A stretch of 64,000 nt of DNA from contig CACIWQ010000005.1 in NCBI GenBank assembly GCA_902590395.1, positions 1 through 64,000 of the forward strand, read 5' to 3'. Below are positions 1 to 64,000 of the stretch, piece after piece. A program made the position numbers and the translations under genes. Position 1 is the stretch's first letter, and every line of letters begins with the position of its first letter. A model generated the notes under the pieces. The model ran no database searches, was not told the origin of the DNA, and worked only from the letters and a program-made list of their open reading frames with translations. Source of the stretch: an uncultured Pelagibacteraceae bacterium. GTDB taxonomy: Bacteria; Pseudomonadota; Alphaproteobacteria; Pelagibacterales; Pelagibacteraceae.

Positions 1-2
1 CA

Positions 3-902
3 GAAGTTATAAATGGAAAATGTAAATTACAATGGAAAGTAGATTGGGCAATGAGATGGTATGCATTTGATGTTGATTATGAAATGTATGGAAAAGATTT
101 GATCGAAAGTGCTATTCTTTCTAGTAAAATTTGTCAAACTCTAGGAAAAAAAAATCCAAACGGTTTTGCATATGAAATGTTTTTGGACGAAAAGGGTGAA
201 AAAATTTCTAAATCAAAAGGAAATGGAATAACAATTGAGGAATGGTTAAAATATGCATCTCCAGAAAGTTTGTCATTGTATATGTATCAAAATCCAAAAA
301 GAGCTAAAAAACTTTATGCAGATGTGGTTCCAAAAGCTGTAGACGAATATTTAACAAACATTGATAAATTTAATGAACAAGATGATAAACAAAAACTACT
401 TAATCCAGTTTGGCATGTTCACAATGGAAACCCTCCCCAAGAAAGATCAGTTATGCCGTTTTCGGTTTTATTAAATTTAGTTGGAACAAGCAACGCTACT
501 GATAAAGATGTATTGTGGAAATTTATAAAAAAAAATAAAAAAAATATTAAAATTTCGGATCATCCTATTTTAGATAGTTTAGTTGGATACGCTTTAAAGT
601 ATTTTGAGGATATTGTTAAACCAAATAAAAAATATAGAAAACCTAATGATAAAGAAAAAAAGGCACTAAAAGATTTAGTCAAAAGATTAAAAGATTGTAA
701 AGAACAAATGGATCCAGAGGCCATACAAACAATCATTTATTCAGTTGGAAAAGAAAACGGATATCAAGAAAATTTGAGGGAATGGTTTAAAGCTATTTAT
801 GAAATAATTTTTGGTGAGCAAGATGGTCCAAGAATGGGATTTTTTATAAGTTTTTTTGGCATAAAAGAAAGTATAGAACTGATAAATAAATATATTAAAT
901 AA
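3..902 (+). CDS. lysK: Lysyl-tRNA synthetase, class I (C-terminal part; 5' end outside window)
   Basis: Frame open from base 3 (EVINGKCKLQWKVDWAMRWYAFDVDYEMYGKD...); KISKSKGNGI matches the class I KMSKS loop; C-terminal sequence typical of archaeal-type class I LysRS found in many alphaproteobacteria. Confidence 0.88.
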   Translation, partial: EVINGKCKLQWKVDWAMRWYAFDVDYEMYGKDLIESAILSSKICQTLGKKNPNGFAYEMFLDEKGEKISKSKGNGITIEEWLKYASPESLSLYMYQNPKRAKKLYADVVPKAVDEYLTNIDKFNEQDDKQKLLNPVWHVHNGNPPQERSVMPFSVLLNLVGTSNATDKDVLWKFIKKNKKNIKISDHPILDSLVGYALKYFEDIVKPNKKYRKPNDKEKKALKDLVKRLKDCKEQMDPEAIQTIIYSVGKENGYQENLREWFKAIYEIIFGEQDGPRMGFFISFFGIKESIELINKYIK

Positions 903-1948
903 TGTTTTCTTTTTTCAGACCTTTTTTATTTAACCTAGATCCAGAAACAGCTCATGATTTAGCTATTAAATCACTTAAATTTAATCCCTTACCCAGCAAA
1001 ATGTTCGAAGTTGAAGATGAACAAATGTTAAATATTGAATTATTAGGAAAAAATTTTCCCAATCCAATCGGTCTTGCTGCAGGCTTTGACAAAAGCGCAG
1101 AAGCTTATAACTCGCTATTAAAACTTGGCTTTGGATTTGTGGAAATTGGAACAGTCACTCCATTAAAACAATTTGGTAGTCCAAAACCAAGAATATTTAG
1201 ACTTGTAAATGATCAAGCATTAATTAACAGGTTGGGATTTAATAATGATGGCATGGATTTAATAAAAGATAGAATTAAATCAAATGGGAAGCAAGGCATA
1301 GTAGGAATTAATATAGGACCAAATAAAGAAACTAAAGATCAAAAAGATGATTTTTGTTTGGGGTTAAAAAATTTTTTCGATATAGCCGATTATATTACTA
1401 TAAACATTTCTTCTCCAAATACTGACGGTTTAAGAGATTTTCACAATCAAGAGAAACTTACAGATCTTCTATTTGCGCTTAATAAAACAAAAAAGGATAA
1501 TGGAACCGGCATTCCATTGTTAATAAAAATTTCACCGGATATTAATAATAATCTCATTCCAGAGATTGCAAACGCTGCAATAAAAAATAATATTTCTGCA
1601 ATCATTCTTACAAATACAACGAATGGCAATAGGGATAATTTAACAAGTGAATTTAAAAATGAAGATGGCGGGCTTTCGGGAGGCCCTTTGCATCAAATAT
1701 CAACTAATATGATTAAGAAGTTTTACAAAGAATTGAACAATAAAATTCCTATTATTGGAGTTGGCGGTGTAAGTTCTGGAAAATCTGCGTACGAAAAAAT
1801 TGTTGCTGGGGCTTCATTATTGCAACTTTATACAGGCTTTGTATATGGAGGACCTTCCACAGCAAAAAGAATAAAAAAAGAACTAATTCAAATTCTAAAA
1901 ACCGAAGGAATCAAGAATATAAAAGATGCTATTGGCAAAAGTGTATAA
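902..1948 (+). CDS. pyrD: Dihydroorotate dehydrogenase (quinone)
   Basis: Motifs NPIGLAAGFDKSAE, FVEIGTVTP, INISSPNTDGLR, IPIIGVGGVSSGKSAYEKI. Confidence 0.95.
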   Translation: MFSFFRPFLFNLDPETAHDLAIKSLKFNPLPSKMFEVEDEQMLNIELLGKNFPNPIGLAAGFDKSAEAYNSLLKLGFGFVEIGTVTPLKQFGSPKPRIFRLVNDQALINRLGFNNDGMDLIKDRIKSNGKQGIVGINIGPNKETKDQKDDFCLGLKNFFDIADYITINISSPNTDGLRDFHNQEKLTDLLFALNKTKKDNGTGIPLLIKISPDINNNLIPEIANAAIKNNISAIILTNTTNGNRDNLTSEFKNEDGGLSGGPLHQISTNMIKKFYKELNNKIPIIGVGGVSSGKSAYEKIVAGASLLQLYTGFVYGGPSTAKRIKKELIQILKTEGIKNIKDAIGKSV

Positions 1949-2665
1949 TTAACCAATACTCCCTAGAGAGGGAAAATATTCCAGTATAAAAAATCCCATG
2001 ACTTGTAATTGTCCTGTTAAAATGGCTATTCCAGTTAATAATAAAATAGATCCACCTATTTTAGTGATGGAAGATATGTATTTTTGAAAACTTTTTGAAA
2101 AAAATAAAAATTTATCAATCAAAACCCCAGATATAACAAAAGGTATGGCTAGACCCAAAGAGTAAAATGATAATAATAAAACACCTTTACCAACATTTTC
2201 CTCTAGTGCAGCCAAAGCTATAATTGAACCAAGGATTGGCCCTATACAAGGAGTCCATCCAAAAGCAAAAGCCGCTCCTACTATTAACGGAAAAGTTAGA
2301 TTGTTACTATAACGATTGGTAAAAAATCTTATGTCTCTATTTAAAAAATTAAAATTAAAAATACCGATTAGTTGAAGAGAAAATAATACTATGACAAATC
2401 CAGCTATTATTCTAAAAACATCTGAATTGGTTAAAAAAAATTTACCAACAAAAGAAGCGGTCGAACCAAATGCTACAAAAACCAAAGAAAAACCCAGAGT
2501 AAAAAAAATAGTTTTAACAATTACTAAATTTCTTTTTTTATCTTTTATTTTGTTAAATGATGTTCCTGAAATATAAGAAATATAACCTGGAATTAATGGT
2601 AAAACACAGGGAGACAAAAAACTTATTAATCCAGCCAAAAATGCTAAAGGCAACGTTGTAGTCAT
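1949..2665 (-). CDS. ccdA: Cytochrome c biogenesis protein CcdA / DsbD-like transmembrane protein
   Basis: LISFLSPCVLPLIPGYISYISG and FGWTPCIGPILG, the two conserved Cys-containing motifs of CcdA; ~6 TM segments. Confidence 0.93.
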   Translation of the reverse strand: MTTTLPLAFLAGLISFLSPCVLPLIPGYISYISGTSFNKIKDKKRNLVIVKTIFFTLGFSLVFVAFGSTASFVGKFFLTNSDVFRIIAGFVIVLFSLQLIGIFNFNFLNRDIRFFTNRYSNNLTFPLIVGAAFAFGWTPCIGPILGSIIALAALEENVGKGVLLLSFYSLGLAIPFVISGVLIDKFLFFSKSFQKYISSITKIGGSILLLTGIAILTGQLQVMGFFILEYFPSLGSIG

Positions 2666-3756
2666 TAATACATTGCTGGCTTATTCATACGCTCAGTTCT
2701 CCATTGGCTTACTTTTCTTCTTATGAATGAAACAGCTACTCCAGCAACCAAAGCCAAAAAGATTGATGAAATTCCATAAATAATTGGATATTTAGTAGAT
2801 AAATTAAAAATTGTATTTCCAAACTCACTTATTTCTACAATTTTATCTGTTGGAATTTTAATAGCTGGACTTCCGTTTCTAAAGAAAGTGTCATATGCCA
2901 TAAGAATTCCTACCGCTATCATGAGTAAGGCAAGTAAAGTTTTTAATTCTGAACTTTGCAGTCTTTGTCCAGTTTTTTGGCCCGCATGCACTCCAGCTAT
3001 CGAACCTGTGATCAATATTAAAACAAGAACTAAATCAATCGTGTTGTACGCAAAAGCGTGGGATGCAACAACAAATCCAGTTACAAATATTGTTACAAAC
3101 AAAGATGTACCCGGAACTAATTTTGTTGGCATGCCAATTAAATATATCATTGCAGGAACCATTAAAAATGCTCCACCAACACCCATTATTGCGGCAATGA
3201 AACCAACTACAATTCCTAGAAGAATGGGTACTAAAGCACTTTCATAAACTTTAGATGTTTTAAATCTTGTTCTTAAAGGCAAGCCGTGAATCCAGTAGTG
3301 AGTGTGTAATTTTTTTTTTATTATTACTTTTTTTTTTATTCTATCAATTTCCATAATGCCGTCTCTAAGCATAAAACTTCCCACGATTGCAAGAACATAC
3401 ATATAGGCTAATGTGATAACTATATCTATTTTGTTAATCTCTTTGAAATATCCGAAAGTTACCATCCCAAAAGAAGTTCCAACTAAACCTCCGCCTATTA
3501 TCATCCAGCCCATTTTAAGATCCATAGTTTTTTTAAACCAATGAGTTAAAGTTCCAGAAGTAGAAGATGCCAAAATATTATTTGCCTCATTTGCTACAGC
3601 ATATGCAGGTGGTATACCCATAAAAATTAAAAAAGGGGTCATTAAAAATCCACCTCCCACACCAAACAAACCCGACAAGAAACCTATGACAAAACTTACA
3701 AAAAGAATTAGTAGTACGTTTATTTGAACTTCGGCTATTGGTAAGTATACTTCCAT
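2665..3756 (-). CDS. Sulfite exporter TauE/SafE family permease
   Basis: Duplicated GxxxGxxxGVGGGFLMTPFL / GVGGAFLMVPAMIYLIGMP motifs, multi-TM. Confidence 0.87.
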   Translation of the reverse strand: MEVYLPIAEVQINVLLILFVSFVIGFLSGLFGVGGGFLMTPFLIFMGIPPAYAVANEANNILASSTSGTLTHWFKKTMDLKMGWMIIGGGLVGTSFGMVTFGYFKEINKIDIVITLAYMYVLAIVGSFMLRDGIMEIDRIKKKVIIKKKLHTHYWIHGLPLRTRFKTSKVYESALVPILLGIVVGFIAAIMGVGGAFLMVPAMIYLIGMPTKLVPGTSLFVTIFVTGFVVASHAFAYNTIDLVLVLILITGSIAGVHAGQKTGQRLQSSELKTLLALLMIAVGILMAYDTFFRNGSPAIKIPTDKIVEISEFGNTIFNLSTKYPIIYGISSIFLALVAGVAVSFIRRKVSQWRTERMNKPAMY

Positions 3757-3868
3757 TTAAAAAATCTTAAAATATAACTATTACTCGATATTATACTTGT
3801 CAATATTTAATATAATATCTTGACCAGATTAAGGAGTGCATCTATATACATGCATAGGAAATTCAGAC

Positions 3869-4147
3869 ATGACAAAAAAATGCGAACTTACTGGTAAATC
3901 ACCCTTGAAAGGCCATAAAGTGAGCCATGCTAACAATAAGATGAAAAGAAAATTTTATCCAAATTTAAAAAAAGTCACTTTTAAAAGCGAAATTTTAAAA
4001 AGAAATATTAGACTAAATGTTTCTAACGCGGCTTTGAAGACAGTAGATTATAAAGGTGGTTTGGATAATTTTTTAAAAACAATTAAAACTTACAGACTTT
4101 CAAAAAAAGCAAAAAGACTTAAAAGTAAAATTATTGCCAAAGCTTAA
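3869..4147 (+). CDS. rpmB: 50S ribosomal protein L28
   Basis: MTKKCELTGKSPLKGHKVSHANNKMKRKFYPNL; the ORF-track start (3836) is too early, ATG at 3869 fits family. Confidence 0.95.
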   Translation: MTKKCELTGKSPLKGHKVSHANNKMKRKFYPNLKKVTFKSEILKRNIRLNVSNAALKTVDYKGGLDNFLKTIKTYRLSKKAKRLKSKIIAKA

Positions 4148-4150
4148 TCA

Positions 4151-4741
4151 ATGAAAAAAATAGTAGAAGACAAATTGTTTTTGCTATTGTCGTTTTTGAT
4201 GGCTTGCACTGTAGCTCTCTCTAATTATTTGGTTCAATTTCCTGTAAATTATTATGGCTTAGAAAATTTATTAACCTATGGAGCCTTTAGTTACCCAATA
4301 GCTTTTTTAATAACTGATTTATCAAATAGAAGATATGGAAAAGGTATAGCTAAAAAAATTGTCTATTTAGGTTTTTTATTTGGTATATTTTTAACACTTT
4401 ATTTTTCAACAAATTATTCTGATTTAATTTCAATTAGAATTGCGTTTGGATCTGGAGCTGCTTTTTTGGTAGCACAGTTAATTGATGTAAATATTTTTGA
4501 TCGCTTGAGAAAAAAAGTTTGGTTTGTAGCCCCGTTAATTTCATCTTTAATTGGATCAACCATTGATACATTTTTATTTTTTTCTATTTCGTTTTATGGA
4601 ACAGGTATTAATTGGTTAACTTTATCTATAGGAGATTTGCTTGTAAAAATATTTGTTGCTCTTATTATGTTGATACCTTTTAGATTTTTACTATCTTATA
4701 TTAAAGAAATCTCAGCTGTACAAAAAAAAATTAATGTATAG
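4151..4741 (+). CDS. Queuosine precursor transporter (YhhQ/VUT family)
   Basis: 6-TM protein with [22 protein letters not shown] motif typical of the family. Confidence 0.85.
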
Positions 4742-6536
4742 TTTTTCCTTTATCCGAAAATAGTTTTGTAAGTTGGTTGACCATTACATCTCCAAGCTCT
4801 TGAACATCAGCAATTTTTATTGCTTTTTTATAGTATCTTGTCACATCGTGACCTATTCCAATTGCCAAAACTTCGATCTTTGAATTTTCTTCAATCCATT
4901 TAACAGTTTGCTTAAGATGCTTTTCTAAATAATCTCCAGAGTTTACAGATAAAGTTGAGTCATCTACTGGCGCACCGTCTGAAATAACCATTAATATTTT
5001 TCTTTCTTCTTTCCTCTTGGCAATTCTCTTGAAAGCCCAAAGCAAAGCTTCACCATCTATATTTTCTTTTAAGAGCCCTTCTTTGAGCATCAAACCTAGA
5101 TTTTTTTTGGATTGTCTCCAAGGCATATCTGCTGACTTATAAATAATATGTCTTAAATCATTTAATCGACCAGGATTAGATGGTTTATTACTGAGATTCC
5201 ATTTTTCCCTGCTTTTTCCACCTTTCCAATTTTTTGTTGTGAATCCAAGTATCTCAACTTTAACAGAACATCTTTCCAAAGTTCTTGAGAGTATGTCGGC
5301 ACATATTGCTGCGACTGAGATTGGTCTACCTCTCATAGATCCGGAATTATCAATAAGAAGTGTAACAACTGTATCTTTAAATTCAGTATTTTTTTCTACT
5401 TTATAAGACAAAGAATGAAATGGATCAATTATAACTCTCGTGAGTTTTGCGGCGTCTAGAACACCTTCCTCTAAATCAAATTCCCAAGATCTATTTTGTT
5501 TGGCCAAAAGTTGTCTTTGAAGTTTATTCGCAAGTTTTGCTACAATGTTTTGTAAATTAAGTAGCTGTTGGTCTAAATTTTTACGAAGCCTAACAATCTC
5601 TTCTTCTTTTTCTAAATTTTCAGCTTCAGCTATTTCATCAAATTCGTTAGTAAATACCTTATATTTTCCTTTTAATAATTTGTTAATAGTTCGCTTTTGT
5701 AAATTAGGTTCACCTTCGGTATCCTTTGTGTCTTTTTGATTAGTATCATCATTTTCGTTAAGAGAATGCATTTCATCTTCCATAACACTAAATTCAGCAT
5801 CATTTACTTGGTTTTCACTATCATCCTTTGAATCATTTTTTTCACTTTGATTATCAGAACTAGAATCTTCATTAGAAGTTTCTCTTTCTTCTTCTTTTTC
5901 CTTTGCATCGGAGTCATCGAATTCAAGATTATCAATGAGTTCTGCAATGATTTGATTAAATTCACGTTGGTTATTAACACAATTATCTAACTCTCTTAAT
6001 TTTATTTTCAATTTTTTATCAAACAAATCTTGCCAATAACTCAAGACTCTTTTCGTAGTATCGTTTTGTTTTATTTTGAAAAAATGACTTCTTAAATACA
6101 ATTCAAAAGCGTCAGTTATAGGCACATCATTTTCAGTTTTTATTTCCTCAATTTTCTTATTTTTGAATTTATTTTCGTAGCACTGTATAATATTGTTTTT
6201 TATACCTTTTAATTTATTAGATCCTATTTTTTCATATCTAATTTTTTCAGCAATAGCATATAATGATTTAGCCATAGCTCCCTTAGGTTCATTTTCTAAG
6301 TAAATTTTTTCATTTGTATATTTTATCTTTAAAGCCTCAGAATCAGCAAAAGCTCTTAAATTTGTGAAATCTTGTAGGTTTTTTAGGTTAGCTATTTCTG
6401 GTAAATTTAAGGAGTCTTTTTTCGAATTTATATTATTTCCAAATTTAACATTAAGATCATATTTTTCTGAGATTACTTTTACAGCTGAAGATACAGCCGC
6501 TTTAAACCTTTCTTTTAAAAATTCTTTTTCGTCCAC
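4731..6536 (-). CDS. cobT: CobT-like cobaltochelatase subunit (VWA domain)
   Basis: Acidic central linker and C-terminal VWA domain with MIDAS-like [11 protein letters not shown]; adjacent to CobS-like AAA+ gene. Confidence 0.85.
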
Positions 6537-6545
6537 TTTAATTTT

Positions 6546-7520
6546 TTAAATTTTTATATTAACAGATGATTCAGGCAAATCTTCACCAAAGCATCTTTGG
6601 TAATACTCTGCGATTATATTTTTTTCCAGATCATCGCATTTGTTAAGGAAAGTTACTCTAAAAGCATAACCGACATCTTTAAAAATGTCCGCATTTTGTG
6701 CCCAGAACAAAACTGTACGTGGGCTCATTACGGTAGAAATGTCTCCGTTCACAAATCCTTTTCTAGTAAGGTCTGCAACCTTGATCATGTTGGAAACTAC
6801 TTCTTTACCATTTTTAGTGTTAAAATTTTTTGCCTTGGCTAAAATTATTTCTAATTCTTTATCAAATTTTAAATAATTTAACGTTGATACAATATTCCAT
6901 CTATCCATCTGACCCTGGTTAATTTGCTGTGTGCCTTGATACAATCCCGTTGTATCTCCCAAACCTATAGTATTTGTGGTAGCGAATAATCTAAAGTATG
7001 GATGCTGCTTTAAAACTTTATTTTTGTCTAATAAAGTAAAATTACCTTCATTCTCTAAGACTCTTTGTATTACGAACATTACGTCTGGTCTTCCAGCATC
7101 GTATTCGTCAAATACTAAAGCCATTGGATTTTGTATTGACCATGGAAGTATACCTTCTTTAAATTCTGTTACTTGTTTTCCACTTTTAATTACAATCGCA
7201 TCTTTGCCTATTAAGTCTATACGGCTTATGTGGCTGTCTAAATTTACTCTAACACAAGGCCAATTTAATCTTGCAGCTACTTGCTCTATATGGGTTGATT
7301 TTCCAGTACCATGATAACCTTGAATCAAAACACGTTTATTAAAAGCAAAACCTGATATTATTGCTAAAGTTGTGTCTCTATCAAATTTATAGTTGTTATC
7401 AATTTCAGGAACAAACTCTGTTTTTTTTGAAAATCCGTCAATTTTCATTTCGGTATCTATTCCAAAAATTTGATTTATTGAAATTTTAATATCAGGAACT
7501 AATTCTGTTAAATTTGTCAT
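6546..7520 (-). CDS. cobS: CobS-like cobaltochelatase AAA+ subunit (MoxR-like ATPase)
   Basis: Walker [14 protein letters not shown], Walker [45 protein letters not shown] typical of CobS. Confidence 0.9.
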
Positions 7521-7526
7521 TTTTTC

Positions 7527-8042
7527 TTATTTTGTAATCATTATCATTTTTAAATGGCTATAAGCCAAAGTAATTTTTTTTAATTTATCCTCATATTTCT
7601 TGCTGCCAGAATGTTTATCAGGATGAAATTTTTTTACAAGGGTTTTAAATTTTTTCTGTATAGCTGACCAATCTGCACCTAGCTCAAGGTCCATAATGCG
7701 AAAAGCGTCCTTATCTTTTTCGCACAATTTTCTTTTTTTAACGTTAACTGAACTGTCCTCTTTAAAAATGTTAAATTTATCATCCAAAGCATTATTCCAC
7801 AAAATATTAAAATAGTTATCAACCGAACCAAACTTTTGCGTTGGGCGATGCCATGTAAGATCAGATTTTAAAAATTTTTCAATCTGATCTTGAGACATCC
7901 CTTCAAAGTAATTCCAGTTTTTATTAAAAAGCTTTATATGTTCTTCACATAACCATTTAAAGTTTTTGCTATTATCTTTTTCAGCCGGAGCTTTAAATTT
8001 ACCCTCATTATTACAGTTGCTCCATTCACAAATATTTTTCAT
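7527..8042 (-). CDS. DnaJ (J-domain)-containing protein
   Basis: C-terminal J-domain with HPDKH motif (KTLVKKFHPDKHSGSKK); N-terminal CEWSNCNNEGKFKAP; conserved next to cobS in alphaproteobacteria. Confidence 0.87.
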   Translation of the reverse strand: MKNICEWSNCNNEGKFKAPAEKDNSKNFKWLCEEHIKLFNKNWNYFEGMSQDQIEKFLKSDLTWHRPTQKFGSVDNYFNILWNNALDDKFNIFKEDSSVNVKKRKLCEKDKDAFRIMDLELGADWSAIQKKFKTLVKKFHPDKHSGSKKYEDKLKKITLAYSHLKMIMITK

Positions 8043-8082
8043 TGTTAAAAACTATTATATGTTTTAAAATTTAAGATGTGAA

Positions 8083-8337
8083 ATGATAACTTTTTTTGAA
8101 GAAGTTAAAACAAAAATTAATAAAGCTCTAAATCCAGAGTCTATATCGCTCATAGACAATTCGAGTTTGCACAGCAAACACAAGTTCTTTGATCATAACA
8201 AATTTCATCTTAAACTTATAATTAAATCAGAAAAATTAAGAAAATTGAGCAAAATAGACGCACACAAATTAGTCTTTTCTATTTTAAAAGAAGAAATGAA
8301 AAGTAAAATTCATGCTTTAGAGATTGAGATACATTGA
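8083..8337 (+). CDS. BolA family protein
   Basis: DNSSLHSKH...FHLKLIIKSEKLRKLSKIDAHKLVFSILKEEMKSKIHALEIEI. Confidence 0.9.
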   Translation: MITFFEEVKTKINKALNPESISLIDNSSLHSKHKFFDHNKFHLKLIIKSEKLRKLSKIDAHKLVFSILKEEMKSKIHALEIEIH

Positions 8338-8341
8338 TTTT

Positions 8342-9454
8342 TTAATGATAATTTATCATTAAAAATTTTTTCATTTCATTGCTTCTCATATTATAATCGT
8401 TTGGTTGTGTAGTTTTTCCAATTTTATTTAAAAGAATTAAATTTATTTTATCATTTTGATTCTTTTTATCTTTCTGCATAAAAGAAACAATTTTATTAAT
8501 TTCATTTTTTTTAAATTTTTTATTCATTTTCATGGGCAAATTTAAATTGCGATAATGTTTTTTTATCAAATTTAAATCTTTCAGTGATAATAATTTTTTT
8601 TTATATGATAGTTGACTAGCTAGAATCATGCCTAGTAAAACTGCTTCTCCATGGCTGATTGTATTAGAAAAATTTTTGGCTCCCTCAAACCCATGTGCAA
8701 AAGTATGACCAAAATTTAAAATCATTCTTAAGTTTTTTTCTTCTTCATCTTTGTTGACTATAATTGATTTAATCTTACAACTTTTTATAATTGCAGTTTT
8801 TAAGGCATTAGTATCTTTATTATTTATTATTTTTTTTCCATTATTTGAAAGCCATACAAAAAACTTTTTATCATAAATTAGTGAATGTTTTAATATTTCT
8901 CCGTATCCACATACCATTTCTTTTCGAGGTAAACTTTTTAACAAAGCGACATCAGTTAATATTAAATCAGGCTGATAAAAAGTACCTATAAGATTTTTTC
9001 CATTTGGTGAGTTGATTGCGGTTTTTCCACCTATAGAAGCATCAACTTGAGCTAAAAGTGTAGATGGAATATTAATAAATTTTACTCCTCTTTTTGTAAG
9101 ACTAGCAACAAATCCCACAAGGTCTCCAATTATTCCGCCTCCAAGAGCTATTACACAATCAGATCTATTTAAATTTTTATTTAAAAAAATTTCAATTAAT
9201 TTATTTGAAAATTTGAAGCTTTTAATTTTTTCACTAACACGCAATTTATAAATTTTTGGATTGTATCCTTTCAAAGATTTGCTTAGTTTTTTTAGTAATT
9301 TTGGTGGTAATTTTTTATCACTGACAATGATAATATTTTTCACATTTGGTAAATTTTTTTTAATTAATTTGCCTACTCTGCTTAGATTGTTATTACCAAA
9401 ATAAATTGGGTACGATTTACTTTTAGTTTTAACTATTATTTTAGTGTTTTTCAT
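8342..9454 (-). CDS. aroB: 3-dehydroquinate synthase
   Basis: ALGGGIIGDLVGFVASLTKRGVKFINIPSTLLAQVDASIGGKTAINSPNGKNLIG; overlaps aroK. Confidence 0.96.
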   Translation of the reverse strand: MKNTKIIVKTKSKSYPIYFGNNNLSRVGKLIKKNLPNVKNIIIVSDKKLPPKLLKKLSKSLKGYNPKIYKLRVSEKIKSFKFSNKLIEIFLNKNLNRSDCVIALGGGIIGDLVGFVASLTKRGVKFINIPSTLLAQVDASIGGKTAINSPNGKNLIGTFYQPDLILTDVALLKSLPRKEMVCGYGEILKHSLIYDKKFFVWLSNNGKKIINNKDTNALKTAIIKSCKIKSIIVNKDEEEKNLRMILNFGHTFAHGFEGAKNFSNTISHGEAVLLGMILASQLSYKKKLLSLKDLNLIKKHYRNLNLPMKMNKKFKKNEINKIVSFMQKDKKNQNDKINLILLNKIGKTTQPNDYNMRSNEMKKFLMINYH

Positions 9455-9950
9455 AAATTGCTATTATTTTTTCAACGATTTCATATTTTTTAAGTTTATC
9501 ACAATTAATTTTATGATTCGCTAATCTATAAATATTTTTTCTTTCTGCATATATTTTCTTTAGCTTTGTTGAATTATTTTCATCATTTAATAATGGTCTT
9601 TTTTTGTTCCATTTGACTCTATCTATTAAGGTTTTAATATCTACATCAAGCCAAATAGAGACGTTATTTTTTAATATATTTTCCCTAAGGTTTTTGTTCA
9701 TAAAAGCGCCTCCACCTAAAGCAATAACACAATTTTCTTTTTGCAGAGTTTTTAAAACTTGCTTTTCTTCTTCTCTTCTAAAAAACTTTTCTCCTTTTTT
9801 TTTAAAAATCTCTTTTATTGTCATTGAATTCTTTTCTTCAATGCATGAATCAGTATCAACGAATTGCGACTTTTGTTTTTTTGCCACAATCTTACCCAAT
9901 GTTGTTTTACCAACAGCCATCATTCCTAATAAAACAAGGTTTTTTTTCAC
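9441..9950 (-). CDS. aroK: Shikimate kinase
   Basis: LLGMMAVGKTTLGKIVAKK (Walker A), ALGGGAFMN, WLDVDIKTLIDRVKWNKKRPLL. Confidence 0.94.
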   Translation of the reverse strand: MKKNLVLLGMMAVGKTTLGKIVAKKQKSQFVDTDSCIEEKNSMTIKEIFKKKGEKFFRREEEKQVLKTLQKENCVIALGGGAFMNKNLRENILKNNVSIWLDVDIKTLIDRVKWNKKRPLLNDENNSTKLKKIYAERKNIYRLANHKINCDKLKKYEIVEKIIAIYEKH

Positions 9951-10026
9951 TGTTAATCTGAAAATTTTAAATTTGATTTTTCACAATTTTGTCTTATTTT
10001 GCGAGTTTAAATAGAATTTAATAATT

Positions 10027-10212
10027 ATGCAACTTAGATTACAACCAAAAAATAATAATCCCTTAACAAGGAATAAAATCTTAATTAAAACTATTTTATT
10101 TGCTTTAATTTTCTTTTTAGCAATATTTTTGCTTGATAAAATAGACGTTTCAGTACCGAGCAAACTTATAAAGCACGAAATTAGCAATGAAAAGCTTACT
10201 ACACTTAAATAA
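10027..10212 (+). CDS. Hypothetical single-TM small protein
   Basis: 61-aa ORF with one strong TM (ILIKTILFALIFFLAIFLL), overlaps start of the downstream secreted protein gene. Confidence 0.5.
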   Translation: MQLRLQPKNNNPLTRNKILIKTILFALIFFLAIFLLDKIDVSVPSKLIKHEISNEKLTTLK

Positions 10213-11920
10213 ATTAATAATACTTACAACTTTTTTTATAGCATCAATACTTAACTCGGCCTTTGCTGCTACAGCGATTGATATATGGGAAAAGAAAGAA
10301 AATAAAAACAACCAAAACGAAGATCAAGAAGAGATAAAAATAGAAAGTCCAGTTCTATCAAACGACATAAATAAAATAACTATAAAAATTGATGAACAAA
10401 AAATCGATGATCATGCAAATTCTGTGATTGGAATATTCGATCCCCAGGAAAATAATTTCAGTTTAAATATGTGGTCGAATTCTAATGGGGACGATATTAA
10501 AAATGTTTTAAAAAGAATTAATAAATTAAAGTTATCTAAATTTTCTGAAAATTTGCTTTTTCAAGTATTATTCACTAACGCATATCCACCCAAATCAAAT
10601 TTAACTTCAAAAGAATTTTCAAAAATAAAAATAGATTGGCTAATAAAAAATCGGAGATTTAAAGATCTAGAAACTTTATTGAAAAAATCTCCAGAGGTTG
10701 GCAAAGAATCAAAAGCTGTAAAATTTTTAGTAAATGAGTACTTATCTTCAGCAAATATAAAGTCGGCATGTGAAAAAATAAGTTTATTAAATAAAGATGT
10801 TCAAAATAATTATTTAGATAAATTTTCAATTTATTGTTTAATAAATAGTAAACAAAAAAATGAAGCGCAATTGGTTTTAGAATTATTAAAGGAAAGAGGT
10901 TTTGAGGATAAATTTTTTGAAAGCAAAATTAATTTTTTACTTGGGGTAACTAAAGAAAACAATCAACAAATTAAAGACGATAATCTCTTAAATTTTTATC
11001 TATCACACATTACGGCTGATAATTTTAAATATGAACCAAATGATAAAACTGACAAATATATTTGGCGATATCTTTCTTCTGCCAACTTGATAGAAATAAA
11101 AGATTTTGAGGACGAAGAGGTAGTAGCTACTTACGAGAAAGCGGCAGCTGAAAATGCTTTTGAAAAAGATGAAATTTTTAAAATTTATTTAAAATTTCCT
11201 TTTAATTTTAACCAATTAATGAATGCTACAGAAGTTCATGAAAGCATGCCCAGCTATAAGGCAAGAGCGTTAATTTATCAAAGTATGTTATTAAACGAAA
11301 ATATAGAAAAAAAAATTTCATTAGCATTTTTGCTTAAAAATTTATTTAAAAAAGATAAACTTTTAAATGTTTATAGAGAAGAACTATCTAATGTGTTGCT
11401 TTCTATTGATCCAAATGAAATTCCAGAAAGATATGAAGAGTTAGTTCAAGAAAACTTAAAACAAAATATTTTAACAGTAAGACAAATTAAATTTGATAAT
11501 GAAATACTACATAGATCTAAAGTTATTAAACATTTCCTAGATGATAATCCAAAAATTAGCAAGACGCAAAAAGATTTTAAATCTGTATATAAAAAAATTA
11601 AAAAAAATAAAAAATATTTTATTTCTATAAAAGATATAATTGTTCTGGAGTCTCTCGAGATGGACGGCATATCTCTTCCTAAAGATTTAGATTTCGGCAA
11701 TTTGGCCTTACAACTAACAGTACCAACAAATCTTGAAGACTTTGTAGAGAAAAATCAAACGGGATTGGTGATGCTTAAAATTATAGAAATAATAGGAGAA
11801 GATGATGTAAAAAACTTGGACCCCGAGACAATATATTTTTTAAATAGAATTTTGAACAAATTAAATTTAAAAAAAATAAGAAACAATATTTTAAGCCAAG
11901 CCCTTCCTGTTAGAGTTTAG
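10187..11920 (+). CDS. Hypothetical secreted/periplasmic protein, probably alpha-helical repeat rich
   Basis: 577-aa ORF with N-terminal signal peptide (LIILTTFFIASILNSAFAA); no family motif recognised. Confidence 0.75.
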   Translation: MKSLLHLNKLIILTTFFIASILNSAFAATAIDIWEKKENKNNQNEDQEEIKIESPVLSNDINKITIKIDEQKIDDHANSVIGIFDPQENNFSLNMWSNSNGDDIKNVLKRINKLKLSKFSENLLFQVLFTNAYPPKSNLTSKEFSKIKIDWLIKNRRFKDLETLLKKSPEVGKESKAVKFLVNEYLSSANIKSACEKISLLNKDVQNNYLDKFSIYCLINSKQKNEAQLVLELLKERGFEDKFFESKINFLLGVTKENNQQIKDDNLLNFYLSHITADNFKYEPNDKTDKYIWRYLSSANLIEIKDFEDEEVVATYEKAAAENAFEKDEIFKIYLKFPFNFNQLMNATEVHESMPSYKARALIYQSMLLNENIEKKISLAFLLKNLFKKDKLLNVYREELSNVLLSIDPNEIPERYEELVQENLKQNILTVRQIKFDNEILHRSKVIKHFLDDNPKISKTQKDFKSVYKKIKKNKKYFISIKDIIVLESLEMDGISLPKDLDFGNLALQLTVPTNLEDFVEKNQTGLVMLKIIEIIGEDDVKNLDPETIYFLNRILNKLNLKKIRNNILSQALPVRV

Positions 11921-11977
11921 TATTTAAAAATTACTACAACTTGACTATAATAGTTTTATAATTTAATCATATTTTGT

Positions 11978-12502
11978 ATGGCGTTAAGAGAAATTTTGAC
12001 AGAACCAAATATCAAATTGAGAGAAAAATCCTCGGCAGTGGATAAAGTAGATAAGGATTTGCAAAAGCTCATGGATGATATGCTTGAAACAATGTATGCC
12101 GCTCCTGGCATAGGTTTAGCCGCTATACAAGTAGGAGTACCAAAAAGAGTGATAGTTATGGATATAGGACAGAAGGAAGGACAAAAAAATCCAATGTATT
12201 TTGTTAATCCACAAATAATCACTAAATCAAAAATTAATTCTATTTATGAGGAGGGATGCTTATCAGTGCCAGGCCAGTTTGCTGAGATTGAAAGACCAGA
12301 CAAATGTCATATTAGATTTTTAGACTATTATGGACAAACAAAAGAAATTAAAGCTGAAGGAATGCTTGCCACATGCATTCAACATGAAATGGATCACTTA
12401 GAAGGCATTTTGTTTATTGATTATTTATCAAAACTAAAAAAATCAATGATAGTGAAAAAACTTTCTAAGCAAAAAAGGGCAATTGAAAGAATTGTAGTTT
12501 AA
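11978..12502 (+). CDS. def: Peptide deformylase
   Basis: GIGLAAIQVG, EEGCLSVPG, QHEMDHLEG motifs. Confidence 0.97.
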   Translation: MALREILTEPNIKLREKSSAVDKVDKDLQKLMDDMLETMYAAPGIGLAAIQVGVPKRVIVMDIGQKEGQKNPMYFVNPQIITKSKINSIYEEGCLSVPGQFAEIERPDKCHIRFLDYYGQTKEIKAEGMLATCIQHEMDHLEGILFIDYLSKLKKSMIVKKLSKQKRAIERIVV

Positions 12503-12519
12503 AATTCAAAAATAAATTA

Positions 12520-13440
12520 ATGTCATTGAAAATAGTTTTTATGGGAACGCCAGAGTTCTCAATACCTGCGCTTGAAAAATTAATTGAAAATAAATTTAGT
12601 ATACTAACTATTTATACTCAACCACCAAAAAAATCAGAAAGAGGTCAAAAAATTAACGCATCACCGATTGAAAAATTTTCTATAAAAAATAAAATAAATT
12701 TTAGAAATCCTAAAAAATTAGATAACGATGAAGAGTTTAAAATTTTTAAAGGATTATCCCCAGATTTAGTAATTGTTGTTGCCTACGGCAAAATAATACC
12801 TAAAAGTTTTTTAAACGTCGCTAAGTTTGGTTTTATAAATATTCACGCTTCAATACTTCCAAAATGGAGAGGTGCGGCTCCAATACAAAGAGCAATTATG
12901 AATGGTGATAAAAAAGTCGGTGTTAGCATCATGAAGATTAATGAAAAATTAGATACTGGACCAGTATTATCATCAGAAGAAATTAAATTAAATCAGCAAG
13001 AAACTTGTGACGAAATAGAAAAAAAACTTTCAAAAATTGGAGCAAATCTATTAATCGAAGGATTAAAAGATATAGAGAGTGGCAAGGCAAAATTTGTAGA
13101 TCAAATTCACACAGAAGCCACCTATGCAAAAAAAATAAACAAAAAAGAAACAAAAATTAATTGGAATCTTGATGCAAATAAAGTATTGGCCCACATCCAT
13201 GGTTTAAGCTCAAGTCCTGGAGCGTGGTTTGAATATGAAAATGAAAGATATAAAATATTAAGAGCGAATAAATCTGAGTCAAATGGAAAAGCGGGTTGCG
13301 TTATAGATAAAAATTTAACCATAGCATGTAAATCAAGTTCAATTAAGATTTTGGAACTACAACGACAAGGGAAAAAAAGACAAACAGCAGAAGAATTTTT
13401 GCATGGTAATGAAATTAAAGACGGATCTTTTCTAAATTAA
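12520..13440 (+). CDS. fmt: Methionyl-tRNA formyltransferase
   Basis: KIVFMGTPEFSIPALEKL, NIHASILPKWRGAAPIQRAI; follows def. Confidence 0.97.
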   Translation: MSLKIVFMGTPEFSIPALEKLIENKFSILTIYTQPPKKSERGQKINASPIEKFSIKNKINFRNPKKLDNDEEFKIFKGLSPDLVIVVAYGKIIPKSFLNVAKFGFINIHASILPKWRGAAPIQRAIMNGDKKVGVSIMKINEKLDTGPVLSSEEIKLNQQETCDEIEKKLSKIGANLLIEGLKDIESGKAKFVDQIHTEATYAKKINKKETKINWNLDANKVLAHIHGLSSSPGAWFEYENERYKILRANKSESNGKAGCVIDKNLTIACKSSSIKILELQRQGKKRQTAEEFLHGNEIKDGSFLN

Positions 13441-14177
13441 TGCAGAGATATAAAATTAAAATAGAATATGACGGAACACCATTTGTTGGGTGGCAATTTC
13501 AAAAAAATGGCCTTTCAATACAAAAAGTATTGCAAGATGCAATTTTATCATTTTCGCAGGAGAAAGTGATAGTTATTGGTGCAGGAAGAACAGATTCAGG
13601 GGTGCACGCAATATCACAAGTTGCACACTTCGATTTAAAAAAAAAAATAAAAAAAAAAAATTTTCTTAGGGGAGTAAATCAATATATAGGCAATAAACCA
13701 GTAACAATCTTAAACATTAAAAAAGAAAACAAACAATTTCATGCAAGATTTAATGCTAAAAAGAGAACCTACCAATATATTATAGTGAATAGACAATCAC
13801 CTTTAGCGTTACAAAAAAATAAAGCATGGCATATTCGCAAAAAACTCAACGTCAAAGCTATGAAAAAAGGAGTCAAGTTACTAAAAGGAACTCATGATTT
13901 TTCAACATTCAGAGCTTCATCCTGCCAAGCAAAATCACCAATAAAAACTTTAAAAAAAGCTTCAGTAAAAAAAGATGGAAACAGAGTTATTTTAAAGTTT
14001 ACTTCAAAATCTTTTTTACAACGGCAAGTAAGATCAATGGTTGGATGTATAAAGTATTTGGGTGATGGTAAGTGGAATTTAGATGATTTTAAAAATTCAT
14101 TTAAATCTAAAAATCGAATTAAATGTGCTCCTCCCGCTCCTGCATGTGGCCTTTATTTAAAAAAAATTTCTTATTAG
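13440..14177 (+). CDS. truA: tRNA pseudouridine(38-40) synthase
   Basis: YDGTPFVGWQFQ, GAGRTDSGVHAISQVAHF. Confidence 0.96.
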   Translation: MQRYKIKIEYDGTPFVGWQFQKNGLSIQKVLQDAILSFSQEKVIVIGAGRTDSGVHAISQVAHFDLKKKIKKKNFLRGVNQYIGNKPVTILNIKKENKQFHARFNAKKRTYQYIIVNRQSPLALQKNKAWHIRKKLNVKAMKKGVKLLKGTHDFSTFRASSCQAKSPIKTLKKASVKKDGNRVILKFTSKSFLQRQVRSMVGCIKYLGDGKWNLDDFKNSFKSKNRIKCAPPAPACGLYLKKISY

Positions 14178-15100
14178 TTTTCTAGCAACGATTTTACATG
14201 AAAATCAACACTTTCTTTTAAAGCATTTAAATCATATCCACCCTCTAGAATAGAAACAACTTTTCCACCACAAAGTTTATTAGATAGAATTAATATTCTC
14301 TTAGTTAAAGTGTAATAATCTTTTGATTCTAAATTAATTTGAGCAAGCGGATCATTTTTATGAGCGTCAAATCCCGCTGACAATAGGATAAATTCTGGTC
14401 TAAATTCTTTTAGTTTTTTAAAAATACTTTCATAAGCATTTAGAAATTCATGAGATTGAGTGCCAGCACTTAAAGGTACATTCAATATATTTTCTCTAAC
14501 ACCCCTTTCATTTGCAGCACCAGAGCCGGGGTAGTAGGGGTACTGATGAGATGAAATGTATAAAACATTTTCATTGTCGTAAAAAATATTCTGAGTCCCG
14601 TTACCGTGATGTACATCAAAATCAATAATTGCTACTTTTTTTAGCTTATATTTTTCTAACAAATAATAAGCACCAACAGCTACGTTATTATAAACACAAA
14701 ATCCCATAGCTTTCTGTTTTTCAGCATGATGACCCGGAGGTCTTACAGCACAAAAAGCATTATTAAAATTATTTTTCATTACACCTTCAATACCTGTTAA
14801 AATTGAACCTACAGCATCTCTGGTCGCATCTTTACTGCCCGGAGACACGATAGTATCTCCATCCAAAAAATTTAGACCTTGTTTGGGAAAAGCGTCTTTA
14901 ATGCTATTCAGATAATCTTTATCATGTACATATTCTAGATATTTATGATCAAATTTTGCAGGTTTTTTCCAAATTAAATTTTTTGATTTCATTTTTTTTA
15001 GATGATCTATAACAACAGTTACACGATCCGCTCTTTCAGGGTGTCCTCGGCCCGTGTCATGATTTAAGTATGTATCGGTAGTTATTATTCCTGTTTTCAT
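14174..15100 (-). CDS. Histone deacetylase family protein
   Basis: RPPGHHAEKQKAMGFCVYNNVAVGAYYL, IDFDVHHGNGTQNIFY, LSAGFDAHKNDPLAQ. Confidence 0.93.
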   Translation of the reverse strand: MKTGIITTDTYLNHDTGRGHPERADRVTVVIDHLKKMKSKNLIWKKPAKFDHKYLEYVHDKDYLNSIKDAFPKQGLNFLDGDTIVSPGSKDATRDAVGSILTGIEGVMKNNFNNAFCAVRPPGHHAEKQKAMGFCVYNNVAVGAYYLLEKYKLKKVAIIDFDVHHGNGTQNIFYDNENVLYISSHQYPYYPGSGAANERGVRENILNVPLSAGTQSHEFLNAYESIFKKLKEFRPEFILLSAGFDAHKNDPLAQINLESKDYYTLTKRILILSNKLCGGKVVSILEGGYDLNALKESVDFHVKSLLEN

Positions 15101-15768
15101 AAGCTTTTTCCGTAGATTACTTTAAAATCTTCTCTTTCAGTACAAAAATAATGCAACCAAATAGAAATGTAAGTGTAAATAGCAACTATAAACATAGATT
15201 TAGATCCTGTTGCTATTGCGAAAGCAAACGGAATCGCTATTGCAAAAACATACATTGCGTTTGGAGTCCATTTAAAAATACCTCTTCTTTCAAAAGGCAT
15301 ATCTCTATATTTAGAATCAAAATGGTCAGCTCCTGCAGCACGCAAAAAACCAAAATATTTCTTAACTGAATACATCGTATAAGCACCAGGCGTAAAAATA
15401 ATAATAGCTAGAGACCAAGCAAATAATCCAGGAGTATATAATGAACCATAATCTAAAAAACATAAAACAATCGCTGAAAGTCTAGAAATAATTAAAATAA
15501 AAAAAATTATCACATATCCTTTAAATCCAATTGTATTGGTAATTGACTTCCAGCATAATTCTGATCTCCAGCATATCCAAACATAAGCTTGATGAATTAA
15601 TGGTATAGACATAGCTACTATAAACCAAGTCAAAGCACTTAAACCTATAAATAAATTTGTGTTGTCTTTAAGATCGGCAAATTGTGAACCTACATAAAAT
15701 AAAATAATCATTCCACCTAAATGCCAAGTCTGATGTTTAAAGAAAAAATTTAATTTATTATGAGCCAT
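15097..15768 (-). CDS. Multi-TM protein, possible phospholipid/isoprenylcysteine methyltransferase-like (PEMT/ICMT superfamily)
   Basis: Hydrophobic; C-terminal FERRGIFKWTPNAMYVF...WLHYFCTEREDFKVIYG resembles PEMT/ICMT-type C-termini. Confidence 0.5.
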   Translation of the reverse strand: MAHNKLNFFFKHQTWHLGGMIILFYVGSQFADLKDNTNLFIGLSALTWFIVAMSIPLIHQAYVWICWRSELCWKSITNTIGFKGYVIIFFILIISRLSAIVLCFLDYGSLYTPGLFAWSLAIIIFTPGAYTMYSVKKYFGFLRAAGADHFDSKYRDMPFERRGIFKWTPNAMYVFAIAIPFAFAIATGSKSMFIVAIYTYISIWLHYFCTEREDFKVIYGKSL

Positions 15769-16907
15769 TACTTAAAATAATTTTCTAATATATTTAAATA
15801 TATATTAGTTAATTTTTTTAAGTCTGACAAAGGAACAGATTCATCAATTTTATGCATTGTTTTTCCAACCAAACCAAATTCCAAACATGGTGCAATCTTT
15901 CTGATAAATCTTGCATCAGAGGTGCCACCCGTAGTTGACAATTTAGGCTTAATTTTCGTAATTTTTTTAATAGTATTTTGAATCATAAAGGTAGTTTTAT
16001 TGGGTTTCGTTAAAAAAGCCTCTCCTGATACTTCATATCTTATATTAAATTTACACTTATTTTTTTTAGTCATAGATCTAAAGATATTGTTCAATTTTTT
16101 TTTTAGAGAACCAGAAGAGTGTTTATTATTATATCTAATATTAAACACAGCATTTGCTGACCCTGGAATTACGTTATCAGCGTGATTGTCTATATCAATT
16201 TTTGTTATTTCTAAATTAGAAGGTTGGAAGTTTTTTGTACCTTTATCGAGATTTATTTCTTTTATTTTTTTTAAAATTTTAATTATCGTATCTGCAGGAT
16301 TATTTGCTCTGTGTGGATAGGCTACATGGCCCTGCGTTCCAATAATAGTTAATCGTCCAGTAATACTTCCTCTCCTGCCAATTTTAATCATTTCTCCAAG
16401 TTTATTTGGATTAGTAGGTTCACCAACTATACAAAAATTTATTTTCTCTCTTTTTTTTTTTAAATATTCAACAATTCTTTTTGTTCCATTTACAGCCACT
16501 CCTTCTTCATCACCAGTAATTAATAAACTTATAGAGCCCTTAAATTTTTTATTTTTGTTTTTAAATTTGTTTACTGCAGCAACAAAACAAGCAATTGAAG
16601 CTTTCATATCGTTAGCTCCACGTCCAATTAATTTATTATTTTTAATCGCAGGTTTAAATGGATTTACACTCCAATCACTTTCATTACCTGGCGGTACAAC
16701 ATCTGTATGACCCGCATAACAAAAATTGGGTGAAGAACTTCCAAGCTTTGCATATAAATTTTTTATATTTTTAAAATTTATTATTTGACATTTAAAACCA
16801 AGAGATCTTAAATTTTTTGCCAATAGATTTATGGCGCCTGCATCCTTAGGAGTGATGCTAGGCCGACGAATCAATTCTTTTGCTAATTTTAATTCACTGA
16901 TTGGCAT
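15768..16907 (-). CDS. dapE: Succinyl-diaminopimelate desuccinylase
   Basis: RPSITPKDAGA, YAGHTDVVPPG, GRGANDMKASIACFV, GDEEG; adjacent to dapD. Confidence 0.95.
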   Translation of the reverse strand: MPISELKLAKELIRRPSITPKDAGAINLLAKNLRSLGFKCQIINFKNIKNLYAKLGSSSPNFCYAGHTDVVPPGNESDWSVNPFKPAIKNNKLIGRGANDMKASIACFVAAVNKFKNKNKKFKGSISLLITGDEEGVAVNGTKRIVEYLKKKREKINFCIVGEPTNPNKLGEMIKIGRRGSITGRLTIIGTQGHVAYPHRANNPADTIIKILKKIKEINLDKGTKNFQPSNLEITKIDIDNHADNVIPGSANAVFNIRYNNKHSSGSLKKKLNNIFRSMTKKNKCKFNIRYEVSGEAFLTKPNKTTFMIQNTIKKITKIKPKLSTTGGTSDARFIRKIAPCLEFGLVGKTMHKIDESVPLSDLKKLTNIYLNILENYFK

Positions 16908-16915
16908 GAGTTTTT

Positions 16916-17743
16916 TTAATCCCTCAACAAATCATTAATTGAAGTTTTACTTCTTGTTTTTTCGTCTACTTTTTTAACAATAACCACACAATACAACGAT
17001 GGACCATCCAGATTATTTTTACTAGGCATAGATCCGGGCACGACTACTGAATAAGGAGGAACTTTACCGAAATAAATTTCTCCTGTTGCCCTGTCAAAAA
17101 TTCTTGTGGAAGCTCCAATATAAACTCCCATAGATAAAACTGATCCTTTTCCAACAATAACTCCTTCTGCTATTTCTGCCCTGGCTCCAATAAAACAATC
17201 ATCTTCAACAATAGTAGGGTTTGCTTGCATAGGTTCTAATACTCCGCCAATCCCGGCACCACCAGATATATGACAATTTTTTCCGATTTGAGCACAAGAT
17301 CCGACCGATGCCCAAGTATCAATCATGCTTCCTTGATCTACATAAGCACCCACGTTTACAAATGAAGGCATCAAGACAACATTTTTTGAAATGTAAGCTC
17401 CTTTTCTTACAACACCATTTGGAACATATCTAAAACCTTCTTTAATAAATCTTTTTTCATTCCACTTATGAGTTTTACCTTCTACTTTGTCATACCAAGC
17501 AGCATAGGGACCTTTAGAAATTTTCATTTTATTAACTCTGAAACTTAGTAAAATTGCTTTTTTAATCCATTGGTTAACAGACCAATCGTTGCCCTTTTTT
17601 TCAGCAACGCGTATTTTTCCAGAATCTAATAAATCTATAGTTTTATTGATAGCATTTATTATTTTTTTATTAGATTTTGCACTAACTGCACTTTTGTTAT
17701 TCCAAGCTTCATTAATTATTTTTTCAAAAAGATTTATATTCAT
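16916..17743 (-). CDS. dapD: 2,3,4,5-tetrahydropyridine-2,6-dicarboxylate N-succinyltransferase
   Basis: Left-handed beta-helix hexapeptides; [40 protein letters not shown]. Confidence 0.97.
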
Positions 17744-18414
17744 TATGCAGCTTTCTCTAAATTAATTTTTTTTAAAAATTCAGATAAATTATTTGTTTTG
17801 TAAGAAACAAAATTACTATCTGAAAATTTGCTTGCCCAAGGTTCGTCGTTTTCAATCCAAACTGTTTTCATGCCCATTTCATATGCCGGTTTTAAATTTC
17901 TTGCAATATCTTCAACAAATACACATAAGTTTGGGTCAATTTTATGTTTTTTCACCAGTTTATTGTAAGGCTGCATAGCAGGTTTTGGAATAAATTCGGA
18001 ATCTACTATATCAAAAATATCATCAAAATATTCATCAATACCAATTCTTTTAGTTACATTTAATGCATGTTTTCTAGAACCATTAGTAAAAATAATTTTT
18101 TTTCCATCAAGTTTTTTTAACTCTTCTGCAAGCTTAAAGTCTTTTTTAAGAAAATCTATATCTATGTCGTGAACAAATTCTAAAAATTCGTCTGCATCAA
18201 TTTTATGATTTTTAATCATACCATTTAAGGTTGTGTTGTACTCATGGAAATAATTTTTTTGAATTTTTTTAGCTTCATCAATACTCACTTTAAGCTTTTC
18301 AGATATATATTTTGACATTTTTTTATCCACTTGCTCAAAAACTTTAGTTTTGCCTGAGTATAAAGTATTATCTAAATCAAATATCCAACATTTTATTGAC
18401 TGGAATCCCTTCAT
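17743..18414 (-). CDS. HAD-family pyrimidine 5'-nucleotidase-like hydrolase
   Basis: [50 protein letters not shown]. Confidence 0.88.
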
Positions 18415-19283
18415 TTTCTTATAAGTGTTCCCGCACCTTGATCTGAAAATAATTCAAATAAAATTGAATGGGGTTTTCTTCCATCAATAATCACAACACC
18501 TTTCACATTGCTATTTACGGCATTTATGCATGTTCTTATTTTTGGAATCATCCCACCGTGAATTGTTTGATTATAAATCAGTTTTTCTGCATCAGCTGAT
18601 TTTATTTCAGAAATTAATTTTTTATTATCATCATAAACTCCCTCAACATCCGTCATTAACAATAATCTCCTTGATTTTAAACTTATTGCTAGCGCTCCAG
18701 CAGCAGTATCAGCATTTATATTGTAAGCTTGATTTTTTTCATCAAGTCCCATTGGTGCTATAATTGGAATAAAATCTTTATTAATAAAATTTTTTATTAA
18801 TTTATCGTCTATTCTAGTTGGACTTCCAACATAACCTAGTTCTTTATTTTTTTGGCAAACATAAATTGTATTATTTTCTTTAACCGTCATAGATTTTGCC
18901 TTGCAGGATTTTTTTTCTAAAGCATCAACAATCTCTTTATTAAATTCAACCATCACATCTTCAACAATTTTAATCATTTTTTCATCTGTTACTCTTAGAC
19001 CCATAATAAACTTGCTTTTGATATTAGATTTATCCAATTTTTTTTTTATTCCTAATCCCCCTCCATGAACTATCAAAGGAGTTAAGCCTAATTTTTTTAA
19101 CGTGGCTATATCTTCAATAAAATTATTAAATAAAGCAGGATCTAAAAGTACTCGACCACCGCACTTTATAACTATTTTTTCTTTTGAATATTTTTTTATG
19201 TATTTCTCAACTTCCTGAGTTGAAGGCCCATTTTTGGGCCAGAACTTTTTAATTTTATTATCTAAATTTTCAGCAGTTAACAT
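18411..19283 (-). CDS. argB: Acetylglutamate kinase
   Basis: VIKCGGRVLLDPALFNNFIEDIATLKKLGLTPLIVHGGG, NINADTAAGALAISLKSRRLLLMTDVEGV. Confidence 0.95.
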   Translation of the reverse strand: MLTAENLDNKIKKFWPKNGPSTQEVEKYIKKYSKEKIVIKCGGRVLLDPALFNNFIEDIATLKKLGLTPLIVHGGGLGIKKKLDKSNIKSKFIMGLRVTDEKMIKIVEDVMVEFNKEIVDALEKKSCKAKSMTVKENNTIYVCQKNKELGYVGSPTRIDDKLIKNFINKDFIPIIAPMGLDEKNQAYNINADTAAGALAISLKSRRLLLMTDVEGVYDDNKKLISEIKSADAEKLIYNQTIHGGMIPKIRTCINAVNSNVKGVVIIDGRKPHSILFELFSDQGAGTLIRK

Positions 19284-19286
19284 TAT

Positions 19287-20963
19287 CTAGACTGTTTTAA
19301 CTTTGGTTCTTCTCATAATGACCCATTGCTGCGCAATAGTTAAAATGTTGTTTATTGTCCAATAAACTACTAAACCAGAAGGAAACGGTGCCAAAATTAT
19401 TGTTAAGAATAAAGGAAAAAACATAAAAATTTTTGCTTGTATGGGATCCGGTGGTGTAGGGTTGAGTTTTTGTTGCAGATACATACTTAAGCCCATTAAT
19501 ATAGGCCAAGCACCAATCATTAAAAATGTTGGCGGGTCCCAAGGAATTAAACCAAATAAGTTAAAAATTGAAGTTGGATCTCTAGCTGACAAATCTTCAA
19601 TCCAACCAAAGAATGGTTGATGTCGCATTTCAAGTGTAACATATAACATTTTGTAAATGGCAAAGAAGAATGGTATCTGAATTAAAACCGGCAAACATCC
19701 TGATATGGGATTTACTTTTTCTCTTTTGTACAATGCCATCATTTCTTGTTGTAATTTTGTTTTATCATCTTTATGTAATTCTTTTAGTCTAATCATTTCA
19801 GGTTGAAGAACTTTCATTTTTGCCATTGATCTAAAAGAATAATTGGCTAACGGAAAGAAGATTAATCTTACCAAAGCAGTTATTATTACAATTGCTAAAC
19901 CAAAATTTCCCGTGATTCTGAAAAAGTAATCGATTACAAAAAACAATGGTTTCGTAAAGAAATAAAACCATCCCCAGTCTATAGTTAAATCAAATTTTTC
20001 TATACCTAACTTTGCTGCATAATTATCAATAACAGCCACCTCTTTTGCTGCCACAAAGGCATTTATTTTATTTTCTGCAATTCCATCAGGGTTAAGAATT
20101 ATTGGATCTTTAACAATGAAATTTGCTCTATATTTTTGGTTTTTTGATAAAAATTCTGACTTAAAATTTTTTCCTTTTTCTGGAACAATGGCTGTAAGCC
20201 AATATTTGTCCGTAATACCCAACCATCCCTTTGAGCTATTAATTGCGAATTTTTCTTCATCGACATCATCATAGTCCATTTCTTTAAGTTCATCGCCGAA
20301 CACACCTAAAAAACCCTCATGTAAAATATAAATAGGTGTTACGTCTGGCTTATAATTTCTAGTAATTTGAGCATAAGGAAAGAATTGAAAGGATTTATTA
20401 GAATTATTTTTAATTTTTTGAGTTATCTTAAATAAAAACTCATTGTCCAATTCAATTTTTTTTTCAAAAATTAAACCTTTGCCATTATTCCATTCAAGTA
20501 TTATGGGATTGTTAGGTTTGAGAAATTTATTACCTTTTACTTTCCAAACTGTGTTATCCAGAGGCAAGTTTAGTTTTTCATTACCACTAGACGCCCAACC
20601 AGTTTCGATGTAATAACCATTTTGTGAATTTTTAGGATTTAAAAATATTACTTTTTCTTCACTTTTCAAATTTTTATTATATTTTTTAAATGTAACATCA
20701 TCAATAATTCCGCCTGTAAGAGATATTGAGCCCTTAATATTGTCATTTTCTAAATTAATTCTTTCATCGTTTTTAATAGCCTCGTTTCTTGATATTTTTT
20801 TTGTAGCTTCAAGTTCTTCAATTGATGGAGAGCTATCATTTTCAGCAGTTACTTTGTTCTCAGCTTTTTGAATCTCAGTAGGGGGAGGTTCGAAAAAAGT
20901 AGCCCAAACAACCAAAATTAAAGTTGAAAGCACAATGGCTATTAAAACATTTTTTGTTTCCAT
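19287..20963 (-). CDS. yidC: Membrane protein insertase YidC
   Basis: YidC core FPLANYSFRSMAKMKVLQPEM, MALYKREKVNPISGCLPVLIQIPFFFAIYKML; in yidC-yidD-rnpA-rpmH order. Confidence 0.97.
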   Translation of the reverse strand: METKNVLIAIVLSTLILVVWATFFEPPPTEIQKAENKVTAENDSSPSIEELEATKKISRNEAIKNDERINLENDNIKGSISLTGGIIDDVTFKKYNKNLKSEEKVIFLNPKNSQNGYYIETGWASSGNEKLNLPLDNTVWKVKGNKFLKPNNPIILEWNNGKGLIFEKKIELDNEFLFKITQKIKNNSNKSFQFFPYAQITRNYKPDVTPIYILHEGFLGVFGDELKEMDYDDVDEEKFAINSSKGWLGITDKYWLTAIVPEKGKNFKSEFLSKNQKYRANFIVKDPIILNPDGIAENKINAFVAAKEVAVIDNYAAKLGIEKFDLTIDWGWFYFFTKPLFFVIDYFFRITGNFGLAIVIITALVRLIFFPLANYSFRSMAKMKVLQPEMIRLKELHKDDKTKLQQEMMALYKREKVNPISGCLPVLIQIPFFFAIYKMLYVTLEMRHQPFFGWIEDLSARDPTSIFNLFGLIPWDPPTFLMIGAWPILMGLSMYLQQKLNPTPPDPIQAKIFMFFPLFLTIILAPFPSGLVVYWTINNILTIAQQWVIMRRTKVKTV

Positions 20964-21215
20964 TTATTTTTTGCCCTTTTTTAAATTAGGAGCTGGGTCA
21001 AATCCACTTTTCCCTCCTAATATTTTAATAGGATGGCATCTCAAAATTCTTTTTATTCCTAAATAAGTTCCTTTAAGTGGTCCATTTAATTTTAAACAAT
21101 CTATAAAGTATTCTGAGCAAGTGGGCATATATCTGCAACTAGATATAAAAAAGGGTGAAATTAAATACTTATAAAATTTTATTAAAGATATCAGTAAAAA
21201 ATTTAAAAATTTCAT
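20964..21215 (-). CDS. yidD: Membrane protein insertion efficiency factor YidD
   Basis: YKYLISPFFISSCRYMPTCSEYFIDCLKLNGPLKGTYLGIKRILRCHP. Confidence 0.95.
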   Translation of the reverse strand: MKFLNFLLISLIKFYKYLISPFFISSCRYMPTCSEYFIDCLKLNGPLKGTYLGIKRILRCHPIKILGGKSGFDPAPNLKKGKK

Positions 21216-21224
21216 AACTTAATT

Positions 21225-21584
21225 TTATGTTTGTTTTATTTTTTTAAATGTATTGCCTACTTCATTAAGAATAAGTGAAAATTTATCTTTATATACATTA
21301 TTTTTTCCGAAAATTATATAAGTATAGTTTAAATCTATTGGTTTTTTTTCAATTAAAATTTTTTGTACTGCAGATTTTAATTTTCTTTTTATTTTATTTC
21401 TAATTACTGCATTTCCAATATTTTTTTTCATTACAAAACTTATATTTAAATATCTGTGAAAATTTTTTGTGATATTTTTTGAATTTTTACCGAAGTAAAT
21501 GGTGAAATATTTATTGTGAAGTTTGCTTTTTTTTAATAACTCAACAAATTGCTTGCTTTGATTGAGACTTTTAAATTTTATCAT
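21225..21584 (-). CDS. rnpA: Ribonuclease P protein component
   Basis: NAVIRNKIKRKLKSAVQK (RNR-like motif) and position between yidD and rpmH. Confidence 0.9.
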   Translation of the reverse strand: MIKFKSLNQSKQFVELLKKSKLHNKYFTIYFGKNSKNITKNFHRYLNISFVMKKNIGNAVIRNKIKRKLKSAVQKILIEKKPIDLNYTYIIFGKNNVYKDKFSLILNEVGNTFKKIKQT

Positions 21585-21606
21585 TTTGAGAACTTATAAT
21601 TGTAAA

Positions 21607-21741
21607 TTAAGTCGATATTTTTTTTCTTCCTTTTGCTCTTCTTCTTGCAATAAGCTTTCTACCACCTTTTCTTTTCATCCTAGATCTAAATCCATGCCTT
21701 CTTTTTCTTACGAGTCGACTAGGTTGCCATGTTCTCTTCAT
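21607..21741 (-). CDS. rpmH: 50S ribosomal protein L34
   Basis: Manual translation of reverse complement: [44 protein letters not shown]; absent from ORF track because only 44 aa. Confidence 0.96.
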
Positions 21742-21819
21742 AAAATTTCTTTACTCTTTGTAAAATTTTCTGCTATTTATAGGTAATAAGCTCTTATAAG
21801 TACAGATAAAAATTTATTA

Positions 21820-22542
21820 ATGAACTCTAGATCCTCAAATTTCAAAATTTATTTAGGGAGCGCTTATTTAATCGTTCTTTTGATATGCATTTATTTTTTC
21901 TGGTCAAATTTTGATATTGAGGATTTTACTAGTTATGAATTTATCAGAGAAAATAAGGATATACTTTTAAAATACAAAGATAATAATATTTATTTTCTAA
22001 CAATTACTTTTTTTATTATTACTATTTTATTAAATCTACTACTCACTCCTATGTTTGTGCCTACCTTAATAATTGGTTTTATTTTTGGTAAATGGCTAGG
22101 AACACTAATACTAGTTGTTGGAAATACGATCGGCGGTGTCTTATTATATCTTTTGGCTAGGACCTTTTTTAGAGATTTAATAGAAAGTAAATTTAAACCC
22201 AAATTTTCTAAATTTATAAAATTTTTCAATAGAAACGAAACTATATACTTTATGTGTTTTAGATTTATGGGTGGAGGTGGTACTCCTTTCCCTATACAGA
22301 ATGTACTACCTGTTATTTTTGATATGTCTATTAGAAATTATATTATTGCCACTTTTTTGGGAATATTACCAACAACTTTTGTTACAGTAGCACTCGGAAG
22401 TGGTATTGAAAATATCGTAGATCAAAATGCTGAGCTTAATTTTTCATTGGTCTTTTATTCGCCAGAAATTTATATACCATTGATTGGCTTTGGTATAATT
22501 CTTATAGGGGCTTTTTTTATAAAAAAATTTTTCTTCAAATAA
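21820..22542 (+). CDS. TVP38/TMEM64 (DedA-like) membrane protein
   Basis: GFIFGKWLGTLILVVGNTIGGVLLYLLARTFFRD; FRFMGGGGTPFPIQNVLPVIFDMSIRNYIIATFLGILPTTF. Confidence 0.85.
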   Translation: MNSRSSNFKIYLGSAYLIVLLICIYFFWSNFDIEDFTSYEFIRENKDILLKYKDNNIYFLTITFFIITILLNLLLTPMFVPTLIIGFIFGKWLGTLILVVGNTIGGVLLYLLARTFFRDLIESKFKPKFSKFIKFFNRNETIYFMCFRFMGGGGTPFPIQNVLPVIFDMSIRNYIIATFLGILPTTFVTVALGSGIENIVDQNAELNFSLVFYSPEIYIPLIGFGIILIGAFFIKKFFFK

Positions 22543-22553
22543 TATTTGGAAAT

Positions 22554-23483
22554 ATGCAAAAAGGTAAATATTTAATAACTGGTTGTGCTGGGTTTATAGG
22601 ATCACAATTGGTAAAAAATTTGTACAAAAAACATAAGCTAATTTTAATTGATGATCTGTCAGAAGGTAAAAAAAATAATTTACCAAAGATTTTAAGAAAC
22701 AAGTTGATAAAAAAAAAAATTCAAGATATTAAAAAATTAAATGTAAAAAAACTTGATGGTATTTTTCATTTAGCCGCCCAGTCCTCAGTTCCCTTATCAT
22801 TAAAATCCTATTATAAAAGTAGCAATAATAATCTTACTAGTTCAATAAAAGTTTTTGAATTGTCAAAAAAATATTCCGCACCTGTTATCTACGCTTCATC
22901 TTCAGCAATTTACGGAAATTTATCTTTAGGAAATGATTATAAAAATACTTTTTCAATTACTTCACCTTACGCTCTAGATAAACTAACAACCGAAACCTAT
23001 GCTAAAATGTCATATGAAATTTTTAAAATATCTTCTATTGGATTAAGATTATTTAATGTCTATGGACCAGGCCAACGATCAAATAGCCCCTATTCAGCTG
23101 TTATACCTATATTTATTTATAGAATGCTTAATAAACTTCCAATTACAATTAATGGGGGATTTCAAACTAGAGACTTTATTTATGTAGATGATGTTATTGA
23201 TGTAATGATAAAATCGATGGAGAAAATTCAAAAAAGGAAAGATTTTAAAATTTTTAATCTTGGTACAGGTAGATCGGTAAAAATTGAAAAATTATTCAAT
23301 ATAATTAAAAAATGTTTAAATGCTAACCCTAAGATTTTTAGAAAAAAACTACAAAAATATGACCCTAAAAAATCATCAGGAACTTTTAATAGGATTTTTA
23401 AATTTTTAAGCCTAACTAAAAATGATTTTACCAAGCTAGAAGACGGTTTGATAAAAACAATTAATAACATTAAAGAGAACTAA
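22554..23483 (+). CDS. NAD-dependent epimerase/dehydratase (UDP-glucose 4-epimerase-like SDR)
   Basis: Rossmann GCAGFIGSQL, YASSSAIYG, SPYALDKLTTE (YxxxK), LRLFNVYGPGQ, RDFIYVDDV. Confidence 0.92.
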   Translation: MQKGKYLITGCAGFIGSQLVKNLYKKHKLILIDDLSEGKKNNLPKILRNKLIKKKIQDIKKLNVKKLDGIFHLAAQSSVPLSLKSYYKSSNNNLTSSIKVFELSKKYSAPVIYASSSAIYGNLSLGNDYKNTFSITSPYALDKLTTETYAKMSYEIFKISSIGLRLFNVYGPGQRSNSPYSAVIPIFIYRMLNKLPITINGGFQTRDFIYVDDVIDVMIKSMEKIQKRKDFKIFNLGTGRSVKIEKLFNIIKKCLNANPKIFRKKLQKYDPKKSSGTFNRIFKFLSLTKNDFTKLEDGLIKTINNIKEN

Positions 23484-23500
23484 TTTTTTACTAAATTATA

Positions 23501-24751
23501 ATGAAAAATTTTGATTGGATAATAGTTGGAGGAGGAATAGCAGGCATTTCTCTAAGCGAAATTTTAACTAGAGAAGGGCATTCTGTGGCTCTAATTGAAA
23601 AGGGAAATAAGCTTGCAGCGGGCACAACAAGAGAATTTCATGAGTGGGTACACACAGGATCTTTATACACTCTTGTAAAAGATGAAATGAAAACTCTTAA
23701 ATATATTTTAGGATCTCTCGATGATCTCCTAGAATTTTATACCTCTTTCTCAAAAATGAACCTTCGGGCAACAGAAAAAGGGTTAAATATTAGTGATGAA
23801 GCAAAGGGTTGGTTTAGCCCAAACTATATCAATTTTAAGTATAGATTAAAAAATAGAAAATTAATATTACCTTGGCTTTATTCTATAGCCAGGTCAATGG
23901 CATTAATTGAAGGGATTCGCTCTCATGACTGGTTACGTCGTCGTGCTGGGATTTTGGAAAGTGTGACTTCAAAATATTACTTACCAATTGCAAAAAATTT
24001 TTTTAAAATTATTTTTAGCAATGAAAGATTTTACAAAGTTAAAACAACAGACTTTACAACTAATTCAAGATATTTGCTTAGAGATATGGTTACAACATCA
24101 ATAAAGAATGGCCTTGAAGTTTTTACGAATTGTGAACTATTAAAAATAAATAATTCTAAAAATAATGTAATAGCTGAATGTTCAAAAGGCTCTTTCGAGG
24201 CAAAAAATATGGCAGTCTGTTTAGGAGCAGATATAGAAAAATTTAATGATATAAAAATTAAAAAAACATATGCTCCAATAGCAGTTGTTAAAAACATTAA
24301 ATCTGACCTAGAATCATTCGTGGAACTAGATTACTTTAGAAAAAGATGCATAAATATTATTACAAAAGATGAAACATTTGGATTAATAGGAGGTATTAGC
24401 TTAGGTGATAAAAATGATGTTGAAAAATATTTTGATTTTATGATTTCTGAACACAAAAAATTAAATTCCGAAATTCAAATTTTAGAAAAGTATGTGGGTA
24501 TTAAAAATGAAATATCTACAAAAAACGAAAATAGAAATTATTTATTTCATATTAATGCTGCTCCTAAATTTAAAAATGTCTGGACTGTAATACCTGGAAA
24601 GTTCACTCTTGCATTTAGTTTGGCTCCGGAATTCTATAGGATTATCTATAAAAAAAATCCTAAAAAGTTTTACAAAACGTATAATGATACAGGTGAATTT
24701 TCAGATTTAATTGCTGAAACAGTTTGGGGAGAATTACAAAAAAAAGTATAA
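23501..24751 (+). CDS. FAD-dependent oxidoreductase (DAO family)
   Basis: N-terminal FAD-binding WIIVGGGIAGISLSEILTREGHSVALIEKG. Confidence 0.85.
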   Translation: MKNFDWIIVGGGIAGISLSEILTREGHSVALIEKGNKLAAGTTREFHEWVHTGSLYTLVKDEMKTLKYILGSLDDLLEFYTSFSKMNLRATEKGLNISDEAKGWFSPNYINFKYRLKNRKLILPWLYSIARSMALIEGIRSHDWLRRRAGILESVTSKYYLPIAKNFFKIIFSNERFYKVKTTDFTTNSRYLLRDMVTTSIKNGLEVFTNCELLKINNSKNNVIAECSKGSFEAKNMAVCLGADIEKFNDIKIKKTYAPIAVVKNIKSDLESFVELDYFRKRCINIITKDETFGLIGGISLGDKNDVEKYFDFMISEHKKLNSEIQILEKYVGIKNEISTKNENRNYLFHINAAPKFKNVWTVIPGKFTLAFSLAPEFYRIIYKKNPKKFYKTYNDTGEFSDLIAETVWGELQKKV

Positions 24752-24752
24752 T

Positions 24753-25811
24753 ATGAATACAATCAAATTACCAAAAAATTCAATAGATTATTTCAAAAGC
24801 AATCAAGATAAAATTTTTGAGTCAGGCAATCTAGCCGAGGGACCTTGGAACGAAAAACTTTCAAAAGAAATAGAGTCAATTGCTAACAGTAAAAAAGCAA
24901 TTTGTGTAAATTCTAATGGCAGCGGATTGGTAGCGTTGCTGCTTATTTACAAAGAATATTATGGAAGAAGTGAAGTGATGATTCAGTCAAACACTATGTA
25001 TGGCGTAAAAACAATAACTAAAACTGCGGGATATAAATTGGCCAATATAATAGATTGTCAAATTGAAACTCTAATGCCCAGCTTTGAAGATATAAAAAAA
25101 TCAATCAATAATTATAAAGGTGATATTAAAAAATTAGTTATATTATTGAGTGATATTGGAGGTATAATTAATCCAGATATTTTAAAGATCGCAAAAATTT
25201 GCAAAGATAAAAATATTATTTTAATCGAAGATTCTGCTCATACATTTGGTTCGACTTTAAACGGAAAATTTGCAGGAACTTTTGGTGACGCTGGAGTTTA
25301 TTCTTATTATTCAACCAAAGCAATTTTTGCAGGCGAAGGAGGAATAGTAGTAACTAACAACGAAGAAGTAGGTAACTTAATGAAAAATTTTATCGCCTAC
25401 GATCGATTTAATAGAAAAATGCAAATAGGCTGCAATATTAGACTTCCAGAACTACAAGCGCTTATGATTTTTTCTGTTGTAAAGGAACATAAAGCAATAA
25501 TTAAAAATAAATTCAAAATTGCGGAAAAATATATAAAAGTTTGTGACTCGCTTAACATTAAATACATTAATCAAAATGTTAACAAAATGAACGGCAATTA
25601 TTATAAATTTACCATCATTTCTAAGGATAAAAATGTTTCAGACTTTCTTGGCAATGTTAAAACTACAACATCAAAAGTTTATGATTATGCGCTTGGAAAC
25701 AGCAAAGAAATTCCAAAAAAACATTTATGTTTACCTATTTGGTTTGATTTAGAAGAAAAAATTTCAGATCAAGTTGTAAATGAACTAAAATCTTCTACCA
25801 AAGACCAATAA
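24753..25811 (+). CDS. DegT/DnrJ/EryC1/StrS family PLP-dependent aminotransferase
   Basis: IILIEDSAHTFGSTLNGKFAGTFGDAGVYSYYSTKAIFAGEGGIVVTNN; ATG at 24753 preferred over track start 24711 (which overlaps the previous gene). Confidence 0.88.
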   Translation: MNTIKLPKNSIDYFKSNQDKIFESGNLAEGPWNEKLSKEIESIANSKKAICVNSNGSGLVALLLIYKEYYGRSEVMIQSNTMYGVKTITKTAGYKLANIIDCQIETLMPSFEDIKKSINNYKGDIKKLVILLSDIGGIINPDILKIAKICKDKNIILIEDSAHTFGSTLNGKFAGTFGDAGVYSYYSTKAIFAGEGGIVVTNNEEVGNLMKNFIAYDRFNRKMQIGCNIRLPELQALMIFSVVKEHKAIIKNKFKIAEKYIKVCDSLNIKYINQNVNKMNGNYYKFTIISKDKNVSDFLGNVKTTTSKVYDYALGNSKEIPKKHLCLPIWFDLEEKISDQVVNELKSSTKDQ

Positions 25812-25823
25812 ACACCAATACGG

Positions 25824-25896
25824 TGCCCACAGCGTGAATTGAACACACGACCTTTTCCTTACCATGGAAATGCTCTACCAACTGAGCTATATGGGC
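25824..25896 (-). tRNA. tRNA-Thr (anticodon GGT); 3' CCA not fully encoded (reads CCG)
   Basis: Reverse complement GCCCATATAGCTCAGTTGGTAGAGCATTTCCATGGTAAGGAAAAGGTCGTGTGTTCAATTCACGCTGTGGGCA folds as cloverleaf; anticodon loop ATGGTAA. Confidence 0.94.
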
Positions 25897-26021
25897 TCTC
25901 GTAAAATTAGAATTATCAAATATACACTTTTTAGGTAAGCAAAAAATTGCCATATTATGCAAGTAACTTGACAATGTAGCAAACAACAAAGTAAAAACTA
26001 AAATCATATGGCGGTGGATTT

Positions 26022-26219
26022 ATGGGAATACATTATGATTATAAATCAAAAAGAGGCGAAAGGGCGATGCTAAAGGAAGCAAAAAGGAAAGCCAGATTAG
26101 CTCAAAAAAAAATTAAAAGACTTATGTCATCAGAAAAAATGCAAGATGAGGAAGCCAAAACTCATGACATAAAAAAGACTATTACTTTGGAAGATTTAAC
26201 AAATCCGAATCAGAAATAA
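26022..26219 (+). CDS. Small basic hypothetical protein
   Basis: 65-aa ORF (MGIHYDYKSKRGERAMLKEAKRKARLAQKKIKRLM...), precedes the 41-aa ORF and dcd on the same strand. Confidence 0.6.
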   Translation: MGIHYDYKSKRGERAMLKEAKRKARLAQKKIKRLMSSEKMQDEEAKTHDIKKTITLEDLTNPNQK

Positions 26220-26224
26220 AATGG

Positions 26225-26350
26225 ATGCAGCGAAACTTAAAAAAGGAATTAAGAAATCAAAGAATTGTAAAAGCCTTGAGAGACAATCTTAAGAAAAGAA
26301 AGATATTTCAAAATAAAATCAATAAAGAAAGTAAAAAGAATATAAAATGA
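26225..26350 (+). CDS. Very small basic protein (41 aa)
   Basis: Manual translation: [45 protein letters not shown] overlap with dcd start; [14 protein letters not shown] resembles small alphaproteobacterial proteins with an ALRxNLxRRK motif. Confidence 0.6.
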
Positions 26351-26901
26351 GCATTTTGTCGGATCGTTGGATTAAAAAAATGGCTCTAGAACAAGAATTA
26401 ATTAAACCATTTGTGTCCGAACAAAAAAGCAATGGTAAAATTTCTTACGGTTTATCTTCATTTGGTTATGATGCCAGAGTTTCAAATGAATTTAAAATAT
26501 TTACAGATGTAGATTCTGTTATTGTTGATCCAAAAAACTTTGAAAAAAATAGTTTTGTTTCCCGATCAGGACCAGAATGTGTAATTCCTCCAAATTCATT
26601 TGTTCTTGCTAGCACTATAGAATATTTTAAAATTCCTAAAGATGTACTTGTAATTTGTTTAGGAAAATCTACATATGCCAGATGTGGTATAATAGTAAAT
26701 GTTACACCGCTTGAGCCAGGTTGGGAAGGGCATGTTACTCTTGAATTTTCCAACACGACGCCTTTGCCAGCAAAAATTTACGCAAATGAAGGAGCTGCCC
26801 AATTCATTTTTTTACAAGGTAACGAAGAACCAGAAACCACATACTCTCAAAGAAATGGTAAATACATGAAACAAACTGGTGTTACTTTACCAAAAGTGTA
26901 A
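26347..26901 (+). CDS. dcd: dCTP deaminase
   Basis: [61 protein letters not shown]. Confidence 0.97.
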
Positions 26902-26912
26902 ATTTATACCAA

Positions 26913-28172
26913 ATGCAAAAATTAGAAATTCAAGGAGAGAAAAAATTATATGGTACAATTGAAATTTCTGGATCAAAAAATGCAACACTTCCAATTTTAG
27001 CAGCAACAATTTTAACAAATAAGAAAGTTGTAATCAGCAATATACCAATTGTAAAAGATGTTGAAACTATGGTTGAACTTTTGAGGACATTAGGATCAAC
27101 TATAAAATTAAATAAAAAGTCAAAAAAAATCGAAATTTTAAATAAAAAAAATCTAAAGACATTTGCACCTTATCATCTTTTAAAAACTATGCGCGCGGGT
27201 GTTTTGGTTCTTGGTCCTTTACTATCTAAATACAAAATTGCAAAAGTATCTTTACCAGGAGGTTGCGCTATTGGTTCAAGACCTATTAATTTTCACTTAA
27301 GCGCGCTTAAAAAAATGGGAGCAAATATTAAGATAAAAAATGGCTATATAATTGCTTCTGTAAAAGAAAATTTAAAAGGATGCCTAATAAAATTCCCCAA
27401 AGTGTCTGTAGGAGCCACAGAAAACGTTCTAATAGCGTCGTGCCTTGCAAAGGGTAAAACTAGTTTAAGAAACTGTTCATTAGAACCAGAAGTTGGAGAT
27501 TTAATTATTTTTTTAAAAAAATTGGGATGCAAAATAAAAAAGGTAGGCAAAAGAGGATTTGATGTTATGGGTATAAAAAAACTAAAACCGGCGAAGCACA
27601 AGGTTATTTTTGATAGAATTGAAACAGGCACTTATATTATTGCTTCTGCATTAACTAGAGGACATATTAAAATTAAAAATATAAGTCCAAAAATTATCTC
27701 TACCGAAATTAGTCTTTTAAAGAAAATGGGAGTAAATATTATCAAGAAAAGCAATTACATAGTTGTGAGCTGTTTGAAAAAACTGAAGTCCACTAGTATT
27801 GTGACTAAACCATATCCAGGCTTTCCAACTGATTTACAAGCCCAAATGACCGTTCTTATGACCAGGGCAGAAGGTATTTCAAAAATAAAGGAAAGCATTT
27901 TTGAAAATCGTTTTATGCATGTTTCAGAATTACGAAGAATGGGGGCGCAAATTGATATAAAAGGCAACACTGCCAAAATTTTTGGTAATAGTAAATTAAA
28001 TGGAGCAGAAGTAATGGCAACTGATTTAAGAGCTTCCGTATGTTTAATACTAGCTGGCCTTGTTGCAAGAAATAAGACCGTTGTTAATAGAATTTACCAT
28101 TTGGATAGAGGTTATGAGAAAATTGAAGAAAAATTATCAAAGTGCGGGGCTCAAATAAAAAGATTGAGATGA
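26913..28172 (+). CDS. murA: UDP-N-acetylglucosamine 1-carboxyvinyltransferase
   Basis: ISGSKNATLPILAATIL, PGGCAIGSRPINFHLSALKKMGA, PGFPTDLQAQM, DLRASVCLILAGL. Confidence 0.97.
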   Translation: MQKLEIQGEKKLYGTIEISGSKNATLPILAATILTNKKVVISNIPIVKDVETMVELLRTLGSTIKLNKKSKKIEILNKKNLKTFAPYHLLKTMRAGVLVLGPLLSKYKIAKVSLPGGCAIGSRPINFHLSALKKMGANIKIKNGYIIASVKENLKGCLIKFPKVSVGATENVLIASCLAKGKTSLRNCSLEPEVGDLIIFLKKLGCKIKKVGKRGFDVMGIKKLKPAKHKVIFDRIETGTYIIASALTRGHIKIKNISPKIISTEISLLKKMGVNIIKKSNYIVVSCLKKLKSTSIVTKPYPGFPTDLQAQMTVLMTRAEGISKIKESIFENRFMHVSELRRMGAQIDIKGNTAKIFGNSKLNGAEVMATDLRASVCLILAGLVARNKTVVNRIYHLDRGYEKIEEKLSKCGAQIKRLR

Positions 28173-28618
28173 GCGTAAATGAAAAGACAAATCTTAAACT
28201 GATATGTAAAAATCAAGAGGATCTTAAAGTGATGTCTGCATATCTACAAGACAGCATTGTAATTGTAAAGGATATGACGTTTTTAAAACAAAACAAAGCT
28301 TTTGTAATGATATCAAATAGATTCATGTGGGAAGATTTTGAAAAAGGAGTTTTTAGACAAAACAAGAGAATAAGATGTGCAGTAAAATTTGAAGATGTTA
28401 TATCGGTTAAATCAAAAAATATTAATCAAAATAAAAAGAATAAGCCTTTAGAGTGCCTAGCAATAAAAAGTGAAGAGCAAGCCGACGAAACTTATAGAAT
28501 TAAAATTTTTTTTTCTGGAGATGCAGTTATTACTATGTTGGTTGAAGTTTTAGAAGCTGCCATGGAAGATTTAGGTAAACCATGGGCAGTAAAACACTTT
28601 CCTAAGCACAAAATTTGA
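28169..28618 (+). CDS. DUF2948 family protein
   Basis: LKLICKNQEDLKVMSAYLQDSIVIVKDMTFLKQNKAFVMISNRFMWED; follows murA as in other alphaproteobacteria; ATG at 28169 overlaps the murA stop. Confidence 0.82.
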   Translation: MSVNEKTNLKLICKNQEDLKVMSAYLQDSIVIVKDMTFLKQNKAFVMISNRFMWEDFEKGVFRQNKRIRCAVKFEDVISVKSKNINQNKKNKPLECLAIKSEEQADETYRIKIFFSGDAVITMLVEVLEAAMEDLGKPWAVKHFPKHKI

Positions 28619-28671
28619 ATGTTGAATTATGTGTTTATTTTGAATAGAACTCTACAAAAAAAGGAGTATTT

Positions 28672-28887
28672 TTGGCTAAACAAGATTTTTTAGAGTTTAA
28701 AGGTAAAGTAACAGAACTTTTACCGAATGCTATGTTTAGGGTTAAACTTGAAAACAATCATGAAGTGTTGGCGCATACCGCCGGAAAGTTAAGAAAAAAT
28801 AGAATAAGAGTATTAGCTGGAGATAATGTTTTGGTTGAAATTACCCCTTATGATTTAACCAAAGGTAGAATAATTTTTAGGTTTTAA
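28672..28887 (+). CDS. infA: Translation initiation factor IF-1
   Basis: [70 protein letters not shown] start preceded by AAGGAG. Confidence 0.96.
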
Positions 28888-28891
28888 ATTA

Positions 28892-28967
28892 GGCCAGGTA
28901 GCTCAGTCGGTAGAGCAGAGCCCTGAAAAGGCTTGTGTCGGCGGTTCGATTCCGTCCCTGGCCACCA
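28892..28967 (+). tRNA. tRNA-Phe (anticodon GAA), CCA encoded
   Basis: GGCCAGGTAGCTCAGTCGGTAGAGCAGAGCCCTGAAAAGGCTTGTGTCGGCGGTTCGATTCCGTCCCTGGCCACCA; anticodon loop CTGAAAA. Confidence 0.96.
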
Positions 28968-29055
28968 TGTCTTTGGCTGGTTAATTAAATTTAAATCAAT
29001 TATACAACTGACTTCGACACACATACGACACACTCAGGACAATTTTTATTATACT

Positions 29056-29985
29056 TTAATCAAATAAAACTTTATCTGAATAAAGAATGTCAAAAATATA
29101 ATAATTGTTGAAGCTTTTTATAGGAAGAAGCTTGTCAACCGTTCTTGTTAAAAATAGAGGATTATACTTAAGTCTGTCTTCTTCCTTAAAGTAAGTTTGT
29201 CCGATAAAAATTATTTTAAAAAACAAGCTAATTTTAGTGAAAATTTCTGGAGAAAATTTAATATATTTTTCTATATTTGAAACATATATCAAGTCTAGTA
29301 CACTTAAACGATATCTTTTATTTTTTTTTGCAATAAAATAGCAAGGTTCTAATTTTTTTTCTTTGTCTAAAACAACAAAATGAATACAATTAAGTTTTTT
29401 ATGATCCTGATATATTTGTTTATCACGAATGTTCAAGTTGTCTTCAATTTCTTGATTATTAGTAGAAATTAAGAATCTTCCATAATTTTTGGAAAATAAA
29501 GAAAGTATATTAATACTAAGCCCAGCTGTATATTTCATTGTTTTAACCTCAAAACCTAATTTTTTATATAAACCTATAATTGAGGTTCTTGGAGTTGTGG
29601 CATAAACAATAATTTTTTTTTCAAATAAAGGGACAAAAAAAGCATATGCAAATAATCTAAATTCTTTTTCGACATACCAGTGCACAAGATTACAGCATAC
29701 AACTTCATTATTATTAATTTGTCTTTTGGAACAAATTGTACCTAAAAAACCAACAATAGCATTATTGTCGGTGTTTCTCATAAAATATCCTAGAGGATAT
29801 TCTTCGTAATTCCAATTATTTCCAAAATGAGATTTTAGCGGACTAAAACTAAATTCTAGTTCTTTTCTACTTTCTAAATATTCATTGGCTAAATGAATTT
29901 CTTTGTCGGAAACCTTTTCAATAACGATGTTTTTTGGAATTCTTTTTTTTAGTTTATCTAAGTAATTTTCTTTTAAAATCATCAA
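29056..29985 (-). CDS. GNAT-like acyltransferase, hypothetical
   Basis: NAIVGFLGTI...LVHWYVEKEFRLFAYAFF...GLYKKLGFEVKTMKY, GNAT-like organisation. Confidence 0.6.
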   Translation of the reverse strand: MMILKENYLDKLKKRIPKNIVIEKVSDKEIHLANEYLESRKELEFSFSPLKSHFGNNWNYEEYPLGYFMRNTDNNAIVGFLGTICSKRQINNNEVVCCNLVHWYVEKEFRLFAYAFFVPLFEKKIIVYATTPRTSIIGLYKKLGFEVKTMKYTAGLSINILSLFSKNYGRFLISTNNQEIEDNLNIRDKQIYQDHKKLNCIHFVVLDKEKKLEPCYFIAKKNKRYRLSVLDLIYVSNIEKYIKFSPEIFTKISLFFKIIFIGQTYFKEEDRLKYNPLFLTRTVDKLLPIKSFNNYYIFDILYSDKVLFD

Positions 29986-29989
29986 TAAC

Positions 29990-31024
29990 TCATTTGGATA
30001 TTAGGAAAAAAATTTTTTCATTATCATTATCTAAACGAGCAAATTCTTTAACATCTAGATTATTTTTGAATATATTATTGATTTGTGTAGGGCTTAAGGT
30101 TTTGTTTCTATCAAAACCATCATAAACTATTAAACTAATTGAACCCTTGTTTTTTAGCAATTCCAAAATAAAATTTGAGTAGTTTTTAACAACTTTTTCT
30201 GGCATTTCTTGAAAAGAAGCGGAGTTATGAAAATGATCTATTGTTCCAGATATATTCTCTATTTTCCATGGTGGAATGCAGTAAATTTCCAAATTATTAT
30301 TTTCCGAAAATTTTATTTGTTCATTTTTTTTAAGATCGCAATAGTCTTTTACAGAATCTCCAAAAAAAGATCTTAGATATTCAGTTCCCACAAATAGGTT
30401 GGGTACCATATCCAAATAAATAACTTTTCTAATATTACTAAAGTTGTTTAACAAAAAGTGGACGTTTGAACCAAAACCACCACCAATTTCAAAATAAGTT
30501 GATATTTTGCTCATATCGGCAAATTTATTAATAGCCTCAACTCTGTCAGCTATATCCAGGTAATGGCAAGAATATTCCTGATTATTGATTTTAAACTTTA
30601 ATTTACATCCGAACTCAGTAGATTTTTCGATTTTATACTTGGAAAGTAAATGTTTTACCTTTTGATTATTTTCGTAATAATTTTGATTTTTTCTTAAAAG
30701 TTCATTTATATGATCAAATGATATTTTTATTTGTGCGTCATAAATTTTTTTTACAAAGGGCAAGTATGTTATATAGGATAAAATTCTACCCTTAAAACCA
30801 AGCTCATTCCTTATATCGGAAACAATATTATCCACATAACTGGTTCCTACTCCAGAATTAAGGCCTCTAAAATCTTTCAGTCCTTTTTTTTTCAGCCAAT
30901 ATAAAATTTTTTTAGTTTTATAATCCCAATAAGGACCAGCAGAGTACAAATCTTTTTTATTTCTGTTCTCATCTTCTATTAAAGCATCTAATAGAATTTT
31001 TTGATTTTTATTTAAAGCGGTCAT
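29990..31024 (-). CDS. Putative sugar O-methyltransferase-like protein
   Basis: SAM-binding-like YFEIGGGFGSNVHFLLNNFSNIRKVIYLDMVPNL; N-terminal architecture like putative sugar O-methyltransferases. Confidence 0.65.
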   Translation of the reverse strand: MTALNKNQKILLDALIEDENRNKKDLYSAGPYWDYKTKKILYWLKKKGLKDFRGLNSGVGTSYVDNIVSDIRNELGFKGRILSYITYLPFVKKIYDAQIKISFDHINELLRKNQNYYENNQKVKHLLSKYKIEKSTEFGCKLKFKINNQEYSCHYLDIADRVEAINKFADMSKISTYFEIGGGFGSNVHFLLNNFSNIRKVIYLDMVPNLFVGTEYLRSFFGDSVKDYCDLKKNEQIKFSENNNLEIYCIPPWKIENISGTIDHFHNSASFQEMPEKVVKNYSNFILELLKNKGSISLIVYDGFDRNKTLSPTQINNIFKNNLDVKEFARLDNDNEKIFFLISK

Positions 31025-31060
31025 ATTAGGTAATCAAAATGTAATATATCATATTTAACA

Positions 31061-31828
31061 TCATTTACATTTAACTACTCCTTCTATACCAAATTTAACA
31101 ACGGTTTCTACACCAAATACTGGTGTTTCATCCATTTCTACAACCTCTAACTTTTGTTCTAGTATGTCAAAATTTTTTGTTTTTTTACAAATTTTAGAAG
31201 CTCGTTTGTCAAAAAGTTTTTTTAAATTATCCGTAGAAGCGTTACTTGCCTCGCTAAGCTTGAACCATTTTTTTCCTTTTATTGAAATTTTATGTTTATT
31301 TTTATTATCATCTTCTTTTTTTTGTTTTTGCATTTTTAGTTCTTCAGCCCTTTTCTTTTTTTCCTCAAGTTTTATTCTTTTTTGTTCAGCTTCAAATTGC
31401 TCTTTTTTAATTTGTTCTTCACTTTTTTTATTACTTTTACTCCAATCTGCTTTCACATTGGTACAATAGCTCTGTATTTTTTTACCATCTAACACAAAAA
31501 TATTATTTTTTTTTTTATATTTTAATTTAATTATTGATTTGGAATTAGCATTTAAATAGTATTGAAAATAACTATTTTTACCTGCGCCACTTTGTATTAT
31601 TTCGCTAACTATTTGATCTTCGGTTATTAATTTTATTTTATCCTCTAATTTTTGTTCATATCCATCAAGAGATTTCAAATTTACGTTAATTACATTTTTT
31701 TGTAAATCTATCACGTAGTTTGCAAAAACTTTTTCATTCAATCGACATTTTTTAAAATAATATGGTTCAGCGTAACCTAAATTACAAAAAACAAAAAATC
31801 CAATAAGTGCTATAAAAAATTTCTTCAT
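31061..31828 (-). CDS. Hypothetical secreted protein with charged coiled-coil segment
   Basis: Signal peptide MKKFFIALIGFFVFCNLGYAEP; Lys/Glu-rich EEQIKKEQFEAEQKRIKLEEKKKRAEELKMQKQ. Confidence 0.7.
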   Translation of the reverse strand: MKKFFIALIGFFVFCNLGYAEPYYFKKCRLNEKVFANYVIDLQKNVINVNLKSLDGYEQKLEDKIKLITEDQIVSEIIQSGAGKNSYFQYYLNANSKSIIKLKYKKKNNIFVLDGKKIQSYCTNVKADWSKSNKKSEEQIKKEQFEAEQKRIKLEEKKKRAEELKMQKQKKEDDNKNKHKISIKGKKWFKLSEASNASTDNLKKLFDKRASKICKKTKNFDILEQKLEVVEMDETPVFGVETVVKFGIEGVVKCK

Positions 31829-31908
31829 ATAAAAATAATTCTATACCAAATTGTTTGGCTGCGCTAATAATGGCAATTTTGCTATTCATTTTTATGCTAT
31901 ATTTGAAC

Positions 31909-31937
31909 TTGACATACCCACTTTAAATCTATTAATG
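31909..31937 (+). promoter_or_regulatory. Candidate sigma70-type promoter for cold-shock gene
   Basis: TTGACA at 31909-31914, TATTAATG ~16-17 nt downstream. Confidence 0.4.
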
Positions 31938-31994
31938 GTGCTCTATTGTAGAATTGTCTACAGTAAATTATTAATAACTAAGGAACGTTAAAAG

Positions 31995-32201
31995 ATGAGT
32001 CTTAAAGGTAAAGTAAAATGGTTCAATGGGAAAAAAGGTTATGGTTTCATTGAGCGAGAAGATAAAGAAAAAGATGTTTTTGTTCATCACACAGCTGTAA
32101 GAGCTGCAGGTCTTAAATATCTTAATGAAGGTGATGAAATAACATTTGAAGTTGAGAACGGCGAAAAAGGTCCTTCCGCAGTAAATCTGCAAAAAGCTTA
32201 A
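31995..32201 (+). CDS. Cold-shock protein (CspA family)
   Basis: [35 protein letters not shown] motifs. Confidence 0.97.
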
Positions 32202-32227
32202 TCTTATTTCAATAAATTTCACAAAAT

Positions 32228-32267
32228 TCGGGGCGATAATTAATTGTTAATTAGTTTTTTGCCCCGA
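32228..32267 (+). terminator. Stem-loop between tandem csp genes
   Basis: TCGGGGC...GCCCCGA with inner AATTAATTGTTAATT; no long T-tract after the stem so could be attenuator/processing hairpin. Confidence 0.5.
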
Positions 32268-32327
32268 GACAATTTGTTGTTAGATTGGCTATCAATGAAT
32301 TTAATTTAAACAAAGAAAGGTAATAAC

Positions 32328-32531
32328 ATGAGTATCAAAGGAAAAGTAAAATGGTTTAACTCACAAAAGGGTTACGGTTTTATAGAACGAGAAGATAAAG
32401 AAAAAGATGTTTTCGTTCATTCTTCAGCAGCTCAAGCAGCAAGCTTGGAGTTAAATGAAGGTGACCAATTGACATTTGATGTAGAGACAGGTCAAAAAGG
32501 TCCATCCGCAGTTAATTTACAAAAAGTTTAA
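32328..32531 (+). CDS. Cold-shock protein (CspA family), tandem paralog
   Basis: [35 protein letters not shown]. Confidence 0.97.
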
Positions 32532-32715
32532 TTGCATACAATCTATTGTTGCAAAGTGGAAAAATTATGCTACTTTGCGACAATGATTGAAAATTTAAAA
32601 ATCATAAACATTCTAAATGCAAAACACCATTTTGCACACGCTAAGCTATTGCTTAGCTAAATCATTACATATTTAAAATATAAATTTATAAACAAATAAT
32701 ATAAAAAGGAGTTAT

Positions 32716-32792
32716 GCAGCAGTAGCTCAGTTGGTTAGAGCACTAGTTTGTGGAACTAGGGGTCGGTGGTTCGAATCCACCCTGCTGTACCA
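32716..32792 (+). tRNA. tRNA-His (anticodon GTG), CCA encoded; A73, no encoded G-1
   Basis: GCAGCAGTAGCTCAGTTGGTTAGAGCACTAGTTTGTGGAACTAGGGGTCGGTGGTTCGAATCCACCCTGCTGTACCA; anticodon loop TTGTGGA. Confidence 0.95.
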
Positions 32793-32797
32793 AAATA

Positions 32798-34132
32798 ATG
32801 AGTAAAGAAAAAAATCTTAAACCTTCTAAGGAACTACCTTTAGGTTTTGTAGATAGACAAGAAAAAGAATTATTAATTAGAGATTTTATTATTTCTAATA
32901 TTAAAGAAGTTATGACTAAGTACGGGTTTCAATATCTCGAGACACCAAGTTTCGAGTACACGGATAGTATTGGAAAATTTTTGCCTGACAAAGAAAGACC
33001 AGACCAAGGAGTGTTTTCTTTTAAAGATGAAAATAAATGGCTATCACTTCGATATGACCTTACTGCTCCTCTAGCAAGGTACGTTGCAAAAAATTACCTT
33101 GAGATTCCCAAACCTTTTAAACGCTATCAACTAGGAACAGTATGGAGAAACGAAAAACCAGGACCTGGAAGATTTAGAGAGTTTTTGCAATTCGATGCAG
33201 ATTTTGTAGGAACAAAAAATTTACAAGCAGACGCAGAACTTTGTGTATTAATATCTGAGATATTGGAAAAGAGTGGGCTAGATAAAAAAGATTATACTGT
33301 GAAGATTTCTTCTAGAAAATTCACTGATAAACTCTTTGAACAATTAAAAATTAAATCAAAAGAGCAAATATCAACCACTTTACGTGCTCTCGATAAAATC
33401 GATAGACTAGGATGGGGAGAGGCTAAGAAACTTCTTGGAGAGGGAAGAAAAGATAAATCTGGAGATTATACAAAGGGCGCTAATCTTAATAGCGATCAAA
33501 TAAAAATAGTTGAAGATGCTTTAAAAAGCAAAACACCTGACAGTGAAGACGTTTTAGAGATTATTAAAATATTTCAAGATTATAATTTTGAAAATTATAA
33601 ATTTGATCCATCGGTGATAAGAGGTTTGGAATATTACACGGGGCCTATTTTTGAGGTTAATTTAAATTTTGAGGTAAAGAATTCAAAAGGACAAGCTATT
33701 CAATTTGGTTCAATAGGAGGAGGAGGAAGATACGATAATCTTGTAAGCAATTTTGGAAGTTTTGATTGTCCCGCAACCGGAATATCAGTTGGTATTGATA
33801 GGCTAGTGTTTGCTTTAATGCAAAAAAAAGATTTTAAAATAAAGACTGCTCGACCAATAGTCATATGTGTTTTTGATAAAAACAAAAACAAAGAATATGT
33901 CGAGATAGTAAATAAACTTAGAATGTCAAATATCAGTTCTGAGATTTATCCAGGAGAAGGTAAGTTAAAAAAGCAAATGGAGTATGCAAATAAGATTGGA
34001 TCTCCAGCTGTTATTTTGTATGGCGACGATGAAATAAAATCTGGAAAAACAATATTAAAAAATCTCAAAAGTGGCAAAGAAAGTTTAATTAAAACTGAGG
34101 ATCTAGCAAATGAAATCAAAAAATTACTCTGA
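32798..34132 (+). CDS. hisS: Histidyl-tRNA synthetase
   Basis: Class II motifs YRLGTVWRNE-like YQLGTVWRNEKPGPGRFREFLQFDADFVG, GLEYYTGPIFEV, GGGGRYDNLVSNFG; ATG at 32798 (track start 32750 lies inside tRNA-His). Confidence 0.94.
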   Translation: MSKEKNLKPSKELPLGFVDRQEKELLIRDFIISNIKEVMTKYGFQYLETPSFEYTDSIGKFLPDKERPDQGVFSFKDENKWLSLRYDLTAPLARYVAKNYLEIPKPFKRYQLGTVWRNEKPGPGRFREFLQFDADFVGTKNLQADAELCVLISEILEKSGLDKKDYTVKISSRKFTDKLFEQLKIKSKEQISTTLRALDKIDRLGWGEAKKLLGEGRKDKSGDYTKGANLNSDQIKIVEDALKSKTPDSEDVLEIIKIFQDYNFENYKFDPSVIRGLEYYTGPIFEVNLNFEVKNSKGQAIQFGSIGGGGRYDNLVSNFGSFDCPATGISVGIDRLVFALMQKKDFKIKTARPIVICVFDKNKNKEYVEIVNKLRMSNISSEIYPGEGKLKKQMEYANKIGSPAVILYGDDEIKSGKTILKNLKSGKESLIKTEDLANEIKKLL

Positions 34133-35156
34133 AAATATAATAAAAGTTTTTAAGAAAGATGGTTTTATTTTATCAGAACCCGATGTTCTTTTAGATTCAG
34201 ATTATATTATTCAAAGATCAGGCGAAAATTTTAGAAAACTAATGCTTACTTTTGAGGATGACACCGGAAAAAGCATGTGTCTACGACCAGATTTGACAGT
34301 TGCTTCCTGTATAAAATATTTAAAAGATAATTCTATGGCAAATTCAAAAATTTTTTATTCAGGACAAGCCTATAGAAGATCAAACAGGCCAAAAGATAAA
34401 GTTGTTAATGATCAGCTAGGAATAGAGATTTTCGGTTCTAAAAATAAATCTATAGATGATTTAAAAATTTTAAAAACAATATCAAATTCAATTGAAAAAA
34501 TAAAAATAACAAATACATCGATTAAAGTAAGTGATGTAAGTTTATTTCAAAAGTTTATAGAGTCTTTAACAATTCCAGAACGATGGAAGTTGAGATTAAA
34601 GAGGCACTTTTGGAGACCCCAATATTTTGAAGATTTGCTTAAAAGACTTGAAACTAACTCCGATGTAGACCCAGCGGCAGTTGAGTTAGATAAAAAAAGA
34701 TTTGCCGAGATGAAAAATCTTGATCAAAGCAAAGAAATTGCAAGTCGTAAAGTCTCTGAGATTTTGTCTAGATTTGATAGAAAAATAAAAGATCCAAGAT
34801 CTTTTGCAGAAAATAAAAAAATTGTCAAAATCATTAGAGAGTTTTTAAAAATTAATTGCCCAATTAATAAATTAGAGAAAACTTTAAAAAGTTTTGTTAA
34901 AAAAAATAAATTAAGCAATAGTATATTCAAAGATTTAACAACTATAAAAAATTTATCAAAAATAAATTCAAAAACAATTTTTTCAACAAATTTTGGTAGA
35001 GATATAGAATATTATACTGGAATAGTTTTTGAAATATATAACTCATCAAAAAAAGAGATAGCAAGAGGAGGAAGATATGATGGTTTATTAAAAAGCCTTG
35101 GATCCAAAAAAAATATTTCAGCAGTTGGAGCTGCAATTAATTTAAACAACTTATAA
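34110..35156 (+). CDS. hisZ: ATP phosphoribosyltransferase regulatory subunit
   Basis: HisRS-like without full catalytic motifs (CLRPDLTVASCIKYL; DIEYYTGIVFEIYNSSKKEIARGGRYDGLL), between hisS and hisG. Confidence 0.88.
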   Translation: MKSKNYSENIIKVFKKDGFILSEPDVLLDSDYIIQRSGENFRKLMLTFEDDTGKSMCLRPDLTVASCIKYLKDNSMANSKIFYSGQAYRRSNRPKDKVVNDQLGIEIFGSKNKSIDDLKILKTISNSIEKIKITNTSIKVSDVSLFQKFIESLTIPERWKLRLKRHFWRPQYFEDLLKRLETNSDVDPAAVELDKKRFAEMKNLDQSKEIASRKVSEILSRFDRKIKDPRSFAENKKIVKIIREFLKINCPINKLEKTLKSFVKKNKLSNSIFKDLTTIKNLSKINSKTIFSTNFGRDIEYYTGIVFEIYNSSKKEIARGGRYDGLLKSLGSKKNISAVGAAINLNNL

Positions 35157-35158
35157 AT

Positions 35159-35836
35159 ATGAAAAATTTAATAACAATAGGCTTACCAAGCAAAGGAAGA
35201 TTAAAAGAAGATTCAATAATTTTTTTTGAAAAAAAAAATCTTAAACCAACCACCAGTGGAGGTGTAAGAAATTATTTTGCGCAAATAGAGAACTTACCTA
35301 ATTCAAAAATTATTTATTTGCATGCTAAAGAGATAATCCAAAGACTTGGTGACGGAACAATTGACATAGGAATATCTGGTTTGGATCTATTACAGGAATC
35401 GTCTATCAACCTTCAGAAAAAAATTGAAATTAAAAAAAAACTAGACTTCGGTGTAGCCGATGTAGTGGTTGCTATACCTAATGATTGGATAGATGTTCAA
35501 ACGTTAGCAGACTTAGAAGAAGTTTCTTTTGATTTTAGGGATAATAAGAATACCAGGTTAAGAGTTGCAACAAAGTATCCAAATTTAACTAATAATTTTC
35601 TAGTCTCAAAAGGAATTACGCAATACAAACTTGTACCGAGTCTTGGGGCAACAGAAACCTATCCATTCATAGGATCATCTGAAATTATTACAGATATAAC
35701 TTCTACAGGAAAAACTTTAAAAGATAATAATCTTAGAGTTCTTAAAGATGGGTGTATTTTAAGTTCCCAAGCTTGTTTATTGATTTCAAAAAAAAAGGCC
35801 GCAATTTTGCGACCTTTTTTAAATTCATTAATTTGA
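35159..35836 (+). CDS. hisG: ATP phosphoribosyltransferase (short form)
   Basis: ITIGLPSKGRLKEDSI, RLGDGTIDIGISGLDLLQE, LGATETYPFIGSSEIITDITSTGKTLKDNNLRVL. Confidence 0.94.
   Translation: MKNLITIGLPSKGRLKEDSIIFFEKKNLKPTTSGGVRNYFAQIENLPNSKIIYLHAKEIIQRLGDGTIDIGISGLDLLQESSINLQKKIEIKKKLDFGVADVVVAIPNDWIDVQTLADLEEVSFDFRDNKNTRLRVATKYPNLTNNFLVSKGITQYKLVPSLGATETYPFIGSSEIITDITSTGKTLKDNNLRVLKDGCILSSQACLLISKKKAAILRPFLNSLI
35797..35820 (+). terminator. Rho-independent terminator overlapping the hisG 3' coding end
   Basis: AAAAAGGCCGCAATTTTGCGACCTTTTTT; GC stem followed by T6, located before the hisG stop at 35834-35836. Confidence 0.75.
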
Positions 35837-35965
35837 TTGGTTTACATTCACACACATATTACGCCAATACTCACTTATTTAAGAACTTCATTGAAAAGTT
35901 CATTGAGAAAACCGTTCAATTAGAAAGCAATTCAAAAGGTGACTTCATTGAGGGGTGGGGTTAAA

Positions 35966-36559
35966 ATGGGTTTGATGAAAAATTTGATAATAATTTTAAT
36001 ATTTAGTTTTATTTTCTCCAATAAGTCTTTTGCAAATGATATCAAACTTTTTTATATAGAAGAAATGAGAATAGGGGAAAGTGCCCTGTTGTACTTTAGC
36101 AAAGAAGAGATTGAAAATGGAAGACAACCACAACAGTATCCCGGTTCTGATAGATATATAATATCTAATATTTCTCAACATAAGAATTTTAAAAAATTTG
36201 CACAAATACAAATTAATTATCTAAAGAATGATGATAATTATAAAATGGGTGGGATAATAGGTAGTGCTCCTTATGATGATATTAAGGAGTGCTTAAAAGA
36301 TAAAGATATTACTGAGAATAAGATGGATAAAGCATTAAAAGATCCAGTTAAGGAAAGTGCAAAACAAGACAAACATTATGACCCTACTGGTAATAGTAAA
36401 ACTTATATAACTCAATATTTTTTAGAGAATGGATTTGCTCAAATTACTTGTGATGATTGGAGTGAAAAATTAACTAAAGAACAAAATTTACAAGATGTAT
36501 TATCGGTAAATCTTATAGGAGAAGATTTTGGAAATTTTTTAAAAACTGAAGCATATTAA
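35966..36559 (+). CDS. Hypothetical secreted protein (cassette 1)
   Basis: Signal peptide MKNLIIILIFSFIFSNKSFAND; ATG at 35966; no recognised family. Confidence 0.7.
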   Translation: MGLMKNLIIILIFSFIFSNKSFANDIKLFYIEEMRIGESALLYFSKEEIENGRQPQQYPGSDRYIISNISQHKNFKKFAQIQINYLKNDDNYKMGGIIGSAPYDDIKECLKDKDITENKMDKALKDPVKESAKQDKHYDPTGNSKTYITQYFLENGFAQITCDDWSEKLTKEQNLQDVLSVNLIGEDFGNFLKTEAY

Positions 36560-36567
36560 CTAAAACA

Positions 36568-37023
36568 ATGAAAAAACTATCTCTTTACATCTTTTTGGTT
36601 TTGATGTTTTGTAATTTTTCAAATGCAGAGACTTACGATGAATTAGAAATTAGAGCAGTTAAAAAATTACAAAATGAGTATCTATCCTGTTATGCATTTT
36701 ATAGCATTAGCGAAAGTGCTTTCAAAGACCCTGAAGATGAAAGTTTAAAATACATTATAGAACAAAAAGACTCAGTTTTACAAAGTGCTATGGATATAGA
36801 ATTTTCTTTATTAGCACTTATGGGTGAAGAATTGCTTGATGATGAGAAGTTATTTAAAGATAAAATTGAACCAAAACTTGAAGAAGTATTTAAGCAATTA
36901 TGGGAACAATGGGAAAATGATTCTGAAAAAAGTTTAGTAAGTGAACGTAATAAATTATGCCAAGAAATTCTGAATAGTCCAAGACCTAGAATAGAATATT
37001 GGATTAAAAAACTACAGGAATAA
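36568..37023 (+). CDS. Hypothetical secreted protein (cassette 1)
   Basis: Signal peptide MKKLSLYIFLVLMFCNFSNAET; 151 aa. Confidence 0.7.
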   Translation: MKKLSLYIFLVLMFCNFSNAETYDELEIRAVKKLQNEYLSCYAFYSISESAFKDPEDESLKYIIEQKDSVLQSAMDIEFSLLALMGEELLDDEKLFKDKIEPKLEEVFKQLWEQWENDSEKSLVSERNKLCQEILNSPRPRIEYWIKKLQE

Positions 37024-37026
37024 AAA

Positions 37027-37112
37027 AACCCCCAAAACTTTCGTTCCGAGGGTTCTAATTTTGTTTAGTGTATGTATTTAGAGTGTTCTGGTTGGGGAAT
37101 CGTATTACATTC
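37027..37112. repeat. groEL-3'-end/terminator repeat, copy 1
   Basis: AACCCCCAAAACTTTCGTTCCGAGGGTT...TTTAGAGTGTTCTGGTTGGGGAATCGTATTACATTC; near-identical to copy at 38568-38654 and related to the real groEL 3' flank 39544-39629. Confidence 0.85.
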
Positions 37113-37217
37113 GCATTCATTTGATACCAATACTCACTAATTTAACTTCTTCACTGCAAACTTCACTGCAGAATCAGACGAAACGAGAAGGGTACGAGAA
37201 AGGTGACCTCGTACGCC

Positions 37218-37356
37218 ACAAAGGCATTAATACCCATGTACAAAAACTTCATATGCTACAAAGGCATTAATACCCATGTACAAAAACTTCATATGCTACA
37301 AAGGCATTAATACCCATGTACAAAAACTTCATATGCTACAAAGGCATTAATACCCA
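37218..37356. repeat. Perfect 40-bp tandem repeat (3 full + 1 partial copy)
   Basis: ACAAAGGCATTAATACCCATGTACAAAAACTTCATATGCT x3 at 37218, 37258, 37298, plus 19 nt from 37338. Confidence 0.97.
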
Positions 37357-37405
37357 CCTATTTTTTACTGTCCAAATTTTCAGTGAAATAGATTAAAATT
37401 TGGTG

Positions 37406-38566
37406 ATGAAGAAGAAGGTTAAAATTGTAATTGGTGGAACTTTCTATGGGGATTACTTTGGTGAGGTTGACGAAAGAAAAGGTTATTACTTCGGCAAACC
37501 AAAAGGACAAGGAACACTTAAAACTAAAGAGGGTACATATGTTGGTGAAGTCCAAGTAGGTGGACTACCCTGCGGGAAAGGAACATTTAATTACTTAGAT
37601 GGATCGAAATATACTGGAGATTTTAAAAGTGGAGTTTGGTCAGGCAAAGGAAATTTAACATTTGATGAAGGAGGTTATGTTGGTGAATTTAAAAAAGGGA
37701 AACCCCACGGATTTGGAAAAGACTATGATGCTAATGGCAAAGTTATATATGAAGGTCAATACGAAAAAGGTTATTGGCATGGCAAGGGAACTTTTTTATC
37801 TGACGGGGGAGGAAAATTTGTTGGTGAATTTAAAAAAGATAAATTTTATGAAGGTGAATTAACTAAAAATACAGGTGAAAAACATATTTATAAAAAAGGT
37901 AAAGTGATAAAAAATGATAAAGTAAAAAGTAAAGCAATGAAGAAAACTTGGATATCAGACGATAAAAGTCAAAAGTATGTTGGTGAGTTTAAAGGAGAAA
38001 AAAAACACGGACAGGGCACTTATACTTGGATAGGTAAGGGAGAAATTTCTGGAATATTCGAAGAAGATCAATTCCCCAATTATGGAACTTTTATAGATTT
38101 TGAGGATCATAAGTATGTAGGTGAAATGAAAGAACGGAATGGTAAATATAATGGAAAGGGAACTTTTGTTCATTTTAAAGAAAAATATAAATATGAAGGT
38201 GAATTTAAAGATAGTCAAAGGCACGGATATGGAACTTTTGTACAAGAAGATGGTTCAACATTTAAAGGTAATTGGAAAAACGGTTTAAAACACGGGAAAG
38301 GAACACTTGTTAATGCAGTGTTCTTTCGAAGCGGTGAAGAAAAAGGAGAAGAGTTTGTAATAGATGGTGGTCCGCAAACTGGAGAATATATAGAGGATCA
38401 TCCACATGGAATATTTAATTGGGAAATGGATAGTGGAAGAAAATATGTTGGAGAAATAAAAGGTGGTTTTTTTCATGGTAAAGGAACTTTGACACATCCT
38501 GATGGAAAAGTTGAAAAAGGAATTTGGGAAAACGGAAAACTAATCAAGAATGAAGGGACCAATTAA
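37406..38566 (+). CDS. MORN-repeat protein (cassette 2)
   Basis: Repeated YVGEFKxGKxHGxGTF motifs (GTYVGEVQVGGLPCGKGTF, YTGDFKSGVWSGKGNL, YEGQYEKGYWHGKGTF, FKGNWKNGLKHGKGTL, YVGEIKGGFFHGKGTL). Confidence 0.92.
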   Translation: MKKKVKIVIGGTFYGDYFGEVDERKGYYFGKPKGQGTLKTKEGTYVGEVQVGGLPCGKGTFNYLDGSKYTGDFKSGVWSGKGNLTFDEGGYVGEFKKGKPHGFGKDYDANGKVIYEGQYEKGYWHGKGTFLSDGGGKFVGEFKKDKFYEGELTKNTGEKHIYKKGKVIKNDKVKSKAMKKTWISDDKSQKYVGEFKGEKKHGQGTYTWIGKGEISGIFEEDQFPNYGTFIDFEDHKYVGEMKERNGKYNGKGTFVHFKEKYKYEGEFKDSQRHGYGTFVQEDGSTFKGNWKNGLKHGKGTLVNAVFFRSGEEKGEEFVIDGGPQTGEYIEDHPHGIFNWEMDSGRKYVGEIKGGFFHGKGTLTHPDGKVEKGIWENGKLIKNEGTN

Positions 38567-38567
38567 A

Positions 38568-38654
38568 AAACCCCCAAAACTTTCGTTCCGAGGGTTCTAA
38601 TTTTGTTTAATTTCTGTTTTTAGAGTGTTCTGGTCGGGGAATCGTATTACATTC
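38568..38654. repeat. groEL-3'-end/terminator repeat, copy 2
   Basis: AAAACCCCCAAAACTTTCGTTCCGAGGGTTCTAATTTTGTTTAATTTCTGTTTTTAGAGTGTTCTGGTCGGGGAATCGTATTACATTC. Confidence 0.85.
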
Positions 38655-38788
38655 TCATACTGGTTTCTAATAATACTTGATTTACTTAACATTTTGAAAA
38701 TTCCTTCATCACTTTTCATCACTATTTAAAGCAATCCCAAAGCAATTCAAAAGATGAATTTGTTTTAGGGGTGGGTTAGAATTGGGTG

Positions 38789-39529
38789 ATGAAAATGGAA
38801 AACACAATTGGATTAAGTTTTAATAATTTAGAGCGAACAAACTATTGTCATAAGTCTGATAATGATATGGGGTTAAAAGAAATTTTACCCAGGAGAGGAC
38901 CTAATATCAGTGTAGATGATAGATTTAGAGATATTAAGTTTTCTTTAATTGAAATGTATGGAAGAGGCATCTCATTATCCACAAAACTTAAGCAGGGTAA
39001 ATTATTTAAAAATAGAAAACAATCGCTCAATGGGTTCTTATCCAAAAATGAAAAATCTAGATATACTTTAAAATCAAAAGAAGGTGATTTTATAAATTGC
39101 TGGGAGTTAGTTATTTGGTCAAAGGATGAAATAAAAAAACAAATAAAAACCAATTATGGTGACGATGGTAGTGTAACTGTATACTATTTTTCAGAAGAAC
39201 CTATGGAAGAAATTTTAACAAAAGACAATCTTCCTTCATTTTCCTGTTCAACTTCAAAAATTGCAATTGATATATTAGTGGATAAGAAAGATTTTAATGA
39301 AATAAAGAAGGCAATTTTAAAAGGTAGAAATGAAACAAAACAAAAAGAATATTTTTTTGGAAATTTAACTAATGTTGAATCATTTGATATTAGCAAAATT
39401 GAATTTAAAATAGATATTAAAAAACCAGGAGCGGTTTATGCCAATGTAGGTAAAATTGCTAGAATTTTCGCTATTAAAGATTTTAAATTTATTAAGGAAC
39501 TTAAGTACAAAAAAGGAAAAAAATCTTAG
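38789..39529 (+). CDS. Hypothetical protein (cassette 3)
   Basis: 246-aa ORF, ATG 38789; no recognised family. Confidence 0.7.
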   Translation: MKMENTIGLSFNNLERTNYCHKSDNDMGLKEILPRRGPNISVDDRFRDIKFSLIEMYGRGISLSTKLKQGKLFKNRKQSLNGFLSKNEKSRYTLKSKEGDFINCWELVIWSKDEIKKQIKTNYGDDGSVTVYYFSEEPMEEILTKDNLPSFSCSTSKIAIDILVDKKDFNEIKKAILKGRNETKQKEYFFGNLTNVESFDISKIEFKIDIKKPGAVYANVGKIARIFAIKDFKFIKELKYKKGKKS

Positions 39530-39543
39530 CAGGAAATAAAAAA

Positions 39544-41289
<1,746 letters not shown>

Positions 41290-41586
41290 TTACTTTTTTC
41301 CTTTTGAAACTCCCATAATGTCTGATTCTTTCATTATGCTATATTCTTTTCCATCGATTTTAACTTCGGTGCCTGACCATTTCCCAAACAAAACTATATC
41401 TCCAACCTTAACGTCCATGGGTATTATTTTTCCATCTTCTGATTTTGAACCTGGTCCTACAGCCACAATTTTACCTTCTTGCGGTTTTTCTTTTGCAGTA
41501 TCTGGTATGATAATTCCTCCAGAAGTTTTTTCTTCACTATCCAAAACCTCTATTAAAACACGATCATGCAAGGGTCTAAATTTCAT
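41290..41586 (-). CDS. groS: Co-chaperonin GroES
   Basis: [46 protein letters not shown]. Confidence 0.98.
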
Positions 41587-41728
41587 AACTAGTTTACTCC
41601 TAATTTTTTATAAGGGTTATATAATATGGGATATAAAGATTTCAATACCCCACAAAAGCTTAAGGTTTATAGCAAAATTAAGCAAAATAGTATATTTTTA
41701 ATCTTTCTTAAGCTAATCATTTAATATC

Positions 41729-42547
41729 ATGAAAATAAAACTAATTAAGGGCTTAAGCGAGATTCAAAGCGAATATGATGCTTTTTTTATAGATTTATGG
41801 GGAGTTGTTCATAATGGCATCGAGCTTAATTCAGGAGCAATAGAAGTTTTAGAAAATTTAGATAAACTTAATAAGAGATTTGTTTTGCTGTCAAATGCCC
41901 CAAGACCTTCAAAAAGTGTCCAAAAATTTTTATTAAATTTAAAAATGAAGGAAAAATTTATTAAACACGTATTTACTTCGGGTGAAGCAGCATTACAAAA
42001 TTTAAAAAAAAATGTTTATGGAGAGAAATTTTTTCACTTAGGTCCAAAAAAAGATAACGATTTAATTGAAGGGATAGAAAAAAACAAAACAAGCTTAGAT
42101 AAATCTGACTTTATATTGTGCACAGGGCTTTTAGAAAACGAAACGTCTTCTTTAGATTATTATAAAAGTCTGCTAATTAATTATAATAGTCTTAAAATGA
42201 TTTGTACTAATCCAGACTTAATAGTACATCGTGGAAATAAAAGTGAATATTGCGCAGGCTCAGTGGCAGCAACTTTTGAAAAATTGGGTGGTAAAGTGAT
42301 CTACTTTGGAAAACCTTATCCAGAAATTTATAATTTATGTATAAAAAATAACAAAAATATTTTGGCTATTGGAGATAATATTCGCACTGATATCAGAGGG
42401 GCAAATAGGATGAATTTGGATTCATTGTTTATAATTAATGGCATCCACAAAGAAGAATTTACAAACAATTCTTCTCAAAATTATGACAAAATTTTAGACA
42501 AATATAATGTTCAAATTAAGTACTATCAAAAAAGTTTATCTTGGTAA
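41729..42547 (+). CDS. TIGR01459-type HAD superfamily hydrolase
   Basis: AFFIDLWGVVHNGIELNSGAIEVLENL, VLLSNAPRPS, AIGDNIRTDIRGANRM; upstream of ribF. Confidence 0.9.
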   Translation: MKIKLIKGLSEIQSEYDAFFIDLWGVVHNGIELNSGAIEVLENLDKLNKRFVLLSNAPRPSKSVQKFLLNLKMKEKFIKHVFTSGEAALQNLKKNVYGEKFFHLGPKKDNDLIEGIEKNKTSLDKSDFILCTGLLENETSSLDYYKSLLINYNSLKMICTNPDLIVHRGNKSEYCAGSVAATFEKLGGKVIYFGKPYPEIYNLCIKNNKNILAIGDNIRTDIRGANRMNLDSLFIINGIHKEEFTNNSSQNYDKILDKYNVQIKYYQKSLSW

Positions 42548-42550
42548 AAT

Positions 42551-43489
42551 ATGAAAGTTTTTAAAAATACAAAAATTCCCAAAAAATATAAACGGTCAGC
42601 AATTGCAATTGGTAATTTTGATGGTTTGCATGTGGGCCATCAAAAAGTATTTAGTAAAACAAAAAAATTTGCAAAAAAAAATAAAATAAAATTTGGAGTT
42701 TTAACTTTTGAACCTCTGCCAGTCATGTTTTTTAATAAAAAAATTAAAAATTATAGAATAAGCTCTGAAGGTCAAAAATTTAATCTCTTTAAAAAATATG
42801 GCGCGGATTTTGTTATAAATATAAAATTTAATAGAAGTTTTTCACAAATAAGTGCAGAAAAATTTATTGAAAAGATTATTTATGAAAAAATAAACCCCAA
42901 ATCTCTTTCTGTTAGTAATAATTTTAAATTTGGAAAAAACAGAAAAGGCAATATTAAATTATTAAAAAAATTAAGTAAAAAATATAATTATAAACTATTA
43001 AATATAAAAGCTTTTAAATATTCTGGTAAAGTAGTTTCTTCGACCAGAATCAGAAAAAACCTACAAAGCGGTAAAATTCACCACGCAAATAAATTGCTTT
43101 CAAGAACTTGGTTTATAAATGGTTTTGTTGAAAAAGGAAAAAAATTAGGAAGGAAATTAGGGTATCGAACATGCAATATAGATATTAAAAATTATATATT
43201 ACCCAAGACAGGAATTTATTCTGTTCAAGTTCAAATAAATGATAAAAGGAAAATATATAATGCCGTGGCATATTTTGGATCACGACCAACTTTTGGAGGC
43301 AAAAAAGCTTTTCTCGAAACTTATATTTTTGATATCAATAAAAATTTATATAAAAAAAAACTAAAGGTATATTTTTTTGAATTTATTCGCAGTGATAAAA
43401 AATTTAAAAACTCAACAAAATTGGTAAAACAAATGAATAAAGATGTAATTATTGCAAAAAAAGGTTTAAAAACAAAGTTAATACTATGA
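42551..43489 (+). CDS. ribF: Bifunctional riboflavin kinase/FAD synthetase
   Basis: AIAIGNFDGLHVGHQKVF, SSTRIRKNLQSG, GRKLGYRTCNI; precedes ileS. Confidence 0.94.
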   Translation: MKVFKNTKIPKKYKRSAIAIGNFDGLHVGHQKVFSKTKKFAKKNKIKFGVLTFEPLPVMFFNKKIKNYRISSEGQKFNLFKKYGADFVINIKFNRSFSQISAEKFIEKIIYEKINPKSLSVSNNFKFGKNRKGNIKLLKKLSKKYNYKLLNIKAFKYSGKVVSSTRIRKNLQSGKIHHANKLLSRTWFINGFVEKGKKLGRKLGYRTCNIDIKNYILPKTGIYSVQVQINDKRKIYNAVAYFGSRPTFGGKKAFLETYIFDINKNLYKKKLKVYFFEFIRSDKKFKNSTKLVKQMNKDVIIAKKGLKTKLIL

Positions 43490-46251
43490 GCAAGGAAAAC
43501 ATCAATTTACCCAAGACCTCATTTTCAATGAAGGCAAACTTGCCAAATCGTGAACCTGAAATTTTAAAAATTTGGGAAAAATTGGATTTATATAAAAAGC
43601 TCAGAGACTCTAGCAAAGGAAAAGAAAAATTTGTTTTACATGATGGGCCACCATATGCGAATGGCCATATACATATGGGAACGGCTCTTAATAAAATTCT
43701 TAAGGACATGATTACAAGATTTCATCAAATGAATGGAAAAGATTCAGTTTATGTTCCTGGCTGGGATTGCCATGGATTGCCAATAGAATGGAAAATTGAA
43801 GAACAATACAAAAAAAATAAAAAAGATAAAGATCAAGTACCAATAAAAGACTTTAGAAAAGAGTGCAGAGAATTTGCTGAAAAATGGATTAATGTACATA
43901 TTAAAGAATTTAGAAGGTTGGGCGTAGAGGGAGACTGGAAAAATTATTATTCTACAATGAGTTTTGACGCGGAGGCTCAGATTGTAAGAGAGTTAGGAAA
44001 ATTTTTATTAGATGGCAGTTTATACAGAGGCTACAAACCTGTTCTTTGGTCAACAGTGGAAAAAACCGCTCTTGCTGATGCCGAGGTAGAGTATAAAAAT
44101 CATACTTCAAATACAGTATATGTAGGTTTTAAAGTTAAAACTTCAAAAATTAATTTGTTAAAGGATGCCGAGGTTATTATATGGACTACTACACCTTGGA
44201 CTATACCCGCAAACAAAGCCTTGGCATACAACAAAAATCTAGATTATTCAATTGTCGAGATTAGTTCTTTATCTACTAATTTTGATAACAAAAAAATTGT
44301 AATTGCAACAGAACTTCTTGATCAAGTTTTAAAGGAGAGTGAAATAGAAAATTATAAATTAATTAAAAAAATCAAAGGAAAAGATTTTGAAGGTGCAATT
44401 TGCTCACATCCCTTTAAAAATTTAGACTACGAACACGATATTCCAATGTTGGAGGCAAATTTTGTAACTCTTGAGCAAGGAACAGGTATTGTTCATTGTG
44501 CTCCAAGCCACGGTCCTGATGATTTTAATCTTTGTTTAAAACATGGAATTAAATCTTTGGATACAATAGATGATGATGGCAGATACACTAAACATATCAA
44601 AAAATTTGAAGGAATTCATATTTTTAAAGCAGACCAAGTTGTCATTGAAAATCTTAAAGAGTGTAAAAAACTGTTAGCAAATGGAAAACTTACTCATAGC
44701 TACCCTCATTCTTGGAGATCTAAGGCTCCATTGGTTCATAGAGCTACATCTCAATGGTTTATTTCTATGGAAGAAAAAGATTTAAGAAAAAAAGCACTTA
44801 GAGCAATTGATAATACCGCTTTTTATCCAGAAAGAGGAAGAGACAGAATTAGATCCATGATAGAAACTAGACCAGACTGGTGTATATCTAGACAGAGAAT
44901 TTGGGGAGTTCCTTTGCCGCTGTTTGTTTCAAAAAAAACAAAAGAACCTTTAAAAGATCCAGATGTAATAGAAAATATTGCTAAAATTTTTGAAAATGAA
45001 GGAGCAGACTGCTGGTTTACTGATGATCCACAAAAATTTTTAGGAAAAAAATATAAAAAAGAAGATTATATTAAATCAAGTGACATAGTTGAAGTTTGGT
45101 TTGATAGTGGAGCTACTCATAGCTATGTTTTAGAAAAACGAAAAGATTTAACTTGGCCAGCATCTATGTACCTAGAAGGATCTGACCAACATCGAGGATG
45201 GTTTCACTCTTCATTGCTTGAATCATGCGGAACCAGAGGTAAAGCACCTTTCAAGAGCATTCTTACCCATGGGTTTGTTGTTGATGGCAAAGGTTTGAAA
45301 ATGTCAAAATCCACAGGAAATATAATTGCCCCAGAAGATGTGCTTAAAAAATATGGAGCCGACATCCTGCGTGCGTGGGTAGCGGCATCTGATTATGCTG
45401 AAGATTTAAGACTAGATTACTCAATTTTGGAACAGCACGCGGAATCATATAGAAAAATTAGAAATACATTTAGATTTTTACTGGGCAATTTGAAAGATCA
45501 AAAAGTGGATGTTAAATTAAATTCTATTGAAATTGAAAAGTGGCCTGAACTCGAACGTTATATTCTTCACCAAATATTTACACTTAATAAGAATTTTGAA
45601 AAATACTTTAAGGAATATAATTTTCACAAGCTATACAAAGAACTGCTGAATTTTTGTTCATTAGATTTATCAGCATTTTACTTTGATATTAGAAAAGATG
45701 TGCTTTACTGCGATGATATAAAATCTAAAAAAAGAAAAATTTGTATTAATTTATTATCATTAACACTAGACATTTTATTGAAATGGTTTGCTCCAATTCT
45801 TTCTTTTACGACCGAGGAAATTTTTCAAATTGTTAATTCGGGAAAAAATTCAAGCATACATCTTGAATATTTTCCTAAGATTCCCGCAAACTGGGAAAAT
45901 AGAAAACTGCATGAAAAATGGGAAAAATTAAAAGTAATAAGAAATGTAGTAAATGCGGGAATTGAAGTTAAAAGATCTAGCAAAGATATAGGCTCTAGCT
46001 TGGAGGCGGATATAGAGATTTATCTTGGGAAAGAATATTTAGAACTTGTTAAGGACATAAATCTGTCCGAATATTTTATTACATCTAAGGCAAGTGTAAA
46101 AAATATGATTAATGACGATAAAATATTTAAATTAAATGATGTATCAGATGTGGGAGTTTTAGTCGTAAAGGCTAAAGGTCAAAAATGTTCAAGATGTTGG
46201 AAAATTTTAGGAAATCCATGCGAGAGATGCAGTAGCGTTTTAAAAAATTAA
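43486..46251 (+). CDS. ileS: Isoleucyl-tRNA synthetase
   Basis: [23 protein letters not shown] (HIGH), [17 protein letters not shown] (KMSKS), C-terminal Zn site CSRCW...CERC. Confidence 0.98.
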
Positions 46252-46258
46252 TCTTTTA

Positions 46259-46729
46259 ATGAAAAAAATTATAATTATTATAACTATATTTCTTTTAGAT
46301 AGAATATCAAAAATATATTTAATAAACCTACAATCAAGCGGTACCGATATAGATTTCTATATATTTTCATTTTTAAATTTATATTTAGTTTGGAATACGG
46401 GTATAGGATTCGGTTTAATAGCATTAGAAACAAACATTTTTTATCATGTTCTGACTGCTATAATTGCTTCAATAATTTTGATCCTTATCATTATTCTTAA
46501 AAAAATTAATGGTATTAATGCCTACTTATTGGCTTTAGTAGTTGGTGGTTCATTGGGAAATCTAGTTGATAGAATTTATTATTACGCAGTACCGGATTTC
46601 ATTGATTTTCATTTAGGCGATTTTCATTGGTTTATATTTAATGTTGCTGATATTTTTATTACAGTAGGTATAATTGGCCTTATACTTACAGAAATATTTA
46701 AAAAAGAAAAGATTTCTAACAATGTGTAA
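46259..46729 (+). CDS. lspA: Lipoprotein signal peptidase II
   Basis: [52 protein letters not shown]. Confidence 0.94.
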
Positions 46730-47036
46730 AAAAAAAATAATATTTTTACTTTTAATTATATTACTAGTTCCATCATGTAATACCTGGGATTCAGTTAAAA
46801 GAGGTATAACTGGAGAAAAACAAAATTCAACGGATGAATTTTTGGTCAGGAAAAAAGATCCACTGATTTTACCTCCTGATTTTGAAAATTTACCCACTCC
46901 AGGTGAAAGAGAAGTGGCACAAGAAGAAGCTTCAATTTTTGAGAAAGAATTTAGCGAAATAACCACAACAGAAAATTCTTCGTTAGAATCAAGTTCAACA
47001 GAGGAATCTATTTTAAAAAAAATACAAAAAAAATAG
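46722..47036 (+). CDS. DUF3035-like lipoprotein
   Basis: Lipobox [36 protein letters not shown] 46722 overlaps the lspA stop. Confidence 0.75.
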
Positions 47037-48248
47037 ATGTTAAATAAAAAAAATTTTTTTAGTGGACCGCATTTTAATTCTAAAGAATTTAGAAATAATT
47101 TAAAGCATACAAAAAGAGCTTTTGATTTATTAAAAGATGATTTAAAAAAATTTAAGATTCCCCTGTTTCAAAGTTATGAAAAGGATTACATTTTAGATTT
47201 TACACCAAAGACAGTAAAAAAGTTTTCAAGGTATAAAAATATTATTATTATTGGAATGGGAGGGTCTATATTAGGTACAAAAAGCATTTATTCATTTTTT
47301 AAGAACAAAATTAAAAAAAATGTATTTTTTTTTGATAATTTAGATGAAAAATTACATATAGAAATTACCAAAGTTAAAAATCTAAAAAATTCTTGTTTTA
47401 TAGTTGTATCTAAGTCTGGAAACACTTTAGAAACAATAACAAACTTAGGTATACTTTTTTCAAAATTTTCAATAAAAAATAAATTAATCATAATTACTCA
47501 AATGAAGAGCAGCGCTTTAACCAATATAGCAAAAAAATTTAATGCTGAAATTATCAGACATAAAAATTTTATTAGTGGAAGATATTCAGTGCTTTCTGAA
47601 GTTGGTATGTTTCCTGCTGTATTAATGGGGCTAAATGCAAAAAAATTTAAAAATTTAAAAAAGTTAGTTAAAAATAAAAATTTTGTTTCTAGCTTAATTC
47701 AAAATGTAGCAAGCATTTATACATTAACCAAAAAAGGCTCTAAAAATTCTGTAATTTTAAGTTACGATTCAAGTTTGAATGATTTAAGTTATTGGTATCA
47801 GCAATTATCAGGAGAAAGTCTAGGTAAAAAAGGTAAAGGAATTACAACAATATTATCGCCCGCCCCAAGAGATCATCATAGCCAGCTCCAGCTTTATTTG
47901 GATGGACCTAAAGATAAGTTTTTTACTTTTTTTAATTCATCACAAAAATTAAGCTATGGAAAAGTTTCTAAAAAAATTGTTACAAATAATATGAAATTTC
48001 TAGAAAATAAGAAATTGGAACATATTGTTAAAGCGCAGAGTAACGCTACAAAAAATATTTTTAGTTTAAAAAAAATACCTTTTAGAGAATTTGTTTTTAA
48101 TAAAAAAAATGAGCAAGAATTGGGAACAATTTTTACTTTTTTTGTTTTAGAAACAATTTTATTGGCAAGATTAATCAACGTAAACCCTTTTGACCAACCA
48201 GCTGTAGAGCAAGTTAAATTAGAGACAAAAAAAATTCTTTTAAAGTAG
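47037..48248 (+). CDS. pgi: Glucose-6-phosphate isomerase
   Basis: IIIGMGGSILGTKSIYSFF, FIVVSKSGNTLETITNLG, GRYSVLSEVGMFPA. Confidence 0.92.
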   Translation: MLNKKNFFSGPHFNSKEFRNNLKHTKRAFDLLKDDLKKFKIPLFQSYEKDYILDFTPKTVKKFSRYKNIIIIGMGGSILGTKSIYSFFKNKIKKNVFFFDNLDEKLHIEITKVKNLKNSCFIVVSKSGNTLETITNLGILFSKFSIKNKLIIITQMKSSALTNIAKKFNAEIIRHKNFISGRYSVLSEVGMFPAVLMGLNAKKFKNLKKLVKNKNFVSSLIQNVASIYTLTKKGSKNSVILSYDSSLNDLSYWYQQLSGESLGKKGKGITTILSPAPRDHHSQLQLYLDGPKDKFFTFFNSSQKLSYGKVSKKIVTNNMKFLENKKLEHIVKAQSNATKNIFSLKKIPFREFVFNKKNEQELGTIFTFFVLETILLARLINVNPFDQPAVEQVKLETKKILLK

Positions 48249-48809
48249 GTGTGTTCCAAAAATTAGTTTTGATATTCCGTATATTCTCTCATCAACAATT
48301 TTAAAAAAGCTTGGAAATTTATCTTCACTATTTCTGTTTCTATGTATTACTACAATTCCATTTTTATTCAGTAAGTTTTTACTTAAAATCAACTCTATTA
48401 GTTTTTTTATATCTTTATTTTCAAAAGGCGGGTCACAAAAGATAAGGTCAAATTTTAATTTAAAAATATTTTTTTTTTTAAGCAATGCGAAAATATCATT
48501 TTCATATATCTTAAAATTATTTTTAATTTTTAATTTATCAATATTTTTTTTTAAGATTTTTACGACATATTTTTCTTTTTCAACAAAATGAACATCTCTC
48601 GCTTTTCTTGATATGCATTCTAAACCAAATGATCCAATTCCAGCGTATATATCCAATATGCAAGATTTCTCAAATTCAAAAGAAAATTTATTTGAATGGC
48701 ATAACAAATTAAAAATACTCTCTTTAGCCATATCTTTTAGAGGTCTTGTTTTTTTATTTTTTGGCATATAAAGAGTTGATCCTTTTAAATCTCCAGCAAT
48801 AATTCTCAT
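48240..48809 (-). CDS. rsmD: 16S rRNA (guanine966-N2)-methyltransferase
   Basis: MRIIAGDLKGSTLYMPKNKKTRPLKDMAKESIFNLL, ILDIYAGIGSFGLECISR, DLIFCDPPFEN. Confidence 0.94.
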   Translation of the reverse strand: MRIIAGDLKGSTLYMPKNKKTRPLKDMAKESIFNLLCHSNKFSFEFEKSCILDIYAGIGSFGLECISRKARDVHFVEKEKYVVKILKKNIDKLKIKNNFKIYENDIFALLKKKNIFKLKFDLIFCDPPFENKDIKKLIELILSKNLLNKNGIVVIHRNRNSEDKFPSFFKIVDERIYGISKLIFGTHLL

Positions 48810-48811
48810 GT

Positions 48812-50080
48812 TTATTTTTTATTTATGCCCCTCCAGCCAATATCTTTTCTAAAAAAACCATCAGTCCAATTAATCTTTTTTATTTCTTTTATACATTTAT
48901 CTCTAGCTATTGATAAATTTTCTGCTAACGAAGTAATGTTCAATACTCTTCCGCCGCTAGAATAAATTTTACCATTTTTTTTATAAGTACCTGCGTGAAA
49001 TATTTGATTATTTTTGTCTAGATTTATATTTGATATATTTTTTATCTCACTGTTTTTAATATATTCAAAGGGATAACCCTTAGCACATAAAACTATAGTT
49101 ATTGAATTTTTTTTACTCCATTTAATTTTAATATTATTTAAATCATTTTTTATTGTGTGGTCAATTATTTCCAACAAGTCAGTTTCCAATCTCATCATAA
49201 GAACCTGACATTCTGGATCTCCCATTCTGATATTGTATTCGATCAGGTACGGTTCATTTTTGTTAATCATTAGGCCAGCATACAAGAAGCCTTTATATGA
49301 ATTGCCAGATTTTTTAATTGCTTTAATTGTCGGTTCAATAATTTTTTCTTTAATTTTTTTTTCTAATTCATTTGTTAGCAAGGGGGCTGGTGAGTATGCA
49401 CCCATTCCACCAGTATTTGGTCCAGTATCACCTTCACCAACTTTTTTATGATCTTGAGCGGAGCCAAAAAAATAGTAAGAATTTTCATCAACTATTACAA
49501 AATAACTCAACTCCTCTCCTTCTAAAAATTCTTCTAGTATAACTTTTTTTGAAGATTTGAATTTACCTTCCAAAATATCCTTAGTATTTTTAAAAGCCTC
49601 TTCAATTGAGTAACATATAGTTACTCCTTTTCCTGATGCTAACCCATCAGCTTTAACAACGATTGGTATTTTTTGTTTTTTTATAAAATTTAGAGCTTCG
49701 TTAAGATTATCAAAAACTCCATAATTTGCTGTAGGAATATTATTTTTTTTACATAGGTTCTTCATAAACTCTTTGGAACCTTCTAATTGAGAGGAAAATT
49801 TATTGGGACCAAATACATCAACTTTTTTTTTGTTTAGATAATCAACAAGTCCATCCACAAGAGGTTGTTCTGGTCCAATAACGACTATATCGATATTATG
49901 TTTTTTTATTATTTTATAAATAGCCTCAAAGTTTAGAACATTTTCTTTTATGTTTATTGCTATTTCTTGAGTGCCCGCATTACCAGGAATGCAGATTAAT
50001 TTTTTTAACTTTGGAGATTGTTTTAATTTATAACAGATCGCGTGTTCTCGACCACCACTTCCTATGACAGCTAAATTCAT
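48812..50080 (-). CDS. purD: Phosphoribosylamine-glycine ligase
   Basis: MNLAVIGSGGREHAICYKLKQSPKL, VVKADGLASGKGVTI, NTGGMGAYSPAPL, EYNIRMGDPECQVLM. Confidence 0.97.
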   Translation of the reverse strand: MNLAVIGSGGREHAICYKLKQSPKLKKLICIPGNAGTQEIAINIKENVLNFEAIYKIIKKHNIDIVVIGPEQPLVDGLVDYLNKKKVDVFGPNKFSSQLEGSKEFMKNLCKKNNIPTANYGVFDNLNEALNFIKKQKIPIVVKADGLASGKGVTICYSIEEAFKNTKDILEGKFKSSKKVILEEFLEGEELSYFVIVDENSYYFFGSAQDHKKVGEGDTGPNTGGMGAYSPAPLLTNELEKKIKEKIIEPTIKAIKKSGNSYKGFLYAGLMINKNEPYLIEYNIRMGDPECQVLMMRLETDLLEIIDHTIKNDLNNIKIKWSKKNSITIVLCAKGYPFEYIKNSEIKNISNINLDKNNQIFHAGTYKKNGKIYSSGGRVLNITSLAENLSIARDKCIKEIKKINWTDGFFRKDIGWRGINKK

Positions 50081-50111
50081 ATAATATAGAAATATTAATA
50101 CTTAAATATAT

Positions 50112-50309
50112 ATGAATGGAAATAAAGCAAAACTTAAATTTAATCCAAATAATTTTGAAATTATTGAGGGTGGAGACTATGTTGTTTGCGCTGTTTCAGG
50201 AAAAAAAATTCCACTTAATCAGCTTACTTATTGGAACGTTGAATTACAGGAAGCCTATTTTTCACCAAAAGAAGCTCAACAAAGATACGAAGAGTTAAAT
50301 AAAAAATGA
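50112..50309 (+). CDS. DUF2093 domain-containing protein
   Basis: KLKFNPNNFEIIEGGDYVVCAVSGKKIPLNQLTYWNVELQEAYFSPKEAQQRY. Confidence 0.85.
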   Translation: MNGNKAKLKFNPNNFEIIEGGDYVVCAVSGKKIPLNQLTYWNVELQEAYFSPKEAQQRYEELNKK

Positions 50310-51094
50310 GAATTTTAATATGTTTATTTTTTTTATTAATTACAACCTCAAGTTTTGCCGTTACTTTTCATGGTAAATTTATTCAAGGCTCATTTATTTT
50401 GGGAAAAACTGAACCAGGCTCTGAAGTTTTTATAGATAAAAAAAAGATAAAAGTCACTTCAGATGGATATTTTGCTTTTGGATTGGGCAGAGATAGAAAA
50501 AATGATGTAATAATAAAAATAAATCAAAAAAAAATAGTAAAAAAAGTTTTCAAAAGAGAATATAAAATTCAGAGGATAGATGGACTTGAAGAAAAAAAGG
50601 TAACTCCTCCAGAAGAAGTTTATGAAAGAATTAAAAGAGAAAACAAATGGATAGGAGAGGCTAGGGCCATTGATAGCAACTTAACTTTTTTTAAAAATAA
50701 ATTTATCAATCCATTAGAAAACGCAATCGTCACCGGTGTCTACGGAAGTCAGAGAATTTTAAATGGAAAACCTAAATGGCCTCATTATGGAATAGATTTT
50801 GCCGCTAAAGAAGGTACAGAAATTAAGGCCATGTTAGATGGTGTTGTAACTTTAGCTGAACCAGATTTATTTTATACTGGCGGCACTTTAATATTTGATC
50901 ATGGACATGGTATTTCAACATTGTATATGCATATGAAAACATTAATGGTTAAAAAAGGTCAAAAAGTTAAACAAGGTGATATTATAGGAACTGTTGGTTC
51001 AACAGGGAGATCAACAGGAGCACATTTAGACGTGAGACTTAATTGGTTTCAAACACGATTAGATCCTGCAACGGTTCTTGATATTGTAAATTAA
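50306..51094 (+). CDS. M23 family metallopeptidase (secreted)
   Basis: Signal peptide; GKPKWPHYGIDFAAKEGTEIKAMLDGVVTLAEPDLFYTGGTLIFDHGHGISTLYMHM; HLDVRLNW. Confidence 0.94.
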   Translation: MRILICLFFLLITTSSFAVTFHGKFIQGSFILGKTEPGSEVFIDKKKIKVTSDGYFAFGLGRDRKNDVIIKINQKKIVKKVFKREYKIQRIDGLEEKKVTPPEEVYERIKRENKWIGEARAIDSNLTFFKNKFINPLENAIVTGVYGSQRILNGKPKWPHYGIDFAAKEGTEIKAMLDGVVTLAEPDLFYTGGTLIFDHGHGISTLYMHMKTLMVKKGQKVKQGDIIGTVGSTGRSTGAHLDVRLNWFQTRLDPATVLDIVN

Positions 51095-51807
51095 ATTTTT
51101 GATGTTTCTTTTTGCCACCTGCAGGCATCACAAGTTGGATTTGGTGCAGGTACTTTTTCACTATTATAACATTTTTCAAGTTCAACTAAGCTTTCTTCAA
51201 TATAATTGGTATTTACATTATAAGACAAAAGATCAATTTTGAAATTTAATTTACTATTAAAAGTTTTTTGACTCTCTTCACGAGCATTACAAAGTATCCA
51301 ATATCCAGTTTTAAAAACTTTAAATTTATTTAATTTTAATAAATAGGCGTAAAAATCTAATTGCCTCAAATAAGATTTATGATAACTTTTTAGAGACGTA
51401 ACGTAATTAATTTTTTCTTTTGTTGAAGTCGCCTTATAATCTAAAATAACTACTTCGTCCGTATCTTTGTTTAACCATATATCATCTATCGAACCATAAA
51501 TTATAAAGTTTGTTTTTACTGACTTTGCTCTTACACCTTTAAAGTTATTTCTAAAATCTTTTAATTTTTGTTCATCAATTTTATAAGGAACGAAATTTAA
51601 GTTATATTTCCTGAAAATAGGATGAGGCTCTTGTTTATTTCTATAAAAATCAAACTCAGTTTTAAGTAAAGCATCCACTCTGCTATTTATTGGATATCCT
51701 GGCATTCCTATAGGTTTAATTTTAAGTTTTCTTTCTAAGTAAAAACACCTCTTACATCTTATAAAGCTTTCCCAGGCAGTTCTGCTTACATCTTTCATTA
51801 TTTCCAT
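51091..51807 (-). CDS. PD-(D/E)XK nuclease superfamily protein (Cas4/AddB-like fold), with four conserved-looking Cys
   Basis: IYGSIDDIWLNKDTDEVVILDYKAT catalytic motif; RCKRCFYLERKL and PTCDACRW Cys pairs. Confidence 0.8.
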   Translation of the reverse strand: MEIMKDVSRTAWESFIRCKRCFYLERKLKIKPIGMPGYPINSRVDALLKTEFDFYRNKQEPHPIFRKYNLNFVPYKIDEQKLKDFRNNFKGVRAKSVKTNFIIYGSIDDIWLNKDTDEVVILDYKATSTKEKINYVTSLKSYHKSYLRQLDFYAYLLKLNKFKVFKTGYWILCNAREESQKTFNSKLNFKIDLLSYNVNTNYIEESLVELEKCYNSEKVPAPNPTCDACRWQKETSKI

Positions 51808-52673
51808 CTATTATGAGACCAAATCCATTGAGTTGGATTTTTTACTATCATTTTTTCAATGTTCTGATTAATTTTAAGTGTAATATTTTTTGTATTTTCG
51901 TCATCATTATTTGTTTTTTCAATTTTATATGGCTCATGAATTGTCAATTCAAAACTTGGTCCTTCTTTTCTTTCCAAAGAAATCGGTACTAATTTACAAT
52001 TATATTTTAAAGAAAGCTGCGCAGGTATAGTAGTGGTATGCGCTGGCTTATTAAAAAAAAGAGTTCTAGGTCCTTCACTGACGCGTTGATCAACCATTAA
52101 GGCTATACTGTAGCCATTCTTGACCTTATCAATTATTTCCCTCATTCCCATTCTACCTTTTGGAATTTGATTGGGGCAAATATATTTCATTCTCAGAAAC
52201 TCCATAAGCGGATTTAGAAAAAAATTATTTAGAGGTCTATAAATTGCGGCACACTTAACTCCAGATTTTTCTAATTCCATAGCCATAAGTTCAAAATTGG
52301 CAAAATGACCTGAATAAAAAATTACAGGTTCATTATTTTTTTTTATTTCTTCGAGATATTCGGTGCCGTTAATTTTCATATGATTAAAATTTGTTCTATT
52401 TAATTTAAAATCTTTTAAAAAAACATATTCAGCAAAAGTTCTTCCAATATTTGACCACATCCCATTTATAATTTCATTTTCTTTAACCTTTTCTAAATTA
52501 CCAAATGCAATTTTAATATTTTGAATAGTTGTTTTTTTTGATCTAAATAAAGGACCCACCACTCTTCCAATTATACTTCCAAGATTAGATGCATTTTTAA
52601 GACCTAAAATTTTAAAAATACAAAATAATGATATGATAGCCGCAGATTCAAAAAAATATTTTACTATTTTCAT
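51798..52673 (-). CDS. Lipid A biosynthesis acyltransferase (LpxL/HtrB family)
   Basis: IFYSGHFANFELMAMELEKSG, IYRPLNNFFLNPLM, ALMVDQRVSEG. Confidence 0.92.
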   Translation of the reverse strand: MKIVKYFFESAAIISLFCIFKILGLKNASNLGSIIGRVVGPLFRSKKTTIQNIKIAFGNLEKVKENEIINGMWSNIGRTFAEYVFLKDFKLNRTNFNHMKINGTEYLEEIKKNNEPVIFYSGHFANFELMAMELEKSGVKCAAIYRPLNNFFLNPLMEFLRMKYICPNQIPKGRMGMREIIDKVKNGYSIALMVDQRVSEGPRTLFFNKPAHTTTIPAQLSLKYNCKLVPISLERKEGPSFELTIHEPYKIEKTNNDDENTKNITLKINQNIEKMIVKNPTQWIWSHNRWK

Positions 52674-53599
52674 ATAATTTTTTTAAACACCTCAATAAAA
52701 TGATCTCGATTTTTTATTTCTAAATTTATTTTAAGACAATCGATATTTTTTTTATATTTTTCATCAATTCTAAAATAATCTTTTTCTGTAGTTATTAAAA
52801 TTGTATTATTATCTTTGGATAATTTGATTAAATTTTCTATCTCTTGGTCAGAGTAATTATAGTGATCTGGAAACTCAACTTCCTTTAAAACTAATAAATT
52901 ATGATCTTTTAGCAAGTTAAAGAAATTTTTTGGATTACCTATTCCAGCAAAAGCGGTAATTTTTTTGTTAATAAATCTTTCGATATTTTGAGGTTTATAC
53001 TTTGTATAAAAAATTTTTATATTTTGATTTTCATTTAATATTTTTTTTTCTATATCAGTTTTTTTCTCACCATTTATAACAACGCAGTTGGCTCTTTTTA
53101 AAGCTGAAAAATTTTCTCTCAAGGGTCCCGCTGGTATCACTAGACCATTGCCGATCCATTGCCTTTGATTAAAACATATAATAGATAAATTTTTATTTAC
53201 AGAATAATCCTGGAAACCATCATCAAGAACAGCAACATCCGCTTTATTTTGAATTGCCTTTTCAATGGCTTTTGTTCTTTTATTATCGAGATAAACTGAA
53301 CCAATTTGTTTTTGAAGATCAACCTCGTCTTGAAAAGAGTCATACTTTTTTCTAATAAAAACAGGATTTTTATTTAATTTTTTTAAAATAGAAAATATTT
53401 CAATACACAAAGGTGTTTTTCCGGTTCCACCTAAATATATATTTCCTACGCAGATTATGGGGATGGAGAATTTATGTGTTTTTGTAAATAGTCTTTTTAA
53501 AAAAAATAGAAATTTAACTATAAAAGTTATTGGTAAAAGTAAAATTGAAAAAAATGAAATCTTATTTTTATCCCAAAAATTAGGTTTCATAAAAATCAT
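52670..53599 (-). CDS. lpxK: Tetraacyldisaccharide 4'-kinase
   Basis: VGNIYLGGTGKTPLCIEI, VLDDGFQDYSVNKNLSIICF, VIPAGPLREN. Confidence 0.94.
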   Translation of the reverse strand: MIFMKPNFWDKNKISFFSILLLPITFIVKFLFFLKRLFTKTHKFSIPIICVGNIYLGGTGKTPLCIEIFSILKKLNKNPVFIRKKYDSFQDEVDLQKQIGSVYLDNKRTKAIEKAIQNKADVAVLDDGFQDYSVNKNLSIICFNQRQWIGNGLVIPAGPLRENFSALKRANCVVINGEKKTDIEKKILNENQNIKIFYTKYKPQNIERFINKKITAFAGIGNPKNFFNLLKDHNLLVLKEVEFPDHYNYSDQEIENLIKLSKDNNTILITTEKDYFRIDEKYKKNIDCLKINLEIKNRDHFIEVFKKII

Positions 53600-53609
53600 T
53601 TGTTATAAT

Positions 53610-54875
53610 TTATATATATTTTTTTAATTCTATGATCACATTATTAAATATATTTTGACCATAATTTTCTATTTTTGTAACATTCTCAAGATTTTTAGTG
53701 CTGTCATTATTAAATTCTTCAACCAATGATAGACTTAACTCGTCAGAATTATTTACAACTTTGGTTATACCTAATTTTTTAATGTATTCGTAAATTTCCG
53801 AAAAGTTACTAACATATGGACCATGAAAAATTTTACATCCTAGTCTAGCTGGTTCTATAGGATTTTGGCCACTATCAGCTTTTAAAGATTTTATTAATGA
53901 TTTTCCTAGAAATACATATTTTGAAATATTATAAAATTTTAAAGTTTCTCCATAGGAATCAATTAAAAGTATGTCTGTATTTGCGTTCAATTGATCTAAA
54001 TTACTGAATAGAACCACCTTAAGGTTTAAGTTTGATAATTCCAGTTTAATTTTTTCAATCCTATTTATGTGTCTTGGAATTATAATAGTTAAAACATTAT
54101 TGTGTTTACTTTTTATTTTTAAATGAGACATTCCGCATAAAATTTCCTCAGAAGGGTGAGTGCTAGCTGCACACCATATTTTTCTGTTACTTATTTTTTC
54201 TATAAAATTTGAATCTAATTTTTGTTTATTCTCACTTTTAATATTTGAAAATTTTAAATTTCCAAAATTTTTAATATTTTTTGCTCCTAAAATTTTTAGA
54301 TATTCTTCGCTCTCTTTGTTTGAGGCTACACATAAATCAAAATTTTCGAATATTTTTTTTGCGAAATTTGTCACCATATTCCATCTTTTAAAACTTTTTT
54401 TTGTTATTCTGGCGTTAAGCAACAATAAAGGGATTCTTTTTTTTTTTATCTCTAGAATTAAGTTAGGCCAAATTTCTGAATCAATAAAAACTGACAAGTT
54501 TGGTTTCCAGTGATTTAAAAATTTATTTATGAATATTTTTATATCCAGTGGTAAAAATTGATGAATTACTTTTGAGTTTTGATTAAATTTTTTACCCAGT
54601 ATTCTGCCCGAGCTTAAAGTTATCGTAGTTATAAGTATTTTATTAATTTTGTTATCATTTATACAACTGTCTACTAATGGAAGTATACTCATAGCTTCGC
54701 CAACACTTGCTACGTGAAACCAAATTAAGAAACCATTACTCCTTTGCAGTTCAATTTTAGATAACTTTTCTTTATATCTTTTCGGATCCTCTTTTTTTCT
54801 TAATTTTCTAAAATATAAATATATGGGAGCAATAGGATAAAAAAGGTACGTAAAAAGTCTATACCAAAAGTACAT
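53610..54875 (-). CDS. waaA: 3-deoxy-D-manno-octulosonic acid transferase
   Basis: GFLIWFHVASVGEAMSILPLV, LLLNARITKKSFKRW, WCAASTHPSEE. Confidence 0.93.
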   Translation of the reverse strand: MYFWYRLFTYLFYPIAPIYLYFRKLRKKEDPKRYKEKLSKIELQRSNGFLIWFHVASVGEAMSILPLVDSCINDNKINKILITTITLSSGRILGKKFNQNSKVIHQFLPLDIKIFINKFLNHWKPNLSVFIDSEIWPNLILEIKKKRIPLLLLNARITKKSFKRWNMVTNFAKKIFENFDLCVASNKESEEYLKILGAKNIKNFGNLKFSNIKSENKQKLDSNFIEKISNRKIWCAASTHPSEEILCGMSHLKIKSKHNNVLTIIIPRHINRIEKIKLELSNLNLKVVLFSNLDQLNANTDILLIDSYGETLKFYNISKYVFLGKSLIKSLKADSGQNPIEPARLGCKIFHGPYVSNFSEIYEYIKKLGITKVVNNSDELSLSLVEEFNNDSTKNLENVTKIENYGQNIFNNVIIELKKYI

Positions 54876-54877
54876 AA

Positions 54878-56623
54878 TTAAGCACTTAATTGTTTGCTGT
54901 AAAGATTTTTATATATTGGAGAATTTTTCAGTAGATCATTATGAGTTCCGGTATCAACCATCTTTCCTTGGTTCATAACTATAATTTTGTTTGCTCTTAT
55001 AATAGTCGATAGTCTATGGGCTATAACTAAAGTAGTTTTATTTTTAGTTAGGTTCATGACAGCGTTTTGAACTATTTGCTCAGATTCTGCATCAAGTGAA
55101 GATGTAGCTTCATCCAAAAGTATAATTGGAGAATTTTTTAAAAATGCTCGAGCAATTGAAATTCTTTGTTTCTGTCCACCTGATATTTTGATACCGTTTT
55201 CACCGATAATAGTTTCGTATCCTTGCGGTAATTTTTCAATAAATTCGCTAGCAGCAGCAAAGTCACAAGCTTTTTTAATTTCTTCTTCCGTCGCGTTCAT
55301 ATTTGCATAGGCTATATTTGCACGAACAGTATCATCAAATAGTATTATATCTTGGCTAACTAACGACATACTTTTTCTCAAAGAATGAATCGATACATTA
55401 CTAATGTTTTGATCATCAATATAAACATTTCCTTTCATAGGATCATAAAATCTTGGTAGTAAATTTATAATTGTACTTTTGCCGGCACCACTGTGTCCCA
55501 CCAAAGCAGCAGTACTACCACCTTCAATAAAAAAATTAATGTTATTTATTGCTTGTGCAGTTGTATTTGGATAAGAAAAACTAACATCTTCAAATTTTAT
55601 ATTACCCTTAGCAATATTAAGTTGCGGCGCAGAATTGATTTCTTTTATGGCTGGTTTAGTGTCCATAACATTAAAAACTCTTTCAGCTCCTGTTGCGCCT
55701 TGATAAAAGAGCATATTAATAGTGGCCAAAGATCTTATTGGTTGGTAGGCCAGCATCATAGCAGTTAAAAAAGAGAAAAAGTTGTTTATTTGCATTTCTC
55801 CACTAGAAATCATAAATCCTGAATAATAAATAAATCCTGCAATCATTATACCTGTCAAAATTTCCATTATAGGAGTAGCTCTAATTAAAATGAATCCAAT
55901 TTTATTTTGAATATTCATTCTTGAATTTATTTTTTCTTCCGATCTACCATATTCAAAATTTTCTTGTTGGTAAATTTTTATCATTCTTGTTCCTTTTATC
56001 ATTTCAGATAAATAGGTTGTTAAGTTACCTTCAATTTTTGCGCTTTGAGAAACAGCTTTACCAATTCTTTTTCCTAAAGATTTTGCCACAAATGCAGCTA
56101 GGGGCATCATGATTAATGCAAATAATGCAAGCTTCCAATTTTGATAAAACATTAGAGCAACCAAAACAATCAAAGTTAATGTGTCTTTCATAAGATTTAA
56201 TATACCAGCACTAACTAACTGACCGACCTGGCCTACGTCGTAAAAAAAGTGCGCAATATATTTTCCTGAATGTTTTGACTCTATAGTGTTTATGTCTGAT
56301 TTTAGTATACAGGCTGAAAGTTGCACTTGTAAGGTTTTTATAATTTCGTTGCTTATTTTAATCATAATAGTTCTTGCAGCAAATAAAGATAAGCCCTTTA
56401 CGCTGAAAGCAATTATGATAGCTATTGGTATTAGGAGCATCATAGCCGTGTCTTGCTCTAAAAATATTTTTTTTACAGCTGGATCTAATAGCCAAGCTAT
56501 TGCTGCCGTACCTCCGGCAACTGCAAAAGATAAAATAAGTGCAAGTATTAATTTTTTGAAATGTTTTTTTACATAAAAACTATACAATCTTAATAAAACT
56601 TTTTTTAAAGTGGGAAATTTCAT
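54878..56623 (-). CDS. ABC transporter ATP-binding/permease (MsbA-like lipid A exporter)
   Basis: Fused TMD-NBD; ALVGHSGAGKSTIINLLPRFYDP, ISGGQKQRISIARAFLKNSPIILLDEATSSLD; in lipid A cluster. Confidence 0.92.
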   Translation of the reverse strand: MKFPTLKKVLLRLYSFYVKKHFKKLILALILSFAVAGGTAAIAWLLDPAVKKIFLEQDTAMMLLIPIAIIIAFSVKGLSLFAARTIMIKISNEIIKTLQVQLSACILKSDINTIESKHSGKYIAHFFYDVGQVGQLVSAGILNLMKDTLTLIVLVALMFYQNWKLALFALIMMPLAAFVAKSLGKRIGKAVSQSAKIEGNLTTYLSEMIKGTRMIKIYQQENFEYGRSEEKINSRMNIQNKIGFILIRATPIMEILTGIMIAGFIYYSGFMISSGEMQINNFFSFLTAMMLAYQPIRSLATINMLFYQGATGAERVFNVMDTKPAIKEINSAPQLNIAKGNIKFEDVSFSYPNTTAQAINNINFFIEGGSTAALVGHSGAGKSTIINLLPRFYDPMKGNVYIDDQNISNVSIHSLRKSMSLVSQDIILFDDTVRANIAYANMNATEEEIKKACDFAAASEFIEKLPQGYETIIGENGIKISGGQKQRISIARAFLKNSPIILLDEATSSLDAESEQIVQNAVMNLTKNKTTLVIAHRLSTIIRANKIIVMNQGKMVDTGTHNDLLKNSPIYKNLYSKQLSA

Positions 56624-57486
56624 AAAATATTAAATGATGATATAAGTATAAATACCAAAGCTCCTGTTAGATTATTATTTTTAAAAGTATCCAAACATGA
56701 TTTTGGATTATTAATATTAAATTTTTTCATTTGATATAAGAAAGATATAAACAAGGGTATTGTAAACAGCAAAAGATAATTGTTTATTTTCATTATTAAA
56801 AACATTAAAAAAATAAGTAAGAAACATAAGCTATAACAGGTTCCAACAAATACTTTTACATTATTTTTAAATTTAATCGAAGTTGATTTAATTCCAATAA
56901 TTTCATCATCATCTATGTCTTGAAGTCCATAGATCGTGTCATAGCCGAGTGTCCAAAATATGGCCGCCGCATATAGAATTAGAGGTTCAATTGATATGTT
57001 ATTTGTAATTGAGGTCCATCCTATTATTATTCCCCAATTAAAGGTTAATCCTAAAAAAAGCTGTGGCCAATATGTGATTCTCTTCATAAAAGGATAAGCG
57101 AATGCCAAAGGCATAGAACATATTCCTAAAATTATTGTTAAAGAGTTAAATTGCAAAAGTATTATTAACGCAATTAAGCAGAGAAAAATTATATAAATAA
57201 AAGCATTTATAACAGAAATTTTTCCTGCAGCTATTGGTCTTTGTTTGGTTCTAAAAACTTTTTTGTCTAAATCTTTATCGACAATATCATTAAATATACA
57301 GCCGGCACTTCGCATTAGCACCGATCCTAAAAAAAAATATAATATATGTTTAAAATATATATTAGCATCAGTGTTAAAATAATATCCAAGAGAAAGTCCC
57401 CACGCGCAAGGCCAAAATAAAAGTAAAAAACCTATAGGTTTGTTTAATCTTGTTAATTGAATAAATATATGGAATTTTTCCATCAA
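56620..57486 (-). CDS. ubiA: 4-hydroxybenzoate polyprenyltransferase
   Basis: RLNKPIGFLLLFWPCAWGL, RSAGCIFNDIVDKDLDKKVFRTKQRPIAAG, YDTIYGLQDIDDD. Confidence 0.95.
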   Translation of the reverse strand: MMEKFHIFIQLTRLNKPIGFLLLFWPCAWGLSLGYYFNTDANIYFKHILYFFLGSVLMRSAGCIFNDIVDKDLDKKVFRTKQRPIAAGKISVINAFIYIIFLCLIALIILLQFNSLTIILGICSMPLAFAYPFMKRITYWPQLFLGLTFNWGIIIGWTSITNNISIEPLILYAAAIFWTLGYDTIYGLQDIDDDEIIGIKSTSIKFKNNVKVFVGTCYSLCFLLIFLMFLIMKINNYLLLFTIPLFISFLYQMKKFNINNPKSCLDTFKNNNLTGALVFILISSFNIL

Positions 57487-58457
57487 GGAGTAATAATTGC
57501 AGGACCCAATATTTTTCTTGCTTCAAAATCTTTATGAGCCTGCACAACATCTTCTAATTTGTATTTTTTAAAAATTTTTACTTTTATTTGCCCTGACATT
57601 ATTTTTTTAAACAATTTTTCTGAACCTTCTGATATTTCATTCTTTGTTGCTAAATACTGTCCCATCGAAGGTCTTGTAAAATAAAGACCTTTTGGTTGTA
57701 TCATTTTTGCTACATCAATATTTAAAACTGGACCAGATGCATTACCGAAAGATACCATCATTCCTCTTGTTTTGAGACATTCAATCGAACCATTAAAAGT
57801 ATTTTTTCCTACACCATCATAAACAACAGGAACACCTTTCCCTTTTGTTATTTCTAAAACTTTTTCAGCAAAGTTATCTTTAGAATAATTGATTACAAAA
57901 TCACATCCATTTTTTTTGGCTATAGCAATCTTGTCATCTGAACCAACAGTTCCTATTACTTTACATCCTAAACTTTTTGCCCATTGGCAAAAAATTTGTC
58001 CAACACCGCCAGCTGCGGCATGAAACAAGATAGTTTCATTTGAAGAAACAGGATAAGTTTTGTGAAGTAAATAAAAAGTAGTCAGACCTTTGGTCATTAG
58101 CGTAGCCGCAACTTCAAAATCAATTTCTTTTGGCATTTTAACCAGATTATTTGTTGGATAGTTTCTTTCAGAGGAGTAAGATCCAAGAGGTGCTCCGGCG
58201 TAACAAACTCTATCTCCAATAGTAAAGTCTTTAACTTGCGATCCAATTTCTTTTATTACACCTGAGGCTTCAGCGCCTATTCCAGACGGTAATTGAAGTG
58301 GATATAAACCTGAACGGTGGTAAGTGTCTATATAATTAAGTCCAATGGCTTTGTGTTCAATTAAAACTTCTTGAGGACCGGGTTTTTCAAGTTTAATATT
58401 TTTAATATGTAAAACTTCTGGCCCGCCTGTTTTTTCTATTTTAACGACTCGTGTCAT
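57483..58457 (-). CDS. Quinone oxidoreductase (zinc-independent MDR family)
   Basis: GLNYIDTYHRSGLYPLQLPSGIGAEASGVI, ILFHAAAGGVGQIFCQWAKSLGCKVIGTV. Confidence 0.93.
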   Translation of the reverse strand: MTRVVKIEKTGGPEVLHIKNIKLEKPGPQEVLIEHKAIGLNYIDTYHRSGLYPLQLPSGIGAEASGVIKEIGSQVKDFTIGDRVCYAGAPLGSYSSERNYPTNNLVKMPKEIDFEVAATLMTKGLTTFYLLHKTYPVSSNETILFHAAAGGVGQIFCQWAKSLGCKVIGTVGSDDKIAIAKKNGCDFVINYSKDNFAEKVLEITKGKGVPVVYDGVGKNTFNGSIECLKTRGMMVSFGNASGPVLNIDVAKMIQPKGLYFTRPSMGQYLATKNEISEGSEKLFKKIMSGQIKVKIFKKYKLEDVVQAHKDFEARKILGPAIITP

Positions 58458-59308
58458 TTTTGTACAAACTTTCCAGTTTGGTAATCTTCAACTGCTTTTA
58501 AAATTTCCTGTTTTGTATTCATAACAAAAGGTCCTCCTCTAGCAATAGGTTCTCCAATTGGTTTTCCAGATATTAATAAAAATTTCGACTTAGTTATACC
58601 CTTAACTTTCAATTTTTGGCCTTTAGTGAGTAGAATTAAAGTAGAGTCTTCAACTTTTTTATGATTTTTGTCTCCTATTTTAATTTTACCCTCGATCAAA
58701 TAAATAAAAGAATTATGTGTTGTGGGAAGATCAAAATTAAATTTTTTATCTTTTTTAAGCTGAATATCAAAATATATCGGTTCGACATTATGCCCTTTAA
58801 CGGGACCTTCAGTATCACCAAATTTTCCAGCAATAATCTTTATTTTTTTTTCTAAATCTTTATGTATCTGCATTTGTTTAGAGTCTATATAAATATATTC
58901 AGGTTTATTCATTTTTAATTTTGCGGGCATATTTATCCATAATTGGAATCCATGTAGTTTTCCTTCTGACATAGCGGGCATCTCTGAATGAATAATACCA
59001 CCGCCTGTTTTCATCCACTGTACATCGCCTGCAGACATTCTACCTTTTGCGCCTGTGCTATCTTCATGTTCAAATTCTCCATTAAGCATGTAAGTTACGG
59101 TTTCAATTCCTCTATGTGGATGTGGAGGGAACCCTCCTATATAATCATCTTTATTTTCAGATCCAAATTCATCTAACATTAAAAAAGGATCAAAATAATT
59201 CGGTTCGATACCAATGCTTCTTTTTAATTTAACACCAGCTCCATCAGAAGCAAGCGTAGGATCTACGATCTTACTTACTTCAATATTTTTCATTTCAAAT
59301 AATTTCAA
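58454..59308 (-). CDS. Pirin family protein
   Basis: PHPHRGIETVTYMLNGEFEHEDSTGAKGRMSAGDVQWMKTGGGIIHSEMP. Confidence 0.95.
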   Translation of the reverse strand: MKLFEMKNIEVSKIVDPTLASDGAGVKLKRSIGIEPNYFDPFLMLDEFGSENKDDYIGGFPPHPHRGIETVTYMLNGEFEHEDSTGAKGRMSAGDVQWMKTGGGIIHSEMPAMSEGKLHGFQLWINMPAKLKMNKPEYIYIDSKQMQIHKDLEKKIKIIAGKFGDTEGPVKGHNVEPIYFDIQLKKDKKFNFDLPTTHNSFIYLIEGKIKIGDKNHKKVEDSTLILLTKGQKLKVKGITKSKFLLISGKPIGEPIARGGPFVMNTKQEILKAVEDYQTGKFVQK

Positions 59309-59963
59309 TTAGTTCTTTTAAATTATTAATTACAAACTTTGGTTTATAACTTAATTTATCAAAAACTTTATTAAGGCGATTAACCCACACGGCGTTATAT
59401 CCAAAAATTCCTCCACCAGACACATCCCAGGTATTAGAGCTCATAAAACATATATTTTCAGGTCTACAATTATATTTTTTAATTGGTATTTCGTATACCT
59501 TTGAATCGGGTTTATAAATTCCAACAGATTCAACAGAAAAAATATCATCAAAATAGTTTTGAATATTATTACTCTCAACTAATTCTTTCAAAAGATGTGG
59601 AGTTCCATTAGACAAAATAGCTATTTTGACTTTTTTATCTTTAAGACTTTTTAAACATTCTGTAACTTCAGAGTAGGGGCTAAGTTTTTTATATAAATCC
59701 AACAATTCATTTCTCATTTCCTTTTTTATTTTAAAAGTTTCCATTGTATGATCCAAGGAGTCCTCTGTAATTTCCCAAAAGTTTTTATGCTTTTTCATAA
59801 GGCTTCTTAACCAGGTATACTCAAGTTGGGTCGTTCTCCAGGCATTCGCAAAACCTTCCCATTTGCTTCCAAGCTTTTCCTTGCATTTGGCAGCAGCAGA
59901 ATTTACATCAAATAAAGTTCCGTAGGCATCAAATACACAAGCTTTAATATTTTCTATCTTCAT
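59295..59963 (-). CDS. Haloacid dehalogenase type II
   Basis: ACVFDAYGTLFDVNSAAAKC, WRTTQLEYTWLRSLM, ILSNGTPHLL, FMSSNTWDVSGGGIFGYNAVWVNR. Confidence 0.94.
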   Translation of the reverse strand: MKIENIKACVFDAYGTLFDVNSAAAKCKEKLGSKWEGFANAWRTTQLEYTWLRSLMKKHKNFWEITEDSLDHTMETFKIKKEMRNELLDLYKKLSPYSEVTECLKSLKDKKVKIAILSNGTPHLLKELVESNNIQNYFDDIFSVESVGIYKPDSKVYEIPIKKYNCRPENICFMSSNTWDVSGGGIFGYNAVWVNRLNKVFDKLSYKPKFVINNLKELIEII

Positions 59964-61030
59964 AATAAATTTTCCAATTTTTGAACCTCTCCAATTTTAA
60001 ATATGATAGCATCGTCTTTGTGATAACCATACATGTTGGTTGCATTTTTAAATCTTACCGGTGGTTCAAAGGGATCTTCAAGAGAAAGCACTACGGTCCC
60101 CCAGTGCATTCCCAAAAGTTTTTTGCTTTTTAAATCTTGCCCAATATTTAATGCTTCTTCAGGATTTGTATGAAAAATAGATTTATCTTTTCTTGGGGCC
60201 ATGGGGTAAAAATTATAGGCTCCTATATTAATAAAAGTTAAATCAATAGGACCATATTTTTCACCAAGTTTTTTATAAATATTTCCATAACCTGTATCAC
60301 AAGCAAAAAATATTTTTTTATTTTTATACTCTATTAAAAAACTTCCCCACAAAGTTTTGTCCGTATCAGTTAATGTTCTTTTCGACCAATGAACGGCAGG
60401 AACAAATGTAATTTTTAAATCATTAATTACTACCTGGTCATACCAATCCATTTCTTTTACTTTTTTAAATTTGTTTTTAGTAAAATATCTTCCAAGTTTA
60501 AGAGGGGTTAGGACATTTGCTTTTTTATAGGGAAATTTTTTTATTGTTCTATAATCTAAATGATCATAATGATTGTGGGTTAATAAAAACAAATTTATTT
60601 CTGGTATTTCTTTTAGATCGATAGCAGGATCAACATATCTTTTTGGTCCGAAAATTAATGGGCCCATATTTTTTGAAAAAACAGGATCAGTAATTATTGT
60701 AGTATTTCCAAGCTTAATTAAAAATGTTGCATGTCCAATCCAGGCAACATAATCATCATTTTTATATTTGTTTAGATTTTTTAACACTTCTTTTTTATCT
60801 ACAACATGGTCAGGAGGAATATTTATTTTAATTTTTTTCTTTTCTTCATTCCATTTTGACATATCCCATTTAAAATTAGGATCCCTTAGCGGGCTTCCTT
60901 CAGGATTTCTAAATGTTCCATCGGGTAAATGATGATAAGGTGTATCTTTCATATTTTTTGCAAAACCATTATAACTAAGATTAATGACTAAAATAATTAT
61001 TATTAACTTTAATTTATAAAAATTTTTCAT
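59960..61030 (-). CDS. MBL-fold metallo-hydrolase (NAPE-PLD/UlaG-like), signal-peptide containing
   Basis: VAWIGHATFLIKLGNTTIITDPVFS, LLTHNHYDHLDYRTI, MHWGT; ATG at 61030 with GGAGG upstream (track start is a TTG). Confidence 0.92.
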   Translation of the reverse strand: MKNFYKLKLIIIILVINLSYNGFAKNMKDTPYHHLPDGTFRNPEGSPLRDPNFKWDMSKWNEEKKKIKINIPPDHVVDKKEVLKNLNKYKNDDYVAWIGHATFLIKLGNTTIITDPVFSKNMGPLIFGPKRYVDPAIDLKEIPEINLFLLTHNHYDHLDYRTIKKFPYKKANVLTPLKLGRYFTKNKFKKVKEMDWYDQVVINDLKITFVPAVHWSKRTLTDTDKTLWGSFLIEYKNKKIFFACDTGYGNIYKKLGEKYGPIDLTFINIGAYNFYPMAPRKDKSIFHTNPEEALNIGQDLKSKKLLGMHWGTVVLSLEDPFEPPVRFKNATNMYGYHKDDAIIFKIGEVQKLENLL

Positions 61031-61754
61031 GCCCTCCAAAATAAGACTTTATTTTCCAAAAGAATTAAAAGCAAATTTACTGTCCAGCCTTTCTACAGAA
61101 CAATCTCATTATATTAAGAATGTAATGAGGTTAAAGCCAGGTGACACAATTTCGCTATTTAATTCAGTCAACGGTGAGTGGAGCGCAAAAATTACTAATC
61201 ACAATAAAGAAAACACTGAGTTTAAAGTTGAAAAGTTAATTAAACATAAGAAATTGGAGAATGACCTATGGTTGGCTTTTTCTCCAATTAAAAAAGGTCC
61301 TTTGGATATGATGATACAAAAAGCAACTGAATTAGGAATCCAAAAATTTATTCCTATATTATCAGAAAGAACAGTTGTTAGAGAAATTAATACCGAAAGA
61401 TTAAAAAAAATTATAGTTGAGGCAAGCGAACAATCTAATAGAATCTCCGTTCCAGAAATTAAAAACTTAGAACCTTTAAAAAATTTTTTAAACAAATTTT
61501 CAAATGAAGGATCTTTAATTTTTTGTGATATTAATTCTGATAAAAATGATTTAAAAAATATTTTATCAAAAAAAAAACAAGGACCGATTTGTATCCTTAT
61601 AGGACCCGAGGGTGATTTTTCAGAAAAAGAAAGACAATTAATAATTGAAAAAAAAGAAATTTTTTCTTTGTCTTTAGCAAACAATCTTCTAAGAGCGGAA
61701 ACAGCAGCGATTGCAGCTGTTACTATTGTAAATTATCACTTAAATTTTAATTAA
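61029..61754 (+). CDS. rsmE: 16S rRNA (uracil1498-N3)-methyltransferase
   Basis: HYIKNVMRLKPGDTISLFN, KATELGIQKFIPILSERTVV, EQSNRISVPEI, IGPEGDFSEKE, LLRAETAAIAAV. Confidence 0.95.
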   Translation: MPSKIRLYFPKELKANLLSSLSTEQSHYIKNVMRLKPGDTISLFNSVNGEWSAKITNHNKENTEFKVEKLIKHKKLENDLWLAFSPIKKGPLDMMIQKATELGIQKFIPILSERTVVREINTERLKKIIVEASEQSNRISVPEIKNLEPLKNFLNKFSNEGSLIFCDINSDKNDLKNILSKKKQGPICILIGPEGDFSEKERQLIIEKKEIFSLSLANNLLRAETAAIAAVTIVNYHLNFN

Positions 61755-61905
61755 TTGAAAACTGCATCAAGTTGACACAGTTATTAATCAAAATGACTTA
61801 TGGTTTTTGTGGAAAAAAAAACCACATTAATTTTAGCAAGTTGTTTTAAAACACCAAAAGTTGTAAAAATATTATAAAGTATAAATTTATAGGAAAGGTA
61901 TTTAA

Positions 61906-62739
61906 GTGTTTGTAGCAATTATATTTGCGTTGATCATCGTAGGATCCATTATATTCCATTTTTGGAGTCCATGGTGGTGGACACCAGTAGCATCAAACTG
62001 GGGAAATATTGATGATACAATTATTTTAACTTTTTGGGTTACGGGCGCTGTGTTTGTTGCAGTTTGTTTATTCATGGCTTACTGCGTTTGGGCTTACCGT
62101 TATAGACCAGACAGAAAAGCAGAATATAAACCTGAAGATAAAAAATTAGAATTTAGATTGACCTGGTTAACAGCTCTTGGGGTAGTAGCTTTACTAGCTC
62201 CCGGATTAGTAGTTTGGAACAAATATATTACAGTTCCAGAAAATGCATTAAAAATAGAGGTGGTAGCTTACCAGTGGGGTTGGAATTATAGATTACCTGG
62301 AGATGATGGAATTTTAGGTAAAACAAGCGTTGGATTAATTAACGATGATAATCCTTATGGTTTAGATTCAAACGATCCAAACAGCAAAGACGATATTTTA
62401 GTTATGGATGCCGATCTGCATTTAAAAATAAATCAACCAGTAAAAATTGAACTTCGTTCTTTAGATGTGCTTCACAACTTTTACATTCCACAATTTCGTG
62501 CAAAGATGGATACTCTTCCCGGAATAATAACTTACTATTGGTTTACGCCCGAAAAAAAAGGAGAATATGAAATTCTTTGTGCAGAATATTGTGGCACAGG
62601 ACATTATGCAATGCGAGGATTTGTAAAAGTAGATGAAGAACAAGAATATTCAGACTGGCTAGCTAAACAAATTAGTTTTGAAAAAATGCTAGCAAAAAAT
62701 AAATTAGAAAAAAATTTGTTAATTGCAGAAAAAAATTAG
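61906..62739 (+). CDS. coxB: Cytochrome c oxidase subunit II
   Basis: Two TMs then CuA domain: DVLHNFYIPQFRAKMDTLPG, CAEYCGTGHYAMRG; GTG start. Confidence 0.95.
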   Translation: MFVAIIFALIIVGSIIFHFWSPWWWTPVASNWGNIDDTIILTFWVTGAVFVAVCLFMAYCVWAYRYRPDRKAEYKPEDKKLEFRLTWLTALGVVALLAPGLVVWNKYITVPENALKIEVVAYQWGWNYRLPGDDGILGKTSVGLINDDNPYGLDSNDPNSKDDILVMDADLHLKINQPVKIELRSLDVLHNFYIPQFRAKMDTLPGIITYYWFTPEKKGEYEILCAEYCGTGHYAMRGFVKVDEEQEYSDWLAKQISFEKMLAKNKLEKNLLIAEKN

Positions 62740-62749
62740 GAGAAAAATA

Positions 62750-64000
62750 ATGAACGATGAATATACAGATAATAAAATAGAAACCAAAGCAGCAGATTCT
62801 TCGTCCGGAAGTTATGCTCCTCCTGCTGAAAAAATTCCAGCACAAGAAGCTCCAGATCAAGAATTATATCATGCTAAAAGTTTTTGGACTAAATGGGTTT
62901 TTTGCCAGGATGCAAAAGTAATAGGTATTCAGTACGCTTTAACGGCAACAGCAATTGGTATGATAGGATTAATTTTGTCATGGGGAATGAGACTACAATT
63001 AGGATTTCCTGAAACTTTTTCTTTTCTTGGCCCGGCAACATATTATCAGTCAGTAACGATGCATGGTATGATCATGGTTATTTATCTTCTTACTGCATTG
63101 TTTTTAGGCGGTTTTGGTAATTATCTTATTCCACTTATGGTAGGCGCTAGAGACATGGTTTTTCCATATGTAAATATGGTTAGTTACTGGATGTTTCTTG
63201 TTGCAGTTTTAGTTTTAATTGCAAGTTTCTTTGTACCTGGAGGACCAACGGGAGCAGGTTGGACCTTATATCCTCCTCAAGCAATATTACCTGGAACGCC
63301 AGGATCTGAAATGGGAATAGTGCTTATGTTAGTCTCTTTATCATTGTTCGTTATTGGTTTTACAATGGGTGGATTAAATTACGTTATAACAATACTTCAG
63401 TCTAGAACTCGTGGCATGACTTTAATGCGTATGCCGTTAACTATTTGGGGTATATTCACAGCTACAGTTCTTGCACTTTTAGCTTTTCCCGCGCTTTTTG
63501 TAGCGTGCATAATGATGACGCTTGATAATTTATTAGGAACAAGTTTCTTTATGCCAGAAATTTTTACAATGGGAGAAAAATTGGATTATGCAGGCGGAAG
63601 TCCCATTTTGTTTCAGCACCTATTCTGGTTTTTTGGTCATCCAGAAGTTTATATAGTAGCTCTACCTGCATTTGGAATCGTATCTGATTTAATTTCAGTT
63701 CATGCAAGAAAAAATGTTTTTGGTTACAGAATGATGGTTTGGGCCATAGTAATTATTGGAGCTCTTAGCTTTATTGTTTGGGCTCACCATATGTATGTTA
63801 GTGGAATGAACCCATGGTTTGGTTTCTTTTTTGCGACAACCACATTAATTATTGCAGTCCCCACAGCAATTAAAGTTTATAATTGGGTATTAACTCTTTG
63901 GAGAGGAAATATCCATCTTACTATTCCAATGTTATTTTCTTTAGGTTTTATAGTAACTTTTGTTAATGGTGGAATTACAGGATTGTTTTTAGGAAATGTT
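62750..64000 (+). CDS. coxA: Cytochrome c oxidase subunit I (partial; continues beyond window)
   Basis: Manual translation MNDEYTDNKIETK...MHGMIMVIYLLTALFLGGFGNYLIPLMVGARDM...HLFWFFGHPEVYIVALPAFGI...WAHHMYVSGM; open to the last base. Confidence 0.96.
   Translation, partial: MNDEYTDNKIETKAADSSSGSYAPPAEKIPAQEAPDQELYHAKSFWTKWVFCQDAKVIGIQYALTATAIGMIGLILSWGMRLQLGFPETFSFLGPATYYQSVTMHGMIMVIYLLTALFLGGFGNYLIPLMVGARDMVFPYVNMVSYWMFLVAVLVLIASFFVPGGPTGAGWTLYPPQAILPGTPGSEMGIVLMLVSLSLFVIGFTMGGLNYVITILQSRTRGMTLMRMPLTIWGIFTATVLALLAFPALFVACIMMTLDNLLGTSFFMPEIFTMGEKLDYAGGSPILFQHLFWFFGHPEVYIVALPAFGIVSDLISVHARKNVFGYRMMVWAIVIIGALSFIVWAHHMYVSGMNPWFGFFFATTTLIIAVPTAIKVYNWVLTLWRGNIHLTIPMLFSLGFIVTFVNGGITGLFLGNV

Follow-up and report, generated by a model that had tools for sequence, protein, structure and literature searches.

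In SAR11 bacteria, the 3′ end of groEL probably functions as an attachment site for small, site-specifically inserted cassettes of one to a few genes, a reading to which a probability of about 0.77 is assigned. The window, that is, the whole stretch of 64,000 nucleotides analysed, comes from a SAR11 (Pelagibacteraceae) contig of a draft genome that is 73% complete, and it carries a probable integron-like slot at groEL for swapping defence and other genes among strains. Few cells on Earth are as abundant as those of SAR11, and few mobile elements are known from their very small genomes. A slot that is fixed, costs little and accepts single genes as well as whole restriction-modification systems would help to explain the flexible gene pool of such streamlined genomes and their variation in phage defence; with the conserved cassette ends, the pool of cassette genes could be listed directly from metagenomes, and the search for the missing recombinase is now a well-defined problem. 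A search of the open-access literature, with subscription papers and preprints outside its scope, found no description of groEL cassette arrays.

Three units between hisG and groEL

Four ORFs lie between the convergent hisG and groEL genes of the window, and the interval is organized as follows (coordinates in the window, strand, feature).

35159-35836, plus: hisG, the left flank, convergent with groEL; the two stops are ~10 bp apart in empty-site relatives
35842-35849, no strand: core TTACATTC on the hisG side, the left attachment core and start of unit A
35842-37104, plus: cassette unit A, 1263 bp, with a class II left end, two ORFs and a type 1 terminator right end
35842-35965, plus: left end (LE) of unit A, which contains direct repeats of TTCATTG(A)
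35966-36559, plus: ORF A1, a predicted exported protein, with 25% identity to a cassette-encoded protein of another array (L104); no Pfam family found
36568-37023, plus: ORF A2, a putative exported protein with the N-terminus MKKLSLYIFLVLMF; no Pfam family found
37023-37104, minus: right end (RE) of unit A, a terminator in the groEL direction plus the AGAACACTC arm; copy 1 of the original prediction
37105-37112, no strand: core TTACATTC at the A/B junction
37105-38646, plus: cassette unit B, 1542 bp, with a class II left end, a MORN-repeat gene and a type 1 right end
37406-38566, plus: ORF B, a MORN-repeat protein (E 8.7e-28)
38563-38646, minus: right end of unit B, terminator arm; copy 2 of the original prediction
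38647-38654, no strand: core TTACATTC at the B/C junction
38647-39621, plus: cassette unit C, 975 bp, with a class I left end, one ORF and a type 1 right end
38647-38751, plus: class I left end of unit C, with CTTCATCAC repeats
38789-39529, plus: ORF C, with no recognisable family
39537-39621, minus: right end of unit C, now the groEL-proximal terminator
39622-39629, minus: core, GAATGTAA on the minus strand, at the stop codon of groEL; the restored attachment site
39622-41274, minus: groEL, the target gene, with an intact C-terminus

The original prediction held that two remnants of the groEL stop codon and terminator lie displaced from the gene, with homology extending through the last groEL codons, and that serial insertion at a protein-gene 3′ end had left them there. 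Pairwise alignment confirmed three similar copies of the arm (37019-37116, 38561-38658 and 39536-39633), which are alignable over 98 bp, the second and third being 93% and 79% identical to the first. The last codons of groEL on the minus strand match ATG.GAATGTAATAC.ATTCC, as quoted, and this match is followed by AGAACACTC, TTAGAACCC and GGGGGTTTTTT. In a search of the whole own genome with the arm, the other two copies were recovered at E = 8.6e-36 and 4.2e-21, the next best match had a value of 0.007, and no copies beyond the three were found; chance similarity of the arm copies is excluded.

The proposed homology with groEL stood only in part: a short stretch of the arm, ~15 nt, does match groEL coding DNA, but the only part common to the host and all units across relatives is the 8-bp TTACATTC, the reverse complement of GAATGTAA, which comprises the last groEL codons and the stop. 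This groEL-like part reads as a recombination core, not as a fragment of groEL from a different strain. The shared arm proved to be the cassettes' own right end rather than a displaced piece of groEL, and the arm copy adjacent to groEL in the window belongs to cassette C. Moreover, there are three units and not two remnants: a core and a left end belonging to unit A follow directly on hisG, at 35842. Two further repeats, one of 64 bp after each core and one of 54 bp ahead of the ORFs (families D7 and D8), are parts of the unit left ends.

Over 206 aa, the protein of ORF B has 72% identity to the product of a cassette in another SAR11 array (L161). A tandem repeat of a 40-bp unit containing GCTACAAAGGCATTAATACCCATGTACAAAAACTTCATAT is located ahead of the MORN gene, at 37206-37356, and a leader related to this repeat is found near 11982 of L161, ahead of a different gene.

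Empty and occupied sites

The groEL 3′ flanks of 19 genus-level and 40 family-level relatives were picked blind to occupancy; one of the 19 genus relatives ends short of the groEL stop, and the resulting 59 flanks include that of the window. The site was empty in 36 of these flanks and occupied in 23. In about 30 relatives with empty sites, from genera in which hisG is the flank, 9-13 bp separate the stops of hisG and groEL, and in most of the relatives sampled the two genes have a common hairpin terminator, GGCCGCAA..TTGCGGCC, which differs from the arm that had been taken for groEL's own terminator. Occupied sites with both flanks on the contig contain 0.8-5.2 kb inserted at that very point. 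In-silico deletion of 35842-39621 from the window recreates an empty site, and the joined sequence of 200 bp has 165-179 identities, with 0-2 gaps, to 11 empty-site relatives; therefore, the insertion has exact boundaries and brought with it the terminator that lies beside groEL today. Additionally, insertions of a single unit with the core at both sides were observed at three loci (L018, L024 and L109), and content varies among close relatives, empty sites included.

It is conceivable that this interval is a replacement island, swapped wholesale by homologous recombination in the conserved flanks, with the repeated ends acting as shared homology and no enzyme active today. SAR11 recombines often, and flank-driven exchange was proposed for HVR2 in passages of an earlier study (PMC2217521); the cassette ends are long and similar enough for recombination, and the genomes with arrays have no dedicated recombinase. 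However, such exchange does not explain how units came to have matched end repeats, a single orientation and a restored 8-bp core, nor does it account for single units that sit in otherwise empty sites and meet the same 8 bp with ends of different types, or for the same cassette at different array positions, and we consider it unlikely as the source of the units. Site-specific insertion is the preferred explanation, and homologous exchange probably also spreads existing arrays.

Several loci depart from the regular arrangement. Two occupied sites (L091 and L112) have no exact core, and the hisG-side ends are unrecognisable in several arrays (L021, L089, L110 and L116). In L116, ~4 kb on the hisG side carry zinc ABC transporter-like genes and a Fur/Zur-like regulator without cassette ends; thus, other DNA also settles in the hisG-groEL interval. 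In L087, a typA/bipA gene lies between the hisG end at 16553 and the groEL stop at 18526, and its product has a groEL-like C-terminal tail with the core at its stop codon, whereas the TypA of L104 has no such tail; the arrangement looks like a fusion of typA to the groEL 3′ end.

Unit design and locus specificity

A pattern derived from the arm matched 27 stretches in Pelagibacteraceae, many of them in single-cell genomes and nearly all at groEL; since single-cell genomes also show the arrays, binning error is not their cause. Junctions were then collected with profile models of both ends, which gave 129 records, from which duplicate loci were removed. All of the testable junctions (104/104) shared one orientation and were situated on the groEL 3′ side, at most 10.8 kb from the gene. 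Serial insertion at a protein-gene 3′ end, as put forward in the original prediction, is thus strongly supported by precise empty sites, one core, one orientation and linkage to groEL in many genomes.

The shared arm holds an intrinsic terminator, so a dispersed intergenic terminator repeat that merely chances to lie near groEL had to be considered. Only three copies were found in the own genome, nearly all significant composite-end matches in 43 genomes fall within 13 kb of groEL (the few others being weak and short), and the conserved left ends are not terminators. In favor of a dispersed repeat, one core-less copy occurs elsewhere in one genome (L168). This reading is already refuted by the locus specificity, the matches having been found nearly all at groEL and not at many other loci, and its residual probability is very small. 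The copy in L168, at ~4938-5605 and far from groEL, consists of a cassette-like secreted protein gene and a type 1 right-end terminator without TTACATTC, located between RNase H-like and peroxiredoxin-like genes, and is possibly an off-site copy.

Each unit is composed, in order, of the core TTACATTC, a left end of ~105 bp, the cargo and a right end with a terminator, followed by the next core. The delimited units (n = 50) range from 164 bp to 7.4 kb with a median of 1.27 kb, the smallest (164 bp, in L140) being two ends joined with nothing else, and 70 of 90 cargo ORFs are directed from the left end to the right end. The repeat sequences of the cassette ends, which include TTCATCAC and TTCATTGC, are far more common there than in the window at large. 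In the left ends, CTTCATCAC (class I) or TTCATTGC/A (class II) is repeated ~45-75 bp inside the core, at offsets of ~45, 57 and 68; many right ends have the same repeat as the left end, ~85-96 bp from the next core (offsets -96 and -85). At either end, successive repeats are spaced by about one helical turn. Of the 20 units in which both ends could be scored, 19 were concordant for repeat class (permutation p 0.016), a set with only two class II-class II units. Type 1 right ends are without arm repeats. The right end supplies groEL with a terminator in the groEL direction.

Such a layout would suit the attachment site of a tyrosine integrase, with an arm on either side. Like a lambda-type attP, it has a short core that is identical in host and element, and the helically phased repeats around it are putative arm-type sites; unlike attP, the groEL cassettes carry no integrase, and their arm sites are predicted from sequence. 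If the repeats were operators, a common motif on either side of the cargo would not be expected. An IS200/IS605-like element, inserting after TTAC, was rejected: it is at odds with the shared core, which continues through ATTC, and no transposase-like protein was seen among the annotated cargo.

The arrays resemble integrons and CALINs in their short cassettes with one orientation and a recombination site at the downstream end, none with its own recombinase. A true integron cassette array with attC sites, or a CALIN-like remnant, would also be in keeping with the restriction-modification and unknown cargo and with the lack of an adjacent integrase. However, the integron 7-mer core (GTTRRRY or RYYYAAC) was near none of 108 junctions, the target is groEL, no intI is present, and passages of the SAR11 hypervariable-region study report that no attC sites were found at the variable regions (PMC2217521); an integron origin is extremely improbable, more so than any other alternative considered here. 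Moreover, unlike integrons and CALINs, the groEL cassettes have a stop-codon target, two conserved ends and a built-in terminator. In the same passages, groEL is not mentioned as a variable site (PMC2217521).

The additive flexible genomic island fGI-2 of Ca. Methylopumilus (Methylophilaceae), situated at tRNA-Lys with direct repeats of its last ~20 bases (PMC10872708), is similar in its growth by repeated insertion at one site with target-end direct repeats, both of which were observed at groEL, and in its small to large variable gene sets of mostly unknown genes (PMC10872708). It differs in its tRNA target and in repeats reported without unit anatomy, as opposed to the protein gene, two conserved ends and several genera of the present case. 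The tycheposons of Prochlorococcus, also discussed in PMC10872708, are likewise site-specifically inserted cargo elements of streamlined marine bacteria, but they use tRNA sites, encode their own tyrosine recombinase and measure 4-200 kb, whereas the groEL cassettes encode none, measure 0.16-7.4 kb and occupy a protein-gene site, the nearest tRNA in the window ending at 32792. In PAISt of Streptomyces turgidiscabies, an 8-bp site likewise lies at a protein-gene 3′ end (bacA) and excision is modular, but PAISt is a very large integrative conjugative element with a palindromic site in an unrelated host (PMC4057263).

Proposed reaction, cargo and exchange between genera

According to the proposed mechanism, cassettes would insert by site-specific recombination within TTACATTC. 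GroEL would be unchanged by insertion because the core overlaps its stop codon. Insertion would give groEL a new terminator and restore the core, so that further cassettes could add and arrays grow. The right-end terminator, being directed as groEL requires, would make the insertion harmless. The substrates are probably circular cassettes. The recombinase would act in trans; most likely it is an arm-binding tyrosine integrase, supplied by a helper that has yet to be sampled.

An integrase HMM applied to all loci found no tyrosine recombinase in the arrays and recovered the positive controls, and no serine recombinase was found in the 23 array-bearing genomes. These genomes have at most one tyrosine recombinase each, usually a Xer/Cre-like protein of 300-325 aa. 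SAR11 genomes in general mostly contain one such enzyme, as at 46773-47687 of contig C6 in the own genome (L129:8773-9687) and in L130-L138. Viral contigs scanned with the end and junction patterns gave no match, nor did the phage and plasmid collections; therefore, no helper or carrier was found. In Rfam, no family reached the gathering score.

Mobile elements that exploit Xer are known, and the resident Xer-like tyrosine recombinase might perform the reaction itself, the cassettes then being Xer-exploiting elements; this is a sub-case of site-specific insertion. In most array-bearing genomes no other recombinase was found, and the protein closely resembles XerD/Cre. However, it has a palindrome of its own, TTCCGATAA-TTAATGG-TTATCGGAA, which is perfect and lies just before the recombinase start codon in most genus members; this likely dif is unlike TTACATTC and its flanks, and the palindrome together with a lone recombinase suggests a single-recombinase dif or dimer-resolution system. 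As a candidate enzyme the conserved recombinase is disfavoured, since its own palindrome points to dimer resolution. The gene is present in empty-site genomes as well. Xer-exploiting elements (IMEX) insert at the chromosomal dif, and the cassettes do not, the likely dif adjoining the recombinase gene. The resident enzyme is an improbable agent, somewhat more so than wholesale replacement of the interval. A trans-acting integrase from a helper remains the preferred agent. The DNA past the 3′ end of the recombinase gene is hypervariable, with many glycosyltransferases.

The cargo comprises type I and type II restriction-modification systems, orphan methyltransferases, a helicase-nuclease, a PD-(D/E)XK nuclease, MORN proteins, a beta-lactamase-fold protein, DUFs and many short proteins with the N-terminal MKKLSLYIFLVLMF. 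Cassettes are shared across genera. Left ends with 95-97% identity to that of unit C occur at 12 loci, which belong to other SAR11 genera or to unassigned genomes and whose groEL 3′ DNA is only 76-79% identical to that of the window; the figure is 91% at one locus of a further genus. Similarly, the helicase-nuclease gene (1120 aa) is 93.1% identical over 3,360 bp between arrays of different genera, as against 79.0% for the groEL 3′ DNA of these two arrays; it adjoins groEL in one of them and is the leftmost delimited unit in the other. A further proposal, which we hold tentatively and at slightly less than even weight, is that the arrays represent a hitherto undescribed cassette-capture system of SAR11, with a platform at an essential protein gene, passive two-ended cassettes and its own trans-acting recombinase, which would be integron-like yet unrelated and would spread restriction-modification and other genes across genera.

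At 36568 of the window and in L021, L029, L063, L104, L109, L110 and L162, many unrelated cassette proteins begin with near-identical signal peptides (MKKLSLYIFLVLMF), as if a promoter and an export signal in the left end served a range of mature proteins. Type I restriction-modification cassettes that occupy the same position (L104, L148, L163, L164 and L165) have common flanking parts and a strongly divergent specificity subunit, and in L164 and L165 the same first gene of 110 aa is followed by an unrelated, inverted type I system.
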